Source: Bacteroidetes bacterium HLUCCA01 (GTDB lineage: Bacteria; Bacteroidota; Rhodothermia; Balneolales; HLUCCA01). Taken from it: a stretch of DNA of 64,000 bases. The stretch is from assembly GCA_001314545.1 (NCBI GenBank), contig LIHN01000017.1, positions 125,181 through 189,180 on the forward strand, read 5' to 3'. The first letter of the stretch is position 1. Each line of letters opens with the position of its first letter. Below are positions 1 to 64,000 of this stretch, piece by piece. The translations under genes and the position numbers were made by a program. The notes under the pieces are model-generated. The model was given only the letters and a program-made list of their open reading frames with translations, searched no databases and was not told the DNA's origin.

Positions 1-494
1 TTCCGGAAAGGAGTAAAGACATCGGGCATTGATTCCAGCGGAAAAGGCAGGTCTTCGGGGTGGTAGAGGGTATGACTTTCATAAACATGCAGCCGGATTT
101 GCATACTTTCAAGTGCCTGTTCCACAGCGTCAAGGTCGTCGATTTCTTCGGTGCCCGGGAGTTCGGTAGTGTATACATCGGTAATTCCGTACGCCTCGCA
201 CAAAGCCGTAATCAGCGCTGCCGGGTGTCCGTGCTGCACAACAAGCCCGAGTCGCTTGCTTCGTAGACTGTCCTGAAGATCGTTCAGGGCGGACTGCTGG
301 TACCATTGTCTGCCCGGACCCATTTTTGGAGGGGCATCGCTTCCCAGAACTCCCCTGAGCAGGGGATTCGGTTCAAGTTCCCGCTGCGGCAGGATCCATA
401 CGGGCAGGATATGGTCAGCCTTACAGGCGGCAGCAAGTGCCGGATTGTCGTGCAGTCGCAGATCTTTGCGGAACCACATTAACGCATTCTTCAT
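1..494 (-). CDS. Cryptochrome DASH-type photolyase, N-terminal part (gene continues beyond window start)
   Basis: Not in the ORF track because it lacks a stop in the window. Reverse translation from 494 gives MKNALMWFRKDLRLHDNPALAAACKADHILPVWILP...GPGRQWYQQSALNDLQDSL...HVYESHTLYHPEDLPFPLESMPDVFTPFRK, typical of the DASH family N-terminus. Confidence 0.85.
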   Translation of the reverse strand, partial: MKNALMWFRKDLRLHDNPALAAACKADHILPVWILPQRELEPNPLLRGVLGSDAPPKMGPGRQWYQQSALNDLQDSLRSKRLGLVVQHGHPAALITALCEAYGITDVYTTELPGTEEIDDLDAVEQALESMQIRLHVYESHTLYHPEDLPFPLESMPDVFTPFR

Positions 495-724
495 GCAGCT
501 GGAAATCAGGATTCATGGTTGCTTCGCCGGTTACGCCGACATCGTTCAGAACAATACCGAACTTCATTCCAGTTCCGTTCCCATTTCTTCCTCCAGGCAA
601 ACGGTTTGCCGCAGGTCTGACATAGTTTCTCGGGGAGGTGTGGTTTTTTATGCACGGAACGTCCGTTACCGGTTAATCCTGGTGGTGTGGTTGCTCAAAA
701 GCTTGTCGGGATCCATGGCGAACA

Positions 725-2272
725 TCACCTTTTTCTATGGGTTAAGGTACCCAGAATTTGCTCTGCACCCTGCCGAACATCGCCGGAACCCTTGAGTTTC
801 CACAGGGTATCACTCGCTTCCCGATAGGTTTTCCTGATATCCACGATGGGATGGGGATAGTCCTTTCCGATGGTGACTCCGAAGCTGTTCATTTCCATTT
901 CGGAAAGCTTCCAGGGTTCGTGAATGAGTTTGCCGGGGATAGCACGAAGCTCGGGGATCCATTTGCGGATGAAGGTACCATCGGGGTCGTGCTCGTACGA
1001 TTGTTTCACCGGATTATAAATTCGGATGGTGTTGATACCGGTGGTCCCGGCCTGCATCTGAAACTGGGAATAATGTATTCCGGGCTCATAATCCAGAAAC
1101 ATTCGGGCAAGGTGATGCGCGCCCGCCTGCCAGGGTTGCCAAAGATGATGCGTCAGGAATGATACTACCATGGCCCGCATCCTGAAATTAAGATAGCCGG
1201 TCTGTTGTACGCAGCGCATACAGGCATCTACGAGGGGATACCCTGTTGTGCCGTTTTCCCATGCCTGAATGAATTTTTGATTTTCGGGTTTATCAAGGCT
1301 GTTGTAACCCGGATTCACATTTTCGAACTCCATAGACGGGCGGGTTTCAAGCTTTTGCATGAAATGAGCCCGCCATCGCAGTCGATTGGCAAAGGAGGTT
1401 AAATCTCTTTTAGCAGGGCTGTTTTGTCTGGCAGGCTGAAGTGCGTGCCAAACCTCCCGTGTAGATAGGTTGCCCCATGCCAGGTAGGGTGAGAGGCGGG
1501 AACAGCTTGTCCGGGATGCTTCCGGTTTCGACATCAGCCGACGATACCCCTCAGCCCGTTCAGTCAGAAAGGACTGAAGGTAACGACGGCCTGCTCTCGA
1601 CCCGCCCGGCTGAAAGCAGGAATTTGCTTCCGGCAATGTTGATGCATCGTGCAGGGCGTTGAGCAAGGCATCATCGGGCTTTGTATTCTCCGGAATATAC
1701 ACATCGGCCTTACCGACAGATTGCTTCGGAAATGATGGAGGGTACTCAAGGAGCCGGAGCTGATGCAGGTCTGTCCTTGCGGGCGGTTCACTCACCCATT
1801 TGTACCAGTGTTTGGACCAGCCGGTGCGGTTTTTTAGTCCACGTATGATGCCATCTGCAGGACTTTCATGCCATGAAACCCCGTTTTGGTTGGAAAATTG
1901 AGCCAATTCACGATCGCGCGACCAGGTGAATTCCGTTCCTGTTTCCTGATGAGACCATACCCGGGTTGTACGGAACTGTTGTTGTAACTCGGCAAAAACC
2001 GGAACAGCTTCACCCATAAAGCGCATTATCGGCGTTTTGCCCATCGCCACGAGTTGCTTGTCCAGCCAGGCAAGTGACTGCCAGATAAAGCGCAGATGCC
2101 TTCGGTCAAAATCCGGGGCCAGCATTACTGATGGCTCAAAAATGTACATCAGTAAAACAGGCTTGCCGGAGGTTGAGGCATGGTACAAAGGCTGATGATC
2201 GCTTAGTCGTAGATCACGTTTAAACCATACTATTCCGCATTCAGGCTTTGGTGGCGATTTTCTTGGCTTCAT
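725..2272 (-). CDS. Cryptochrome/deoxyribodipyrimidine photolyase family protein
   Basis: 515 aa; N-terminal [17 protein letters not shown] and C-terminal FAD-binding signature ([62 protein letters not shown]). Confidence 0.92.
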
Positions 2273-2471
2273 CTACGACGGTCTTGTAGGTTTTGCTCAC
2301 ATCGTCATAGAACTCGCCGAGACTGTCCTCTACATCCTGGGCGAAATCTTCTCCTTTACGCTTCAGCCTTCTGCGTACTACGGTACCTTTTGCAGGTGAG
2401 AAAAGTATTCCAACGGCTAGTCCGATGGCGGCTCCTATTACAGCTCCGGCTACAATTTTGCTTGCTTCCAT
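2241..2471 (-). CDS. YtxH domain-like small protein
   Basis: 76 aa; [36 protein letters not shown] glycine-rich TM plus LFSPxKG motif. Confidence 0.75.
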
Positions 2472-2766
2472 AGTGGTGCTCCAATTTTAAGTGATAATTT
2501 GGGCGTTTTCATCAGATAAATAGTTCGTATTTGAACGCCATGTATCTATAACAACGGTAGCGGACTGGAAATTGTTCCGGATTGGTAGTGAAACCCCTTA
2601 AATCTACCATTAAATCCAAATTTTAAAGAAATCCAACGTAATCGGCTATAGGTGCGAAGTTTAGTCACGGCGAAGAAAATCGATCTATGCGTTCTATAAA
2701 TAAGGATTTAGAGGGTGATAATAGGCGTGCATTAATTGAATATTAAGTAAAATTAAGATTAAGCAT

Positions 2767-2794
2767 TTGTCTTTTGTTAAGATTATCTTATAAT
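2767..2794 (+). promoter_or_regulatory. Candidate housekeeping promoter (-35 TTGTCT, 16-nt spacer, -10 TATAAT)
   Basis: TTGTCT 2767-2772 and TATAAT 2789-2794, reading toward the kinase at 3102. Confidence 0.4.
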
Positions 2795-3101
2795 GTAGTG
2801 CAGAGACAGTCGCTCTGCCCGAACAAGTAATTAAATTTTCGGAGTTGTGTTCCTTGATTCAAACGGTGTCGCTGGAGATTTACCCATCTGGAAGGGATTA
2901 AGGAATATTGGAATAAAATTTTTTGGAATCGTGTGTTAAATATGTTTCTCTGGATTGCTTTTTTTCCGAAAAAAAATATTTTGCTTGTTGCCGGAGTAAT
3001 CGTGTGATGGTACTGCATAAAAATTAATATGTGCTGGGTCAGCGGATAAGGTCATTCTGTTCTATGCTGCTCAGAGTCAACTCTAACGAGGTAGAAATCC
3101 C

Positions 3102-4199
3102 ATGCGTGTGCTGCTTGTAGATACATGCCCCCTGGATGCCGACCGTGCCCGCAGTGCCCTGCGTGACGTACCGGATCTTCAGGTAGATTATGTGGATGAC
3201 TATCAGAATGCCTTGTTGTTAATATCCAAATATGCCTATGCTGCTGTGATTTGCGATATCGTCCTGGGTTCGTATCACGCCTCAGATTTGCTCAGAGAGG
3301 TGAAAAAACTTGGTATAGAGACCGAATTTGTATTGCTTTCATCGCGACTTGAAGAAGCGGATGGGGTTGATTATCTGGAGTTGGGTGCCTTTGACTATGT
3401 ACATAAGGAAAGTGTTCAAAAGTTGCCTTATGTGATCAGGCATGTGATTAAAGAATCACAGCAGACTGTACAAAACCGACTGATGGGCATTAGTATGCAT
3501 GATATCATGTCGCCCATCACGGCTATAACCGGATATCTGGATTTGATGCGCAATCAGCTGGCGGGTGATGAGAAGGTGAACCGGACTATCTATGACTATA
3601 GCCGTAAAATCAGAAACGGAGTCAGTGATATCAGCTCTATTCTGGAGCAAATGCGCACTACAGCGCCTGAACGATTGCGTGAGCCAGAAGAACAACACCA
3701 GGATGAAGAAGCAATGCTTTGTCTTGATGTGGACCTGAACTGGGTTGCTCAGGAGGTCTGCGATATTATGCAGGGTGCCGTGAAGAGTCGTAATCACAGC
3801 CTCAAATTCTCTCCTTCCCAACAACCGGTCTACGTGAGTGTTGATATCCAGCACCTCAAGCGCATCCTCTACAATTTCATCAGCAACGCCATTCGTTATA
3901 CTCCCGAAGGCGGATTTATTCAGGTGGAGGTCGGGAAAAACAACCAGCGTGCCTTCATGGCCGTAACCGACAATGGTATCGGTATTCCTGCCGAGAAGCA
4001 CGAGCAGATTTTTCGCATGAATTCCAAATTGCAGAAATTCGATCTGTACAATAAGAAGTCTACCGGCCTGGGATTATACGTGAACGCATCATTGGCCCGG
4101 CAACTGGGCGGGGAAATTAAATTAAACAGTGCACCGGGTAAAGGGTCTACGTTCAAGCTGGAATTGCCCACTCAAAATTCCATGCAGCAGGCCGGATAA
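3102..4199 (+). CDS. Hybrid protein: N-terminal receiver domain plus histidine kinase (HisKA-like/HATPase)
   Basis: 365 aa; receiver-like N-terminus (ICDIVLGS, VLLSS), H-box SMHDIMSPITAITGYL, HATPase N and G boxes (NFISNAIRYTPEGG, VTDNGIGIP, STGLGLYV). Confidence 0.85.
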   Translation: MRVLLVDTCPLDADRARSALRDVPDLQVDYVDDYQNALLLISKYAYAAVICDIVLGSYHASDLLREVKKLGIETEFVLLSSRLEEADGVDYLELGAFDYVHKESVQKLPYVIRHVIKESQQTVQNRLMGISMHDIMSPITAITGYLDLMRNQLAGDEKVNRTIYDYSRKIRNGVSDISSILEQMRTTAPERLREPEEQHQDEEAMLCLDVDLNWVAQEVCDIMQGAVKSRNHSLKFSPSQQPVYVSVDIQHLKRILYNFISNAIRYTPEGGFIQVEVGKNNQRAFMAVTDNGIGIPAEKHEQIFRMNSKLQKFDLYNKKSTGLGLYVNASLARQLGGEIKLNSAPGKGSTFKLELPTQNSMQQAG

Positions 4200-4411
4200 G
4201 CTCCCTGTACCGGATGCGGCGCTGCCGATTTCAAATAATAGGTCCGTAATTCTAACGGTGTAAACGATATCCCGTGCTGAAGGCGATCGAAGCGTGTCGA
4301 TTAAGCTCATTTAACAGCGATGTCTGCCGGGCTTTTCAACCATCGGAATCTGTTGTTTGACACCGGAGCCACAGCATGAGCCGATTTTTACAGGCTCTCT
4401 GCCAGCCAGTG

Positions 4412-4915
4412 CTAATTCAGGCGGGCCGGAACACCGGAAGGTGCGGGTTTCGTATCAAAAATCATCAGGGTTCTGCGGGCGAGCAGTTTTGCGATGTCTT
4501 GCTGAATGAGATAGCGTTTGGTGCGAAGGATGTCCAGATCGGAATAATAGTGGTACAACGGGGAAAAAAGTGCCTTTGGCTGAATCCCCTGCTCATCCCG
4601 CAGTCCGTAGCGGAGCATGAATACATCCTGCTGTGAGGGCCGGAGTAAATGACGAAGCATTTCCCGCATATCGCGGTTAACGGCCATAAGCATCAGCTGA
4701 GAGAGCTCGGTTTCTTCAAATGAAGGGGCAAATTCTTCCTCCGGTTCCTGCAGCTTCTTTTTCTTTTCCCGCTTTTCTGAGTCTTTGTGCAAATTCATTT
4801 GCGACTCGTAGGCATGTTCCATTTCTGGTACCGGCGGGGTTGGAGGTTCCATCTGAATAAATTCAGCCAGCGCCGAGGTAATCTGTGATATTGGGCTGTA
4901 GCTGCTTTGAAACAT
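4412..4915 (-). CDS. Hypothetical protein, charged, 167 aa
   Basis: Complete ORF with no competing ORF; candidate sigma-28 promoter upstream at 5120-5146. Confidence 0.55.
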   Translation of the reverse strand: MFQSSYSPISQITSALAEFIQMEPPTPPVPEMEHAYESQMNLHKDSEKREKKKKLQEPEEEFAPSFEETELSQLMLMAVNRDMREMLRHLLRPSQQDVFMLRYGLRDEQGIQPKALFSPLYHYYSDLDILRTKRYLIQQDIAKLLARRTLMIFDTKPAPSGVPARLN

Positions 4916-5119
4916 GGCTTGCCTGCCGGTTAAGAGCGACTTTTGCGGTTATGTGCCGTTGGTATTACCGGATTTGGTGTCAACTGCCTGCGGGTTGATT
5001 CCCTTTTATGGCTGTTTCACGCCAATTCCGTGTGGGTTATCGTCGTATTTGGATTGATTCCCGACCCCGACCCTATGCTGCATTGCATAAAGCCGTTCCC
5101 GGAACGAATCCTTACAGGG

Positions 5120-5146
5120 TTATCGGCACGATCTGTTCAATTTCAA
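5120..5146 (-). promoter_or_regulatory. Candidate sigma-28 (FliA) promoter
   Basis: Minus strand TTGA-N15-GCCGATAA (plus strand TTATCGGC at 5120-5127), about 200 bp upstream of the 167-aa ORF. Confidence 0.5.
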
Positions 5147-5155
5147 TTCTTTTTT

Positions 5156-5171
5156 TGGCACGCAATTAGCT
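5156..5171 (+). promoter_or_regulatory. Candidate sigma-54 promoter for the MCP gene
   Basis: TGGCACGCAATTAGCT; GG/GC spacing correct, one mismatch to TGGCACG-N4-TTGCW. Confidence 0.55.
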
Positions 5172-5442
5172 AGAAGTAACGGTGTGTACAAGCCTTTCGG
5201 AATATTGGGTTAAAAAAATTTAATCTCTGTGCCGGTTAGGCCGATACTTGTGGATGTATGACAACAACGAAAGGTTCCGTTCGGGGTTTAACTGTCGGAA
5301 CTTTGTATTAAAAACATAAAATGCAGCTGGGTTTGCAAAGGTCACTGGGCAGTGGATTCCGGTGATGGCCGGTAAAAGGCACCAGCGTCCGGGGGGAATC
5401 GGGCTGCAATTGGTTAGTAACAACGGAAGAGGGATAAATACC

Positions 5443-7500
5443 ATGGAAAACAATAACAGACCATCCGGAAAATCCGGTCAATGGACAATTGGTAAGCGAC
5501 TAAGTATGGCCTTTGGTGCCATGATAGTGATTGTTGGTGTGCTGGGAGTAACCAGCTATTTCGGCGTCAGCCAGCTAAGCAGTAGTGTAGAGGAAATTGG
5601 TGAAACCAATCTGCCCAGCGTGGCCAGCGCACTTCGTATGGAATTGCAGTTAACTGAAATGATGGCTGCGCAGCGAACCCTGCTCATACCCGGCAATGAT
5701 CTGGGAACCCGCCAGCGACAGTACGGTCGGATAGATGCCGCCGATGAAGTGTTTAACCGGGCCCGCGAAGTGTACGAGCCGTTGCCACGAACCCCGGAAG
5801 AAGACCGTTTCTGGAACGCCATCGCCAGCCAGATGAATGAGTTCAACCGATTGAACCAGCAGATTGTTACGCTGAATAAAGAAATTGACCGCGTTGGTGT
5901 ATTGAATCCACAGGAACTGGTTGCCGACTTGCAGCAATTTCGCGGCGACCACTACAATGTGGAGATTCAGGCCGTTGAACTGATTACGAACGGAACAACA
6001 TTTACCGGCGGCGATGACCACACAGCCTGTAATTTTGGTCGATGGATGAGTTCATTCAACTCAACTAATCCAGATATCAACCGAATGATCACGGCGATGG
6101 AGGGGCCGCACCAGGAATTTCACGCCAGTGTCCGTGAAATACGCGCTGCCGTAAATGCCGGAAACACTACCCTGGCCACGCAGATTATGAACGAGCAGAT
6201 GATTCCGTCTGCCCAGGAAACCTTTGACGGTTTTAACCAGCTGATTGCCTTGGCCAACGATGCCGATGCCCGTTTTGATGAGATGACCCATCTGGCTCTT
6301 GAGGATGCCCGCATACTGCACGACGAATTTCTGGAAAGTCTGACTGCTATCGTGCGTATTCAGCAAGAATGGGCTGATGAATCCGTTGCCAACGGTACAT
6401 CCACCGCCGCTATGCTGGAATCACTTTCCCTGATTATGCTCTTCGGTGGCATTGCGATCGCCGTTGTGATGGCCTTCTTTATGACCAAAGGCATCAATAA
6501 AGTGCTGCTTGAAATCGTATCGGGTCTGAACAGTGGCGCCGAGCAGGTAACCGCCGCCTCCGGTCAGCTGTCATCCACCTCGCAGGAACTTTCCGAAGGT
6601 GCCAGCGAGCAGGCCGCCAGTCTGGAAGAAACTTCTTCTTCTATGGAAGAAATGTCCTCACAGACCAAGCAGACGGCTGAAAATGCCATGCAGGCTGAAA
6701 ATCAGATGAAGCAGTCGCTTGAACTGGTTGAACGCGGGGTTGTTGCTATGGAACGCATGACCAAAACCATGGCCGACATCGAGCAGTCAGCTGAGGAAAC
6801 TTCAAAAATTATCAAGACTATTGATGACATTGCCTTCCAGACCAATCTGCTGGCCCTTAATGCAGCTGTAGAAGCGGCCCGTGCCGGTGAAGCAGGTAAA
6901 GGGTTTGCCGTAGTGGCAGAGGAAGTCAGGAATCTGGCTCAGCGCAGTGCACAGGCTGCCCAGAACACCTCAGATCTTATCAAGCGTTCGCTTGACAGCT
7001 CCAACAGCGGTACTCAGGTTGTTAAGGAAGTATCCGAAAGCCTCGGAGCTATCCGTGATGCAACGGCCAGCGTAAGTACCCTGGTGGTTGAAATTGCCGC
7101 TGCCGCCAAAGAGCAGTCGATGGGTATCGGACAGGTGAACACCGCCATGGGCGAGATGGATAAAGCCGTTCAGCGGAACGCATCCAGTTCGGAAGAATCC
7201 GCCTCTGCCGCTGAAGAACTCGCAGCACAGGCTGTTGAACTTCAGAATATGGTTGAGCAACTGGTGAGCCTGGTGGGTGGATCCAGCAATCCGTCCGGTC
7301 CGGTCCGTCAGCCGCAGCGCAAAGCCTCCAATACCGACTGGCGATGGAAGCAACAGACCAAAAAACCGGTTGCTTCGGCCCACAAGTCGAATGGTAACGG
7401 CCATGCCAGCACCAAAGGAAACGGTCATAGTTCGTCTGCCAAATCTCGTCAGCCGGAAGTTCTGATTCCGCTTGATGATGAAGAACTGGCATCCTTCTAA
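5443..7500 (+). CDS. Methyl-accepting chemotaxis protein with a CZB-like domain between TM1 and TM2
   Basis: ORF open from 5362; likely start ATG 5443 with upstream GGAAGAGG. TM1 near N-terminus, TM2 [22 protein letters not shown], signalling tip [46 protein letters not shown]. Confidence 0.93.
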
Positions 7501-7626
7501 CCTCTCCGTTGTGGTTACCGGATACTGTCAGGCTGCCTGGGTTTACTCCCGGGCAGTCTGAGACTCCGGCTTTTGCTGATTTATGGGATAATGTTTGTGG
7601 AGCCCGGATGAACTACGCCACGCCTG

Positions 7627-7642
7627 CGGCACATAATTTGCA
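7627..7642 (+). promoter_or_regulatory. Candidate sigma-54 promoter for the che cluster
   Basis: CGGCACATAATTTGCA, 98 bp upstream of cheY at 7740; only the first base departs from consensus. Confidence 0.55.
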
Positions 7643-7739
7643 TGCCGGAATAATGAAACACTGAAATCGGTAATACTCCAGCAACCACGCACTGAAAGCC
7701 GAATAGTTACTGATATCAAAACCAATTTGGAGATTACGA

Positions 7740-8192
7740 ATGAGCAAGATTAAGGCACTCGTAGTTGATGACTCAAAAATCATGCGGAGTGCGGTGAAAC
7801 GTACCCTGGACCAGCTCATGCTGGCAGAATTTGAGTATATCGAGGCCATGGATGGTGAAGACGCACTGGAGAAGTTCAGCCATGAGATTGAAATCATTTT
7901 TGTTGACTGGAATATGCCAAAAATGACCGGGGTAGAGTTTTCAAAAGAAGTGCGCAAAATGGAAAACACCTCCCACATCCCCATTATTATGGTCACGGCC
8001 GAGAAGTCTATGGGCAAGGTGGATACAGCCCTGAATGAGGGCGGTGCCAACGCTTACGTTACCAAGCCCTTCACTGCCGACCAGCTCTACACCGCACTGA
8101 GCAAATACATCGATGATAACGGAAACTTTAAACTGGGCGCCGGCGGCGGGCAGAAGAAGAGTTTCTTCAAAGATATGTTAAACCTTAAATAA
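7740..8192 (+). CDS. cheY: CheY-like response regulator with C-terminal tail
   Basis: Receiver domain LVVDDSKIMRSAVKR, IIFVDWNMPKMTG, MVTAE, YVTKPF. Confidence 0.88.
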   Translation: MSKIKALVVDDSKIMRSAVKRTLDQLMLAEFEYIEAMDGEDALEKFSHEIEIIFVDWNMPKMTGVEFSKEVRKMENTSHIPIIMVTAEKSMGKVDTALNEGGANAYVTKPFTADQLYTALSKYIDDNGNFKLGAGGGQKKSFFKDMLNLK

Positions 8193-8204
8193 GGAGTATC
8201 AGAT

Positions 8205-8708
8205 ATGCTTCCTCAACGATTAAGCGAGATTTCGGAGATACCTGATCTGATGCTCGACAAAGTTGTACTTTCAGTGCAGAATACCTTTGCTTCCATTTCC
8301 GGTGACGCACCGGAACTTGTAGAACAGGTGAATTCACTGCAGCCCATGAACGGGATTATCGGTAACATCGCCGTTTTTAATCCCGAGCACACCCTTTCCA
8401 TGATGCTGGCCGTGCCCAAGGAAACGGCCGTCTCAATTTCGGTGAAATTTGTGGGTTTCGAGCTTGAATTTGAAAGTGATGACATCGGTGACCTCATCGG
8501 TGAAATTTCGAATATACTGGCCGGTGAAGTGGCCATGAATATTGAAACTATCGGCTTCCGCGGTCAATCTTCCCTGCCCACCGCTACCCGCGGCAGCGAT
8601 CTGCGCCTCTTCCTGCCCAATAAACCGCCCTCTGCACGACTCCGGTTTGTGACGTCTGACGGTGAATTCTGGCTGTACCTGGCCCTGTATGAATCACAAC
8701 GTTATTAA
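8205..8708 (+). CDS. cheX: CheX-like CheY-P phosphatase family protein
   Basis: 167 aa; DLIGEISNILAGE matches the ExxN motif of CheX/CheC; next to cheY. Confidence 0.75.
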   Translation: MLPQRLSEISEIPDLMLDKVVLSVQNTFASISGDAPELVEQVNSLQPMNGIIGNIAVFNPEHTLSMMLAVPKETAVSISVKFVGFELEFESDDIGDLIGEISNILAGEVAMNIETIGFRGQSSLPTATRGSDLRLFLPNKPPSARLRFVTSDGEFWLYLALYESQRY

Positions 8709-8719
8709 GTGAACCCATC

Positions 8720-11572
8720 ATGAGCGCCGACTATCAAAAACAGATTGAACAACTTGCAGAAATCATTCAGCTTCTGGCCAATATCGGTCCGGGCGATCAG
8801 GACGGGATTATGCAGGCCGGCGCTAAACTGGAAGACGCAATTGAGGGCTTTGGTCACAATGCTACCCAGCTGAACCGGCTGGTGGAGCTGGCCTGGGAGG
8901 GAATCAAGCATCTTTATGCCCGTGACGATTTCTTCATGACGGTCAAAATGGCCACAATGCAGGCTGTAAACACGATTCGGGAATATGCGCTGACCAGCGG
9001 CGATATCGATGTGCGCGACTTTGAGCGGGCCTGCGATATCATGCAAAAAGCCTTGAAGGGTGACGGCGAGTCGGCCGACAAAATTATTGAACTGCCGCCC
9101 GAAACTCCTGTTGATACCGATTCCATACCGGTTACACCGGTTTCCCGCACGGTTGAGGCCGTAAGTCTGGATGAGGTAAATGCGGCCTTCATGAAGCTGG
9201 ATGTCGAAACACTCACACCGGACCTGCTCCGCGACTTTTATGAGAAGCTGGATGCAGCGGCAAGTCAGTACGAAGACGAGGTTGGAGCGCTTCTGCAGCA
9301 GGCGGTTACCGCGCTTACCGAAGCGCCGGACCCGGAAACTATGATAGCATCGGTAGGACAGAAGCTGGAAGAAGCCTCGGAAGCCAAGATGATGCTGGAT
9401 TTTGCAGGCGAGTCTGCCTCAGGGTCGCCTGCGGCCGAAACTATGCCGGATTTGGATGAAAACGGCACGGTAAAACCTTCTTCTGACACGCTTTCTGCTG
9501 ATAACGCCGAAGCGGAAACTCCGTCATCACCGGAAAGCACGCAAACGGATCCGGTTGTGGCAACCACCGGGAATCATACCGTATCCGCTTCTGAAACAGC
9601 AGCCGCTAATCCGGATCCGGTTGAATCTCCAGCGACTTCCCCGTCCGTTCAACCACCTGCGCCACAAAGCCCGCCTCCTGCTCCGCGCACGGGGTCGGCT
9701 GTCATCGACCCGGCCGCTCCGGCTACACCGGATTTTGAAGTACCCGGGGATGCAGACACGGATCTGCTTCAGGAGTTTTATACCGAATGTACCGAGCTGA
9801 TCGGAATTGCAGAGGAGGCCCTCCTCGAACTGGAAAACAATCCGGATGACGACGAGTTGATCAACCAGGTATTTCGTGCGTTTCACACCATCAAAGGTAC
9901 GGCAGCTTTTCTGGGACTGGTTCCGGTGTCTGAGTTTGCCCATCATGTGGAGACCCTGCTCAGCATGGTACGTGACAATGAAATCGGGTATACGAATCAG
10001 GCGGCCGATATTACGCTGGACTCCCTGGATACCATTAAGTCTATGGTAGAGGAAGTGCCAACCCTGGCGCCCGGTAAGCTATTGCACATTCCACCGGCAT
10101 TTGATGCGCTCAAGCAGCGCTTGATTTATGTGGAAGAGCACGGAAAATTTGACGGATTACCCGATGTAGCTGCGTCAACGCCATCGGCAGCGGCCGCTTC
10201 TGTAGAACGTGCAGGCGGGTCGGACGTTGAAGAAGCTCCCAAAGCGCCGGAACCATCTCAACCCGCTACCAAGGCGACATCCACCGAGGATGAATCCGTA
10301 ATGGATGACTGGTCGGAGCCTGAAGAGACTGAAATGCAGCCTGTGGCGCCGGAGGCTGCAATCAAGTCGGCGGCCCCTGCAGCCACCAACGGCTCGGCCC
10401 GCAGTAACGGAAGCGCGCCCAAAGCGGAGGCAGAAAGTACGGTGCGCGTTAACACGGAGCGACTCGACCGGCTCATCGACATGGTGGGAGAGCTGGTGAT
10501 TGCCCACTCCGTGGTAGCACAAGATCACGTTGTTGCCTCTGACAGTGATCTGCTCCGCAAGGTGACGCATACCACCAAGATTTTGCGCGAACTTCAGGAT
10601 ATCAGTCTGAAACTGCGTATGGTTCCCCTCAAGGCAACCTTCCAGAAAATGAACCGCCTCGTACGGGATCTTTCCCGGAAAGCCGGTAAGCAGGTGGCCT
10701 TCAAAACGGTTGGTGATGATACCGAAATTGATCGCAATATGGTGGATATCATCAATGAACCGCTCATTCACATGCTGCGAAATTCGCTGGATCACGGGGT
10801 TGAAACACCCGAGCAGCGTGCCAAAACCGGCAAGGATCCGGTTGCCAACGTGTATCTGCGTGCCTATCAGCAGGGCGGGAAGGTTGTAATCGAAATTGAA
10901 GATGACGGTCGGGGCCTGAATACGGAAAAAATTTATGCCAAGGCACTGGAGAAAGGTATTGCAGACCCGAACCGTAAATACACGGATCATGAGATCCATA
11001 ATTTCATTTTTTTACCGGGTTTCTCCACCGCCGATGTGGTCACGGATCTGTCAGGCCGGGGTGTGGGCATGGATGTGGTCCGCCGGTCTATCGACAAACT
11101 TCAGGGCAAGGTGGATGTAAGTTCAGAAACCGGAATGGGATCTATGGTGACCATCGAGCTTCCCTTTACCCTGGCCATCACAGACGGAATGCTGGTACGG
11201 GTTGGCCACCAGCGGTTCATTGTGCCGACCATCAACATAGACATGACCTTCCGTCCGGATGAAAATGCCAACTTTACCATAATGGGCGACAGTGAGAACG
11301 TGATGTTCCGCGGGTCATCCATCCCGATTATCCGCCTGCATCGAATGTTCAATGTTCCCGATGCTGCTGAATCCATTCAGGACGGGGTATTGATGGTGAT
11401 AAATAGTAACAGGCAGAAATATGCCCTGCTGATTGACGAGGTCCTCGGGCAGCAGCATCTGGTGGGTAAATCCATCTCCATGCCGGTGAAACTGCAGAAC
11501 ATCTCCGGTGGTGCTATACTCGGTGACGGGCAGGTCGGGCTCATACTAGACACGGTAGCTTTAGTGAGCTGA
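8720..11572 (+). CDS. cheA: Chemotaxis histidine kinase CheA
   Basis: 950 aa; HPt motif FRAFHTIKGTAAFLG, dimerization region, HATPase (MLRNSLDHGVETPEQR, DDGRGL, LSGRGVGMDVV), C-terminal CheW-like domain. Confidence 0.95.
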   Translation: MSADYQKQIEQLAEIIQLLANIGPGDQDGIMQAGAKLEDAIEGFGHNATQLNRLVELAWEGIKHLYARDDFFMTVKMATMQAVNTIREYALTSGDIDVRDFERACDIMQKALKGDGESADKIIELPPETPVDTDSIPVTPVSRTVEAVSLDEVNAAFMKLDVETLTPDLLRDFYEKLDAAASQYEDEVGALLQQAVTALTEAPDPETMIASVGQKLEEASEAKMMLDFAGESASGSPAAETMPDLDENGTVKPSSDTLSADNAEAETPSSPESTQTDPVVATTGNHTVSASETAAANPDPVESPATSPSVQPPAPQSPPPAPRTGSAVIDPAAPATPDFEVPGDADTDLLQEFYTECTELIGIAEEALLELENNPDDDELINQVFRAFHTIKGTAAFLGLVPVSEFAHHVETLLSMVRDNEIGYTNQAADITLDSLDTIKSMVEEVPTLAPGKLLHIPPAFDALKQRLIYVEEHGKFDGLPDVAASTPSAAAASVERAGGSDVEEAPKAPEPSQPATKATSTEDESVMDDWSEPEETEMQPVAPEAAIKSAAPAATNGSARSNGSAPKAEAESTVRVNTERLDRLIDMVGELVIAHSVVAQDHVVASDSDLLRKVTHTTKILRELQDISLKLRMVPLKATFQKMNRLVRDLSRKAGKQVAFKTVGDDTEIDRNMVDIINEPLIHMLRNSLDHGVETPEQRAKTGKDPVANVYLRAYQQGGKVVIEIEDDGRGLNTEKIYAKALEKGIADPNRKYTDHEIHNFIFLPGFSTADVVTDLSGRGVGMDVVRRSIDKLQGKVDVSSETGMGSMVTIELPFTLAITDGMLVRVGHQRFIVPTINIDMTFRPDENANFTIMGDSENVMFRGSSIPIIRLHRMFNVPDAAESIQDGVLMVINSNRQKYALLIDEVLGQQHLVGKSISMPVKLQNISGGAILGDGQVGLILDTVALVS

Positions 11573-11622
11573 CCCGCTGAACGATAATTTGATTAACCAA
11601 AAGTGGACAAAACCCTACAATT

Positions 11623-12120
11623 ATGGCAACGCAAGAAACCTCTCAAAACGAAAGCAAACTGAATGTGGAAGGTGGTAAATTCCTCACCTTTTTCCTGGGC
11701 AAGGAAGAGTATGCCCTTGAAATCCTGAAAGTTCAGGAAATTATCGGCATGATGCCCATTACGCCCGTTCCGAATATGCCCGGTTACATCCGCGGCGTAC
11801 TGAATCTGCGCGGGAAAATTATTCCGGTCATGGAACTGCGCATCCGCTTCGGTCTGATGCCGGTTGAAGATACCGAAGAAACCTGTATTGTTGTGGTTCA
11901 GTCGGGCAGTTACCTGATGGGTGTAGTGGTAGACAAGGTATCTGAAGTTGCCGAGATTGATACCAAGCAGATTGAAGAAGTCCCGACCCTGGGTGGCGCC
12001 ATGCACAATGAGTACCTGTCTGGTATCGGTAAGTTTGAAAATTCCGTTAAGCTGTTACTGGATGTTGAAAAAGTACTGTTTGATGTTCCTGAAGCTGTTC
12101 TGATGGATACTGCCATATGA
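11623..12120 (+). CDS. cheW: Chemotaxis coupling protein CheW
   Basis: FFLGKEEYALEILKVQEIIG...GVLNLRGKIIPVMELRIRFG. Confidence 0.95.
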   Translation: MATQETSQNESKLNVEGGKFLTFFLGKEEYALEILKVQEIIGMMPITPVPNMPGYIRGVLNLRGKIIPVMELRIRFGLMPVEDTEETCIVVVQSGSYLMGVVVDKVSEVAEIDTKQIEEVPTLGGAMHNEYLSGIGKFENSVKLLLDVEKVLFDVPEAVLMDTAI

Positions 12121-12950
12121 TCGGCAGACCCAAAACGGACTTGTCGAGGGCGGTGCTGACCACCTCTCACTTTAACCGGGTTAAACGCATGCTGCATGAT
12201 TACAGCGGCATTTTCCTGGGCGATGGGAAGGAGGCCCTGGTCAAAGCACGCCTGCTCAAACGTCTGCGGAAGCTGGGTCTGGACGATTTTGACGATTATT
12301 TCGATTTCATTGAAAATGATGCTACCGGCGTGGAGTTTCTCTCGCTGGTAGACGTGCTGACCACCAATAAAACCAGTTTCTTCCGGGAATCGCAGCACTT
12401 CGACTATATCAACGACGTGGTGATGCCCTCCATCAAAGACCGTGATGTTACCTGGTGGAGTGCCGGGTGTTCATCCGGTGAGGAACCGTACACCCTGGCC
12501 ATGAACTTTCTGGAGCATAAGTCGCCGGGTTCGCGGGGGAAATTACGGCTGCTGGCCACCGACATATCGAGTCTGGTTCTGCAGCGGGCCCGCGAGGGTG
12601 TTTACAGCGGTGAGCACGTTAAAGATATTCCCACAGCCATGCTGCGGAAATATTTTACACGCATAGGCGCAAATCCGGAAGCGTGGAGGGTTGATCCTCA
12701 GATAGCGGCGATGATAAAATTTGCCCGGTTAAACCTTCAGGAGCCCTGGCCCATGAAAGGACCGTTCAACATTATCATGTGCCGCAATGTGATGATTTAT
12801 TTTAACCGTGAAACCCAGCAGAAGCTGATAAAACGGTTCTATGACCTTCTTGAGCCCGGAGGATATTTGTTCCTGGGTCACTCGGAAACCATTTCAGGTC
12901 CATCCCTGGGGTTTGTGAGTGTTCGCCCGGCTGCTTATCAGAAGAAATAA
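12117..12950 (+). CDS. cheR: Chemotaxis protein methyltransferase CheR
   Basis: WWSAGCSSGEEPYTLAM; NIIMCRNVMIYFN; FLGHSET. Confidence 0.95.
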   Translation: MIGRPKTDLSRAVLTTSHFNRVKRMLHDYSGIFLGDGKEALVKARLLKRLRKLGLDDFDDYFDFIENDATGVEFLSLVDVLTTNKTSFFRESQHFDYINDVVMPSIKDRDVTWWSAGCSSGEEPYTLAMNFLEHKSPGSRGKLRLLATDISSLVLQRAREGVYSGEHVKDIPTAMLRKYFTRIGANPEAWRVDPQIAAMIKFARLNLQEPWPMKGPFNIIMCRNVMIYFNRETQQKLIKRFYDLLEPGGYLFLGHSETISGPSLGFVSVRPAAYQKK

Positions 12951-12963
12951 GGAATAACAGATT

Positions 12964-13491
12964 ATGTCACACATAATTGGGGTAGGTGATATAAAGGTTT
13001 CCTCGAACCAGGCTGATGTACTCATCACCTATGCGCTGGGAAGCTGTCTGGGCATTGTTGCCTATGATCCGGTGCTTCGGGTGGGAGGATTACTTCACGC
13101 CATGTTGCCCTTATCCAATGCCGATCCGGCAAAGGCCAAGGTGCGTCCTGCGATGTATGTAGATTCGGGTTTTTCCCTGCTCATGCGCGAAATGTTTGCC
13201 AAGGGAGCTAAAAAAGACAATATTGTGATATCCGTCGCCGGCGGAGCAAGTATGAAACAGATTTCAAACGACGATTATTTCAAAATTGGCCAACGCAATT
13301 TTACCGTTCTCCGGAAACTGCTCTGGAAGAACGGCCTGATGATTCATGCGCAGGATGTAGGCGGGGGCATTTCACGCACCATGGCCCTGCATCTGAATAA
13401 CGGCCTGGTAACCATCAACAAAAAACCCATCACCAATTCCGGTGACGGAATGCAAACCGCCTCGGGAGCCGCCCTGGCTGCTAACCGATAA
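12964..13491 (+). CDS. cheD: Chemoreceptor glutamine deamidase CheD
   Basis: ALGSCLGIVAYDP, GGLLHAMLP, GGASM. Confidence 0.92.
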   Translation: MSHIIGVGDIKVSSNQADVLITYALGSCLGIVAYDPVLRVGGLLHAMLPLSNADPAKAKVRPAMYVDSGFSLLMREMFAKGAKKDNIVISVAGGASMKQISNDDYFKIGQRNFTVLRKLLWKNGLMIHAQDVGGGISRTMALHLNNGLVTINKKPITNSGDGMQTASGAALAANR

Positions 13492-13508
13492 AACAGAGGG
13501 TTATATTT

Positions 13509-13892
13509 ATGGCACTTAATGTTTTAGTAGTTGACGACTCCGCCCTGATGCGCAACATCGTCATCAAAGTACTCAAGCTCAGTGATATTGACATCGCTGA
13601 CATCTTTCAGGCCGGCAACGGTCAGGAAGCCCTTGAACAGCTCAACAACAACTGGATTGATCTGATGCTTCTTGACATCAACATGCCCGTGATGAGCGGG
13701 CTGGAGCTGCTGGATATTGTCCGCGCAAATCCGGAAACCAAAGACCTCCCCATAATCATGGTAACCTCCGAAAGTCAGGAAAAACGGATCAGTACCATTG
13801 AACAAAAGGGGGCCGGCTTTGTTCACAAACCGTTTACGCCGGAGCTGCTGCGCGACCAGATTCTAAAGGCAACTGGGGTGACTCATGAATAG
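13509..13892 (+). CDS. cheY: CheY-like response regulator
   Basis: 127 aa; [37 protein letters not shown]. Confidence 0.9.
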   Translation: MALNVLVVDDSALMRNIVIKVLKLSDIDIADIFQAGNGQEALEQLNNNWIDLMLLDINMPVMSGLELLDIVRANPETKDLPIIMVTSESQEKRISTIEQKGAGFVHKPFTPELLRDQILKATGVTHE

Positions 13893-14343
13893 CGATCTTA
13901 ACGAACAAATCCGTGTACTCGCACTCCGTGCTTTTGAGTCGATGTGTTTCATGTTTGAAATGGATGACGACTTCGGCGATGGCGATATGGCCATCGCAAC
14001 GGATTACAAAGATTCCGTAGTCATACGCTTTGACGGTGATGTCAACGGCGGTATGCTGATCAGCGCGTCACCCGATCTGCGGCAGGCCGCCGCCATGAAT
14101 ATGCTGGGAACGGACGATGTAGATGAGCAGCATAAAAAGGATGCCTGTTTTGAGCTGGCCAATATAATTTGCGGCAACATCGTACCGCTGCTCAACAAAA
14201 ATGACGGAGTGAGCTTCATTCAAAGTCCACGGACAGCAACCAAAGTGGAAGCCAGCGGCGCTGCGTTCAAGGGATTTCACGAAGAAGTGGTGTCACTGAG
14301 TCTGGATGAAGGAACCTGTGAAATCCGGGTTTATTACCTGTAG
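13885..14343 (+). CDS. cheX: CheX-like CheY-P phosphatase family protein
   Basis: 152 aa; ACFELANIICGN (ExxN motif); overlaps the cheY stop. Confidence 0.75.
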   Translation: MNSDLNEQIRVLALRAFESMCFMFEMDDDFGDGDMAIATDYKDSVVIRFDGDVNGGMLISASPDLRQAAAMNMLGTDDVDEQHKKDACFELANIICGNIVPLLNKNDGVSFIQSPRTATKVEASGAAFKGFHEEVVSLSLDEGTCEIRVYYL

Positions 14344-14349
14344 CCCTAG

Positions 14350-15417
<1,068 letters not shown>

Positions 15418-15578
15418 GTTCAGCAAGGAAGTGCCCGTTGTACAAAGGGTAGGTACAGTCATTACATGCCCCATGTGCAGTGCGAAGTGCTGATCGGTAT
15501 GAGGGCACAGCCTGATCGGGATAGTGGGTTTCCTATGGAGCGTGCCGCAACTGCAAGCCGCAGGCCGTGCGTCAACAA

Positions 15579-16592
15579 CTACTGCGGAGGAAGCATGATC
15601 TCGAAGATGACGCCGTTTTCTGCATCGTTTTGTTTCAGGAATACCGAGGCACCTACATGGCGGAGCACGATGTGGGCCAGCGTCAGTCCGATACCCAGGC
15701 TGTTGGCTCTGGTGGTTATGAACGGATGGAATACCTTGTCTGCAATTTCTTCCGGGATAGCGCGACCATAATTGATGACCCGAATCCGGTTTTTTTCGAC
15801 TTCCACCCGAACCGGTTTTTCACCGCGGTTAAAGTCGACGGCGTTGTCGAGCAGAATTTTCAGTGCGTGCTGCAGTTTGGCTTCATTGGTATAGACCAGG
15901 GGTTCCTGGCGGGGACGCTGCACAATGACCGGTTTTCCGGTTTCGGAGACCTTGCTGTTGGCCACTTGTTCGGCTGACCGCCCGATGGCAACCGGCTCTG
16001 AGGCATAGAGTACCTCGTCTTCGCGTTCCAGGGCCTGCAGTAAATCCAGTTCCTCCAGCATTTCCACCAATTGGGTGAGCCCCAGGTCTACTTTTTCCAG
16101 ATACACGCTGGATCGGCCGATGTTGGCGGGATCTTTCAACAGGGAGACAAACCCTTGTATTCCGGTAATCGGAGAACGAAAACGGTGAAGCAGCACAGCG
16201 TTCAGGTCGCTCACGGCATTCAGCATATCGGACGTAGGCAGCTGGTCGTCCTGGAGCAGGACCACTTTAACCAGCTGTTCGCCGGCATACTCAAACGGAG
16301 TGTGCTGAATACGCAGCCATTGGTTGTTGAAATAGACCAGCTCGCCGAATTTCGGGTCGGAAACCGACTCGATGAACGTAGACAGTTCCCAGCCGGTGAC
16401 GGCTTCGGTGCCGCAACCGGAAAACGCCGCTTCATTCGCGCATAAAATCTTATGATCCTGTGCGTCTATGACAAACGTCGGGTTAGGACTATCTGCTATG
16501 AGTATTTGCAAGCTTCGGAGGTCAAAACCGGTCTGCGGGCGGGTAGCCGGCAGATGCATGGTTGGATATATGGAGGTATTGGTGTTCATCAT
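15579..16592 (-). CDS. PAS-containing histidine kinase
   Basis: 337 aa; PAS-like N-terminus, H-box LLHRFRSPITGIQGFVSLL, HATPase motifs (LLDNAVDFN, SLGIGLTLAHIV). Confidence 0.8.
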   Translation of the reverse strand: MMNTNTSIYPTMHLPATRPQTGFDLRSLQILIADSPNPTFVIDAQDHKILCANEAAFSGCGTEAVTGWELSTFIESVSDPKFGELVYFNNQWLRIQHTPFEYAGEQLVKVVLLQDDQLPTSDMLNAVSDLNAVLLHRFRSPITGIQGFVSLLKDPANIGRSSVYLEKVDLGLTQLVEMLEELDLLQALEREDEVLYASEPVAIGRSAEQVANSKVSETGKPVIVQRPRQEPLVYTNEAKLQHALKILLDNAVDFNRGEKPVRVEVEKNRIRVINYGRAIPEEIADKVFHPFITTRANSLGIGLTLAHIVLRHVGASVFLKQNDAENGVIFEIMLPPQ

Positions 16593-16893
16593 ACACTCAT
16601 TATCAGCCGACCCTCAGAATCTCTTAAGCTGATTTAACGACCTTACATACAGGTGGAAAAATTTGCCGTGAGAAAAGAACGGCGGAAAATCTTGAATGAA
16701 CACGCGGCCGGATTACTGTGCCGGACTACACAGGTAACGCAGTTGTCAGTGACGTTGGTATGGCACGTGAAAGTGAAACGATGTGGTGACGGTGCAGTTA
16801 CATGCGTCTGCCAACAACCTGACTGGGAGCAATGTAGCAAATTAACCGTTGATATCCACCTATATGATTTTTCCTTGCCGCCGGGGGCAGGAA

Positions 16894-16909
16894 TGGCATA
16901 ACTCTTGCT
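16894..16909 (+). promoter_or_regulatory. Candidate sigma-54 promoter for the flgB operon
   Basis: TGGCATAACTCTTGCT with correct GG/GC spacing, 50 bp upstream of flgB. Confidence 0.65.
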
Positions 16910-16959
16910 GTTAGTCTTACAGTCATTATGTTCAACGTTCATTTTTCGAGTCTTTTCCG

Positions 16960-17304
16960 ATGAAACTCATCGACAGTGATCATTCCCTCTTATTAGGCAA
17001 GGCCATGGATGCCATGTCGCTTCGGCAGCGCATTACCGCCGCCAACGTGGCCAATGCCGACACGCCGGGGTATCGTCGCCATCAGGTTGACTTTGAGGAA
17101 GAGCTGCGAAGAGTGCAGGAATCGGGCAATACCCGCGCCCTGCGCGATGTGAACGCCAGTATCACCGAGACCAATGAGGAAGTGGTGCTGGAAAATGAGC
17201 TTATGGAAATGGCCGATACCCAGATCCGCGTGCATTTACTCACCCGCAGCCTGCGTCATCACTTTGATATGCTGCGCATTGGTATCACCGGAAATAACCG
17301 TTAA
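16960..17304 (+). CDS. flgB: Flagellar basal-body rod protein FlgB
   Basis: QRITAANVANADTPGYRRHQVDFEEELRR. Confidence 0.93.
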   Translation: MKLIDSDHSLLLGKAMDAMSLRQRITAANVANADTPGYRRHQVDFEEELRRVQESGNTRALRDVNASITETNEEVVLENELMEMADTQIRVHLLTRSLRHHFDMLRIGITGNNR

Positions 17305-17321
17305 TTCAGCAGGATTTTGCC

Positions 17322-17840
17322 ATGTTAGCTGACCGCATGTTTACCACGTTTCGTACCGCAGCCCAGGGGCTGGAGGTTCAGCGTGAGAAAATAGCCGTAG
17401 CGGGAAGAAACATCGCCCATGCCAACACGTCATCACGACCGGGCAATGAGGGTGTGTACCGCCCGCAAACCGTGGTTACATCCCTCGGAGAAGCGCAGGA
17501 CTTTCAGCGCATGCTGCTGGATAATGTCCAGTCGCTCCAGCCTTCCGGTAACGCATCGGGCACTGAATCGGATTCCGATCCGGATACCCCGGGTGTTCAG
17601 CGTGCCGCTGCATTCACCCACAATATGGGTCCGCGCATGCAGGTGGTAGAAACCGATGCCTTCCGCTATGAATTTGACCCCAATCATCCCGATGCCGACG
17701 AAAACGGCATGGTTCAGTACCCCGACGTAGACCTCATTCGTGAAATGACCCAGCTTGTCAGTGCCAACAGACTGTATGAAGCCAATCTGAGTGTGGTTGA
17801 AGCCGAAAAACAAATTATCCGACGATCCTTAGAAATCTGA
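17322..17840 (+). CDS. flgC: Flagellar basal-body rod protein FlgC
   Basis: N-terminal rod motif; C-terminal YPDVDLIREMTQLVSANRLYEANLSVVEAEKQIIRRSLEI. Confidence 0.93.
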   Translation: MLADRMFTTFRTAAQGLEVQREKIAVAGRNIAHANTSSRPGNEGVYRPQTVVTSLGEAQDFQRMLLDNVQSLQPSGNASGTESDSDPDTPGVQRAAAFTHNMGPRMQVVETDAFRYEFDPNHPDADENGMVQYPDVDLIREMTQLVSANRLYEANLSVVEAEKQIIRRSLEI

Positions 17841-17848
17841 GTCTTATC

Positions 17849-18076
17849 ATGAACATCAATTCATTACAAGCACAGCAACTTACAGACGTCTCGCGCACAT
17901 CGGGCCTTCGTAAGGCTGCCGAAATGGTGGCACCGCCCAAGCTCTCCCAGGATGAGATGAATATGATCTCCAAAGAGTTTCCGGCCGGGAAAACCATGAC
18001 CTGGTACTCCAACAACGGCAGCAAACATGAAGAGCAGCTGGCCGTTCGCGGAAGCCGAATCGACATTAAAGTGTAG
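17849..18076 (+). CDS. Small hypothetical protein embedded between flgC and fliE
   Basis: 75 aa ORF tightly packed in the operon with short gaps on both sides. Confidence 0.65.
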   Translation: MNINSLQAQQLTDVSRTSGLRKAAEMVAPPKLSQDEMNMISKEFPAGKTMTWYSNNGSKHEEQLAVRGSRIDIKV

Positions 18077-18087
18077 AGGCTCCTGGT

Positions 18088-18558
18088 ATGAACTTTCCGA
18101 TCAATGTCAACAGTATCCGGCTGCCCGAAAGTGTGGGCGGCGTTCAGCTTCCACAGGGGCTGAATAACCTGGATCTGAACAATCTGAATCTCAACGACCT
18201 TAACCTGAACGAGCTTCGTGAGCAGTTACCCGAAGAACTGGCAGGTATCCGTCTTGACGGAACAGCGAGTGCGCCGCGCGAACTGGATGGGATCCGGAAT
18301 ATGGGTCCGATGGCCCCCCGCGTCAGCGGTATGGGTGGACCCAGTTTCGGGAGCCTTCTCAGCAGTGCCATTAAATCGGTAGATGAATCCATGAAAACAG
18401 CCGATCAGAGCGGACAGGATTTCCTGGCAGGAAAAACTGATAATGTGCACGATGTGATGATCAATATGCAACGTGCTCAGCTCAGTTTTCAGATGCTGGT
18501 AGAAATACGAAATAAAGCCGTTGAGGCCTATCAGGAACTCAGCCGAATGCAAATTTAA
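18088..18558 (+). CDS. fliE: Flagellar hook-basal body protein FliE with N-terminal extension
   Basis: C-terminal FliE-type SFGSLLSSAIKSVDESMKTADQSGQDFLAGKTDNVHDVMINMQRAQLSFQMLVEIRNKAVEAYQELSRMQI. Confidence 0.9.
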   Translation: MNFPINVNSIRLPESVGGVQLPQGLNNLDLNNLNLNDLNLNELREQLPEELAGIRLDGTASAPRELDGIRNMGPMAPRVSGMGGPSFGSLLSSAIKSVDESMKTADQSGQDFLAGKTDNVHDVMINMQRAQLSFQMLVEIRNKAVEAYQELSRMQI

Positions 18559-18571
18559 AAGGTAACAACAG

Positions 18572-20215
18572 ATGGAACGCTTCATCGACAGTCTGAAAAA
18601 TTTTCTGGAGCCCCTGAGTCCTGCCCAGCGCATCATGTTCGCCCTGATGATTGGTCTGATTGTACTGTTTGTAGGACTGCTTATCCGGTGGACGCTCCAG
18701 CCCGACTATGCCATTCTCTATGGTAATCTCCAGCCCGAAGTGGCCAATGAAATTGTAACGGAACTGGAAAATCTGACGGTACCCTACCGTATCGAAGAAA
18801 GCGGAACGGCTATTTACATCCCCAGTGGAAAAGTACATGAAATGCGCATGCGGCTGGCAGCTTCAACAGCCACTGGTCCGGGTGTACAGGGGTACGAGCT
18901 TTTTGATGCCACTACCCTCGGGATGACCGATTTTATGCAGCAAGTGAACCGGAAACGTGCGCTGGAGGGTGAACTGGCCCGGTCTATCAACACCATCGAG
19001 CAGGTGGAATTTTCCCGCGTTCACCTGGTCTTGCCTGAGCGGGCTGCATTTCAGCAGGAAGGATCGCAGGCCACGGCCTCGGTTATCTTGAGTATGACCC
19101 GCGGACAACAGCTCTCCGGTCAGCAAATTGACGGAATCACCGCCCTGGTGGCGGGCAGTGTGGAAGGATTGAGCGCCGCCAATGTCACGATATTGGACCA
19201 GAACGGGAACCGGCTCACTCAGGACGGCGGCGGACAATTCGCCTCCGGCAGTACGCAGATTCAATTGCGTCAGCGTACCGAGGCTTACCTGACGGAGCGT
19301 GGTCAGAGCATGCTGGACCAGGTGCTGGGTCCGGGTAATGCCATTCTTCGTGTGGCTACCGAGCACGATTTCGATCGCCTGGTGCGTGAATCGGATCTCA
19401 TCGACCCGGACAGTCGTATCGTGATTTCCGAAGAGCAGCGTACTACAACCAACAATGATGAGAGCTTCCAGCAGGTACCCGTCGACGAATTCACTCCCAT
19501 CGCACAGCGGGGCGAAACGGTGTTGCTGGGCAACCGAAACAACGAGCAGTCGGTGCGAACCCGTAACTACCAGGTCAATCAGACCCGCGAGGTACACGAA
19601 CGCGGTCCCGGGGAACTGCGCCGGATCACCGCCTCGGTACTGCTGAACTACAAGCAGACCTCGGTAGATCAGGAAGAAGGGCAGGAGCCTATCGTTCAGT
19701 ACGTCCCCTACACACAGCAGGAAGTTGAACAGCTGCAGAATGTGATACGCAATGCACTGGGTTTGCAGAACAATCGCGGCGATGAGCTGACCATTACCCA
19801 GATTCAATTTTTTGATCCCCAGCTTGAGCTGGAATATGCCTCCTGGCTGCAGCAGCCCACGCCCTGGAATGAAATCATCCGGTACGTGATGATTCTCATC
19901 GCCTTGCTGGTGGTGGTAGGTCTGGTTTACAGTATGACCCGTAAGATGAACCAGGAAAGTTTTGATGTGATGTTCAAGAAACCGGGGGGTGAAGTGCAGC
20001 AGGATCAGCAGCAGCTGGCCGAGGCCATAGCCAGTGCCGGTGAGGACGAAGGCGACATCGATATATCCCCGGATGACTTTATGAGCAAGAAATTGAGCAA
20101 GTCAGCCCGCCGTCAGCTGGCCGAAAAGTCGATGATGATTGACGAAATCAAGAAATTTGTAGGTGAACAGGGCGAGGATGCCACGCATCTGATCCGAACC
20201 ATGATGATCCGATAA
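18572..20215 (+). CDS. fliF: Flagellar MS-ring protein FliF
   Basis: 547 aa; LARSINTIEQVEFSRVHLVLPERAAF...; two TM regions. Confidence 0.95.
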   Translation: MERFIDSLKNFLEPLSPAQRIMFALMIGLIVLFVGLLIRWTLQPDYAILYGNLQPEVANEIVTELENLTVPYRIEESGTAIYIPSGKVHEMRMRLAASTATGPGVQGYELFDATTLGMTDFMQQVNRKRALEGELARSINTIEQVEFSRVHLVLPERAAFQQEGSQATASVILSMTRGQQLSGQQIDGITALVAGSVEGLSAANVTILDQNGNRLTQDGGGQFASGSTQIQLRQRTEAYLTERGQSMLDQVLGPGNAILRVATEHDFDRLVRESDLIDPDSRIVISEEQRTTTNNDESFQQVPVDEFTPIAQRGETVLLGNRNNEQSVRTRNYQVNQTREVHERGPGELRRITASVLLNYKQTSVDQEEGQEPIVQYVPYTQQEVEQLQNVIRNALGLQNNRGDELTITQIQFFDPQLELEYASWLQQPTPWNEIIRYVMILIALLVVVGLVYSMTRKMNQESFDVMFKKPGGEVQQDQQQLAEAIASAGEDEGDIDISPDDFMSKKLSKSARRQLAEKSMMIDEIKKFVGEQGEDATHLIRTMMIR

Positions 20216-20233
20216 ACCCAACAGGTATTCACT

Positions 20234-21277
20234 ATGTCAGCAGCCGTAGCCACATCTGCCAGCAAACAGCTGGAAGTAGCCAACCTCACCGGCATACAGA
20301 AGGTCGCCATTCTTTTAATCAGTCTGGGACTGGAAACAGCCTCCAAGCTCCTGAAGAATATGCGCGATCATGAAGTGGAAAAGGTCTCCCTGGAGATTGC
20401 CATGATGAATAATCTGAGTCCGGAAGTGGCGGATGCTGTGGTGGAAGAGTTCTACATGATCATGCAGAATAAGCAGTTCGGTCTGGAGGGTGGTATCTCC
20501 TACGCCAAGACTGTTCTGGCCGAGGCGCTCGGCAGTAAGGAGGCCAATGAAATTTTCCGCAAGATTGAAACCAAGACGGGTACCAACGTTTTCGGGGTGT
20601 TTGAGACCAGTGACATCAACAACATCGTCCAGTTTATTCAAAATGAACATCCCCAGGTAGCCGCCCTTATTCTGTCACAGCTCAAACCGGAGCGTTCGGC
20701 AGAAATTTTGTCGTATCTGGATGAGAAATTTCAGTTTGAGATTGCCTATCGTCTGGCATCCATGGACCAGATTTCCGTGGAGGTGATTACCGAAATTGAA
20801 GAGGTGATTAAGGAGCACATCGGTGGTATTGACGCACTGGGTGAGCGTGTGAAAGGTGGCGCCGATGCCGTTGCATCCATCCTCAACGAGGCCAATGTTT
20901 CCGTGGAGAAGAATGTGATCAAGAGCATCGAGGAAGTGGATCCGCTTCTGGCCCAGAAAATCCGCAATCAGATGTTCCTGTTCGAAGATATTGTACACCT
21001 GGACGACCGTACGGTGCGGCTTATCATCAACGAGATGGACAAGTCAGACATGGTACTGGGCCTGAAAGGGGTCTCCGAGGATCTGGTGAACAAGTTCCTG
21101 AACAATATGTCGGCCCGTGCCAAGGATATGATGCGCGACGACATGGACGCCCTGGGACCGGTACACATCAAGGAAGTGGAAAAGGCGCAGCAACGGATTA
21201 TTCAGAAAATCAAGCAGCTTGAAGATGCCGGTACAATTTCGACCCGTAAGACCACCGAAGCTGAGCTGGTGGAATAA
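20234..21277 (+). CDS. fliG: Flagellar motor switch protein FliG
   Basis: 347 aa; NEHPQVAALILSQLKPERSAEIL; C-terminal MF..EDIVHLDDRTVRLIINEMD. Confidence 0.96.
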   Translation: MSAAVATSASKQLEVANLTGIQKVAILLISLGLETASKLLKNMRDHEVEKVSLEIAMMNNLSPEVADAVVEEFYMIMQNKQFGLEGGISYAKTVLAEALGSKEANEIFRKIETKTGTNVFGVFETSDINNIVQFIQNEHPQVAALILSQLKPERSAEILSYLDEKFQFEIAYRLASMDQISVEVITEIEEVIKEHIGGIDALGERVKGGADAVASILNEANVSVEKNVIKSIEEVDPLLAQKIRNQMFLFEDIVHLDDRTVRLIINEMDKSDMVLGLKGVSEDLVNKFLNNMSARAKDMMRDDMDALGPVHIKEVEKAQQRIIQKIKQLEDAGTISTRKTTEAELVE

Positions 21278-21280
21278 CCT

Positions 21281-21976
21281 ATGGCCAACCGGATTATAGA
21301 TAAAAAAGCGATTAACTGGCAGGAGCAATCCAGCTCAAAGCTTAATTATCACCTGCTCTTTGACGGTCCGGCGGCTGGCAGACAGGAATCGGAAACGCCG
21401 GAAAAAGGAGAACCCGAAGCACCGGATATTGAAGAGATTCTGAAGCAGCGCAGGCTGGAGGAAGAACGAAATCTGATGCAGGCCCGGAATAAGGCCTTTG
21501 AGGAAGGTCGTGAAGCGGGTCATAAGGAAGGGTATGCCAAAGCCACCGAAGACATGCAGGATAAGGTGGCCTTTCTGGAGCAGGCCGTCCGTGAAGCCAG
21601 TGTTGCCTGGCAGCAGAATCAGGACTTGCTGAAAACCGAGCTGCTCTCGCTGGCCTTTGAAATTGCCGAAGCCGTTGTGGGTGTGCCGCTTAAATCCCCG
21701 GAGATTAAGCAACGCCTGGAAACTGAGCTGATGCCTATGATCCAGGAGCTGGACAGCACCACCCAGCCCGTACTCTGGGTAGCCCGTGAGGATTTTGAAT
21801 TTGTGGAGTCGCTGGTAGAGGAGTATGGCGGTCGGTCAGGGGTGATTCTGCGTGTAGGAAGTACCTGCAAGCCCGGTGAGTACCAGCTGGAAACCAACAA
21901 GGAGAAGGTGGTGCGCGATTATAAAATCATTCTGAATGATTTCCGCGAGAGTCTGAATCTGCCGCATCCTGATTGA
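21281..21976 (+). CDS. fliH: Flagellar export ATPase regulator FliH
   Basis: Position between fliG and fliI; coiled-coil EEGREAGHKEGYAKA; C-terminal VILRVGSTCKPGEYQLETNKEKV. Confidence 0.85.
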   Translation: MANRIIDKKAINWQEQSSSKLNYHLLFDGPAAGRQESETPEKGEPEAPDIEEILKQRRLEEERNLMQARNKAFEEGREAGHKEGYAKATEDMQDKVAFLEQAVREASVAWQQNQDLLKTELLSLAFEIAEAVVGVPLKSPEIKQRLETELMPMIQELDSTTQPVLWVAREDFEFVESLVEEYGGRSGVILRVGSTCKPGEYQLETNKEKVVRDYKIILNDFRESLNLPHPD

Positions 21977-22145
21977 CATATTGAACGGTTACGCCAGTTG
22001 CCAACCGATATATACCTGGTGCGGCAGCCTTGATGACCCTGAGCCATGGTGTAACAGCCGGCCTGCGGGTACGATGGTGACCTGATTTCATTGGTCGTTT
22101 TACCACGATGGATGTCCAACGCAGCGATAACAAAAGTCTATAACT

Positions 22146-23495
22146 ATGAGCCCTTTAGCATCCCCTCCGCAGTCTCAATCGCTTGGCGGGTATTTTCAGC
22201 ACATCCGCCGGCACCTGTCTGGCGGACCTCTGGGACCCCGCTATTATGGCCGGGTCTCGTCGGTGGTGGGGACCATGGTTGAAGTGGAAGGGCTGAACGC
22301 CTGTGTGGGCGAGGTGTACGGGATTCACTCGCAGCTGGGTAAAGTAGTTCAGGCTGAAGTAGTGGGCCTGCGCGACTCCAAGACCCTGCTGATGCCTTAC
22401 GACCGGGTGGAAGGCATGCAGCTGGGTTGCCTGGTAGAGCTTCAAGGTCGGCCGTTGAGTATCCCTATCAGCGATGAAATGCTTGGCAGGGTGCTGGATT
22501 CGAATGGTAACCCCATCGATAACCTCGGCGGGGTACATGCTGTCACGCATCAGACCATCCATAATGAGCCGCCCGGACCGCTGGAACGCGGGCGCATCAA
22601 CGAGATTATGTATACCGGTCTGCGTGCTTTTGATACCCTCAACTCCCTGGGTAAAGGTCAGCGGATGGGGATTTTTGCCGGATCCGGGGTCGGTAAAAGT
22701 GTACTGCTCGGCATGATTGCCCGAAATTCCTCGGCTGATATCAATGTCATCGCACTGATTGGCGAGCGTGGCAGGGAGGTGAGTGAGTTCATCACCGATG
22801 CCCTGGGTGAGGAAGGACTCAAACGCTCCGTGGTGGTCGTAGCTACGTCGGACAATGCGGCCATGAACCGGATCAAAGGGGCGTTTACCGCAACGGCCAT
22901 AGCCGAATATTTCCGGGATCAGGGAAAAAATGTCCTGCTCATGATGGATTCCATCACCCGTGTTGCCATGGCCCAGCGGGAGATCGGACTGGCCGCCGGG
23001 GAGCCGCCTACAACCAAGGGGTATACCCCCAGCGTATTTGCCATGCTCCCGAAACTGCTGGAGCGGGCCGGAAAAACACGGACCGGCAGCATCACAGGAC
23101 TGTACACGGTTTTCGTGGAAAATGATGATATGAATGAACCGGTGGCTGATACCGTACGCTCCATTCTGGACGGGCACATTGTGTTGTCCAGGAAGCTGGC
23201 GCATAAGGGGCACTATCCGGCTATCGATGTGTTGGAAAGTATTTCCCGCGTGATGCCCCAAATTGTCAAACCGGAAGACCGTTCGGTTTCCATGAAAGCC
23301 CGTGAACTGCTGGCAACCTACCGCGAAGCGGAGGATTTGATCAATATCGGGGCCTATGTGAAGGGGTCGAACCCAAAAATTGACGAAGCCATCAAAAAAT
23401 ATCCGGCTTTGGTATCATTTTTGAAGCAGGGGATGGACGAGGCCGATTTCAACCAGGATCACTGGGCGGTCTTGCAGAAAATCACCGATTCGTAA
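22146..23495 (+). CDS. fliI: Flagellum-specific ATP synthase FliI
   Basis: Walker A GIFAGSGVGKSVLLG, ALIGERGREVSEF, LLMMDSITRVAMAQREIGLAAGEPPTTKGYTPSVFA. Confidence 0.97.
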   Translation: MSPLASPPQSQSLGGYFQHIRRHLSGGPLGPRYYGRVSSVVGTMVEVEGLNACVGEVYGIHSQLGKVVQAEVVGLRDSKTLLMPYDRVEGMQLGCLVELQGRPLSIPISDEMLGRVLDSNGNPIDNLGGVHAVTHQTIHNEPPGPLERGRINEIMYTGLRAFDTLNSLGKGQRMGIFAGSGVGKSVLLGMIARNSSADINVIALIGERGREVSEFITDALGEEGLKRSVVVVATSDNAAMNRIKGAFTATAIAEYFRDQGKNVLLMMDSITRVAMAQREIGLAAGEPPTTKGYTPSVFAMLPKLLERAGKTRTGSITGLYTVFVENDDMNEPVADTVRSILDGHIVLSRKLAHKGHYPAIDVLESISRVMPQIVKPEDRSVSMKARELLATYREAEDLINIGAYVKGSNPKIDEAIKKYPALVSFLKQGMDEADFNQDHWAVLQKITDS

Positions 23496-23514
23496 ATCGT
23501 CATTCTGAGTCCCT

Positions 23515-23943
23515 ATGACCTTCAAGTTTTCCCTGGAGCCTGTGCTCAAAGTCAACGAGCATCGTGAAAAGCAGCAGCAGCAGAAGTACGCCGCTCAGGT
23601 CAAGCAAATGCAGTCTATCAAAGATAAAATCGACGACCTGAAAGACCGTATCAGTCAGACCGATGATACTTCTGAAGCCCGGTACACCAGCATTCATGCC
23701 CTTCGTGCCCGCTACGGAGTTCTTGAGCAGATGCATGTGGAAATCGGCAAGCTGGAAAAAGAGCTGATTCTGGTTGATGAGCGCGTGGACGCCGAGCGTA
23801 AAAAGCTGGTAGAAGCCCACCGCAAGACGCACATGATGGAAACGATGAAAACCAAGGAATTTACCACGTTCAGACATCAGGTCAACCAGCTTGAACAAGG
23901 TCAGATGGATGAGGTGGCTTCACAGATTGTGAGTCGCCGTTAA
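23515..23943 (+). CDS. fliJ: Flagellar export protein FliJ
   Basis: 142 aa coiled coil immediately downstream of fliI; MTFKFSLEPVLKVNEHREKQQQ. Confidence 0.85.
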   Translation: MTFKFSLEPVLKVNEHREKQQQQKYAAQVKQMQSIKDKIDDLKDRISQTDDTSEARYTSIHALRARYGVLEQMHVEIGKLEKELILVDERVDAERKKLVEAHRKTHMMETMKTKEFTTFRHQVNQLEQGQMDEVASQIVSRR

Positions 23944-23962
23944 GTTATAAGGTTCAACCTAT

Positions 23963-24580
23963 ATGGGCATTTTAAAAATCATAGGCGCTTTTATCGGCTC
24001 ATTTATTGTGATGCTGGGCGCGGTTTTTTTCCTGTATCCGTATCTCAATGCCGAGAAGTACGAGGAGATTGTGATGCCCCGTAATGCTGACGGAGAAATT
24101 GTAGCTACTACTTCGCGCTATAACCGTGAAGAGTTTCAGGCGCTGACATCGGAGCTGGAGCGTCTGCAGCAGCATAATGCACAGCTCACGGAACTGGTTG
24201 ATTCGCTGACCCTGGTTGCAACCGGACTCCCCTCGGTATCCCTCGACTCCCTCGTACAGGCTGAAATCATGGCCCGGAATCTGGTAGAAGCCGGTTCAGA
24301 GGAGGCACTTGCTTCCATCACACCGGAAATGATAGCTACCTCCATACCGGATGCGGTTCGTGAAGAAGCGGCGCCTGAGGAAGACGACGAGGCTATCCGC
24401 CAGCGTGTCAACAGCTTGCTGAACCTGGATGAAGAAGAAATGATGCCCATTGTCAGCGAGTTGAGCTCAGAACAGTTGCAGACACTCTACCGGGTTGCCA
24501 GCAATCAGCAGCGGGAAAAACTCCTGCGATCGCTGCCACCCAACCGCGCGGCTCGTCTCATGCAGGAGGTTCTGTTATGA
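23963..24580 (+). CDS. MotE-like/MgtE N-domain-like membrane-anchored flagellar protein
   Basis: N-terminal TM, coiled coil, C-terminal LSSEQLQTLYRVASNQQREKLLRSLPPNRAARLMQ; between fliJ and fliK. Confidence 0.6.
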   Translation: MGILKIIGAFIGSFIVMLGAVFFLYPYLNAEKYEEIVMPRNADGEIVATTSRYNREEFQALTSELERLQQHNAQLTELVDSLTLVATGLPSVSLDSLVQAEIMARNLVEAGSEEALASITPEMIATSIPDAVREEAAPEEDDEAIRQRVNSLLNLDEEEMMPIVSELSSEQLQTLYRVASNQQREKLLRSLPPNRAARLMQEVLL

Positions 24581-26919
24581 TGATCCCCCGCGACATTTCC
24601 GTTGCTGATGTATCCGGTCGACTCCAAAAGCCGGCCGGCGACGGATGGACTACTACCGGCTCTCAGGAAGAACCCGGCCGGTTTGCATCCCTGTTGAAAT
24701 CGGCATCGGGTGACGGTGCGGCTGATGGCAGTAAAGGATCTGCGGCGGAAACTTCCTCCGGTTCCGGCACTGCTGCATCGGATACTACGGGCGAAACGGG
24801 TTCTGCCACCACCGATACTTCGGCTGATTCCAATCCGGAATCGCAGGTTCAGCAGGCTTCCGATTCGGAAGCAGAGGATGCGAAACAAAATTCGGAGGAG
24901 AACCCGACAAACGCAGGCGATACGGAGGAAACCCCCGCCGATGAAATTGTGCTCCATAATGAAATTCGTTCTGCCGGGAAGCCGGCAGATGGCGATGCTG
25001 ATGCCGGACAGAATCCTGAAGCCGCTGGTGAGCGTCAAGCGCTGCGTGCAGAATCCGGCACTGCTGCCGGTAATGCGGTCAATCCGGACGGCACCACTGT
25101 GCTTGCTGGTGATGCTAGTGTAATGCAGACGGAAGGCGAGGTGAGCTCGTCGACAAATGGCGGCTTGGCTAACGGTGTCGTTGCTGATTCGCAAGGACAG
25201 GGAAAAGGAACCGTATCGGCAGATGGTGCCGGCCAGGTTGCGACCGATCAGGCCGGGACAGCGGCAGCTGAGGTGTCTCAGTCAGGCGATGCATCTACGG
25301 AAAAAGGCATTGCAGCAGCGGCTGTCAGCGGTGACGCAGCCAACGGTTCGATTCCCGGGGCTGGTTCTGACGCAGGTGCAGCGGCCGCCAGCGGTGACAC
25401 AGCCAACGGGTCGATTCCCGGGGCTGGTTCTGACGCAGGTGCAGCGGCCGCCAGCGGTGACACAGCCAACGGGTCGATTCCCGCGGCTGGTTCTGATGCA
25501 GGTGCAGCGGCCGCCAGCGGTGACACAGCCAACGGTTCGATTCCCGGGGCTGGTTCTGACGCAGGTGCAGCTGTTGACCAAGCCGCGGCTGATGCAACCT
25601 CAACGGTGAGTGCAGAAAACCGCACTGACGCCCGAACCACAGCATCGGAGCCGGCCGGCGGTACCACCGCAGGCACTACAGCTACTGAAGGTACAGCGTC
25701 CGGCTCATCGCAGCCATCTGCCGGAGTGCCGGTCGATGCAGACGGTGAACCAATTGGAGGCGTACCCCCGACCGGAGCCAATGGTCAGGCAGCAAACGCT
25801 GCTGAAGGACCGTCGACCGCCACGGGAACCATCGCACCTACGGTGAACGGTCAGGCTGCGGAGGGTACCGCAACACCGGATGGTGGCAAGACAGCGGTAA
25901 CGGAAGGCGCTGCGCCTGGTATGGAACGCACCCCAACCGGTGATCTTCGTACCGATGCACCGGCACCGGCACCGGAAGCCACACCCGCAGCACCGACCCA
26001 GGTAGCACAGGCTGCGGGCGCTCAACTGCTTCGTGAACTGCAGCAACAGGCCCAGATGAACGGTGCGCAAACCCGTCATGATCTGGTTTCCCTACAGCAA
26101 CAGGCAACCGAGCTGCCGGAAGAGGAGCTTCGGGCATTACTCAAAGACATGCCTGCACCCGGATTTCAGAAACCGGAACGGCACGCACAGCCCGGATCAG
26201 AACGCACTCCGGTTGAGTCGGCCCGCGCCGAGAACGCAGCTACGTCCGTAACCGGCGCTTCGGCATCCGGTGGCGGTAACGACGCCTCCCTGGGCAGCAC
26301 CCCATCGCCCATTCAGATAGCCAACAGTGTGATGATGAATATGCAGGGTGGGCCGGTTGACACCAAGGCCTGGAAAGAAGCCTTTGCCTCAGCAGGAATG
26401 GAAATTCTGCGATCCAAGGAATCTTCAGCCGATGCCATGACCCGTCTGGGGCAGATGGAAGTACCGCACATGGCACTGCGCCGTGAACTGCTTCCGGCTC
26501 TGGAGTCGATGGCCAAACAGGTCAGCAACGCCGCCAAGGCCGCCCCTGAAACCTGGCAGAAACATAATTTTACGATGGATGACGGACAACGTGTAGACGT
26601 GATGATCCGGCAGGTGGAGGGTGTCATGCACCTGAAACTGAGCGCATCCAGCCCTGATCTTTCCCGCTTGCTTGAGGAGTATGCTCACGAAATAGAGGAG
26701 CATTTGAAAGAAGCCCTGGCCATTGACATCAACCTGCAGTTTGGCCAGGGAGCATTTGACAGTCAGTCCATGGCCCGGGGCTATGGCGACCAACGCGGTA
26801 AGGCGCCCTATGCAATGGGTCTGGCCGATCTCAGACGGCAGGCCGCCGTACCGCAAAATTTCCAAAACGCTTCTTCGGTCCGCTTTTTTGGCTACAACCG
26901 GATGGAGTGGACGGCCTGA
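24577..26919 (+). CDS. fliK: Flagellar hook-length control protein FliK
   Basis: 780 aa; very long Ala/Gly/Thr-rich N-terminal region; FliK-like C-terminal (MILR...VDVMIRQVEGVMHLKLSASSPDLSRLLEEYAHEIEEHLKEA); precedes flgD. Confidence 0.85.
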   Translation: MMIPRDISVADVSGRLQKPAGDGWTTTGSQEEPGRFASLLKSASGDGAADGSKGSAAETSSGSGTAASDTTGETGSATTDTSADSNPESQVQQASDSEAEDAKQNSEENPTNAGDTEETPADEIVLHNEIRSAGKPADGDADAGQNPEAAGERQALRAESGTAAGNAVNPDGTTVLAGDASVMQTEGEVSSSTNGGLANGVVADSQGQGKGTVSADGAGQVATDQAGTAAAEVSQSGDASTEKGIAAAAVSGDAANGSIPGAGSDAGAAAASGDTANGSIPGAGSDAGAAAASGDTANGSIPAAGSDAGAAAASGDTANGSIPGAGSDAGAAVDQAAADATSTVSAENRTDARTTASEPAGGTTAGTTATEGTASGSSQPSAGVPVDADGEPIGGVPPTGANGQAANAAEGPSTATGTIAPTVNGQAAEGTATPDGGKTAVTEGAAPGMERTPTGDLRTDAPAPAPEATPAAPTQVAQAAGAQLLRELQQQAQMNGAQTRHDLVSLQQQATELPEEELRALLKDMPAPGFQKPERHAQPGSERTPVESARAENAATSVTGASASGGGNDASLGSTPSPIQIANSVMMNMQGGPVDTKAWKEAFASAGMEILRSKESSADAMTRLGQMEVPHMALRRELLPALESMAKQVSNAAKAAPETWQKHNFTMDDGQRVDVMIRQVEGVMHLKLSASSPDLSRLLEEYAHEIEEHLKEALAIDINLQFGQGAFDSQSMARGYGDQRGKAPYAMGLADLRRQAAVPQNFQNASSVRFFGYNRMEWTA
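25327..25572 (+). repeat. Four in-frame 63-bp tandem repeats in fliK
   Basis: agcggtgac(g/a)cagccaacgg... recurs at 25327, 25390, 25453 and 25516; encodes SGDTANGSIPGAGSDAGAAAA x4. Confidence 0.95.
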
Positions 26920-26943
26920 GGCCGCTAAACCAACCCAGATGTT

Positions 26944-27630
26944 ATGAATATCAACGCTATCAATCAGCAGTCGTCTTTCATTAACACCGCGCAGAATGCC
27001 GGGAAAGGTAAGGAAATGGGACAGCAGCAGTTTTTGCAGTTGCTGGTGGCCCAGATGCGTCATCAGGACCCGACCAACCCCATGAACGGCTCTGAATTTG
27101 CCTCCCAGCTGGCTCAGTTCAACTCGGTTGAGCAGCTGATCAACGTGAATACCGGCATCCAGAGCCTGCAGGAATCGCAGGATGTGATGAGTGCCGGTCT
27201 GACCAATTCCCTGGCCGCATCCCTTACCGGCAAGGAAGTCAAGGCCTATACCGACGGGCTGTATTTGCCGCAGGGCGAGGCCGCTCAGGTTAACTACCGG
27301 CTGGCTTCTTCGGCCAACGAAGTCACCATCGTTATCCGTAATCAAACCGGTGCTGAAGTCCGTCGGGAGACAGTGAAAAGTATGCCCTCCGGCGACAATA
27401 TGTGGCAGTGGGACGGCAGGAACAATTCCGGTGATCGTATGGCCGATGGAAACTACACGGTTTCCATTGAAGCAACAGCCGGTGAGAATCCGGTGAATGT
27501 TCTTCCATTTGTGGAAGGAATTGCCTCCAAGGTAAGCTATTCCGCTGAGGGCGTTTTCCTGACCGTGAATGGCGTGCCCGTACACATCAGTGATGTAGAA
27601 GAAATCCGCGCTCCGAAGTTCGGATTATAA
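26944..27630 (+). CDS. flgD: Flagellar hook assembly protein FlgD
   Basis: FLQLLVAQMRHQDPTNPMNGSEFASQLAQFNSVEQL. Confidence 0.95.
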   Translation: MNINAINQQSSFINTAQNAGKGKEMGQQQFLQLLVAQMRHQDPTNPMNGSEFASQLAQFNSVEQLINVNTGIQSLQESQDVMSAGLTNSLAASLTGKEVKAYTDGLYLPQGEAAQVNYRLASSANEVTIVIRNQTGAEVRRETVKSMPSGDNMWQWDGRNNSGDRMADGNYTVSIEATAGENPVNVLPFVEGIASKVSYSAEGVFLTVNGVPVHISDVEEIRAPKFGL

Positions 27631-27631
27631 T

Positions 27632-27647
27632 TGGCAGCATTTTTGCT
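27632..27647 (+). promoter_or_regulatory. Candidate sigma-54 promoter for flgE
   Basis: TGGCAGCATTTTTGCT, immediately after the flgD stop and 162 bp before flgE. Confidence 0.65.
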
Positions 27648-27809
27648 ATAGAGTTTTCATGTGAGTTCAGACAGTCCGGATAACGTGTTCAACGGGCTGT
27701 TTTTTAAAGTCAGTCATTTTACAATCAATCAACGGATACGCCCGTTCAACCCGCCGGATATGCTTTCCGGCACCCGTGTTGTCGTGCATTTTTAAAATCG
27801 GAGTAAGTT

Positions 27810-29441
27810 ATGTCTCTTATCAAAGCAATGAATTCTGGTGTGAGCGGGCTGCGAGCCTTTCAAACCAAGATGGACGTAATCGGTAATAACATTGCCAACG
27901 TTGAAACCGCCGGATTCAAATCGTCTCGTGTCACGTTCGCGGAATTGATGACGCAACGGCTCGGCCGGTCCGGTCAGAGCGGCGATTCAGCCCCGCAGTT
28001 GTCCAATCAGATTGGACTGGGTGTACGGGTTTCCTCCATCGACCGTGACTTCGCCCAGGGTGTACTTAACAGTACCGGGCGGAATACCGATGTAGCTCTT
28101 GAGGGCGAGGGATTCTTTGCAGTACGTGGTGAAGGACAAACCTACCTTACCCGGGCGGGTAACTTCGCCTTTAATAAAGACGGGTTCCTGGTAGATCCGT
28201 CCGGTCGTAATGTGCAGGGTTTCCTTGCCGACCGCAGCGGTAACGTCCTTCGGGCCGGTGCCACCAGTGATATTTATGTAGATTTCGAAAACGTGTTCCC
28301 GCCTAAAGCTACGGAGAAAGTGAAACTGGCCGGTAACCTGGACGCCAATACGAGCCGTACCCAGACCCTGCAATCGGTCAGCAGCCTGACCACCGATGAC
28401 GGTCAACCGGCACGGTCGACCACCGCCATCAATGATCTGGCCCAGGTTACCACCGATATGGTGGATGGTGATACCATCACCTTTGATATGACGCTGCATG
28501 ATGGCAGCCCGGCTACTATTACGTATACCTACGCAGCCGGACATACCCTGCAGGATCTGGTTGATTCGTTCAACGCGCAGCTGACACCGGATGAAGGCCG
28601 GATGGCCTTGCAGGATGGCATGATGACGGTACGATCGGCCACCATGGGCGATAGTGAAATGCGCATTTCCGGGGTAAACGTGGGCGGAACCGGGGTCTTC
28701 TCCTCCCCACCCTTCCAGGTTTCCACCGAAGGTCTGACCGGGACCCGTATTATGAGTACCTCCGTCTATGATGACCTGGGTCGTACCCACGATATGGTAC
28801 TTGAATTCCGTCAGATAGACGAAAATACCTGGGAATACGAACCCCGCTTCACTGACGGACAGGAGGTAGTGCAGCCCGCAACGCCACCGTTTCCTACCGT
28901 AACCTTTGATGAGCTGGGTAATCTGCTCAACGGCGGGACCTTCAATCTGACGTTTGAACCGGGCAACGGAGCATCTACCACAACATTTGAAGTTGAGCTG
29001 GGCGATATAGAGCAAGGCATCAGCTTCACGCAGTTTGCCGGCAATAATTCGGCCAAGGTCTTCCGACAGGACGGATACCAGCAAGGGGCACTCGTAGACA
29101 TGCAGATTGACGGTGAAGGCCGGATTCAAGGGGTCTTTGACAATGGAAAATCGCGTGTATTGAGTCAGCTGGCCGTTTCACAGGTCCAGAATCAAAACGG
29201 TTTGGAAATGATGGGCGCCGGTCTTTACCGTGCTACCGTGGCGGCGGGTGAGACCTTTACCAATACCGCCTCCGACTTCGCCGGGACCTCGGTAACTGCC
29301 GGTGCATTGGAAGCCTCCAACGTTGATCTGGCGAAAGAATTTACCGAAATGATTACCTCCCAGCGGGCGTACCAAAGCTCTGCCAGGGTCATTTCCACCG
29401 CCGATGAGATGCTCATGGAAACGGTGAACCTGAAACGATAA
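27810..29441 (+). CDS. flgE: Flagellar hook protein FlgE
   Basis: 543 aa; AMNSGVSGLRAFQTKMDVIGNNIANVETAGFKSSR; C-terminal ASNVDLAKEFTEMITSQRAYQSSARVISTADEML. Confidence 0.96.
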   Translation: MSLIKAMNSGVSGLRAFQTKMDVIGNNIANVETAGFKSSRVTFAELMTQRLGRSGQSGDSAPQLSNQIGLGVRVSSIDRDFAQGVLNSTGRNTDVALEGEGFFAVRGEGQTYLTRAGNFAFNKDGFLVDPSGRNVQGFLADRSGNVLRAGATSDIYVDFENVFPPKATEKVKLAGNLDANTSRTQTLQSVSSLTTDDGQPARSTTAINDLAQVTTDMVDGDTITFDMTLHDGSPATITYTYAAGHTLQDLVDSFNAQLTPDEGRMALQDGMMTVRSATMGDSEMRISGVNVGGTGVFSSPPFQVSTEGLTGTRIMSTSVYDDLGRTHDMVLEFRQIDENTWEYEPRFTDGQEVVQPATPPFPTVTFDELGNLLNGGTFNLTFEPGNGASTTTFEVELGDIEQGISFTQFAGNNSAKVFRQDGYQQGALVDMQIDGEGRIQGVFDNGKSRVLSQLAVSQVQNQNGLEMMGAGLYRATVAAGETFTNTASDFAGTSVTAGALEASNVDLAKEFTEMITSQRAYQSSARVISTADEMLMETVNLKR

Positions 29442-29466
29442 ATTCAGCGATTAATCGCCTTTTTTG

Positions 29467-29500
29467 AGCCCCGGTACATGCTTTGTGCCGGGGCTTTTTT
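29467..29500 (+). terminator. Rho-independent terminator after flgE
   Basis: AGCCCCGGTAC-atgcttt-GTGCCGGGGCT followed by TTTTT; 11-bp stem with one G-U pair. Confidence 0.88.
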
Positions 29501-29515
29501 ACTATATATCCCTGC

Positions 29516-29542
29516 TTAACCGGTATTTCATTTGGCCGATAA
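29516..29542 (+). promoter_or_regulatory. Candidate sigma-28 promoter for motAB
   Basis: TTAA-N15-GCCGATAA directly between the flgE terminator and motA; -10 at 29535-29542. Confidence 0.65.
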
Positions 29543-29549
29543 CAGGGGT

Positions 29550-30428
29550 ATGCTAGATAAATCATCCATTATAGGGTTAGCCGCGGGTTTCGGGCTGGTA
29601 GTCTTTGCCATTGTATCGGAAGGATCGCTGGTTCCATTCATGAGCTTGTCTTCCATTTTCATTGTGGGCGGGGGGGTCATTGCTTCAACCATGGTGAATT
29701 ACAGCTTTACCGATATTAAAGAAAGCTTCCCGACCATCGTGAGCATGATTAAGGCCAAAGACATTGACCTGCGTACGGATATTGAGCTCATGAACCTTTT
29801 TGCGAAACGCTCCCGTCGTGACGGTCTGCTCCAGCTGGAAAACGATATTTCTGAAATTGACGATGGGTTTTTACGCGGGGGACTGCAGCTGGCTGTAGAT
29901 GGTGTCAAAAAAGAAAATCTGGAGGAAATTCTCAGCGACCAGATTCAGGCGGCAAAAGGCCGCATCGAAATGACGGTAAATCTGTTGTACTCTATGGCCG
30001 GCTATGCACCGGCTTTTGGTATGGTGGGAACGGTAATCGGGATGGTGCTCATGCTCCAGAACATATCCGATGCGGAATCCCTCGGTAAGGGCCTATCGGT
30101 AGCCTTGCTTACTACCCTGTATGGCGCTGTTCTGGCCAACCTCGTATTTACCCCCCTGGCCGGTAAGCTGGATTATCTCTCGGAGCTGGACATCAATCGC
30201 AAACTTATGTTCCGCTCAGCCATTCTCTCCATGGTTGAACAGGAGAACCCCCGCATTATGGAGAAAAAAATGCTCAACTACGTGGACCCACGCAGCAGGG
30301 CTGAATATCTCAAATACTACGATACGGTCCGAAGCACGAAGGAACGTGAAGAGAAACTGTATCGGCTCTGGAAAAATCAACAAAACAGCACATGGGACGA
30401 TCTAAGAAAGATACTGGAGGTTGGTTAA
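29550..30428 (+). CDS. motA: Flagellar motor stator protein MotA
   Basis: ORF listed from TTG 29532; ATG 29550 preferred (MLDKSSIIGLAAGFGLVVFAIV); GYAPAFGMVGTVIGMVLMLQNI. Confidence 0.94.
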   Translation: MLDKSSIIGLAAGFGLVVFAIVSEGSLVPFMSLSSIFIVGGGVIASTMVNYSFTDIKESFPTIVSMIKAKDIDLRTDIELMNLFAKRSRRDGLLQLENDISEIDDGFLRGGLQLAVDGVKKENLEEILSDQIQAAKGRIEMTVNLLYSMAGYAPAFGMVGTVIGMVLMLQNISDAESLGKGLSVALLTTLYGAVLANLVFTPLAGKLDYLSELDINRKLMFRSAILSMVEQENPRIMEKKMLNYVDPRSRAEYLKYYDTVRSTKEREEKLYRLWKNQQNSTWDDLRKILEVG

Positions 30429-31114
30429 TGACCTATGGTGACCTGGTCACCCTCCTTATGGTTTTCTTCGTGGTGTTGTATACGATGACGCCGGGAGTAG
30501 ATCCGACCAAGTTCCAGCAGTTTTTAATCCCTTTTCAGGGCAACCGTATGGTCATGCAGAATGAATCGGTTATGAATCCCCAGGAGATGATTACCTCCAT
30601 GAACCAGCAGGCCCAGCAGATGCAGAACCTGCAGGATTTCATTGAGGATAATGAGCTGCGCGATCAGGTAGATGTAGAGCTGACCCCGGAAGGGATCCGG
30701 ATTTCCCTGAGTGAGGGAATTACCTTCCCGAGCGGATCGGCCCGGCTGCTGCCCGGCGCTATGGGTATTCTGGCTGAGATTGCAACCATCCTGGAAAAAG
30801 ACATCCACGAAATTGAGGTACAAGGTCATACCGACAATGTGCCGGTCAGTGCCGGTTCCAGGTTCGGGTCGAACTGGGATCTGGGAGCCGCCCGGTCCGT
30901 CTCGGTAGTCCAGGTACTCATAGACAACAGTTCGGTAGAGTCCAGACGATTCCGGGCTACCAGCTTTGGAGAATACAGACCGATACGAGAGAATGATTCA
31001 GCGGAAAACAGACAGCGAAACAGACGGGTAGAAATCTATGTTCGGTATACCGAACTCATGCAGGGCGGGGCAGGTGTACCCTTTGTACTGGAAGAAGAAA
31101 TACCTTCACGCTAG
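30392..31114 (+). CDS. motB: Flagellar motor protein MotB (OmpA-like C-terminus)
   Basis: WLMTYGDLVTLLMVFFVVLYT; IEVQGHTDNVPV; overlaps motA by 37 nt. Confidence 0.93.
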   Translation: MGRSKKDTGGWLMTYGDLVTLLMVFFVVLYTMTPGVDPTKFQQFLIPFQGNRMVMQNESVMNPQEMITSMNQQAQQMQNLQDFIEDNELRDQVDVELTPEGIRISLSEGITFPSGSARLLPGAMGILAEIATILEKDIHEIEVQGHTDNVPVSAGSRFGSNWDLGAARSVSVVQVLIDNSSVESRRFRATSFGEYRPIRENDSAENRQRNRRVEIYVRYTELMQGGAGVPFVLEEEIPSR

Positions 31115-31142
31115 CATGCAATGAAATAAAGGAGAAAACGAT

Positions 31143-31652
31143 ATGGCAGAGAACGAACTAAACACTCCCAAACCGGGCGAACCGGATGCGTCTGCATCTT
31201 CGGGATCCGGGAAGAGTTCAAAATTCCTTGCGTTTGGAAAATATTTCCTGTTGCTGGCTGCCGTGGTGTTTCAGATTGGGGCAGCCTATACCCTCGTAGA
31301 TGAAAACTATGAGCGGATTTATGTGAGCGTTTTCGGAGGATTACCTGATTTCTCGGCGGAATACCCCATGGAAGACATCGTAGTCAACCCCGCAAGGTCG
31401 AACGGACAGCGGTTTTTGGTCATCGGTATGAGTCTGGAACTCTATCACCACGATCATATCCCCTTGCTGGAGCGTAACCTGACCAATATCAAGGAAAATC
31501 TCATGCGCATTGCCGCCTCACGCTCCGTGAACGAGCTGGTGGCCTTTGAAGAACGTGAAGTCATGCGCGAGGAGATGATAAATGAAATAAATGAGATAAC
31601 GGGCGTATCTTCGGTACGCAATTTGTACTTCACCCGATACATAATGCAATGA
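31143..31652 (+). CDS. fliL: Flagellar basal body-associated protein FliL
   Basis: Single TM, C-terminal FliL-type region; between motB and fliM. Confidence 0.85.
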   Translation: MAENELNTPKPGEPDASASSGSGKSSKFLAFGKYFLLLAAVVFQIGAAYTLVDENYERIYVSVFGGLPDFSAEYPMEDIVVNPARSNGQRFLVIGMSLELYHHDHIPLLERNLTNIKENLMRIAASRSVNELVAFEEREVMREEMINEINEITGVSSVRNLYFTRYIMQ

Positions 31653-31679
31653 TGCACATCTATCGGATAGTACACCGTT

Positions 31680-32612
31680 ATGAGTTTTCCAAACATGCAG
31701 CGTGGGAGGAAGCGTAAGTATGTAGAAACCTACGACTTCAAACATCCCAAACTTTTTAGTAAGGAGATCATGCGTACCCTCAGGGCACTGCATGAGACCC
31801 TGGGCCGGAGCCTGGGCCGGACCTTCAACAGTACCTTGCGCAACAAGGTAGATGTGCAGCTGCTGCGTATCAATCAGGTGGTGATGAGCGAATTCATCAC
31901 CGGAATACAGGCCCCCAGTGCCCTGTACGTGCTGGCCATTGAGGAATTGGGCGGCGATATCATCCTGGAGCTTCCACCGGGACTATGCCTGTATATCGTG
32001 GAACGGCAGAGCGGCGGGCGGGGCAACGATCTGACCCTGCGCCGAACGTTCACCACCATCGAAGAGAAAATCATGAACCGCGTGATGCAGCGTGTCAACA
32101 AAGACGTCATCACCGCCTGGGACCCTTACATCCAGTTTACGGTTCGCAATATGGTGTATGAAAGCAAGCCTGAAAATGTACACCTGATTAATGATGATCC
32201 GGCCGTCACCGCCGAGTATGCCGTGGAAGTGGCCGGTCACCAGTCTATCATTCGCCTGGTCTATCCCTATACCCTGCTCAAGGAATCGCTAAATGAGATG
32301 ATTCTGCGTGTAGGCTCGCATCCCCGCAAGGAGGAACTCTCTCCGGAAGCCAAGGAATCATTTGAAAAAACGCTGAAGCAAATCAATGTGAATATCCGTC
32401 CGTTGCTGGGTAAGACCCGTCTGTCGGTATGGGATTTGCTTCACCTGGAAGAAGATGACATCATTCCGCTCGACCAAAAAGTGGAAAAACCGTTAAAGGT
32501 GACGGTGAACGGAGTGGACAAAATGGCCGCTTATCCCGGCACCGTCAAAGCCCGCCGGGCCGTGAAAATCTACGAAGTGTTTGAAGAAATTAAAGAAAGT
32601 GAACTGTTATGA
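31680..32612 (+). CDS. fliM: Flagellar motor switch protein FliM (lacks N-terminal CheY-binding peptide)
   Basis: YDFKHPKLFSKEIMRTLRALHETLGRSLGRTFNSTLR; in-frame TAG 12 nt upstream of ATG. Confidence 0.94.
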   Translation: MSFPNMQRGRKRKYVETYDFKHPKLFSKEIMRTLRALHETLGRSLGRTFNSTLRNKVDVQLLRINQVVMSEFITGIQAPSALYVLAIEELGGDIILELPPGLCLYIVERQSGGRGNDLTLRRTFTTIEEKIMNRVMQRVNKDVITAWDPYIQFTVRNMVYESKPENVHLINDDPAVTAEYAVEVAGHQSIIRLVYPYTLLKESLNEMILRVGSHPRKEELSPEAKESFEKTLKQINVNIRPLLGKTRLSVWDLLHLEEDDIIPLDQKVEKPLKVTVNGVDKMAAYPGTVKARRAVKIYEVFEEIKESELL

Positions 32613-33601
32613 ATCTGGAAAAACTACTCGAAATTTTTGAAACGCTTCGCACCCACGTGGAGCAGTACATCACCTCGGTAACCTACGAGGAAACCCGCAT
32701 CGAGGTGAAGTCGCAGGTGGACCTCACCCACGATGAAATGCTGGAACAGGCAGTACCGTCTGATATTTTCCTGTACGCACGGGATACCGAGCATAATGCC
32801 GATATTGTAGTGCTGATGGATGAAGCCTGGTTCGGGCTGCTTTCCTCCATCATGCTGGGTATTGAAGAAAAGTCTCTGAACGAGGTCACCCGCGACCTCC
32901 TGCTGAAATTCGGCAAGGAACTCTCCGAGGTGCTGGTTGAGAAGCTCGGCGAAGCGGAAATCACGGTCAAACCGGAGAACCTGCAGGTACTCACCGCCGC
33001 TCAGCTGGCGAATGAACTGACCCACGCCAAGTATTTTGGTATTACTCTGGCCGTGCATGGCGTAGCCGATGAGGATGTACGTGCCGGTATCATCCTGGGC
33101 GACCCGGCGGCTATTCTGCAGGAAGAACCTGAAGAACCCGAAGAGCCTGCCAGAGCCGCTGATGCTGCCGAGGGAACCCGCGGATCACAGTCGAAAACCA
33201 ACGGGAAGTCCACCAACGGGAAGTCGGTTCATGATGAGGACGGCGAGGAGCTGAATCCGGAAGACCTGATTACCGCTCAGCGCGTGGAATTTGTGGATTT
33301 CGGCGAGGCCACCAACGTATTTGAAGAACTGGACGGTACCAATATTGAGCTGCTCAAGGATGTAAGTCTGGACGTATCGGTTGAGCTGGGCCAGATACAA
33401 CTGCCTTTGGGCAAGGTGCTGCAACTCACCAAAGGCGCGGTACTGGAGCTGGATAAACTGGCCGGTGAACCGGTCGACATCCTGGTTAACGGACAGCGTA
33501 TCGCCCAGGGCGAGGTGGTGGTTATCGACGAGCATTTCGGGGTTCGTATTGTCAACCTGGTATCAACCAAAGAGCGCCTGGCCAAGGCCAAAATGAACTG
33601 A
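32609..33601 (+). CDS. fliN: FliN/FliY-like switch protein with N-terminal CheC/CheX-like domain
   Basis: C-terminal SpoA domain LLKDVSLDVSVELGQIQLPLGKVLQLTKGAVLELDKLAGEPVDILVNGQRIAQGEVVVIDEHFGVRI; about 250-aa N-terminal region. Confidence 0.9.
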   Translation: MNLEKLLEIFETLRTHVEQYITSVTYEETRIEVKSQVDLTHDEMLEQAVPSDIFLYARDTEHNADIVVLMDEAWFGLLSSIMLGIEEKSLNEVTRDLLLKFGKELSEVLVEKLGEAEITVKPENLQVLTAAQLANELTHAKYFGITLAVHGVADEDVRAGIILGDPAAILQEEPEEPEEPARAADAAEGTRGSQSKTNGKSTNGKSVHDEDGEELNPEDLITAQRVEFVDFGEATNVFEELDGTNIELLKDVSLDVSVELGQIQLPLGKVLQLTKGAVLELDKLAGEPVDILVNGQRIAQGEVVVIDEHFGVRIVNLVSTKERLAKAKMN

Positions 33602-33603
33602 TC

Positions 33604-34164
33604 ATGGACCTGAACAACGCCTTTCAGCAGAAACCTCCCCGCAAAATTCTGTCTATTGTTGTTGCCTTCGCGGGGGTGATGCTGGTCCTCTGGCTGTTGT
33701 TTGTGATCCGGATGGGCGAGTCGCAGGCGCCGTCGCCCGTGCCCGAAAACGACATCGACCGTGAGCGCCTGGAGAGCGTTCGGTCCCTGCGGGGCGAGAT
33801 GGAAGTCATACCCGACCAGGAGCGCCGTGAAAACAACATCGTTGGCAACGGTGTGATGACCTTCTTCATTCTGGCTGTACTCATCGGCGGTGCCTGGCTG
33901 TGGATAGCCCGTAAGGGCGGACCCCTGGAGCCGGAGACCGGTCCGGCCACATTCAAAGATCTGGGCAAACACAGCATCGCCCCGGGACAGAACCTGCAGA
34001 TTGTAGAAGTCAACAACGAAATATGGGTGCTTGGCGTCACGGGTTCCAGTATCAATCTGCTGCACCGTTACGACCGTGACGAGTGGGACGGTCCAGTTCA
34101 GCCATCGGCTCCATCTCCCACAAAAGCTTCTTTTTTAGAGATTTTTAAAGGAAAACAGTCATGA
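33604..34164 (+). CDS. fliO: Flagellar biosynthetic protein FliO
   Basis: TM segments plus KDLGKHSIAPGQNLQIVEVNNEIWVLGVTGSSINLL; between fliN and fliP. Confidence 0.82.
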   Translation: MDLNNAFQQKPPRKILSIVVAFAGVMLVLWLLFVIRMGESQAPSPVPENDIDRERLESVRSLRGEMEVIPDQERRENNIVGNGVMTFFILAVLIGGAWLWIARKGGPLEPETGPATFKDLGKHSIAPGQNLQIVEVNNEIWVLGVTGSSINLLHRYDRDEWDGPVQPSAPSPTKASFLEIFKGKQS

Positions 34165-35045
34165 CCGCGCTTCGAACATATCTACTCCGCCTGCTTTGGG
34201 GTCCGAAGCGCCGCAACGTGAACCTTCCCGCTGTTCCGGTTGAAATCCGGGAACAAGATTCAACGTTATTTCGGTACAACCGAAAGGTCATGCAGTTTTT
34301 CAATCGCTTTATTTCGGTGTTTCTGCTGGCACTGGCTCTCACGCTGACCCTGGGGGTGCTGAGCGTGCAGGCTCAGGGGATTCCTCAGATTGATCTGAGC
34401 GTAGGCGGGGAAGAGGGCGACCTTTCCCTGGCACTCCAGGCCCTGATCATTGTCACGATACTCTCCTTCGGACCTGCTTTTGTGACCATGATGACCAGTT
34501 TTACCCGCATCATTGTGGTGTTTTTCTTCCTGCGCATGGGCCTCGGAACCCAGCAGTCGCCCCCGAACCAGGTCCTCATCGGCCTCGCCCTTTTTATGAC
34601 CATTTTTATCATGATGCCCACCTTTAACCTGATCAATGAGCAGGCCATTCAGCCCTATATCAACGATGAGATGACTCAGATGGAGGCCCTCACGGCTGCC
34701 GCTACCCCGCTCAAGGAGTTCATGGTACGACAGACACGCGAAAAAGACCTCATTTTCTTTATGGATATGGCCGGAATCAATACCATTGGTACCGTAGAAG
34801 ACCTGCCCCTGTTTGTGGTGGTGCCCTCCTACATCATGAGTGAGCTGCGCATAGCCTTTCAGATCGGGTTCATGATTTATCTGCCGTTTATGGTTATTGA
34901 CCTGGTGATTGCTTCCATTTTGCTGGCGATGGGAATCATGTTCCTGCCTCCGGTGCTGGTTTCCCTGCCGTTCAAGATCCTGGTCTTTGTGCTGACTGAC
35001 GGCTGGTATCTGCTGGTGCAAAGTATGGTCAGAAGTTTTAATTAA
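34161..35045 (+). CDS. fliP: Flagellar export protein FliP
   Basis: FGPAFVTMMTSFTRIIVVFFFLRMGLGTQQSPPNQVLIGLALFMT; true start may be ATG 34290 just before the signal-like segment. Confidence 0.94.
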   Translation: MTALRTYLLRLLWGPKRRNVNLPAVPVEIREQDSTLFRYNRKVMQFFNRFISVFLLALALTLTLGVLSVQAQGIPQIDLSVGGEEGDLSLALQALIIVTILSFGPAFVTMMTSFTRIIVVFFFLRMGLGTQQSPPNQVLIGLALFMTIFIMMPTFNLINEQAIQPYINDEMTQMEALTAAATPLKEFMVRQTREKDLIFFMDMAGINTIGTVEDLPLFVVVPSYIMSELRIAFQIGFMIYLPFMVIDLVIASILLAMGIMFLPPVLVSLPFKILVFVLTDGWYLLVQSMVRSFN

Positions 35046-35054
35046 GGAGCAACT

Positions 35055-35324
35055 ATGAATACCGACATCGGCGTTTACTGGATTCAGGAAGCCCTCACGG
35101 CTGCGGTGGTTTTATCTACGCCCCTGCTGGTGGGCGCGTTGGCCATTGGTCTGGCCATTGCCATTTTTCAGGCGGCCACCTCAATTCAGGAAATGACATT
35201 GAGTTTTGTGCCTAAGATGCTGGTGGTGGTAATTATCATGTTCCTGCTGTTTGGATTCATGCTGCAGTACGCTATCAATTTCACTGAGCGGGTGTTTGAT
35301 TTCATCCCGCAAATCGCGCGATGA
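35055..35324 (+). CDS. fliQ: Flagellar export protein FliQ
   Basis: 89 aa, two TM; FQAATSIQEMTLSFVPKML. Confidence 0.95.
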   Translation: MNTDIGVYWIQEALTAAVVLSTPLLVGALAIGLAIAIFQAATSIQEMTLSFVPKMLVVVIIMFLLFGFMLQYAINFTERVFDFIPQIAR

Positions 35325-35325
35325 C

Positions 35326-36102
35326 GTGTTTGAGTCGATCGACTTCATCATTGGTGCTTTTCTGATTTTCGTGCGGGTTGGCGCGATGGTGATGACCGCG
35401 CCGTTTTTCAATGTCGCGGTGTTCCCCACCCGGGTGAAACTCTTTTTTGCCGCGATGACATCGGTCCTGCTTTTCCCCATTGTTCCTGCCGAGGCTGTTA
35501 CCCCGGTTATGACACAAGGTGCAGTATTTCTGCTCACGGTGATTCTGGTTGAGCTGCTCACGGGTGTAGCCATGGGACTGGTAGGGCAGCTGGTCTTTGC
35601 CGGTATTGAAATGGGTGGTCAGCTCATCGCCGTACAGGCCGCACTGAGTTTTGCCAACATCGTAGACTCCACCTCGGAGATTCAGAATACGGTAGTCAGT
35701 AACTTCTACACAACCCTGGCCATCATCGTTTTTCTTACCATTGGCGGCGACCATTTGTACCTTGAAGCCCTGGTGTACAGCTTTCAGATTATTCCCATCA
35801 GCGGCGCCGCGCTGGACCTGACCACCCCTCATTTCATCGATCTGGCCACGTATCTGTTCATTGCCGGTGTGCAGCTTTCGGCACCCTTTCTGATTGTGCT
35901 GTTCATGCTGAACCTGTCGTTTGCCATCTTTGCCCGTATCATGCCCCAGGCCAATATCTTTTTTATTGCGCTGCCGGTCAAAATGGGTATTGCCATCATC
36001 ATGCTGCACATGGTTATGCCGTACCTGCCGGTTGCTTTCGATGGGATGTTCATCCGGCTGTTCGAGTACCTCGGCCAGGTGATCGAAGCGATGGGGGGGT
36101 GA
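35326..36102 (+). CDS. fliR: Flagellar export protein FliR
   Basis: FIIGAFLIFVRVGAMVMTAPFFN...; GTG start at 35326, just after the fliQ stop, preferred over the overlapping upstream ATG at 35251. Confidence 0.92.
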   Translation: MFESIDFIIGAFLIFVRVGAMVMTAPFFNVAVFPTRVKLFFAAMTSVLLFPIVPAEAVTPVMTQGAVFLLTVILVELLTGVAMGLVGQLVFAGIEMGGQLIAVQAALSFANIVDSTSEIQNTVVSNFYTTLAIIVFLTIGGDHLYLEALVYSFQIIPISGAALDLTTPHFIDLATYLFIAGVQLSAPFLIVLFMLNLSFAIFARIMPQANIFFIALPVKMGIAIIMLHMVMPYLPVAFDGMFIRLFEYLGQVIEAMGG

Positions 36103-36163
36103 CCGCTTGCGTACGCCCGGTAACAATCAAATCCGGGTGTAACGCTGGTGCCTTGCTGCGGAC

Positions 36164-36292
36164 CCTCATGGTGAGGGCATCTGCCGGTGCATAAATCCTG
36201 TTGCAAACGGGCACCTCATGGGCAGGGCACCCGCCGGTGTGTAAATCCTGTTGAAAACGGGCACCTCATGGGCAGGGCATCCCGCCGGTGCG
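36164..36292. repeat. Intergenic tandem repeat, 50-bp period, two full copies plus one partial
   Basis: CCTCATGG... begins at 36164, 36214 and 36264; between convergent fliR and fliA. Confidence 0.88.
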
Positions 36293-36303
36293 CGGGTGGC
36301 ACT

Positions 36304-37068
36304 TTACCGGAAAAACGCAGCGTCTTTTTTCATAGCATGACGCATCTGCATGATAAGCTTGCCCACAATCTGTGAAATACGGGCTTCCGAGCGGTCCAGC
36401 AGCAGACCGATTTCACTGAGGGTCATATCTTCAAAGTAATACAGGGTCAGAATAAGCCGGTCCCGCTCATCGAGGTCGCCGATAAGTTTTTTGAGCTTGT
36501 CCAGCATGGCTTTGCGGTCATAGGCAGCATCGGGGTCCTCCGATTCCGGATCTGCAAGGGTGTCATACATGGTTGCCTTGCTGTCCTCGCCCAAGGCGCC
36601 GTCCAGTGAAAGCACATTGCGCTGCTGCACATTGCTGAGCAGCTGATGGTACTCCTCCAGGGAAATCTCCATCTCGGCGGCCACTTCCACATCCTCGGGA
36701 AGCCGGCCGAGCTGCTGGCTGAGCCGGTCAACCACTTCCTGGGCCTTGCCGTAGGTGGAACGCTGCAACCGGGGCATATTGTCAATCTTGCGCAGATAGT
36801 CAATTACACTGCCCCGGATGCGATAGTAGGCAAAGGTATTGAACTGGATGTTCTTTTCCGTGTCATACGAATCAATGGATTGAAGCAGTCCGCTCACACC
36901 CGCGCTTTCCAGATCTTCCCACTGGGTCAGCGGCAGGTCAGGACGGTTGATCTTGCCGATAATACTGCGCACCAAGGGCAACGACCGGGTAATGATCGCA
37001 TTGCGCAGACTTTCGGACGGCTCCTGGAAGTACAGGTCGACCAACTCCTGAATGGACTGATTCGCCAT
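36304..37068 (-). CDS. fliA: Flagellar sigma factor FliA (sigma-28)
   Basis: 254 aa; QWEDLESAGVSGLLQSIDSYDTEKNIQFNTFAYYRIRGSVIDYLRKIDNMPR; YYFEDMTLSEIGLLLDRSEARISQI. Confidence 0.95.
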   Translation of the reverse strand: MANQSIQELVDLYFQEPSESLRNAIITRSLPLVRSIIGKINRPDLPLTQWEDLESAGVSGLLQSIDSYDTEKNIQFNTFAYYRIRGSVIDYLRKIDNMPRLQRSTYGKAQEVVDRLSQQLGRLPEDVEVAAEMEISLEEYHQLLSNVQQRNVLSLDGALGEDSKATMYDTLADPESEDPDAAYDRKAMLDKLKKLIGDLDERDRLILTLYYFEDMTLSEIGLLLDRSEARISQIVGKLIMQMRHAMKKDAAFFR

Positions 37069-37073
37069 GATTA

Positions 37074-37304
37074 TTATTCAGATTGCGGGGAATTCGACTC
37101 TGAAGTGACCCCTGCTGTTTCCGGCTGAGTATGTTCAGTCTTCTTTTGTATTACACTGAAGGTAAAGTACGCAATGTACGATACCACAAACAACATAGTA
37201 AACACAACCAAACTTCGAAACACAGCCAGCTCAATTGCTGTTCCGGAGATGGAAAGCAACAGGAAAATAAGCAACGATACCGTTGAAATGAATCGGAATA
37301 ACAT
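37074..37304 (-). CDS. Small putative membrane protein (two TM) upstream of fliA
   Basis: 76 aa with two hydrophobic segments; 5 bp from the fliA start. Confidence 0.55.
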   Translation of the reverse strand: MLFRFISTVSLLIFLLLSISGTAIELAVFRSLVVFTMLFVVSYIAYFTFSVIQKKTEHTQPETAGVTSESNSPQSE

Positions 37305-37479
37305 AGTTTTGGATAATTCGGTTTGACTGTTTTGTTACACAACAATCTTTTTTCCCGCTTTACGCCGTTTTTAAGCTCATTTCGGCAGACGGGACTGCAC
37401 GACTGATTGCAGCGATTGTCTAATCTTCATCAACGCAAAAATCAGACCGTTTTCCGACATCAAACGTGAAAAATGTGGC

Positions 37480-38280
37480 TTATTTCACGTTACTTCGCTG
37501 CAAATCACGGCGCTGCATTTCGCGCGCCAGGGCAATGATATTCTGTGCGATGAAGGAAAACTCCCGTTCCAGCTCCTCTTCGGGGTCCATACGCATCACC
37601 GGGGTCTGCTTGCGGATGGAATCGCGGATGGTATTACTCAGCGGGATGTAGCCCATCGAAGGAATTTCCGTCTGCAGGAAATATTTAACGATGGTATTGA
37701 ACTTCTCATGTACCTGTGCAGCGGCTTCATCGCTCTCAGCCATGTTCACAATGACGGCAAACGGGTAGGTAGGATCAATGCCCAGTACATATTTGCAGAA
37801 GCGGTACACATCCGAAACCGAGGTGGGTTCGTCAACCAGCATAATAGCACCCAGCCGGGAACGGTCCAGCGCCCAAAGATTGAGCTCACCCAGTCCGGCG
37901 GGAGTGTCAATAACCACAAAATCATGGGTTGCCGCCAGTGCGTCAAGTACCTGATCCAGCGCCTGGATCAGCAGGTCGTGGCGATCCGTGAGCGGACCGG
38001 GTTCATTGGCTGTGGTCACCAGCGTAATTCCATCGGCATCCACCATCACATCCGTCAGCCGGCATTTGTCTTCCATCCAGTCGGTAACCGAGTAGGGCGG
38101 ATACACATTGAACATGGTCGCCACGTTGGCCATACCGGCATCCACATCCAGAATAGCTGTACGATACCCCAGCAGCCGGAGGGTTTCGGCGATGTTCACA
38201 CTGGCGAGGCTTTTCCCGACACCGCCCTTACCGCTGACGGTGGCAAAAATGAAAGGTTTGTGTTTGGCAGATGGATTCAT
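37480..38280 (-). CDS. flhG: MinD/ParA-like ATPase FlhG
   Basis: SGKGGVGKSLASVNIAETL; downstream of flhF. Confidence 0.93.
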   Translation of the reverse strand: MNPSAKHKPFIFATVSGKGGVGKSLASVNIAETLRLLGYRTAILDVDAGMANVATMFNVYPPYSVTDWMEDKCRLTDVMVDADGITLVTTANEPGPLTDRHDLLIQALDQVLDALAATHDFVVIDTPAGLGELNLWALDRSRLGAIMLVDEPTSVSDVYRFCKYVLGIDPTYPFAVIVNMAESDEAAAQVHEKFNTIVKYFLQTEIPSMGYIPLSNTIRDSIRKQTPVMRMDPEEELEREFSFIAQNIIALAREMQRRDLQRSNVK

Positions 38281-38294
38281 AGGGAGGTGGTGTT

Positions 38295-39872
38295 TCAGCT
38301 ATCCTGAAGAATGTTACGGGCGACTTCGGTTGCATCGTAGGGGCGGATGCCGGTTTCCTCGCTGAACCCTGCCCCGATGTACCGGCAGGGCGCATTCATC
38401 TCTTCCATAAACGGAATCAGCGGACCCCATTGCTGTACTTCATCCAGGTGGGTGAAGCTGACGGCGCCCGGCTGCAGGGTGTGATGCAGGGAAGAAAGGT
38501 AGCTCATGGCCGACGGACCGTTGGCGGCATTAACCACATAGTTCAATTCGGCATCCAGTCGTGGAATATTTTCCGTAACCGGACCATCAGGCTGAGCTTC
38601 CACCGCGGGAATCGACCATAATTGCTGCATCGACCAGGCCTGACGATAGGCTTTTTCTTTATTCATGGGCAGTGCGGGCGTATCCACCAGCACCATGTCG
38701 AATTCGTCTACCCGACCTTCCAGGTCGAGGATGCCCTTGTCCTGGGCCGAGATGTAGTGCGTAATGCCGCGGTCGGCACAGAACGGCTCCAGTACGGTAT
38801 ACCAGGCCGGATCCGCTTCCGGTTTAACGGATACCACGAGGGCGTTTTTGCCATGCTTTTGTGCATACACCGCCAGGTGTTTTACCAGATGGGTTTTTCC
38901 GGCGCCGGATGCACCCATGAAAACCTGAATGGGAGAGGCCGGATCAGCCGGCTGCCGGTCCAGCGCTTTACGGACCACGCCGGAAAGCTCCTGCATGAAT
39001 TTTTCAGGCTGATTAAGCGGGTCGGTGCCTTTCTTGATGATACCGGTGAACCAGCGAGAGACCAGTGCCGGACGTATGCCGGATTGAACCAGCTGCTGAA
39101 AGGCAGGATGGGCAACCAGGTCGATGTCGGCTGCGGCAAGGTTTTCATCCAGCAAGGACTCGAGACGGTCGAAACGCTTATGCAGGGCAGCGATTTCCCG
39201 GCGGGATTGCTGTTCGTAGCCGGCGCTGAGCGACCGCAACGGCGACTGATCCCATCCTTTGGGCTCCGCCAGGGGCAGATCGCTGCTCTCAGGTGTGGAT
39301 TTCTGGTAGCCGGAATCGGGTTTTTGCTCCGGAGGTGCAGCGTTGGTATGCGCGGGTTCAACAGCCTGTGCCGCTCTGCCAAAGCGGGAGGTTGTGGGAG
39401 CGGGCTCTTCGGGAGTGTCAATTTCGCCGGAAGACACGTACCGTCCGTCAGGATTGAAACGCTCGCTTGCAGGCCTGGATTTGTTGAGTTCTTTTCCCCG
39501 GAGGGTATCGTTCTCAGTGGCATACCGGCGCAGGGACTCCAGCCGCGATGATTGCCTGGCCGACGGGTCAAATCGCGTGGGCAGGGGTTGCTCCGGCATG
39601 AATCGTTCAGCAGACGGAGCTGGTTCGCCGGGCTTGTTCATCCGCACCGCATCGCTGCGTTTGTAAAATACATTCCTGAAATTCCCCGGGGGCGTAGCGT
39701 CGGTGACGGTCCGTTCGGCAACCGGCTTGTCAACCAGCACGGTAACGCCCGACGGCTCATTTTTCCCGTTGCCGGTAAAGGTTTCCAGCACCACAACATG
39801 CTCACCATACAAGCGTCGGGCCTCCTCGCGGGCCTCATCGACGGAATCACCAAGTATTTTCTTCAGAATCAT
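38295..39872 (-). CDS. flhF: SRP-like GTPase FlhF
   Basis: KKILGDSVDEAREEARRLYGEHVVVLET; GASGAGKTHLVKHLA; VLVDTPALP. Confidence 0.92.
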   Translation of the reverse strand: MILKKILGDSVDEAREEARRLYGEHVVVLETFTGNGKNEPSGVTVLVDKPVAERTVTDATPPGNFRNVFYKRSDAVRMNKPGEPAPSAERFMPEQPLPTRFDPSARQSSRLESLRRYATENDTLRGKELNKSRPASERFNPDGRYVSSGEIDTPEEPAPTTSRFGRAAQAVEPAHTNAAPPEQKPDSGYQKSTPESSDLPLAEPKGWDQSPLRSLSAGYEQQSRREIAALHKRFDRLESLLDENLAAADIDLVAHPAFQQLVQSGIRPALVSRWFTGIIKKGTDPLNQPEKFMQELSGVVRKALDRQPADPASPIQVFMGASGAGKTHLVKHLAVYAQKHGKNALVVSVKPEADPAWYTVLEPFCADRGITHYISAQDKGILDLEGRVDEFDMVLVDTPALPMNKEKAYRQAWSMQQLWSIPAVEAQPDGPVTENIPRLDAELNYVVNAANGPSAMSYLSSLHHTLQPGAVSFTHLDEVQQWGPLIPFMEEMNAPCRYIGAGFSEETGIRPYDATEVARNILQDS

Positions 39873-41977
39873 GGGGCGGCTTGTTCGGCAAGTTCAGGCT
39901 GGTTCAGCGTAATGCGGTCAAAGGTTTTAATCTGTACATCGGTACTGATGTTATTATACGACAATACCGTTATTTCCGGTAACATGGGCACCAGAAAGTC
40001 GAAGAGGGTAGCGCGCAGTACCGGGGAAGTGAGCAGTACGGGTTCCAGTCCGCCCTGCATCATGGCCTCAAAGGTTTTGGAGGCGTTTCGGTACAGGGTC
40101 TCCAGGGTGTCGTGGGTGAGTCCGAGGGTATTGGAATTGAGCATGCCCTGCTGGGCCTGACCAATAAGATGGCTTTCCAGCTGGGAGTTGAGAACCACCA
40201 CATGCAGCTCGTTATCCGGGGTGCGGTACATGTTGGTGATGGTCTCTGCCAGGGCATTGCGGCAGTATTCGGTGAGTACGTCTACATTTTTGGTCTGGGA
40301 GCTCTGGTCGGCCAGGGTTTCCAGAATGGTGACCATATCTTTCACGGAGATACGCTCGCGGAGGAGTCGTTTGACCACTTTCTGGATATCTCCGAGCTTG
40401 AGCTGATCGGGTACGAGCTCATCCACCAAAGCAGGCGAGTGCTCTTTTACGTTGTCTATGAGGCGTTTCATGGTCTGACGGTCGACCAGCTTGTGGGCGT
40501 TTTTGCGCAGCAGTTCCATCAGGTGGGTGGTCAGTACGGCGCCGGCCTCAATCACCGACAGGCCATATTTTTCCACCTGCGACTTATTCTTGCTGCTGAT
40601 CCACAGTGCGTCCATGCCAAAGGTGGGATCTTTGGTCTGAATTCCCTGAATCTCCGGGCGGAAGTCGCTGGGCAGCAGTACCATATGGTAGCCGGTCATA
40701 AGCTCACCCTCGCCCTGAATAATCCCGCGCATTTTAATGCTGTATTTATTGGCATCCAGCTGCACATTGTCGCGGATACGGATGGGGGGAATGATGATGC
40801 CGAGTTCGGCCGCCAGTTGTTTCCGCAGGGAGGAAATCCGTTCCAGCAGATCGCCGCCCTGTTCGGTTTCAATCATGGGGATGAGGCTGTACCCGATTTC
40901 CAGCTCCAGGGTATCCAGCAACAGGTAATTCTCCACGGGATCGTCTGGTTTGTGGGCGGTAACTTCGGCGGCCTCGGCCTCCAGATCGTCGGCAATTTTT
41001 TTCTCCTCGGCGTTATAGTTCTTCAGGGCAACAAAGACAAAAATGCCGCTGAGCGTCCAGAAAGGCATGGCGGGCAGACCCGGCATCATCCCGATCAGAA
41101 AGATAAAGGCGGCGGCAATCATGACGGTTTTGGGGTTACCCAGCACCTGGGTGCTCATTTCCTCACTCAGGTTGGCCTCGGAGGCAGCGCGTGATACCAG
41201 GATACCGGCACCGGTGGAGATCAGCAAGGCGGGAATCTGTGAAATCAGACCGTCACCAATGGTTAGTACGGTGTAGAGCTCGGCGGCTTCGGCAATACCC
41301 ATGCCCTGCTGCATCGTACCGATGATGAGTCCGCCGATGATGTTGATGGCGGTAATCATCAGGGAGGCTACAACGTCGCCCCGCACGAATTTACTGGCAC
41401 CATCCATAGCCCCGTAGAAGTCGGCCTCGCGGGAAACCTCGCTGCGGCGTTTTTTGGCTTCCTCGTCAGAAAGCAGTCCGGCTGCCAGGTCCGAGTCAAT
41501 GGCCATCTGCTTGCCGGGCATGGCGTCCAGGGTGAATCGCGCGGCTACTTCAGCGATACGGGTGGCACCCTTGGTGATTACGATGAAGTTGATGATGATC
41601 AGTACGGCAAAGATGATAATCCCGATGACGAAATTGCCCTGAGTCATGAATCCGCCGAAGCTCTGGATCATCTCTCCGGCGTACCCTTCGGCCAGGATGA
41701 GGCGGGTTGTGGCGATGTTCAAGGATAACCGGAAGAGGGTAAGTACCAGGAGCATCCCCGGAAATACGGCAAATTCCAGGGGTTTCAGGGTGTAGAAGGC
41801 CACCAGGAGTACCAGAAGCGAAAGGGAAACACTGATGGCGAGCAGGTAATCCAGCAGGACGGCCGGAATCGGCAGAATCATAATCAGCAGAATTCCTACC
41901 ACACTCGACGAGACAATCACGTCGGTGCGGAAGAACATTTTCTTGAGAAATTCCAGATTAAAGCCGCTGTTTCCCAT
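39869..41977 (-). CDS. flhA: Flagellar export protein FlhA
   Basis: 702 aa; TKGATRIAEVAARFTLDAMPGKQMAIDSDL; FYGAMDGASKFVRGDVVA. Confidence 0.97.
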   Translation of the reverse strand: MGNSGFNLEFLKKMFFRTDVIVSSSVVGILLIMILPIPAVLLDYLLAISVSLSLLVLLVAFYTLKPLEFAVFPGMLLVLTLFRLSLNIATTRLILAEGYAGEMIQSFGGFMTQGNFVIGIIIFAVLIIINFIVITKGATRIAEVAARFTLDAMPGKQMAIDSDLAAGLLSDEEAKKRRSEVSREADFYGAMDGASKFVRGDVVASLMITAINIIGGLIIGTMQQGMGIAEAAELYTVLTIGDGLISQIPALLISTGAGILVSRAASEANLSEEMSTQVLGNPKTVMIAAAFIFLIGMMPGLPAMPFWTLSGIFVFVALKNYNAEEKKIADDLEAEAAEVTAHKPDDPVENYLLLDTLELEIGYSLIPMIETEQGGDLLERISSLRKQLAAELGIIIPPIRIRDNVQLDANKYSIKMRGIIQGEGELMTGYHMVLLPSDFRPEIQGIQTKDPTFGMDALWISSKNKSQVEKYGLSVIEAGAVLTTHLMELLRKNAHKLVDRQTMKRLIDNVKEHSPALVDELVPDQLKLGDIQKVVKRLLRERISVKDMVTILETLADQSSQTKNVDVLTEYCRNALAETITNMYRTPDNELHVVVLNSQLESHLIGQAQQGMLNSNTLGLTHDTLETLYRNASKTFEAMMQGGLEPVLLTSPVLRATLFDFLVPMLPEITVLSYNNISTDVQIKTFDRITLNQPELAEQAAP

Positions 41978-43054
41978 TTAGGAGATTTTTTTCTGCTTGA
42001 GTTTGTACACGTAGGCCAGGATTTCCGCGACGGCCCGGAAGAGATCGCCGGGGATGTACTGGTCTTCGGCAGCCGTAGCGAAGAGCGCACGGGCTACGGG
42101 TTTGTTCTCTACAATTGGTATGCCATACTTGGTTGCAAGCGCACGAATTTTCAGCGCTTTTTTCCGCTGACCTTTGGCCATGACGATGGGAGCCTCGTTG
42201 TTATCCGGATCGTACTTGAGGGCTACGGCGTAGTGCGTCGGGTTGGTGACTACTACATCGGAGGCCAGCACGGCATGGTCCAGCCGTTTTTTCATGCGCA
42301 GCTGCATCCCGAATTTCTTGCGTTTGGCCTTCACGTGGGGATCACCCTCCATCTGCTTGAACTCGTCTTTTACCTCCTGCTTGGTCATGCGCAGGTCTTT
42401 GTGGTACTGAAACCGCTGATAGGCGGCATCGGCAATGGCCAGAATCATCAGGGCCGACAAAATCCGGGTGACAAACATCATGATATAATTGCCGGATTCG
42501 CTCAGGGTATGGCCGAGGGGCATGACCGTGTACGATAAAAATCCCTCCACATCATTTTGAACCGTCCGGTAGATAACCAGGCTTACTATAGCCAGCTTGG
42601 CAATACCTTTGACCAGTTCCACCATACTGCGCATGGAGACAATCTTGCCGAGCCCCTTGATGGGATTCATTTTGGATCCCTTGACTTCCATGGCCTTGAA
42701 GGAAAAGTTGAACCCGGTCTGGGCGATGTTGACCAGCAGGGCCAGTACGGTGAGCAGGATCAGCACGGGCAGAATCATCTGAAAACCGTACCAGAACGCC
42801 AGTTCGAGGTGCTCCATGGCATGGTCAATATTATCCAGCGGGGCCGCGGCGTTGTTGAAGAAGTGCTCAAAGAGTCCTTCCATCAAGGTATACATCGCCG
42901 TACCGAAACCCGCCAGTATCATCAGGGAGGCAGCCAGCAGGACAACGGAAGATATTTCCTTGCTGATATTGACATTTCCATCCTCACGGGCTTTTTCAAT
43001 CTTCCGCGCGGTCGGTTCTTCGGTTTTTTCGGTGTCTTCGTTTTGGTCAGACAT
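41978..43054 (-). CDS. flhB: Flagellar export protein FlhB
   Basis: EDTEKTEEPTARKIEKAREDG; autocleavage motif VVTNPTHYAVAL. Confidence 0.97.
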   Translation of the reverse strand: MSDQNEDTEKTEEPTARKIEKAREDGNVNISKEISSVVLLAASLMILAGFGTAMYTLMEGLFEHFFNNAAAPLDNIDHAMEHLELAFWYGFQMILPVLILLTVLALLVNIAQTGFNFSFKAMEVKGSKMNPIKGLGKIVSMRSMVELVKGIAKLAIVSLVIYRTVQNDVEGFLSYTVMPLGHTLSESGNYIMMFVTRILSALMILAIADAAYQRFQYHKDLRMTKQEVKDEFKQMEGDPHVKAKRKKFGMQLRMKKRLDHAVLASDVVVTNPTHYAVALKYDPDNNEAPIVMAKGQRKKALKIRALATKYGIPIVENKPVARALFATAAEDQYIPGDLFRAVAEILAYVYKLKQKKIS

Positions 43055-43150
43055 AGCCGCAATGACTCATAACTGATATAGGAGGAGGCGGGGTAAACCG
43101 GAAGTTTTCCGGACGGCCGCCGTGAACACAGGGTGACTGACAGCCCTTCG

Positions 43151-43166
43151 TGCAAAATTGATACCA
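43151..43166 (-). promoter_or_regulatory. Candidate sigma-54 promoter for the flhB operon
   Basis: Minus strand TGGTATCAATTTTGCA; GG and TTGCA at correct spacing; about 97 bp upstream of flhB. Confidence 0.5.
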
Positions 43167-43173
43167 AAAAGGA

Positions 43174-43189
43174 TGGCACAGCTTTTGCA
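43174..43189 (+). promoter_or_regulatory. Candidate sigma-54 promoter for the flgF operon
   Basis: TGGCACAGCTTTTGCA (TGGCAC-N5-TTGCA); about 200 bp upstream of flgF. Confidence 0.72.
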
Positions 43190-43387
43190 TGGTTTTGGGT
43201 GAATCGTGTTTCAAGGCAACAGCCGGTCCGGCGGATACCAATGTGTTTCCGGTTCGGTTTGATTGCAAAGATAATGCCGCCGGAGATGCTCCGGGCCGGG
43301 CTGAAAAGAGTCATTATATCATGCCTGTCGCGCAACCGATCCCTCCGGGGTTGGCCGCGAGGGGCTCACTGTCAAGTCAACCATGTT

Positions 43388-44128
43388 ATGATCGATCGTT
43401 TTCAAACGCACATGCAGGCCATGCAAATGCTGCAACGTGCCCAGGAAATAACGGCGAACAACCTGGCGAACATCAACACCGCCGGATTTAAAAGCGGGAA
43501 GATGTTTCAGACGATGCTCACCGAGGAAATCGACGGGGAGATGTTTACCTCCGTTCGTACCGGGTCGCAACCGGTGATGGCCCAGGGTGTGCTCGAGCAG
43601 ACCGGCGGTAAATTCGATTTCGGTATCAACGGAAAAGGATTCTTTGTAGTGGAAGAAAATGGTACCGAGTACCTGACCCGCAGCGGACGATTCATGCTGG
43701 ACGGGAACGGGAACCTGCGCAACGAGCGCGGAGCCCAGGTAATGGGACAGGACGGACCGATTGCCCTGCCCGAACTCAACCAGGCCCTGGGCGAGAACCG
43801 CGAGGTGAAGTTTGAAGTCGGCACCGATGGCACGATCCGCGTCAACGACCGCGTCCGTGACCGCCTGCGTATTGTGGAGCCCGATAATGTGGCCGCATTA
43901 CAACAACAGGCCGGGATGTACTTCTTTGCCGATGAGGAAAAAGTAACCCTGAACGAATCGGAAAACAGTACCGTCATGCAGGGCTATTTCGAGAAGAGCA
44001 ATGTGAATGCGCTGGAAGAAATGGTTGACATGATGCAGACCATGCAGATGTTTGAATCGGCCCAGCGGGCCATGCGTACGGCCGATGAGATGCTCTCACA
44101 GGCTACCACCAAATTAGGACAATACTAA
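43388..44128 (+). CDS. flgF: Flagellar basal-body rod protein FlgF-like
   Basis: MIDRFQTHMQAMQMLQRAQEITANNLANINTAGFK; the upstream ORF extension from 43133 contains the sigma-54 promoter so is not used. Confidence 0.88.
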   Translation: MIDRFQTHMQAMQMLQRAQEITANNLANINTAGFKSGKMFQTMLTEEIDGEMFTSVRTGSQPVMAQGVLEQTGGKFDFGINGKGFFVVEENGTEYLTRSGRFMLDGNGNLRNERGAQVMGQDGPIALPELNQALGENREVKFEVGTDGTIRVNDRVRDRLRIVEPDNVAALQQQAGMYFFADEEKVTLNESENSTVMQGYFEKSNVNALEEMVDMMQTMQMFESAQRAMRTADEMLSQATTKLGQY

Positions 44129-44145
44129 ACCAAGACCGCTATCCT

Positions 44146-44940
44146 ATGTTACGTGCATTAACAACCGGCGCCCTGGGCATGAGTTCCCAGCAAAAAACGG
44201 TAGACAACATAGCCAACAACCTGGCCAACGTGAATACCACGGGCTTCAAGCGCAGTTCCATCGCGTTTCAGGATATGTTCTACGAAAATATTGCCACCTC
44301 CCGACAGGGTTCGGCCGGTAACCAGGCCAATAACGATGCGCCATCCCTGCAGATCGGGCATGGCTCACGTGCAGTGGCTACCATCCGGAATTTTATGCAG
44401 GGTTCGGTGAGCGAGACCGGGAACCCGCTCGACCTGGCTATCAGCGGCGAGGGCTTTTTCCAGATTGAAATGCCCGACGGGTCGGTGGCCTACACCCGCG
44501 ACGGTAATTTCAACCGCGATGCTTCCGGGATGCTGGTCAACAACTCCGGACTGCCCCTGGCTTCCCAGATTGAGATTCCCATGGACGCCATCGGCATCAT
44601 GATTTCCCAGGACGGGGTGGTAACAGCCGAGCTCCCCGGATCGCAGGGCCTGGTTGACCTCGGACAGATAGAACTGGCCAAATTTGTCAACACGGGCGGA
44701 TTATCTGCACTTGGTGATAACCTCTTCGGCGAAACCGAGGCTTCGGGCCTGCCTATTATCGGCGCGCCGGGTTCTGAGGGCTTCGGCGTACTCCGACAAG
44801 GCTTTCTGGAGCAGTCCAACGTGGACATCGTCACGGAAATGGTACGCCTGATTGAAGCCCAGCGGGCCTACGAGACCAACTCCAAGATGGTACAGACCGC
44901 TGAAGACATGATGCAGGTGACCAACGGTATTAAACGGTAA
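44146..44940 (+). CDS. flgG: Flagellar basal-body rod protein FlgG
   Basis: MLRALTTGALGMSSQQKTVDNIANNLANVNTTGFKRSSIAFQDMFYE. Confidence 0.96.
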   Translation: MLRALTTGALGMSSQQKTVDNIANNLANVNTTGFKRSSIAFQDMFYENIATSRQGSAGNQANNDAPSLQIGHGSRAVATIRNFMQGSVSETGNPLDLAISGEGFFQIEMPDGSVAYTRDGNFNRDASGMLVNNSGLPLASQIEIPMDAIGIMISQDGVVTAELPGSQGLVDLGQIELAKFVNTGGLSALGDNLFGETEASGLPIIGAPGSEGFGVLRQGFLEQSNVDIVTEMVRLIEAQRAYETNSKMVQTAEDMMQVTNGIKR

Positions 44941-45082
44941 TCCCTGCCCGCGCAGCAGATTGCTGCCTCCGGCTGCGTGACCAGTTTTGATTCGCCGGCC
45001 GACACCCTCAGCGCTTTCACTGATTAACCAGCCCGATTCAACAGACGGGTGCGAAACTCACCGAAATCCAAAACAATTTGTT

Positions 45083-45913
45083 ATGAAACGCTTCCAAACA
45101 ATGCACCGGGTCAGCATCGCCGCCAAAGCGGTTATACTACCGCTGTTGCTTGTCTGGATGTGCATCCTGCCCGCACATGCCGGCAGTCAACGTATTGCGA
45201 TACAAGGGGAATCCGGCGTGGAGTCCTCTGCTTTGCCTGCAGCCACGATCACTATCCCGCCTGCTTTGGAGATTCGTGATCATCGGGAAGCGGTGGTGGA
45301 AACCATCCTTCAAAAGGCCGCCGAAGCACTGAATGAACGCGGAATCGCCTCTGAAACGGCGCGTTTTTCGCTGTCACCACGCTGGATCCCCAATCGCATT
45401 GCCGAGCTGTCGCCCTCGCAGATACGCTCCGTCACGCCCAAAAGCGGGGAAATACGAGAATACACCACCTTCGAAGTGCTCACTCCCGGCGGGAGCATTG
45501 ACATTCAGCTGAAGGTGGAGCAATCGGCTATGTTGCCGGTTGCCACAACGCGCATCTTGTCGGGCGAGGAGCTCACAACCGACCAGTTTACCACCGAATG
45601 GGTGGATGTAACCCGGATGAATGGCGACTATGTGACCGATCTGGATGAAATCCGCGGTATGCAGCTGCGCCGGACCCTGCTGGCCGGCCAGCCCGTACGC
45701 CGCAGCGATATCTGGACCCCGCCCGTGGTCAGTGCCGGCGATCAGATCATCCTCGTCTTTATGACCGACTTTATGCAGGTTACCATCCCCGCAACCGCCC
45801 GACAAGACGGGCAGCCGGGCGATGTAATCCGAATTTACAGCTCAGAAACCCGTCGGACCTATCTGGCCGAAGTCAGCGGTCCGGGAGAAGTAGTATGGAA
45901 ACAAACCCTATGA
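45083..45913 (+). CDS. flgA: Flagellar P-ring assembly protein FlgA
   Basis: Signal peptide from ATG 45083; SAF-like LPVATTRILSGEELTTDQFTTEWVDVTRM...GMQLRRTLLAGQPVRRSDI. Confidence 0.88.
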   Translation: MKRFQTMHRVSIAAKAVILPLLLVWMCILPAHAGSQRIAIQGESGVESSALPAATITIPPALEIRDHREAVVETILQKAAEALNERGIASETARFSLSPRWIPNRIAELSPSQIRSVTPKSGEIREYTTFEVLTPGGSIDIQLKVEQSAMLPVATTRILSGEELTTDQFTTEWVDVTRMNGDYVTDLDEIRGMQLRRTLLAGQPVRRSDIWTPPVVSAGDQIILVFMTDFMQVTIPATARQDGQPGDVIRIYSSETRRTYLAEVSGPGEVVWKQTL

Positions 45914-46524
45914 AAACTATCGCATTATTCACCCTCGCCCTGTTGCTCAGTCTGAGTGCGGCCCTGCCCGCCTCCGCTCAGCACTCGCTCTACCGTGACA
46001 ACAAAGCCAACAAAGTAGGCGATGTTATCACCGTTGTCCTCGTGGAAAACATTTCCGGCAGTTCCACCCGGGATGAACGCTCCAGCAGCAATCAACTGGG
46101 TTCCATGCAGGGCTCGCTGGGAGGTAATTTTATGCCGCTCGAACCTTTTTTCAGCTCCGATGCCAGTGTGAACTCCAACAGCAACGCCAACTTTCTGGCC
46201 AACCAGCAACAGCTGCTCCAGGGGAACCTGAGTGTGCGCATTGTGGATGTAACGTCCAATGGCGATCTGGTGGTGGAGGGGTCGCGCGCCACCGAAATCA
46301 ACGGCGAGAAGCACTGGGTAAAACTTTCCGGTATGGTGCGCCCGAACGATGTTGACAACACCAATAGTGTGCTCTCGTACCGGGTGGCCAACGCGGAAAT
46401 ATCCTACCAGAAGGAAGAATCGCTGCGTCAGGCGTGGCGCAGGCCCGGAAAACTGCGACGGAGTGTGATGTATGGCATCGGTGCCACCCTGGTGGGAGCA
46501 ATTTTGGTACGGGAATTGCAGTAA
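45910..46524 (+). CDS. flgH: Flagellar L-ring protein FlgH (no cysteine)
   Basis: SLYRDNKANKVGDVITVVLVENISGSS; SVRIVDVTSNGDLVVEGSRATEINGEKHWVKLSGMVRPNDV. Confidence 0.93.
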   Translation: MKTIALFTLALLLSLSAALPASAQHSLYRDNKANKVGDVITVVLVENISGSSTRDERSSSNQLGSMQGSLGGNFMPLEPFFSSDASVNSNSNANFLANQQQLLQGNLSVRIVDVTSNGDLVVEGSRATEINGEKHWVKLSGMVRPNDVDNTNSVLSYRVANAEISYQKEESLRQAWRRPGKLRRSVMYGIGATLVGAILVRELQ

Positions 46525-46557
46525 TCTCTGCAACAGTACAATCAGTCGTATTACATT

Positions 46558-47733
46558 ATGAAATCAGCGTCTAAATACGGTCGTAAGACCCACCTGTCTA
46601 CAGCGGTGTGCCGGGGCTTGGTTCTGTTGGGGTTTATTGTTGTGTTGCTCTTACAGGATGTGCAACCTGCCCCGGCACAAACCCGCTTGTCAGATCTGGT
46701 AGAGGTACAAAATGCACAGAGCCGCGAGCTCATCGGGTACGGACTGGTAACCGGTCTGGACCGCTCGGGCGACCGTACCACGGGGACCCGGGGTTCGGTG
46801 TTCACCGTGCAGTCGGTTGCCAATATGCTGGAAAATTTCGGCATCACCGTTGACCCCGAGCGTCTGCGTACCCGGAACGTTGCCGCCGTCATGGTCACCG
46901 CCCGACTCAGTCCTTTTCACGCGGCCGGCAGCCAGATTGATGTTACCGTCAGTTCCCTGGGCGATGCCAGCAGTCTTCAGGGCGGTATTCTGCTGCAAAC
47001 CCCGCTGATGGACCCTGACAACCAGGATATTTTCGTCAAGGCGCAGGGAGCCCTCATCGTGGGCGGACTCACCGCTGAGAACTCCGAAACCCGTGTCACC
47101 CGCAACCAGACCCTCACAGCCACGGTGCCCGGCGGCGGACTGGTAGAAGGCAATCTGACCTTCAACCATAACACCAACATGCCCCTGGGCCTGGTGCTGC
47201 GCAATCCCAACCTGACCAACGCCCGTCGTATTGCCGAGGCCATCAACAACGGATTCGATGAAGACCTCGCCTGGGTCAATCACTCCGGACTGGTACAGGT
47301 TATGTGGCCTGAAGCCTTCCGTGCACCTGAAAATGCCAACATCTTTGTGAGCATCATCATGGAACAGTCCATCCAGGTAGACACTCCGGCCCGCGTGGTC
47401 ATCAACGAGCGAACCGGCACCATCGTAGCCGGCGGCAACGTTCGCATTGATGAGGTGATGGTCTCCCACGGGAATGTATCGGTCCGCACCCAGGTACAGC
47501 CTTTCGTAGTGCAGCCCAATCCGTTTGCCGGTGGCGAAACCGTTGTAGGTGAAATTCCCCGTGTTGAAATCAGTGAGGAAGCTGCCCAGACCCTGGTTCT
47601 TGGTGACGATACCAACGTACAGCAGCTGGCCGCTTCCCTGAACTCCCTCGGACTGAGTCCGCGCGATATCATCGCCATATTTCAGGCTATTGATCGCGCC
47701 GGCGCCCTCCGCGGACAACTCATTGTGATGTAG
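46558..47733 (+). CDS. flgI: Flagellar P-ring protein FlgI
   Basis: RLSDLVEVQNAQSRELIGYGLVTGLDRSGDRT. Confidence 0.96.
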   Translation: MKSASKYGRKTHLSTAVCRGLVLLGFIVVLLLQDVQPAPAQTRLSDLVEVQNAQSRELIGYGLVTGLDRSGDRTTGTRGSVFTVQSVANMLENFGITVDPERLRTRNVAAVMVTARLSPFHAAGSQIDVTVSSLGDASSLQGGILLQTPLMDPDNQDIFVKAQGALIVGGLTAENSETRVTRNQTLTATVPGGGLVEGNLTFNHNTNMPLGLVLRNPNLTNARRIAEAINNGFDEDLAWVNHSGLVQVMWPEAFRAPENANIFVSIIMEQSIQVDTPARVVINERTGTIVAGGNVRIDEVMVSHGNVSVRTQVQPFVVQPNPFAGGETVVGEIPRVEISEEAAQTLVLGDDTNVQQLAASLNSLGLSPRDIIAIFQAIDRAGALRGQLIVM

Positions 47734-47735
47734 CC

Positions 47736-48053
47736 ATGAATGTAGACAACACCATATCCCTGACTCCGGCCGTGGTTTCGGCCACCCGGCATGAAGAAAT
47801 CCGAAAAGAACAGACTGCCGTACAGTTCGAAGAGCTCTTCGCCCGACATCTGGTCACCGAAATGACTAAAAATAATTTCAGTATGACCGATAATATGAGT
47901 GGCGTAGGCGGATCTTCGGCCAGCATGTACCGGGAGTTTGTCACCGATGCCTTGTCCACCACCCTTGCGGCACAGCGCAAGCTGGGCATGGCAGACATGA
48001 TAATGCAACATTGGACTCCCGCACAGCAGGATTCCAATTCCGATGAATCCTAA
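47736..48053 (+). CDS. flgJ: FlgJ-type rod-binding protein (no muramidase domain)
   Basis: 105 aa; AVQFEELFARHLVTEMTKNNF...MYREFVTDALSTTLAAQRKLGMADMIMQ. Confidence 0.85.
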   Translation: MNVDNTISLTPAVVSATRHEEIRKEQTAVQFEELFARHLVTEMTKNNFSMTDNMSGVGGSSASMYREFVTDALSTTLAAQRKLGMADMIMQHWTPAQQDSNSDES

Positions 48054-48064
48054 TTCGTACAGCC

Positions 48065-48574
48065 ATGACCGCACTAAATGACAGTCCGCTAAACGCCCTT
48101 TCTGAGCATGTTCATGCGCTGAACACCACGTTTGATCAGCTCTTTAAGACGATTGACGAACAAATTGATGCCATCATCATGCAGGATGTAGTCCGCATAG
48201 AATCGCTTACCGAGAAGCACGCTGCCTTACACGGCTCGTTTCGCTCCAGGGAAAAGGCGTTTGTTGACGAACTGCAGCGATGTATCCCCGCTGACCAGCG
48301 CGAGTCGGTTCCGCTTTCCCTTACCGGACTCAAATCGCTCTATCCGCAGTACACCATGTTTCTGGAGGAGTGGCAGGATGCCCTGGCCCGGAATATCAAG
48401 TGGCTGCAGCGTCACCAGGGACAACTGGTACAGCTTCTGGAGTTTGCCCAACGGCAGAACTCTGCTATGATGCGTGCCATGTACACCCTGGAAACGGAAA
48501 AAAGTGCACACTACAGCCACACCGGACAAAAAGCAACGTTTTCATCCGGCATTGCGGTTAATCAGGAGGCCTGA
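48065..48574 (+). CDS. flgN: FlgN-like export chaperone
   Basis: 169-aa helical protein directly upstream of flgK. Confidence 0.65.
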   Translation: MTALNDSPLNALSEHVHALNTTFDQLFKTIDEQIDAIIMQDVVRIESLTEKHAALHGSFRSREKAFVDELQRCIPADQRESVPLSLTGLKSLYPQYTMFLEEWQDALARNIKWLQRHQGQLVQLLEFAQRQNSAMMRAMYTLETEKSAHYSHTGQKATFSSGIAVNQEA

Positions 48575-48576
48575 TC

Positions 48577-49938
48577 ATGCGGGCGTTATTTGAATCGGCA
48601 AAATCGGGGATGTACGTGGCTGAGCGACAGCTCGGTACAACGGCACATAACCTGGTGAACGCCAATACGCCGGGGTACTCCCGTCAGCGTATTGAGACGG
48701 CGCCGGTTGCAGTACGCATGGGCGTTGGTCAGATTGGCCTGGGCGTGAACGTTACCCAGCTCACCCGCATGCGCAACGATCTGGTTGACACCCAGCTCAT
48801 GGACAAGCGCATGAATATGGGGTACCTGAGCAGCAAAAGTGCCATCTTCGAACAGCTGCAGTCTACCCTGGCCTCCGATACCGGCGGCGATATTGATGCC
48901 TATGTCAGTCGCGTGTTCAATGCCTTCTCCAACGTAGCCTCCGATCCCCAGGACATGAGCGTGCGCAACGCCCTCCTCGCGGAGTCGCGTCAGCTGACCG
49001 ACAAGTTCCACGACATGAATTCCAGCATCCAGGTAGCCAACGAACTGGTAACACGCAACATCACCGATGACGTCACCCAGATCAACGGTCTGCTCAAAGA
49101 CCTGGCATCACTGAACCAGACCATTTCCAGTTCTGTAGCTGCGGGCAAGCCCGACTACCGGAGCATGGATTTGCAAGGTCAGAAGCTGGATGAGCTTTCC
49201 GGGCTGGTCTCCTTTGAAAAGCATGTTGCTGAAAACGGTACCCTTGAGCTGCGCGTCGGCGGCATTCTGGTGGTCAACGAAAGCAAGTCGCAGCAACTGC
49301 GCGCCGAAATAGATACCGACCATAAGCAGGTTTACCTCCGGCTCCTGGACAACGGCAAAGTACTCAATCCTGACGGCGGCAGTCTGGCCGGCAGCATCGA
49401 TATGTACAGTGAAGAGATTCCCGACATTCAGAACCGGCTGGATACCCTGGCGGAGACCATCGTAACCCGATTCAACGAACTCCACCAGCAGGGTTTTGGT
49501 CTGGACGATGACTTTCAGCGCACCTTTTTTGATCCCGATGGCACCACGGCGGAAAGCATTAAGCTGAACCCGCAGGTAACCGGTAATCTCCGCAACATCG
49601 CGGCCGCATCGGCGGCCGGTGAAGCCGGAAACGGAGACATCGCCGCACAGATCGCCGATGTACGCAACGAAGTCATCCTGGACGGTCGCAAACTGGTAGA
49701 TTACTCCATCGAACTGATCAGCCAGCCCGGCAGCAGGATTACCGAACTTTCCACCACGATGGAAACCCGTGATGCGGAAATCCGCATGCTGGAAGTTCAG
49801 CAGGAGCGGGAGTCGGGCGTGAATATGGATGAGGAACTGGGCATGATGATACAGTATCAGAATGCCTATCAGGGCTCGGCCCGGGTACTGGCATCGGCCC
49901 AGCAGATGTATGACACATTACTAAGTTTGATACGGTGA
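48577..49938 (+). CDS. flgK: Hook-filament junction protein FlgK
   Basis: AERQLGTTAHNLVNANTPGYSRQRIET; C-terminal GMMIQYQNAYQGSARVLASAQQMYDTLLSLI. Confidence 0.95.
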   Translation: MRALFESAKSGMYVAERQLGTTAHNLVNANTPGYSRQRIETAPVAVRMGVGQIGLGVNVTQLTRMRNDLVDTQLMDKRMNMGYLSSKSAIFEQLQSTLASDTGGDIDAYVSRVFNAFSNVASDPQDMSVRNALLAESRQLTDKFHDMNSSIQVANELVTRNITDDVTQINGLLKDLASLNQTISSSVAAGKPDYRSMDLQGQKLDELSGLVSFEKHVAENGTLELRVGGILVVNESKSQQLRAEIDTDHKQVYLRLLDNGKVLNPDGGSLAGSIDMYSEEIPDIQNRLDTLAETIVTRFNELHQQGFGLDDDFQRTFFDPDGTTAESIKLNPQVTGNLRNIAAASAAGEAGNGDIAAQIADVRNEVILDGRKLVDYSIELISQPGSRITELSTTMETRDAEIRMLEVQQERESGVNMDEELGMMIQYQNAYQGSARVLASAQQMYDTLLSLIR

Positions 49939-49942
49939 CCTT

Positions 49943-50839
49943 ATGCGCGTTACCCAGAAGATAATTTATGACGACTTTCTGCGGGACATCACCAAAAACC
50001 GCACGCACATGGCCAGGGTCCAGTCCGACCTTTCCAGCGGAAAAACGGTACGCCTCCCGTCTGACAACCCCATCAATTTTGTGCGAAGCCGCAACATTGA
50101 AGACAACCTGCGCAAAGCCGAGCAGTATCAGGATAACCTGAGCAGCGGACTGCGTCAGGCCCGCCTCGCCCAGGAAGCTACCGATGAAATCATTGAACGC
50201 CTGGTGGATGTCAAGCGACTGGTCACCGGCGCTGCCACAGACTCGTCCAGCGCCAATGTACGCGCCACTATGGCCGACGAAATCAAGAACATCCGGGACA
50301 CCATGGTGGCTTCGCTGAACACCAGTTATGGCGACCGTTTCCTTTTTGGAGGCACCAATTCCGGCGAGCCGCCTTTTGTGCTGGATGATACCCAGCCCTC
50401 CGGGGTGCTGAACCGGAGCAACGCCAACGCTCCGGAAATTGCCGTTGCTGACGGCGTGCGCATTGATATCAGTATTCCCGGTACCGAAGTTACCGATCTG
50501 GGTAACGGGAATGAGCTGTTTCAGATGATGGCCGACATCGAGACCGCCCTGCGGAATAACGACGGGCAGGCCCTGAATGCGCACCTCAACGATATAGATC
50601 AGGCCATCGACAGTACCACCATCGGTATTTCGCGCCTTGGGGGCAATATCAACCGGATGGAGTTTATGTTTGAGCAGTATGAGTCGACCAAGATAGTGCT
50701 GTCTACCGATATCAGCAGACTGGTAGATACCGATTTTGCGGCCTCCATCTCCGAAATGCAGCGTGTGCAGACCTCCTACGAAGCCTCCATGGCGGTGCAG
50801 ACCCGCATGATCAACAACACCCTGTTGGATTACATCTAA
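49943..50839 (+). CDS. flgL: Hook-filament junction protein FlgL
   Basis: MRVTQKIIYDDFLRDI...SSGKTVRLPSDNP; GDRFLFGGTNSGEPPF. Confidence 0.93.
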   Translation: MRVTQKIIYDDFLRDITKNRTHMARVQSDLSSGKTVRLPSDNPINFVRSRNIEDNLRKAEQYQDNLSSGLRQARLAQEATDEIIERLVDVKRLVTGAATDSSSANVRATMADEIKNIRDTMVASLNTSYGDRFLFGGTNSGEPPFVLDDTQPSGVLNRSNANAPEIAVADGVRIDISIPGTEVTDLGNGNELFQMMADIETALRNNDGQALNAHLNDIDQAIDSTTIGISRLGGNINRMEFMFEQYESTKIVLSTDISRLVDTDFAASISEMQRVQTSYEASMAVQTRMINNTLLDYI

Positions 50840-50882
50840 TGAAGAGGCGCACGCAATTACGGTAAACCTCCACTTCAATTAA

Positions 50883-50907
50883 GGCAAACCTCTACTTTGG
50901 CCGATAA
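50883..50907 (+). promoter_or_regulatory. Candidate sigma-28 promoter
   Basis: GCCGATAA at 50900-50907; upstream TTAAGG with spacing slightly longer than ideal. Confidence 0.4.
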
Positions 50908-51047
50908 TCACAACGACAACAATCTACACCATCCGGCTATCCTGACTCCTGCCGGCACTACCCTGGTACCGAATCCTTTGGCGGTCCGGCCAGCCTGAAC
51001 CAAGATGAAACCGCAACCCTTTGTAACCGGATGAAAACAGAACGCTA

Positions 51048-52388
51048 ATGGACGCCGAGAGACAGGATTTAGCTATTGTACATTTCGTGACCGATCTCCG
51101 GTTTATGGATGCCGATACCCTGCGTGGATGGGTGGAGATGGCTGAAACCGTGACCCTGATCACCCCCGATCTGCCTTCCGAGCCATTGCCTGCAGGGGTT
51201 GACGTTGTGCAGTACGAACCCGGTTCATCCAAAGCCGGACTGTGGAACCAGTTTCTCGCTGATAGTGAAACATCTTTTACGCTGTTTCTGGAAGATGACG
51301 AGCGCTTTGAGCCCTACCACATGCCGGATTTGTCGCAGATGGATGCACGTAGCTTTTTCCCCGTACGCATTCAGACGGCAGACCGCGGCGAACGACAGAT
51401 TTTCTATCAGGTTCGGTTTTTGCCCAACCTGAGAAGCCGGGTCAGCGGCGAAGTATTTGACGGCTGGTCGATTCCCGACGCCACCCGTGTGGTCTACAAT
51501 CTGAATCTGGACATGCGCGATTTTGTGCTGCCCATCCGTCGGACCACCCCCCTGTACAAGCTGGTGGATCCGGAGGAAGAATTTGCCATCATGCCCCCGT
51601 CTATGCAGGCCTACCTTGTGATGGCCAGGGCCTACTTTGACGACGGGAAGTTTGCTCAGGCTGCATCGGCCTACCGGGCTCTGCTGAAGCGTACCCAGGT
51701 ACTGCCCTTCGACCGCCTGGCGGCCATCAACGGACTGGCCAGCTGTATGGCCGAACAACACCGCTGGCCCCAGGCCCTGGACCTGGCCCGCCAGTCTATA
51801 GAAGCCGAACCCCAGCAGTACCTGCCCTATCTGATCCAGTTCCGCATCCAGCAGCTTGCCAAAAACTGGAAAGCCGCCCTGGACGCCCTGGAAGATTTCA
51901 AGTCGCTGGCCGGATGGCCCTCACGTGCCGGCTTCGACGTAGGCATGGCCTCCGAAACCCTGCTTATGCAGCTGGCCGATCTGGCCTTCAAAGCCGGACT
52001 ACGCAAAGAAGCCTTCCGCTACTACGAGCAGATCTTTCATTTCCGGCAGGGCGCCGTTGACCATCAGCACCTCAAGCTCCTGTTTGTCTTCGCCACCGAG
52101 CTGGACGATTTCGAGAAAGCGGCGTATTACTTCGAGGTGATGTACGGTCCGCTGCTGCCCGCCAATGTGACCGATGATACCCGGGAGGAGGTCATGGAAG
52201 GACTCTCCATGTTCATGGAGAAGGGCTGGTACGATTACCCCACCGACCACTATATCAAACTGTTCGAGGTGGATCCGGCCAATCCCGATTACCGCAGGGC
52301 CCTGATTGCCGGCTTGTCCAAAACCAAGCGACTCAACGAAGCCAAGGCCATCTTCCGGGGACTCAGTGTCTTCGGGGATATGGAGTAG
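51048..52388 (+). CDS. TPR protein with GT2/GT-A-like N-terminal region
   Basis: SKAGLWNQFLADSETSFTLFLEDDERFEP resembles GT-A DxD context; C-terminal TPR-like helices. Confidence 0.6.
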   Translation: MDAERQDLAIVHFVTDLRFMDADTLRGWVEMAETVTLITPDLPSEPLPAGVDVVQYEPGSSKAGLWNQFLADSETSFTLFLEDDERFEPYHMPDLSQMDARSFFPVRIQTADRGERQIFYQVRFLPNLRSRVSGEVFDGWSIPDATRVVYNLNLDMRDFVLPIRRTTPLYKLVDPEEEFAIMPPSMQAYLVMARAYFDDGKFAQAASAYRALLKRTQVLPFDRLAAINGLASCMAEQHRWPQALDLARQSIEAEPQQYLPYLIQFRIQQLAKNWKAALDALEDFKSLAGWPSRAGFDVGMASETLLMQLADLAFKAGLRKEAFRYYEQIFHFRQGAVDHQHLKLLFVFATELDDFEKAAYYFEVMYGPLLPANVTDDTREEVMEGLSMFMEKGWYDYPTDHYIKLFEVDPANPDYRRALIAGLSKTKRLNEAKAIFRGLSVFGDME

Positions 52389-52394
52389 GTAAGC

Positions 52395-53831
52395 CTACCG
52401 CAGTTTATTACGAATGGTGCGATCTGATATCCCCAGAATTTTTGCGGCTTCCTTCTGATTCCCGCCGGTACGTTCCAGCGCCTTCTTGATCAGTTGCAGC
52501 TCCATCTCTTCGATCGGCATGAGCGGCAGATCTGAAAGCACTTCGCGACCCATCTGATGGTCCACACCCGAGAACATGTTATTGTCTACATGGTCGATGG
52601 TAATGGTGGATTCATCGTGCGATAAAATCACACCCCGGTGGATGAGGTTATCCAGTTCCCGCACATTGCCCTGCCAGTCGCGCTGCTGCAGGTGCTGCAT
52701 CAGGGTTTCATCGAGATGCTTGGGCGGCAGCTGGTACTGGTCGGTATACTTCTCGCAGAAATAGTTGGCCAGCAGGGGGATGTCTTCACGGCGCTCGCGA
52801 AGAGGCGGAATTGTGATGGGGAATACGTTGAGGCGGTAGTACAGGTCGGCCCGGAAAGCGCCGTCGTTAATAGCCTGAGGGATGTTCCGGTTGGATGTGG
52901 CGATTACGCGCACATCGGTGCGGGTTGTTTTCTGGCTGCCGATGCGCTGAAACTCCTTTTCCTGGAGCACACGCAGCAGTTTGGCCTGTACATTGATATC
53001 AATTTCGGTGATTTCATCCAGAAGGAGGGTTCCGCCGTCGGCTTCATCGAAGGCCCCTTTCTTGTCGGATATAGCACCGGTAAAGGCGCCTTTCATGTGA
53101 CCGAACAGGGTGCTTTCCACCAGCTCGGTAGGCAGGTTGGCGCAATTGATTTTGATGTATGGTCCGCTGGCGCGGTTGCTGTTCAGATGCAGCAGCTTGG
53201 CGTAGACTTCCTTGCCGGTGCCGCTCTCGCTCTGGATGAGCACCGGGGCGTCGTTGCGGGCGATTTTCGGCAGGATGCTCAGCAGCCGTTTCATGGCGGC
53301 CGTTTCGCCGACCATCACGGTATTGGGTTCGTTGGAGCCCGACCGGCTGATGTACGCCGTTTTTTCACGCAGCGCGCTTCGTGCGGCCGGTCCGCCCGAT
53401 GGCCCGACGGTGGCAGTGGTCTCAGCGCCGTTTTCCTGACTGGTTCGGGGATTACCTCCGGCTTCCCGGCGGTTATCGAAATAGCGCTTGATCCGGTAGG
53501 AAAACTCCTGGGGGGTGAACGGCTTGGTGATGTAGTCGTAGGCGCCCTTGCGCATGGCATTCACCGAGTGGTTCACGTTTCCGAAACCGGTAATCAGGAT
53601 CACGCCGGTATCCGGGTACTCGGTCAGAATCTGGTCCAGGACCTCATCGCCGGTCATCTCGTTCATTTTAACGTCGGTCACCACCAGATCGGTGGAGCTG
53701 GAGCGAAGGTGGTCCATGGCATCTACCGGGGAGGTAAAGGCTTTAACGGCATAGCCATTGAGGGTGAGCTGCTCTTCCATAAAGGAAATCAGCAGGTTGT
53801 CATCATCAATGAGTACTACGTTGCCGTTCAT
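52395..53831 (-). CDS. Sigma-54-dependent response regulator (NtrC/FlrC-like)
   Basis: Receiver LVVTDVKMNEMTG; AAA+ SESGTGKEVYAKLLH, GHMKGAFTGA, DEADGGTLLLDEI; Fis HTH GGNQKEAAKILGISDRTIRNKL. Confidence 0.95.
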   Translation of the reverse strand: MNGNVVLIDDDNLLISFMEEQLTLNGYAVKAFTSPVDAMDHLRSSSTDLVVTDVKMNEMTGDEVLDQILTEYPDTGVILITGFGNVNHSVNAMRKGAYDYITKPFTPQEFSYRIKRYFDNRREAGGNPRTSQENGAETTATVGPSGGPAARSALREKTAYISRSGSNEPNTVMVGETAAMKRLLSILPKIARNDAPVLIQSESGTGKEVYAKLLHLNSNRASGPYIKINCANLPTELVESTLFGHMKGAFTGAISDKKGAFDEADGGTLLLDEITEIDINVQAKLLRVLQEKEFQRIGSQKTTRTDVRVIATSNRNIPQAINDGAFRADLYYRLNVFPITIPPLRERREDIPLLANYFCEKYTDQYQLPPKHLDETLMQHLQQRDWQGNVRELDNLIHRGVILSHDESTITIDHVDNNMFSGVDHQMGREVLSDLPLMPIEEMELQLIKKALERTGGNQKEAAKILGISDRTIRNKLR

Positions 53832-53978
53832 GTGCTACCGTGACCTTGTTGTTAGTTAACAGCGATGACCCGCCGGGGGTGGTTGCCGGGGCTGTTGTAA
53901 GACACTGTTGATTCAGTTGCGTTGTGCAAACGGAATTTAAGCGCAATTGTGCTCACATCAAAAGATATATGGAGACAT

Positions 53979-54010
53979 AAAAAAGGCACTGCAACAGGGG
54001 CTGCAGTGCC
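53979..54010 (-). terminator. Rho-independent terminator downstream of flgM
   Basis: Minus strand GGCACTGCA-gcccctgt-TGCAGTGCC-TTTTTT; perfect 9-bp stem. Confidence 0.9.
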
Positions 54011-54169
54011 GGAAAAGGGGTTGAACGATGCCGGTTTTGCCTGGTGGCCGTCCATGGTCCGGAATGTTGCCGTGCGACGGGTGCATTGGGTTTTGCCTGA
54101 TCACCCTGCTGCGCATCCGGATTCGGGCGTTGATCTGACCGTCAGGCCGTTCACAAAGGGCGTGGGATG

Positions 54170-54541
54170 TTACCGGCCCAGCATGGCGTCAGCGATGTTC
54201 TCCCATACGGCGGGATCGTTCAGTTTGGCACCGAGGGTCGTTTTGGCCGCATCTTCCGGTGACGACTTCATCGCGTTTTCGTACTCCGTGAGTTCTGCTT
54301 TCATAGCACGCACTTTGTCGAAGGAACCGCGGGAGAGTTTATCGAGCTCAGTTTTGGCGAACTCGGCCTCGTTACGCACACGGCTGGAATCGATGGAGAC
54401 TTTATCGGATACTTCGGCAGCCTTATTCGACTGCGCGGCGGAGTCCTGAACCGGTGCGTTTCCGCCCGTATTCGAAGTCCTCTGGGCCATGCCCGCCGAC
54501 TGCGTATCGGTGATAATATTGCTGAGTCTGTTAATATCCAT
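54170..54541 (-). CDS. flgM: Anti-sigma-28 factor FlgM-like
   Basis: 123 aa; DKVSIDSSRVRNEAEFAKTELDKLSRGSFDKVRAMKAELTEYENAMKSSPEDAA. Confidence 0.8.
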   Translation of the reverse strand: MDINRLSNIITDTQSAGMAQRTSNTGGNAPVQDSAAQSNKAAEVSDKVSIDSSRVRNEAEFAKTELDKLSRGSFDKVRAMKAELTEYENAMKSSPEDAAKTTLGAKLNDPAVWENIADAMLGR

Positions 54542-54564
54542 GAGGATGGTTACCCGTGTTGTGT

Positions 54565-54945
54565 TTACTTATAATACGAAATATCAGGCTTTTCGAGAAC
54601 CTTTTGTTGCTCAATGCCGTGGTACTTGTTCTGCGCCTGGGTGTGCTGCCTGGCCTTCTGAACCACCGCGGATTGTTTTTCCTTCAAAGCATTCAACTTC
54701 GGCAGAAGCAGCGTGTTGATCCGATCGAACTCCTCGAACAGCATTTTCAACCGCTCCCGATCTGCATCGGTTGCCTCCAGTGCACCACCACGCTCCGACT
54801 CGGCCTGCAGTGCCTTCATCGGCTGCTCCCGCGACTCCATCAGCGAGGCTATATCCTCCAGGGATGGCGCAGGTTTGTCCAGCTCCAGCAAAATCTGCCG
54901 GCTGGCCTGTATCAGCGTGTCTAAAACATGGAAGATGTGTTCCAC
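54565..54945 (-). CDS. FliT/FlgN-like helical chaperone candidate
   Basis: ORF listed from TTG 54966; GTG 54945 preferred because the candidate sigma-28 -10 element overlaps the first codons; between fliD and flgM. Confidence 0.55.
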   Translation of the reverse strand: MEHIFHVLDTLIQASRQILLELDKPAPSLEDIASLMESREQPMKALQAESERGGALEATDADRERLKMLFEEFDRINTLLLPKLNALKEKQSAVVQKARQHTQAQNKYHGIEQQKVLEKPDISYYK

Positions 54946-54956
54946 TGGTATAATGA

Positions 54957-54983
54957 TTATCGGCAACGATTTGCCGGAAGTTA
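54957..54983 (-). promoter_or_regulatory. Candidate sigma-28 promoter upstream of fliT-like/flgM
   Basis: Minus strand TAACTTCC-N11-GCCGATAA. Confidence 0.5.
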
Positions 54984-55122
54984 AATTTTCATTTCTTTAT
55001 TCAAACCATTGATTATCAACAGGTTGCGGAATAAAAAATATTAGAGCCCTTTAATCTGGCGCATAACCGTGCGGCGCAGACGATAGCTGTACCTGTTGTC
55101 TGAAGCCAAAACCGTGCCGTGA

Positions 55123-56496
55123 TTACTGCATGAAGCCCATCGAAGCCATGATCTGGTTGTACTGGGTCTCGCCCTGATCAATGATCATCTGCAGTTTGGT
55201 AAACTGCTCGCGTTGCCGCTCTTCATATTGGGCGAGGAATTTCTCCTGTTGGGTGATACGTCGACCCAGATTTTCGATGCGCTGGTCAACCCCGTCTGTC
55301 AGCGTGGCAATGAGTCCCGTTGTGGGTTCAGCATAGCTGTTGGCCTCATTCAGCATGGAGGTGATCGGACTGGTTTCCGAGGTGAAGAACTGCTGCAACC
55401 CGTCAGGATTGGTCTCCAGGGCCTCATTCAGCTTTTCAGTGTCGCCCACTTTCATGGTTCCATCGCGATCAAACTCGATACCGATGTCGGCGAGCCTGCT
55501 GAAATCCCCCGTACCGGCCGCACTGTCAGACAGGATGCCGAACTGTCGCAGATTCACGGTCAGGTTACGCACTACGCGCATATCCTGCAACGGACCCCGG
55601 CGATCGTTTTCAGCGTCCAGGAAGGTACGGTCGCGGATGCTTTTGTTCAGGTTGTTAAACGCCGAAACGAATTCGTCTACCTTGCTGCGGGCCTCTTCCA
55701 GGTCGCGGGTAACATCCATGGTGACCGCGCTATCCGATGCCTTGAGCAGGGTGAAACTCAGGCCGTTGACGCTGTCGGTCACCTCGTTGGATCCCCTCGT
55801 AAAATTCACGCCGTCAATGGTAAACTGGGCGTCCAGCTCATTTTCCGGGGTCAGTTTGGAGATGGTCAACGCGGCGAGGTCGCCGTTGGCACTGTCAATC
55901 TGGATGCGGTTGTCAAAGCCGGTTTCGTTGGATTTCATGGAGAACTGCACATCGGTGCTGTTCACACTAAACAGGGAAGCACCGGCCTGCTCACCAAAGG
56001 TAGTGTTGATGGACTCGCTGAGTTCCTGCAACACTTCTGAATTGGTTTTTCCGGTGGTGTCCAGGGAAAAGGTTTCGGTCACATCGCCGATGGTGATGGT
56101 GATATCGCCGGTTCCCGTGGCGGCCAGGTCGGTGCCGTCTGCGGCCAGGGTCTGGGTCAGGGCGATGTCTTTGGAGGCGAGTCGCTGTACGTCCAGGTTG
56201 AAACTGGCGGCGCTGGTGAAATCCGTGACGCTGTTGATGCGAACCACGCTCTCATCGGAAACCGAGTTGGAGAAGGGCGAAAACGGATTGGGACCTTCAT
56301 CGCTGCGCAGACTGTCCAGCGTTTCGGTGAAACGCGTTACCGCCTTGTTTACATCCGAAAGCGCCGTTTTGCGTTCGTTTTGGGTACTTTGCTGCTGCTG
56401 AAGCTGGATTTTGGTGCGTGATTCCAGCTGGACCAGTTGCTGTACAAAGCCTTCGTAGGGATTGTTCTGTGCGATTAACGATGAAATACTGCTCAT
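55123..56496 (-). CDS. fliD: Flagellar cap protein FliD
   Basis: 457 aa; NPYEGFVQQLVQLESRTKIQLQQQQ...; FNNLNKSIRDRTF; C-terminal coiled coil. Confidence 0.93.
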   Translation of the reverse strand: MSSISSLIAQNNPYEGFVQQLVQLESRTKIQLQQQQSTQNERKTALSDVNKAVTRFTETLDSLRSDEGPNPFSPFSNSVSDESVVRINSVTDFTSAASFNLDVQRLASKDIALTQTLAADGTDLAATGTGDITITIGDVTETFSLDTTGKTNSEVLQELSESINTTFGEQAGASLFSVNSTDVQFSMKSNETGFDNRIQIDSANGDLAALTISKLTPENELDAQFTIDGVNFTRGSNEVTDSVNGLSFTLLKASDSAVTMDVTRDLEEARSKVDEFVSAFNNLNKSIRDRTFLDAENDRRGPLQDMRVVRNLTVNLRQFGILSDSAAGTGDFSRLADIGIEFDRDGTMKVGDTEKLNEALETNPDGLQQFFTSETSPITSMLNEANSYAEPTTGLIATLTDGVDQRIENLGRRITQQEKFLAQYEERQREQFTKLQMIIDQGETQYNQIMASMGFMQ

Positions 56497-56582
56497 GTGC
56501 TGACCTCAACGGTGTTGTGTTATTAAACCATGGCGGGGATTTTCCGGGGCGATTCCGGTGCGTGGACCCGCCCCGGTCCCGG

Positions 56583-56903
56583 TTATTGTCCTACCGCTAC
56601 CGGATGGGTATTGGCAGCCTGTTCCCAGGCGTCGCGCAGGGGTTCCAGCAGCTCGCGTATTTCCTGGTACTCGCCCTTGCGGGAAAGCTCCTGGCAATAT
56701 TGATACAGCGAGAATAACTGACCCGAGATTTCATAATCGAAATTCAGCCCCTTGATCAGGGTGGAAAGAATTTCCCGAAGCCGCTTGTCGTCTTCGCGCC
56801 AGCTGGCCTGAATAGCCAGGTCGTAGAGCTTGACCACAATTTTCATCGGCGAAGCATTCATCACCGTTTGCTGCTGATATTTCAGATGTGGATTCTTCAT
56901 CAT
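56583..56903 (-). CDS. fliS: Flagellin chaperone FliS
   Basis: QQQTVMNASPMKIVVKLYDLAIQAS; position upstream of fliD. Confidence 0.9.
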   Translation of the reverse strand: MMKNPHLKYQQQTVMNASPMKIVVKLYDLAIQASWREDDKRLREILSTLIKGLNFDYEISGQLFSLYQYCQELSRKGEYQEIRELLEPLRDAWEQAANTHPVAVGQ

Positions 56904-57148
56904 TGCGATTGTCGTTTAAGGTTACCGGTTGAGGTGGCTGCTTTCCGCGCAGACACCGGGAACTGGAAACCGTCATACCTTCGATGAATACCGTTTTACA
57001 GGGAGCGTTGTGGTTCGCTGCAGGATGACAGCATCTTCAACGCCCGTTCTGCGGAATACATCGCTCCAAAGCAGACGGCCCGAAGTCCGGGGCACAGGCT
57101 TATATAGCGGTATGGTTCCACACTGCGCGCCTGATGCACCTGTTCAGG

Positions 57149-57175
57149 TTATCGGTAGTCATTTTGGGTTCTCAA
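57149..57175 (-). promoter_or_regulatory. Candidate sigma-28 promoter for fliS-fliD
   Basis: Minus strand TTGA-N15-ACCGATAA. Confidence 0.4.
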
Positions 57176-57229
57176 ATTTTTTTTGATGGTTCCCGGGATG
57201 ATCCCGTACCGGTTTACAGCATAGCTATG

Positions 57230-57245
57230 GGCAAAATCTGTGCCA
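57230..57245 (-). promoter_or_regulatory. Candidate sigma-54 promoter for fliS-fliD
   Basis: Minus strand TGGCACAGATTTTGCC, nearly identical to the flgF element at 43174. Confidence 0.6.
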
Positions 57246-57251
57246 TCGGTT

Positions 57252-57267
57252 TGGCATCTTTTTTGCG
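57252..57267 (+). promoter_or_regulatory. Candidate sigma-54 promoter for the giant GT41 gene
   Basis: TGGCATCTTTTTTGCG, 53 bp upstream of the GTG start. Confidence 0.6.
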
Positions 57268-57319
57268 AATGCCAGTTTGTCGTGTGAAAACAAGAGACTA
57301 ACCTACTAATCGAATCGTC

Positions 57320-60300
57320 GTGAAAGCCCAAGTCCAACGTGCCCAGAATCTGTTAAACCGAAAAACACCGAAACCCATCGAGGCCCTGGCTGTCTTAAAG
57401 CCCCTGATGAAATCCGGCACCCCTCCCTGGCCGGTCTATCATTTTGCCGGGATTGCCTATGCGCTTCTGGGCGATCATACCCGGTGTGAGGAGGCCATGC
57501 GTGCGGCGTTGGACGGTGGCAGCACGGAGCCGGAGACCTACCATACCCTTTCGGTGGCACTATACAAGCAGGAAAAGTATGCCGAGGCGGAATCTTTTGC
57601 CAGGCAGGTCGTGCAGATGAAACCCGACTTCGTGAAGGCGCTGCTCAACCTCGGACTCATCCTGCAGGCCCAGGCCCGACTCGAGGAAGCCCTGCAGATT
57701 TATGCCCGTGCCAACCAGCTGGACCCGGGTAATGCCGTCATCGCCTTTAAAATCGGGGTTATCTATAAAAATCTGGGGAATTTTGCCAAGGCGGTGGAGC
57801 TGTTCGATATTGCCATGAAAATGGATCCCACCTACGAAGGACCGGTGATTGAAAAAGCCGGTTCGTTGATTAAGCAACGGGATTTCGAAAAGTCCGATGA
57901 ACTCCTGGCCGACTTCCTGCGCCGCAAGCCGAACAGTGTTGAAGCGCGATCGCTGCTGGCCGACTCCAAAAAGGAACAGTCGCTCTACGATGAGGCCATC
58001 GTCTTGTATAAAGAGGTCCTCGACGATAATCCCCGAAATCCCGGTGTTCGGGTGAATTACGGACTCTGTCTGCAGGAGATGGGCCGGTACGATGAGTCGG
58101 AGAAGGAATACCTGCGCGCCCTGGACACCCCGCCACCGATGATGGAATCCATGAGCAATTACCTCATGGTCATGCATTATAATCCGGAGCGTACCCGCGA
58201 ATACATTTTTGAGGCCCACAAGAAGTGGGATGCGTTCTTTGCTCCTGCTGAGCGACCTGAACGGCCGGTGCCGGCGGACCGCTCGCCCGACAAGCGACTT
58301 CGGGTGGGGTTTGTCTCCGGCGGATTCCGGTCGCACCCGGTGGGGTGGATGATTACCCGCGGACTGGAGGAGCTGTCCCCGGAGGACTACGAGATTTACT
58401 GCTACACCACCAACAACATCAACGACAAGATCACCCAGCGCATCGCGACCCGTGCTGACAAGTGGCGGTCGGTGGTGGGATTTAACGATGAGGTCGTAGC
58501 CCGGCTGATCCGCGAGGACGAAATTGACATTCTGGTAGAGTTATCCGGTCATGCCGGCGACAATCGCCTGCGGGCGGTGGCCATGGAGCCTGCTCCCGTC
58601 ATTGTGAAATGGGTGGGCGGACTGTTCAACAGCACCGGGCTGCGTTCCATTGATTATCTCATCTCCGACTGGAACGAGACGCCCGGGGGCGTGGAGGAAT
58701 TTTATACAGAGAAGCTGGTGCGTATGCCCGATGACTACATCTGCTTCATGCCGCCGTCCTATGCGCCGGAGGTGTCGCCCCTGCCTGCTTTGGAGCAAGG
58801 CTTCGTGACCTTTGGCTGTTTCAACAATCCGAGCAAGATCAATCCGGAGTTGTTGTCGCGTTGGGGGGTGTTGCTGGCGAGGGTGCCGGGCAGCAAGTTG
58901 TTTCTGAAGAGTGGTCAGTATGACAGTGTGGAATTTCAGGAGCGAATATTGGGCGCGCTGGCCGATGCGGGTATTGGTCGGGACCGGGTCATTTTTGAAG
59001 GGCGGTCGCCCCATGAAGACCTGCTCGGAGCGTATTCGAAGGTCGACATCGCTCTGGATCCGTGGCCGTATTCCGGCGGGCTGAGCACCTGCGAGGCCTT
59101 GTGGCAGGGGGTGCCCGTGGTGACCTATCCCGGTCCGACCTTTGCGGGCCGGCACTCCGTGACCCATTTGCGTAATGCCGGCTTGCCGGAGATGGTAGCC
59201 GACTCCTGGGATGAATACGTTGATAAAGCTGCCGGACTGGCCGGCGACCTGGACGCCCTTGCCGGGCTCCGCGCGCGCCTGCGCGATCAGGTTTCGTTCT
59301 CGCCCCTGTGTGACGGTGAGCGCTTCGGCGCTGCCCTCGGCGACGCCTTCCGCCAGATGTGGCACGCCTACGCCGAAGACCGCCTCAGGCAAGATCACAT
59401 TGCAGTATCGGATGCGGTTGGCCGCGAGGTATCGGTTGTTGGCAACAATGTACCTGTGGTGGGCAACGATGTGTCTGCAGGCGGTAGCGATGACGCCGCG
59501 GCGCGCACCTCCTCGAAAGTAAGCACCGCCGCTGGCAAGTCCAAGGAAGGGGATGGTGATGTATCCGGTGCGGCGGTTCAGGACATCCCGAAACGTAACA
59601 TGGAGACCTCGTCAAACGCGAATAGCTCCCAAAAGCCCAATGAAACCGAAGTGGCATCGGATGTTCATCCCGTGGGTAAATTGCAGCAATCTATGGATAC
59701 AACAATCGATGATGATTCCATCGATGAGCAGACTCCGAATAATGCTGCACCCTCCGATTATCAATCCCTGGACGGGTCTCGTCCGGCAACACCATCCTTC
59801 ACGGAGGAACATCCTTCCGATTTACCTAAAGACAGCATGGATTCAAAAACCAAATCCACCGACGAAGAAATTGCGAAAATTGCCCGTTACCAATGGAAAC
59901 ACGGTAGTCATGAGAATTTGCAGGTTGAGGGGAAACACGGTATCAAATACAGCGTCCCGAGTTCTCTGGAAGTGATGTCTACCTATGTGCTCCTTGAACA
60001 GGGTCAATGGTATGACCCGGATGTAGATTTTGTGGCCGAATTTGTTCAGCCGGGCATGAACGTGCTGGATATCGGCGCCGGGTTCGGGGCCTATGCCCTG
60101 CCTGCCGCTCAAAAAGTGGGTCCGGCCGGGAAGGTATACGCCTTTGAACCCGTTGGGGAGACGCGGAAGCATCTGGATATCAGCAAAGTTGAAAATGGTT
60201 TCACCGGACTGGAGGTCGTAGGTCGGGCACTCGGAAGCGCGTCTGGCAAACGAGGACTGAGTAAAACAGCCACGCCGGAGCTGACGGTGCTGGAGCAGGA

Positions 60301-63157
60301 TGGAAACGACGTTCAGGTAGTGACGCTCGACAGCTGGTGGGACTTTGAAGGAAACCCATCGGTGGATGTGCTTAAAATTGATGTCAACGGCAAGGAGCTG
60401 GACGTGCTGCAGGGAGCTGAGCGCATGCTGACCGAGCAATCCCCGGTGTTGATACTCGCCACAGGGAACATGACGCAGGCAACGCTGGATCTCTTGCAAG
60501 CCAAAACCTACACCTTCTTTGACTACATCGGCGGTGTAGGTGTATTGAGTCCGGTAGAAGACTGGTCGCAGCGTGATTCCTATGCGCAGAACGTGGTTGC
60601 AATAAAGCAGGAGCAGATAGCTGCGCTGGCAGCTTCAGGTTGGATTCACAACGAGACTGCCGATGTTGCAGAGCCGGAAATGGGTTACTGGAAGAAATCG
60701 TTACGAGCCATGCCCTGGACGGAAGAATTATTTTCGGAATGGGAAAAACAGTCGATTGTGCCCGGACACACGAACTATTTCCGTGCATTGGATTACATCT
60801 GTGCGGCGGAAGATCTGGTACGGGAGGTTGAAGTGCTGAGTGATACCGTTGAAATGGAGGGTTCAACGGCAACTGAAGCCGGCGATACAGCTGTAAAAGA
60901 GCTGGCAACGCACGAAGAAACGCCTGATACACCGGACAAGGGATTCACGAACGACGCAAAAATCGAATCGCGATTACTGAGATCACACAAAGCCACACTC
61001 CTGTTGGTCGCAGCTCAGGAGCTCATTGCCAAATACAATGCAGGCGAAGGTGGAGCATCCGTAGCTATGACCCTTGTTCGCGTCATGAACACGCTAGGTC
61101 GACGGGACCAGGCTGTAGCCATCATGCAAAAATTAATGCAAGACAGCAAAATGGGCCAGGACAATATGGATGTGGCCCTGCCATTCCTTCTGCCCATCCC
61201 AGCCATGGATCAAGCCCCCATCCGAACCGAATTCGCAAAATGGTTGATGGTACGAACCGTGGAATCGTGGTTACTACTCAAAGATTTGACGGGGTATCTG
61301 AGTGGGGAAACAGAAAGAAAACTAACATCACTTCTTATTGGCAATTCTGAATCTTCATCCTTTGAAAGTGTTAGCAATAGAGTGAATGAACCTATTTATA
61401 AGGGTGGAACAAGTGATTTATTTCAAACTAGGAGATATGCTAAAGCACATTTTGGAGTTGATGGATTATTTCATGTTTTGAACGAAAGAAAAATTAAATA
61501 CGTAATTCTGCGGTGGTTTGAAAATCTACCGCATATAGATGAAGGAGAAGATCTAGACTTTCTTATTGCTGATGAAGATTTATATAAGCTTTCCGATGTA
61601 TTTGAAAGTGAGCCATCGCCTGGGTCAGTGAAATGTGATATTTACAGTGTTACAGGTAAGAGTGGAAGTAGTTTCGAAGGCTTGCCCTATTACGAGTCAA
61701 GGTTAGCTGAAATTATTCTTGATAATTCAATTCTATACAAAGGTAAGTACCGAGTACCAGATCCCCTAAGGTATTTATTATCATTAGCTTATCATGTTGT
61801 TTTTCATAAAGCTGACTTTTCTGGGTTGTCAGTTAGAGACGGGGAGAAGCCTCGATATTTATTAAAGCAAGACCATAACTATGCAGTAATCTTGAAAAAT
61901 ATTGCTAAAGAATTGCAACTTGATATTGAGCCAACTCTAGAAGGATTATTAAGTTTCTTACGGAAGTACAATTTCGTTCCAAGTGTTGACTTGACACGAA
62001 AACTATCCATTAGAAGACCTTGGTTAAGAGAATTGTATCCACCAACAACACCCAAAGATCTCAGCAGTGGCGAATTAGCTGTATTTGTTATAAGGGAGTG
62101 GGCTACTGCAAACGGCTGGGAGGGATCAATTATAAAACACCTAATTAGTCGGGGTTTTGATATTAAAAGGATAATTAAACTCAATAAGTCTCAGCAGGAG
62201 GCTTCATCAAAATCGCTAAGAGGAGGAAATTGGAATAAAGGTCCTTGGCCAGTATCTGGTGGTAAGCCGAGTGTTTTGGTAGTAGCCTATGATTACACTC
62301 CTATATTTAGTTCGAAAAAATTAAGGAAATATCATCCTTTTTTGAGTAATGCCAGAGTTTTTGGAATTAAGCAGGAGATTAGAGAAGCTATAAATAAAAA
62401 GCTGCCTAAAGATAAAAGACTGAATCCAATACATACAACTGATGACGAAGTAGAGGCAATGGATTATGTTCTTACTGTTGGCGGAAAGGCTTTGAAATCC
62501 GATATACTTGATTCAATAAGTTTAGGCTACCAGGGTAGTAGTGATGTTAAAATAAAAGTCCATACTGGCTCACGAGCGGAGACGTATATTTCATACCAAA
62601 CTGGTCAGCCAGCAGTTCTTAAACAGTATTTTGATACTAATGACGGGAATAATTCATTTTCCTCTGAGTTACTAGCAATTTCATTATTTAACGATAGAAA
62701 ATGGTTCCCAAAGTGTATAAAGAACGGGAAGCGTTGGATTCTGCAAGAATATATTCCCAATTCACTCAGACTAGATGTATTAGTTAATTATTTAAATAAG
62801 GAAGAAAAAAGGACCATTGCTGGCAGGATACTTGATGTCATATTTGAAATATATGATAGTGGCTACGCTCACCGTGATATCCACGCCAAAAACATATTTA
62901 TAGTTGATGGAAACCCCATACTTATTGATTATGAGACAATTATTAAGCAATCAAAAAGTGTAGATTTTTTAAAATCATATGATATAACTGCTAAAGGTCT
63001 CATATCTCCATATAACACATCAAATATGTGCTGGAATAACAGAAACTACAGCTACACCCTGCTCAATACTCTTGGTGTTGATTTAGAAATAGCGCAAAAA
63101 TTTTCTACAACTGCTGGTCTCTCACATATTCACGGAAAAATTCAAAAAAATCGGTAA
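57320..63157 (+). CDS. Giant multidomain protein: TPR + GT41 (SPINDLY-type O-GlcNAc transferase) + FkbM-type methyltransferase + NTase-like + kinase-like domains
   Basis: 1945 aa. TPRs; LRVGFVSGGFRSHPVGWM...ELSGHAGDNRL...ALDPWPYSGGLSTCEALWQGVPVVTYPG (GT41); NVLDIGAGFGAYALPAAQKVGPAGKVYAFEP...VVTLDSWWDFEGNPSVDVLKIDVNGKELDVLQGA (FkbM); YVILRWFENLPHIDEGEDLDFLIADED; AHRDIHAKNIFIVDGNPILIDYE (kinase). Confidence 0.9.
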   Translation: MKAQVQRAQNLLNRKTPKPIEALAVLKPLMKSGTPPWPVYHFAGIAYALLGDHTRCEEAMRAALDGGSTEPETYHTLSVALYKQEKYAEAESFARQVVQMKPDFVKALLNLGLILQAQARLEEALQIYARANQLDPGNAVIAFKIGVIYKNLGNFAKAVELFDIAMKMDPTYEGPVIEKAGSLIKQRDFEKSDELLADFLRRKPNSVEARSLLADSKKEQSLYDEAIVLYKEVLDDNPRNPGVRVNYGLCLQEMGRYDESEKEYLRALDTPPPMMESMSNYLMVMHYNPERTREYIFEAHKKWDAFFAPAERPERPVPADRSPDKRLRVGFVSGGFRSHPVGWMITRGLEELSPEDYEIYCYTTNNINDKITQRIATRADKWRSVVGFNDEVVARLIREDEIDILVELSGHAGDNRLRAVAMEPAPVIVKWVGGLFNSTGLRSIDYLISDWNETPGGVEEFYTEKLVRMPDDYICFMPPSYAPEVSPLPALEQGFVTFGCFNNPSKINPELLSRWGVLLARVPGSKLFLKSGQYDSVEFQERILGALADAGIGRDRVIFEGRSPHEDLLGAYSKVDIALDPWPYSGGLSTCEALWQGVPVVTYPGPTFAGRHSVTHLRNAGLPEMVADSWDEYVDKAAGLAGDLDALAGLRARLRDQVSFSPLCDGERFGAALGDAFRQMWHAYAEDRLRQDHIAVSDAVGREVSVVGNNVPVVGNDVSAGGSDDAAARTSSKVSTAAGKSKEGDGDVSGAAVQDIPKRNMETSSNANSSQKPNETEVASDVHPVGKLQQSMDTTIDDDSIDEQTPNNAAPSDYQSLDGSRPATPSFTEEHPSDLPKDSMDSKTKSTDEEIAKIARYQWKHGSHENLQVEGKHGIKYSVPSSLEVMSTYVLLEQGQWYDPDVDFVAEFVQPGMNVLDIGAGFGAYALPAAQKVGPAGKVYAFEPVGETRKHLDISKVENGFTGLEVVGRALGSASGKRGLSKTATPELTVLEQDGNDVQVVTLDSWWDFEGNPSVDVLKIDVNGKELDVLQGAERMLTEQSPVLILATGNMTQATLDLLQAKTYTFFDYIGGVGVLSPVEDWSQRDSYAQNVVAIKQEQIAALAASGWIHNETADVAEPEMGYWKKSLRAMPWTEELFSEWEKQSIVPGHTNYFRALDYICAAEDLVREVEVLSDTVEMEGSTATEAGDTAVKELATHEETPDTPDKGFTNDAKIESRLLRSHKATLLLVAAQELIAKYNAGEGGASVAMTLVRVMNTLGRRDQAVAIMQKLMQDSKMGQDNMDVALPFLLPIPAMDQAPIRTEFAKWLMVRTVESWLLLKDLTGYLSGETERKLTSLLIGNSESSSFESVSNRVNEPIYKGGTSDLFQTRRYAKAHFGVDGLFHVLNERKIKYVILRWFENLPHIDEGEDLDFLIADEDLYKLSDVFESEPSPGSVKCDIYSVTGKSGSSFEGLPYYESRLAEIILDNSILYKGKYRVPDPLRYLLSLAYHVVFHKADFSGLSVRDGEKPRYLLKQDHNYAVILKNIAKELQLDIEPTLEGLLSFLRKYNFVPSVDLTRKLSIRRPWLRELYPPTTPKDLSSGELAVFVIREWATANGWEGSIIKHLISRGFDIKRIIKLNKSQQEASSKSLRGGNWNKGPWPVSGGKPSVLVVAYDYTPIFSSKKLRKYHPFLSNARVFGIKQEIREAINKKLPKDKRLNPIHTTDDEVEAMDYVLTVGGKALKSDILDSISLGYQGSSDVKIKVHTGSRAETYISYQTGQPAVLKQYFDTNDGNNSFSSELLAISLFNDRKWFPKCIKNGKRWILQEYIPNSLRLDVLVNYLNKEEKRTIAGRILDVIFEIYDSGYAHRDIHAKNIFIVDGNPILIDYETIIKQSKSVDFLKSYDITAKGLISPYNTSNMCWNNRNYSYTLLNTLGVDLEIAQKFSTTAGLSHIHGKIQKNR

Positions 63158-63159
63158 TT

Positions 63160-64000
63160 TGTGCCAACTGTTGTCTCACTAAAGTCCATCGAGAGTGGGC
63201 AGAATCACATTTGAAGTGCCCGATTTTCATTTAGGGGTCATCGGTTAAATTTTCAATGATAGATTCTCCAAAGAATACTTCTTTGGGGGTTAAATAGCCA
63301 AGTTTTTTGCGGGGTCTGTTGTTACGTGTTTCACAAATCTGTCTGAGTTCTTTAGGTTGAACGAATTGCGCGTTTCTTGGGCAGATACTGCCTGACCAGA
63401 TTATTAAGCTGCTCGATGCGTGCGGATTCGTTGGTTTGATACGGAAAACAGAACCAAACCTCCATTAAGATAGCGTGCTGTCTGCTGATGATGCGCAAAC
63501 TCCGGACCATTGTCGTTGGTCATTGAGTTCATGCCAACACGAACGTCTTTAAGTAGTTTTCTGGTACCAATATGGGTGTTATGAGGTGTTTTACGGTGAA
63601 TTTGTGCTAACCAGCAATAGCTCGACTTCCGGTCCACAATGCTCAGAATGGCCCCTTTTTTTGCAGGTCCTACGATGGTGTCACGTTCCAAATTACCGAT
63701 TCACTCCAGTTTATCTACACAATCGGGACGCTGGTCAATAAACCGGCGGTTTTAATAATACTACGCAAGGTTTTGGTAGTGTTACGTTTTTTTGGCCTTC
63801 TTTCTTCCCGTTCTCAGGTAGGTGTACAAACGGCCACCATCGGCAGCATTCTGATAAATATGGCGGTACACGGTCATGTGACTTATGTTCATGTGGTTTC
63901 CGTACTCCAGGCACAGTCTTGGACCGATTCTGGCAGGTTCAAGTCCTGTTTTTTTGAGCAATTGAATGCATATATCGTATAATTCGGCTTTAAAACGATA
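63160..64000 (-). pseudogene. IS30-family transposase remnant with frameshifts, continuing beyond window end
   Basis: Minus strand fragments HMNISHMTVYRHIYQNAADGGRLYTYLRTGRKK, GNLERDTIVGPAKKGAILSIVDRKSSYCWLAQI, MTNDNGPEFAHHQQ, NNLVRQYLPKKR, ELRQICETRNNRPRKKLGYLTPKEVFF lie in different frames. Confidence 0.82.

Follow-up and report, generated by a model that had tools for sequence, protein, structure and literature searches.

A flagellum-associated TPR-GT41-FkbM fusion protein of Balneolales with an exchangeable C-terminal tail, a candidate flagellin-modifying enzyme

The fusion gene and its flagellar setting

The stretch of DNA considered here (the window) is 64,000 nucleotides long and comes from Bacteroidetes bacterium HLUCCA01 (contig LIHN01000017.1). 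Near its end, divergent from late flagellar genes, lies a single open reading frame for a protein of 1945 residues. The order of its domains is TPR, GT41, an acidic Ser-rich linker, FkbM, a conserved helical region, and then NTase-like, NDK-like and protein-kinase-like domains. The gene and its neighbours are as follows.

52395..53831, minus strand: FlbD-like sigma-54-dependent response regulator (flagellar synteny)
55123..56496, minus strand: fliD (flagellar synteny)
56583..56903, minus strand: fliS, the divergent neighbour (flagellar synteny)
57230..57245, minus strand: divergent sigma-54-type site TGGCACAGATTTTGCC, facing fliS/fliD, one mismatch
57252..57267, plus strand: sigma-54-type promoter-like site TGGCATCTTTTTTGCG, facing the fusion gene, one mismatch
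57320..63157, plus strand: whole fusion ORF, 1945 aa, GTG start, no internal stop

In the order searched, Balneolales, nearly all relatives carry a gene of the fusion family divergent beside fliS and fliD, and flagellin genes often lie on its other side. The order fliS, fliD, flbD on one flank is kept across Balneolales. The window as a whole holds 12 sigma-54-type sites against 5.5 expected, and sigma-54-like sites with at most one mismatch occur within 250 bases upstream of the fusion gene in 21 of 35 relatives; the number expected, from shuffling of these upstream sequences, is 0.15. A further divergent pair of such sites lies inside the flagellar region at 43151-43189. The flagellar cluster also keeps, across Balneolales, a 446-aa protein (51048-52388, plus strand) with weak TPR matches; no Pfam family matches its N-terminus, where the acidic stretch LFLEDDERF is reminiscent of glycosyltransferases.

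The TPR-GT41 protein goes together with FliD. It is found in 38 of the 49 genomes with FliD over the cut-off and in none of the 80 others, bar one distant paralogue outside the flagellar cluster (Fisher p 4e-23, which is too small, since the relatives are not independent). As 11 genomes with FliD lack it, not every flagellum of the order requires the gene.

HLUCCA01 has three tandem flagellin genes (L113:7017-11115) at the end of another contig, C11, the third being cut by the contig end. In a species of the same genus three flagellins directly adjoin the fusion gene, so those of HLUCCA01 probably lie next to it as well. The other genome that matters here, G102, is a Balneolaceae genome, from another family (JAFIFA010000083.1). 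It encodes the identical domain order in one 1812-aa ORF (L054:1200-6638, on a contig of 21,477 bases), with a flagellin directly after the fusion and no sugar-synthesis genes. The two proteins are 51% identical over aa 1-766 and 46% identical over aa 865-1923 of the window protein, and the window tail can be aligned almost as far as the C-terminus of the G102 protein. No second copy of the fusion was found within the HLUCCA01 genome. Translated frames directly downstream of the fusion ORF (63240-64000, minus strand) contain a decayed IS30-like transposase that reaches the contig end, 843 bases past the stop codon of the fusion.

The shared core: TPR, GT41, FkbM and helical region

The N-terminal two thirds of the protein form the core that it shares with its relatives.

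57320..58144, plus strand: TPR domain, putative flagellin-binding part, aa 1-275, with TPR family matches at aa 40-270
58145..59389, plus strand: GT41 (OGT/SPINDLY-type) glycosyltransferase, aa 276-690, with H339, H411 and K506 conserved
59390..59869, plus strand: Ser/Asp-rich linker, aa 691-850, no domain match
59870..60814, plus strand: FkbM-type SAM methyltransferase region, aa 851-1165, motif VLDIGAGFG at 60062
60815..61369, plus strand: helical region, where the shared core ends and tails are exchanged, conserved part aa 1208-1348

An earlier, sequence-only reading of this DNA had described one uninterrupted 1945-aa frame with TPR, GT41 and FkbM domains, a Ser/Asp-rich linker and an NTase-like acidic motif. 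The frame is indeed free of stops from the GTG at 57320 to 63157, the linker and the motif (GEDLDFLI, 61544-61567) are where it placed them, and the three domains are borne out by profile matches. PF13844 (GT41) matches aa 493-669 with an E-value of 5e-39 (134 bits, cut-off 25). FkbM models match aa 915-1047 over their curated cut-offs (PF05050, aa 917-1046, 54.8 bits against 22.7; TIGR01444, 77.4 against 37.7). Relatives of the GT41 part in the PDB span aa 279-687 and include a Thermobaculum-type OGT (5djs) and SPINDLY. In SPINDLY, H495 and K665 are essential (PMC9715652). By our reading of an alignment matched by eye, their counterparts would be H411 and K506, which are kept in 33 of 34 and in all 34 members of the fusion family, respectively.

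Nonulosonic acid was considered as the GT41 donor and set aside: NeuB, of its pathway, has no match in the HLUCCA01 genome, which is 98% complete, and the donor is therefore predicted to be another sugar. A Maf-type rival enzyme (PF01973) likewise gave no match, a weak result because the model matched only archaeal controls. No Pfam family matches the helical region after FkbM, and in 394 genomes sampled from the phylum the FkbM-helical core turned up in Balneolales only. This core also exists without GT41, since separate genes at L097:277-3021 and L102:1-2552, each near a full fusion, combine it with a GT4-like tail.

The C-terminal NTase-NDK-kinase tail

The tail is the C-terminal ~590 residues (aa 1360-1945). 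The query alone gives weak kinase-type matches, and the tail was studied through its relatives: a scan of 84,980 species, one genome each, returned 49 loci, for example in Planococcus, Halomonas, Cellulosimicrobium, Waterburya, Pontibacter, Gillisia, Nitratireductor and Roseibacillus. An alignment of 38 tails, query included, shows invariant or nearly invariant residues of three catalytic folds.

61397..62038, plus strand: NTase-like domain, aa 1360-1573; D1411, D1413, D1440
62039..62524, plus strand: NDK-like domain, aa 1574-1735; R1592, R1688, N1702, H1705, D1708
62525..63154, plus strand: protein-kinase-like domain, aa 1736-1945; K1768, E1783, D1853, N1858, D1870

AlphaFold2 models of the tail reach a pLDDT of 92 with the kinase and 93 without it. 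The second model was made because a Foldseek comparison of the whole tail with the PDB listed mostly kinases and was silent on the other two domains. Structural matches for the C-terminal domains, a check that the sequence-only reading had suggested, were thus obtained to kinases, to NDKs and, weakly, to CCA-adding enzymes. The kinase-like C-terminus with HRD at 62870-62878, part of that reading, is now supported: Pkinase matches 23 of the 38 tails (the query's own score lies below the Pfam cut-off), PDB protein kinases match this part with E about 1e-9, and the Lys, Glu, HRD Asp, Asn and DFG-type Asp are all present on a kinase fold.

The NTase assignment had been declared the weakest part of the reading. 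It has gained some ground. A pol-beta-type DxD with a third Asp is conserved (D1411, D1413 and D1440 in 33, 33 and 35 of 38 tails), and NTP_transf_5 (PF14907) matches five of the 38 when each is scanned singly, with a best E of 0.0096. The fold match is weak, with CCA-adding enzymes at ranks 26, 29 and 50 when the model without kinase was compared with the PDB, and a profile search of the PDB with this part gave nothing credible.

Between the NTase-like and kinase-like parts lies a domain that had been missed. With the model without kinase, NDKs and NDK-containing structures occur in the first 25 rows of the PDB comparison (E from 3e-4), and a comparison with a library of viral structures gave NDKs again, together with a weak LicD match. 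NDK profiles match five of the 38 tails (best E 5.7e-4), and H1705, the catalytic His of N-x-x-H-x-x-D, is present in all 38. The query itself has no NDK row in Pfam, and R1592, also invariant, stands by our alignment where NDKs have Lys; for these reasons aa 1574-1735 is designated NDK-like only.

Exchange of C-terminal tails

Most family members keep the TPR-GT41-FkbM-helical core and differ in what follows it. In most other fusions the tail is unrelated to that of the window, being a second FkbM, a GT4-like domain, GT2 with a GT4-like domain, GT56 (WecF-like), a methyltransferase and kinase after a region that we read as GT2-like, or an APH kinase with a methyltransferase-like part. In a few members FkbM or APH comes directly after GT41, and three consist of TPR-GT41 only. 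On the TPR-GT41 tree (34 ingroup rows, 33 labelled) the tail class changes at least 17 times. The same-genus species is instructive: its TPR-GT41 part is 87% identical to that of the window, whereas its tail is different, and DNA identity between the two copies (78% in the last stretch) ends at about aa 1344.

Base composition changes along the same ORF. GC content is 0.56 in TPR, 0.61 in GT41, 0.53 in FkbM, 0.49 in the helical region and 0.35-0.37 in the tail, while GC3, at 0.75 in GT41, is down to 0.25-0.29 in the tail. All 23 fusions measured have a tail that is richer in AT than their TPR-GT41 part. In addition, the NTase-NDK-kinase tails of the window and G102 are each other's closest relatives, but their TPR-GT41 parts are not.

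It is thus highly likely that C-terminal tails have been exchanged. The NTase-NDK-kinase block is an AT-rich exchangeable cassette, the part before it the shared core, and foreign cassettes taken up in frame time after time would produce such a pattern of exchange and GC content. The two NTase-NDK-kinase tails could alternatively descend from an older shared tail that was lost in the sister species. The GC content of the window tail, which has not adapted, favours recent transfer.

Clues to the function of the tails

The clearest clue comes from the GT56 class. The donor of WecF is TDP-Fuc4NAc, whose precursor is made by WecE. Each of the seven GT56 loci, whether the GT56 is fused or a gene of its own, has a WecE-like gene close by; the three tested score far over the WecE equivalog cut-off, and none of that identity was found at the other loci examined. 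In four genomes GT56 is a separate gene with its own TPR, 50-56% identical to the TPR of the neighbouring GT41 protein. As the unfused enzyme carries a related TPR, this domain is probably a common means of holding the substrate, and the tail enzymes probably act on the same glycan. Sugar genes also stand beside other fusions: a sulfotransferase (L106:12314-13027) beside one, and WbqC-like and sugar aminotransferase genes (L102:2558-4356) beside another.

The stand-alone relatives of the NTase-NDK-kinase tail provide a second clue. That of Planococcus sits in a polysaccharide locus with apparent genes for chain length, flippase, GalU and UDP-glucose dehydrogenase (identified from the starts of their sequences), and that of Halomonas is near a CDP-glycerol glycerophosphotransferase and a cytidylyltransferase-like gene. 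Such neighbourhoods, and the LicD gene beside the kinase-less relative at L150 (see below), favour the addition of a phosphate-containing substituent. The absence of sugar-synthesis genes around the fusion and flagellin of G102, a single case, is fitting for a tail that needs NTPs only. The link from tail to product is strong only for GT56/WecE; for the NTase-NDK-kinase tail it is drawn from the polysaccharide loci of its stand-alone relatives.

Within Balneolales, two loci (L148, L150) encode NTase-NDK proteins that lack the kinase and whose DxD is degenerate (GKSIELL, GKGIELL). The one at L150, in a MAG, lies beside LicD, a TPP-dependent decarboxylase-like gene and an iron alcohol dehydrogenase.

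Proposed mechanism and alternatives

From genomic context and the analogy with FlmG, it is quite likely that the fusion protein takes part in flagellin glycosylation. The sequence-only reading had proposed a single-polypeptide modification line. The notion of one flagellum-tied polypeptide holds, given the synteny, the sigma-54-like sites, the restriction to genomes with FliD, the conserved residues and the G102 copy; the NDK-like domain and the exchangeable nature of the tail had escaped it. In the proposed mechanism, the TPR domain would bind flagellin before export, GT41 would O-link a first sugar to Ser/Thr, FkbM would methylate this sugar, and the C-terminal cassette would add a species-specific finishing group. 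In the present case the foreign NTase-NDK-kinase cassette would most likely phosphorylate or nucleotidylate the glycan from ordinary NTPs, and the NDK-like domain may feed the NTase, relay phosphate via H1705 or be structural. Leaving the chemistry of the last step aside, we consider it probable that the protein modifies flagellin in the cytoplasm in the manner of FlmG, as a line in one polypeptide with an exchangeable last step. That a phosphoryl or nucleotidyl step acts on the glycan is proposed more tentatively.

The core could modify flagellin while the tail acts directly on protein, phosphorylating or AMPylating flagellin or some other flagellar protein, or serves as a sensor of the nucleotide state. 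Such a role would suit the kinase profile, which is closest to protein kinases and to the kinase domains of lanthionine synthetases, enzymes that phosphorylate peptide Ser/Thr. It sits less well with the stand-alone relatives in polysaccharide loci, that of Halomonas adjoining the glycerophosphotransferase gene, with the glycosyltransferases and methyltransferases that form the other tails of the family, or with a GT56 tail that fits the adjacent sugar pathway; action of the tail on protein is rather unlikely. Improbable to a greater degree is another target for the whole enzyme (FliD, the hook, other secreted proteins or a lipid-linked surface glycan), the flagellar location serving for co-regulation only. 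The immediate divergent neighbours are indeed fliS and fliD rather than flagellin, and the flagellins of HLUCCA01 are on another contig. Yet flagellin adjoins the fusion in several relatives, including the same-genus species and G102, the analogous TPR domain of FlmG of Caulobacter crescentus has been shown to bind flagellins (PMC7591256), and the protein has no match to a membrane or lipid-transfer domain.

The break in GC content within the ORF, the IS30-like remnant immediately 3' of it and the nearby contig end might be taken to mean that unrelated genes were joined by assembly or by the IS element, leaving a non-functional tail. A search for the same architecture in other genomes, which the sequence-only reading had called for, speaks to this point: an assembly artefact is ruled out by the single 1812-aa ORF of G102. 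About 20 genomes have fusions to other tails, internal stops are absent, catalytic residues are conserved and the alignment of the tail extends almost to the G102 C-terminus, so that a joining artefact of either kind is hardly credible. A modification line acting on flagellin is the reading that we retain.

Significance and relation to known systems

Flagellin glycans belong to the surface structures, and gain or loss of whole genes in glycosylation islands is the usual explanation for their diversity. If the proposal is true, these glycans would be diversified within one ORF, by a fixed front that grips flagellin and swappable finishing enzymes held by the substrate, and each species would have its own flagellar coat through different sugar-modifying tails. 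It thereby becomes possible to test if exchanging the tail is enough to alter a flagellar glycan. Attention is also drawn to an NTase-NDK-kinase enzyme, so far uncharacterised, whose genes lie in polysaccharide loci of several phyla. The fullest form of the proposal, put forward with reserve, is that foreign C-terminal cassettes are taken up by a flagellin glycosyltransferase gene acting as their acceptor site, with flagellar glycans diversifying much as polymorphic toxins do, and that NTase-NDK-kinase is a new three-enzyme glycan phosphoryl/nucleotidyl unit that also stands alone in such loci.

Each enzyme fold and flagellin glycosylation by TPR-GT proteins are already known. As far as the open-access literature shows, the one-chain TPR-GT41-FkbM-helical core, the exchange of C-terminal enzymes and the NTase-NDK-kinase unit are new. 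Searches of that literature for flagellin, glycosylation, O-GlcNAc and FkbM together found nothing, and those for Balneola, or for SPINDLY with FkbM among the papers listed, found nothing relevant; given their scope, both are weak evidence.

The fusion resembles GT41 enzymes (OGT, SPINDLY and Thermobaculum OGT, 5djs) in its TPR and GT41 fold and in the counterparts of the essential His and Lys; unlike it, those compared have no FkbM, helical region or exchangeable tail. One tail class recalls the WecF/WecE (Fuc4NAc) pathway, being GT56-like with WecE encoded beside it. WecF works on a lipid-linked sugar, whereas the GT56 of Balneolales is tied to the TPR domain of the family.

FlmG is similar in its association with flagellin and in its N-terminal TPR and C-terminal OGT-like GT-B domain, but it has 596 residues, lacks FkbM and a tail, and needs pseudaminic acid (PMC7591256). 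The fusion shares with it a TPR and a GT domain near flagellar genes; a nonulosonic (pseudaminic) acid donor pathway is not found in the HLUCCA01 genome, and since NeuB has no match there, the fusion is regarded as working like FlmG and not as an FlmG. Flagellin glycosylation islands such as those of Geobacillus likewise have strain-variable glycan and FkbM methyltransferase genes beside flagellar genes; they vary by whole genes, whereas the Balneolales fusion varies by domains inside one ORF (PMC5109656). Finally, polymorphic toxin systems offer the same plan of a conserved front whose C-terminal cassettes are exchanged with stand-alone genes (PMC3482391). The cassettes there are toxins; those of the fusion are glycan-modifying enzymes, and the likeness does not imply immunity genes.
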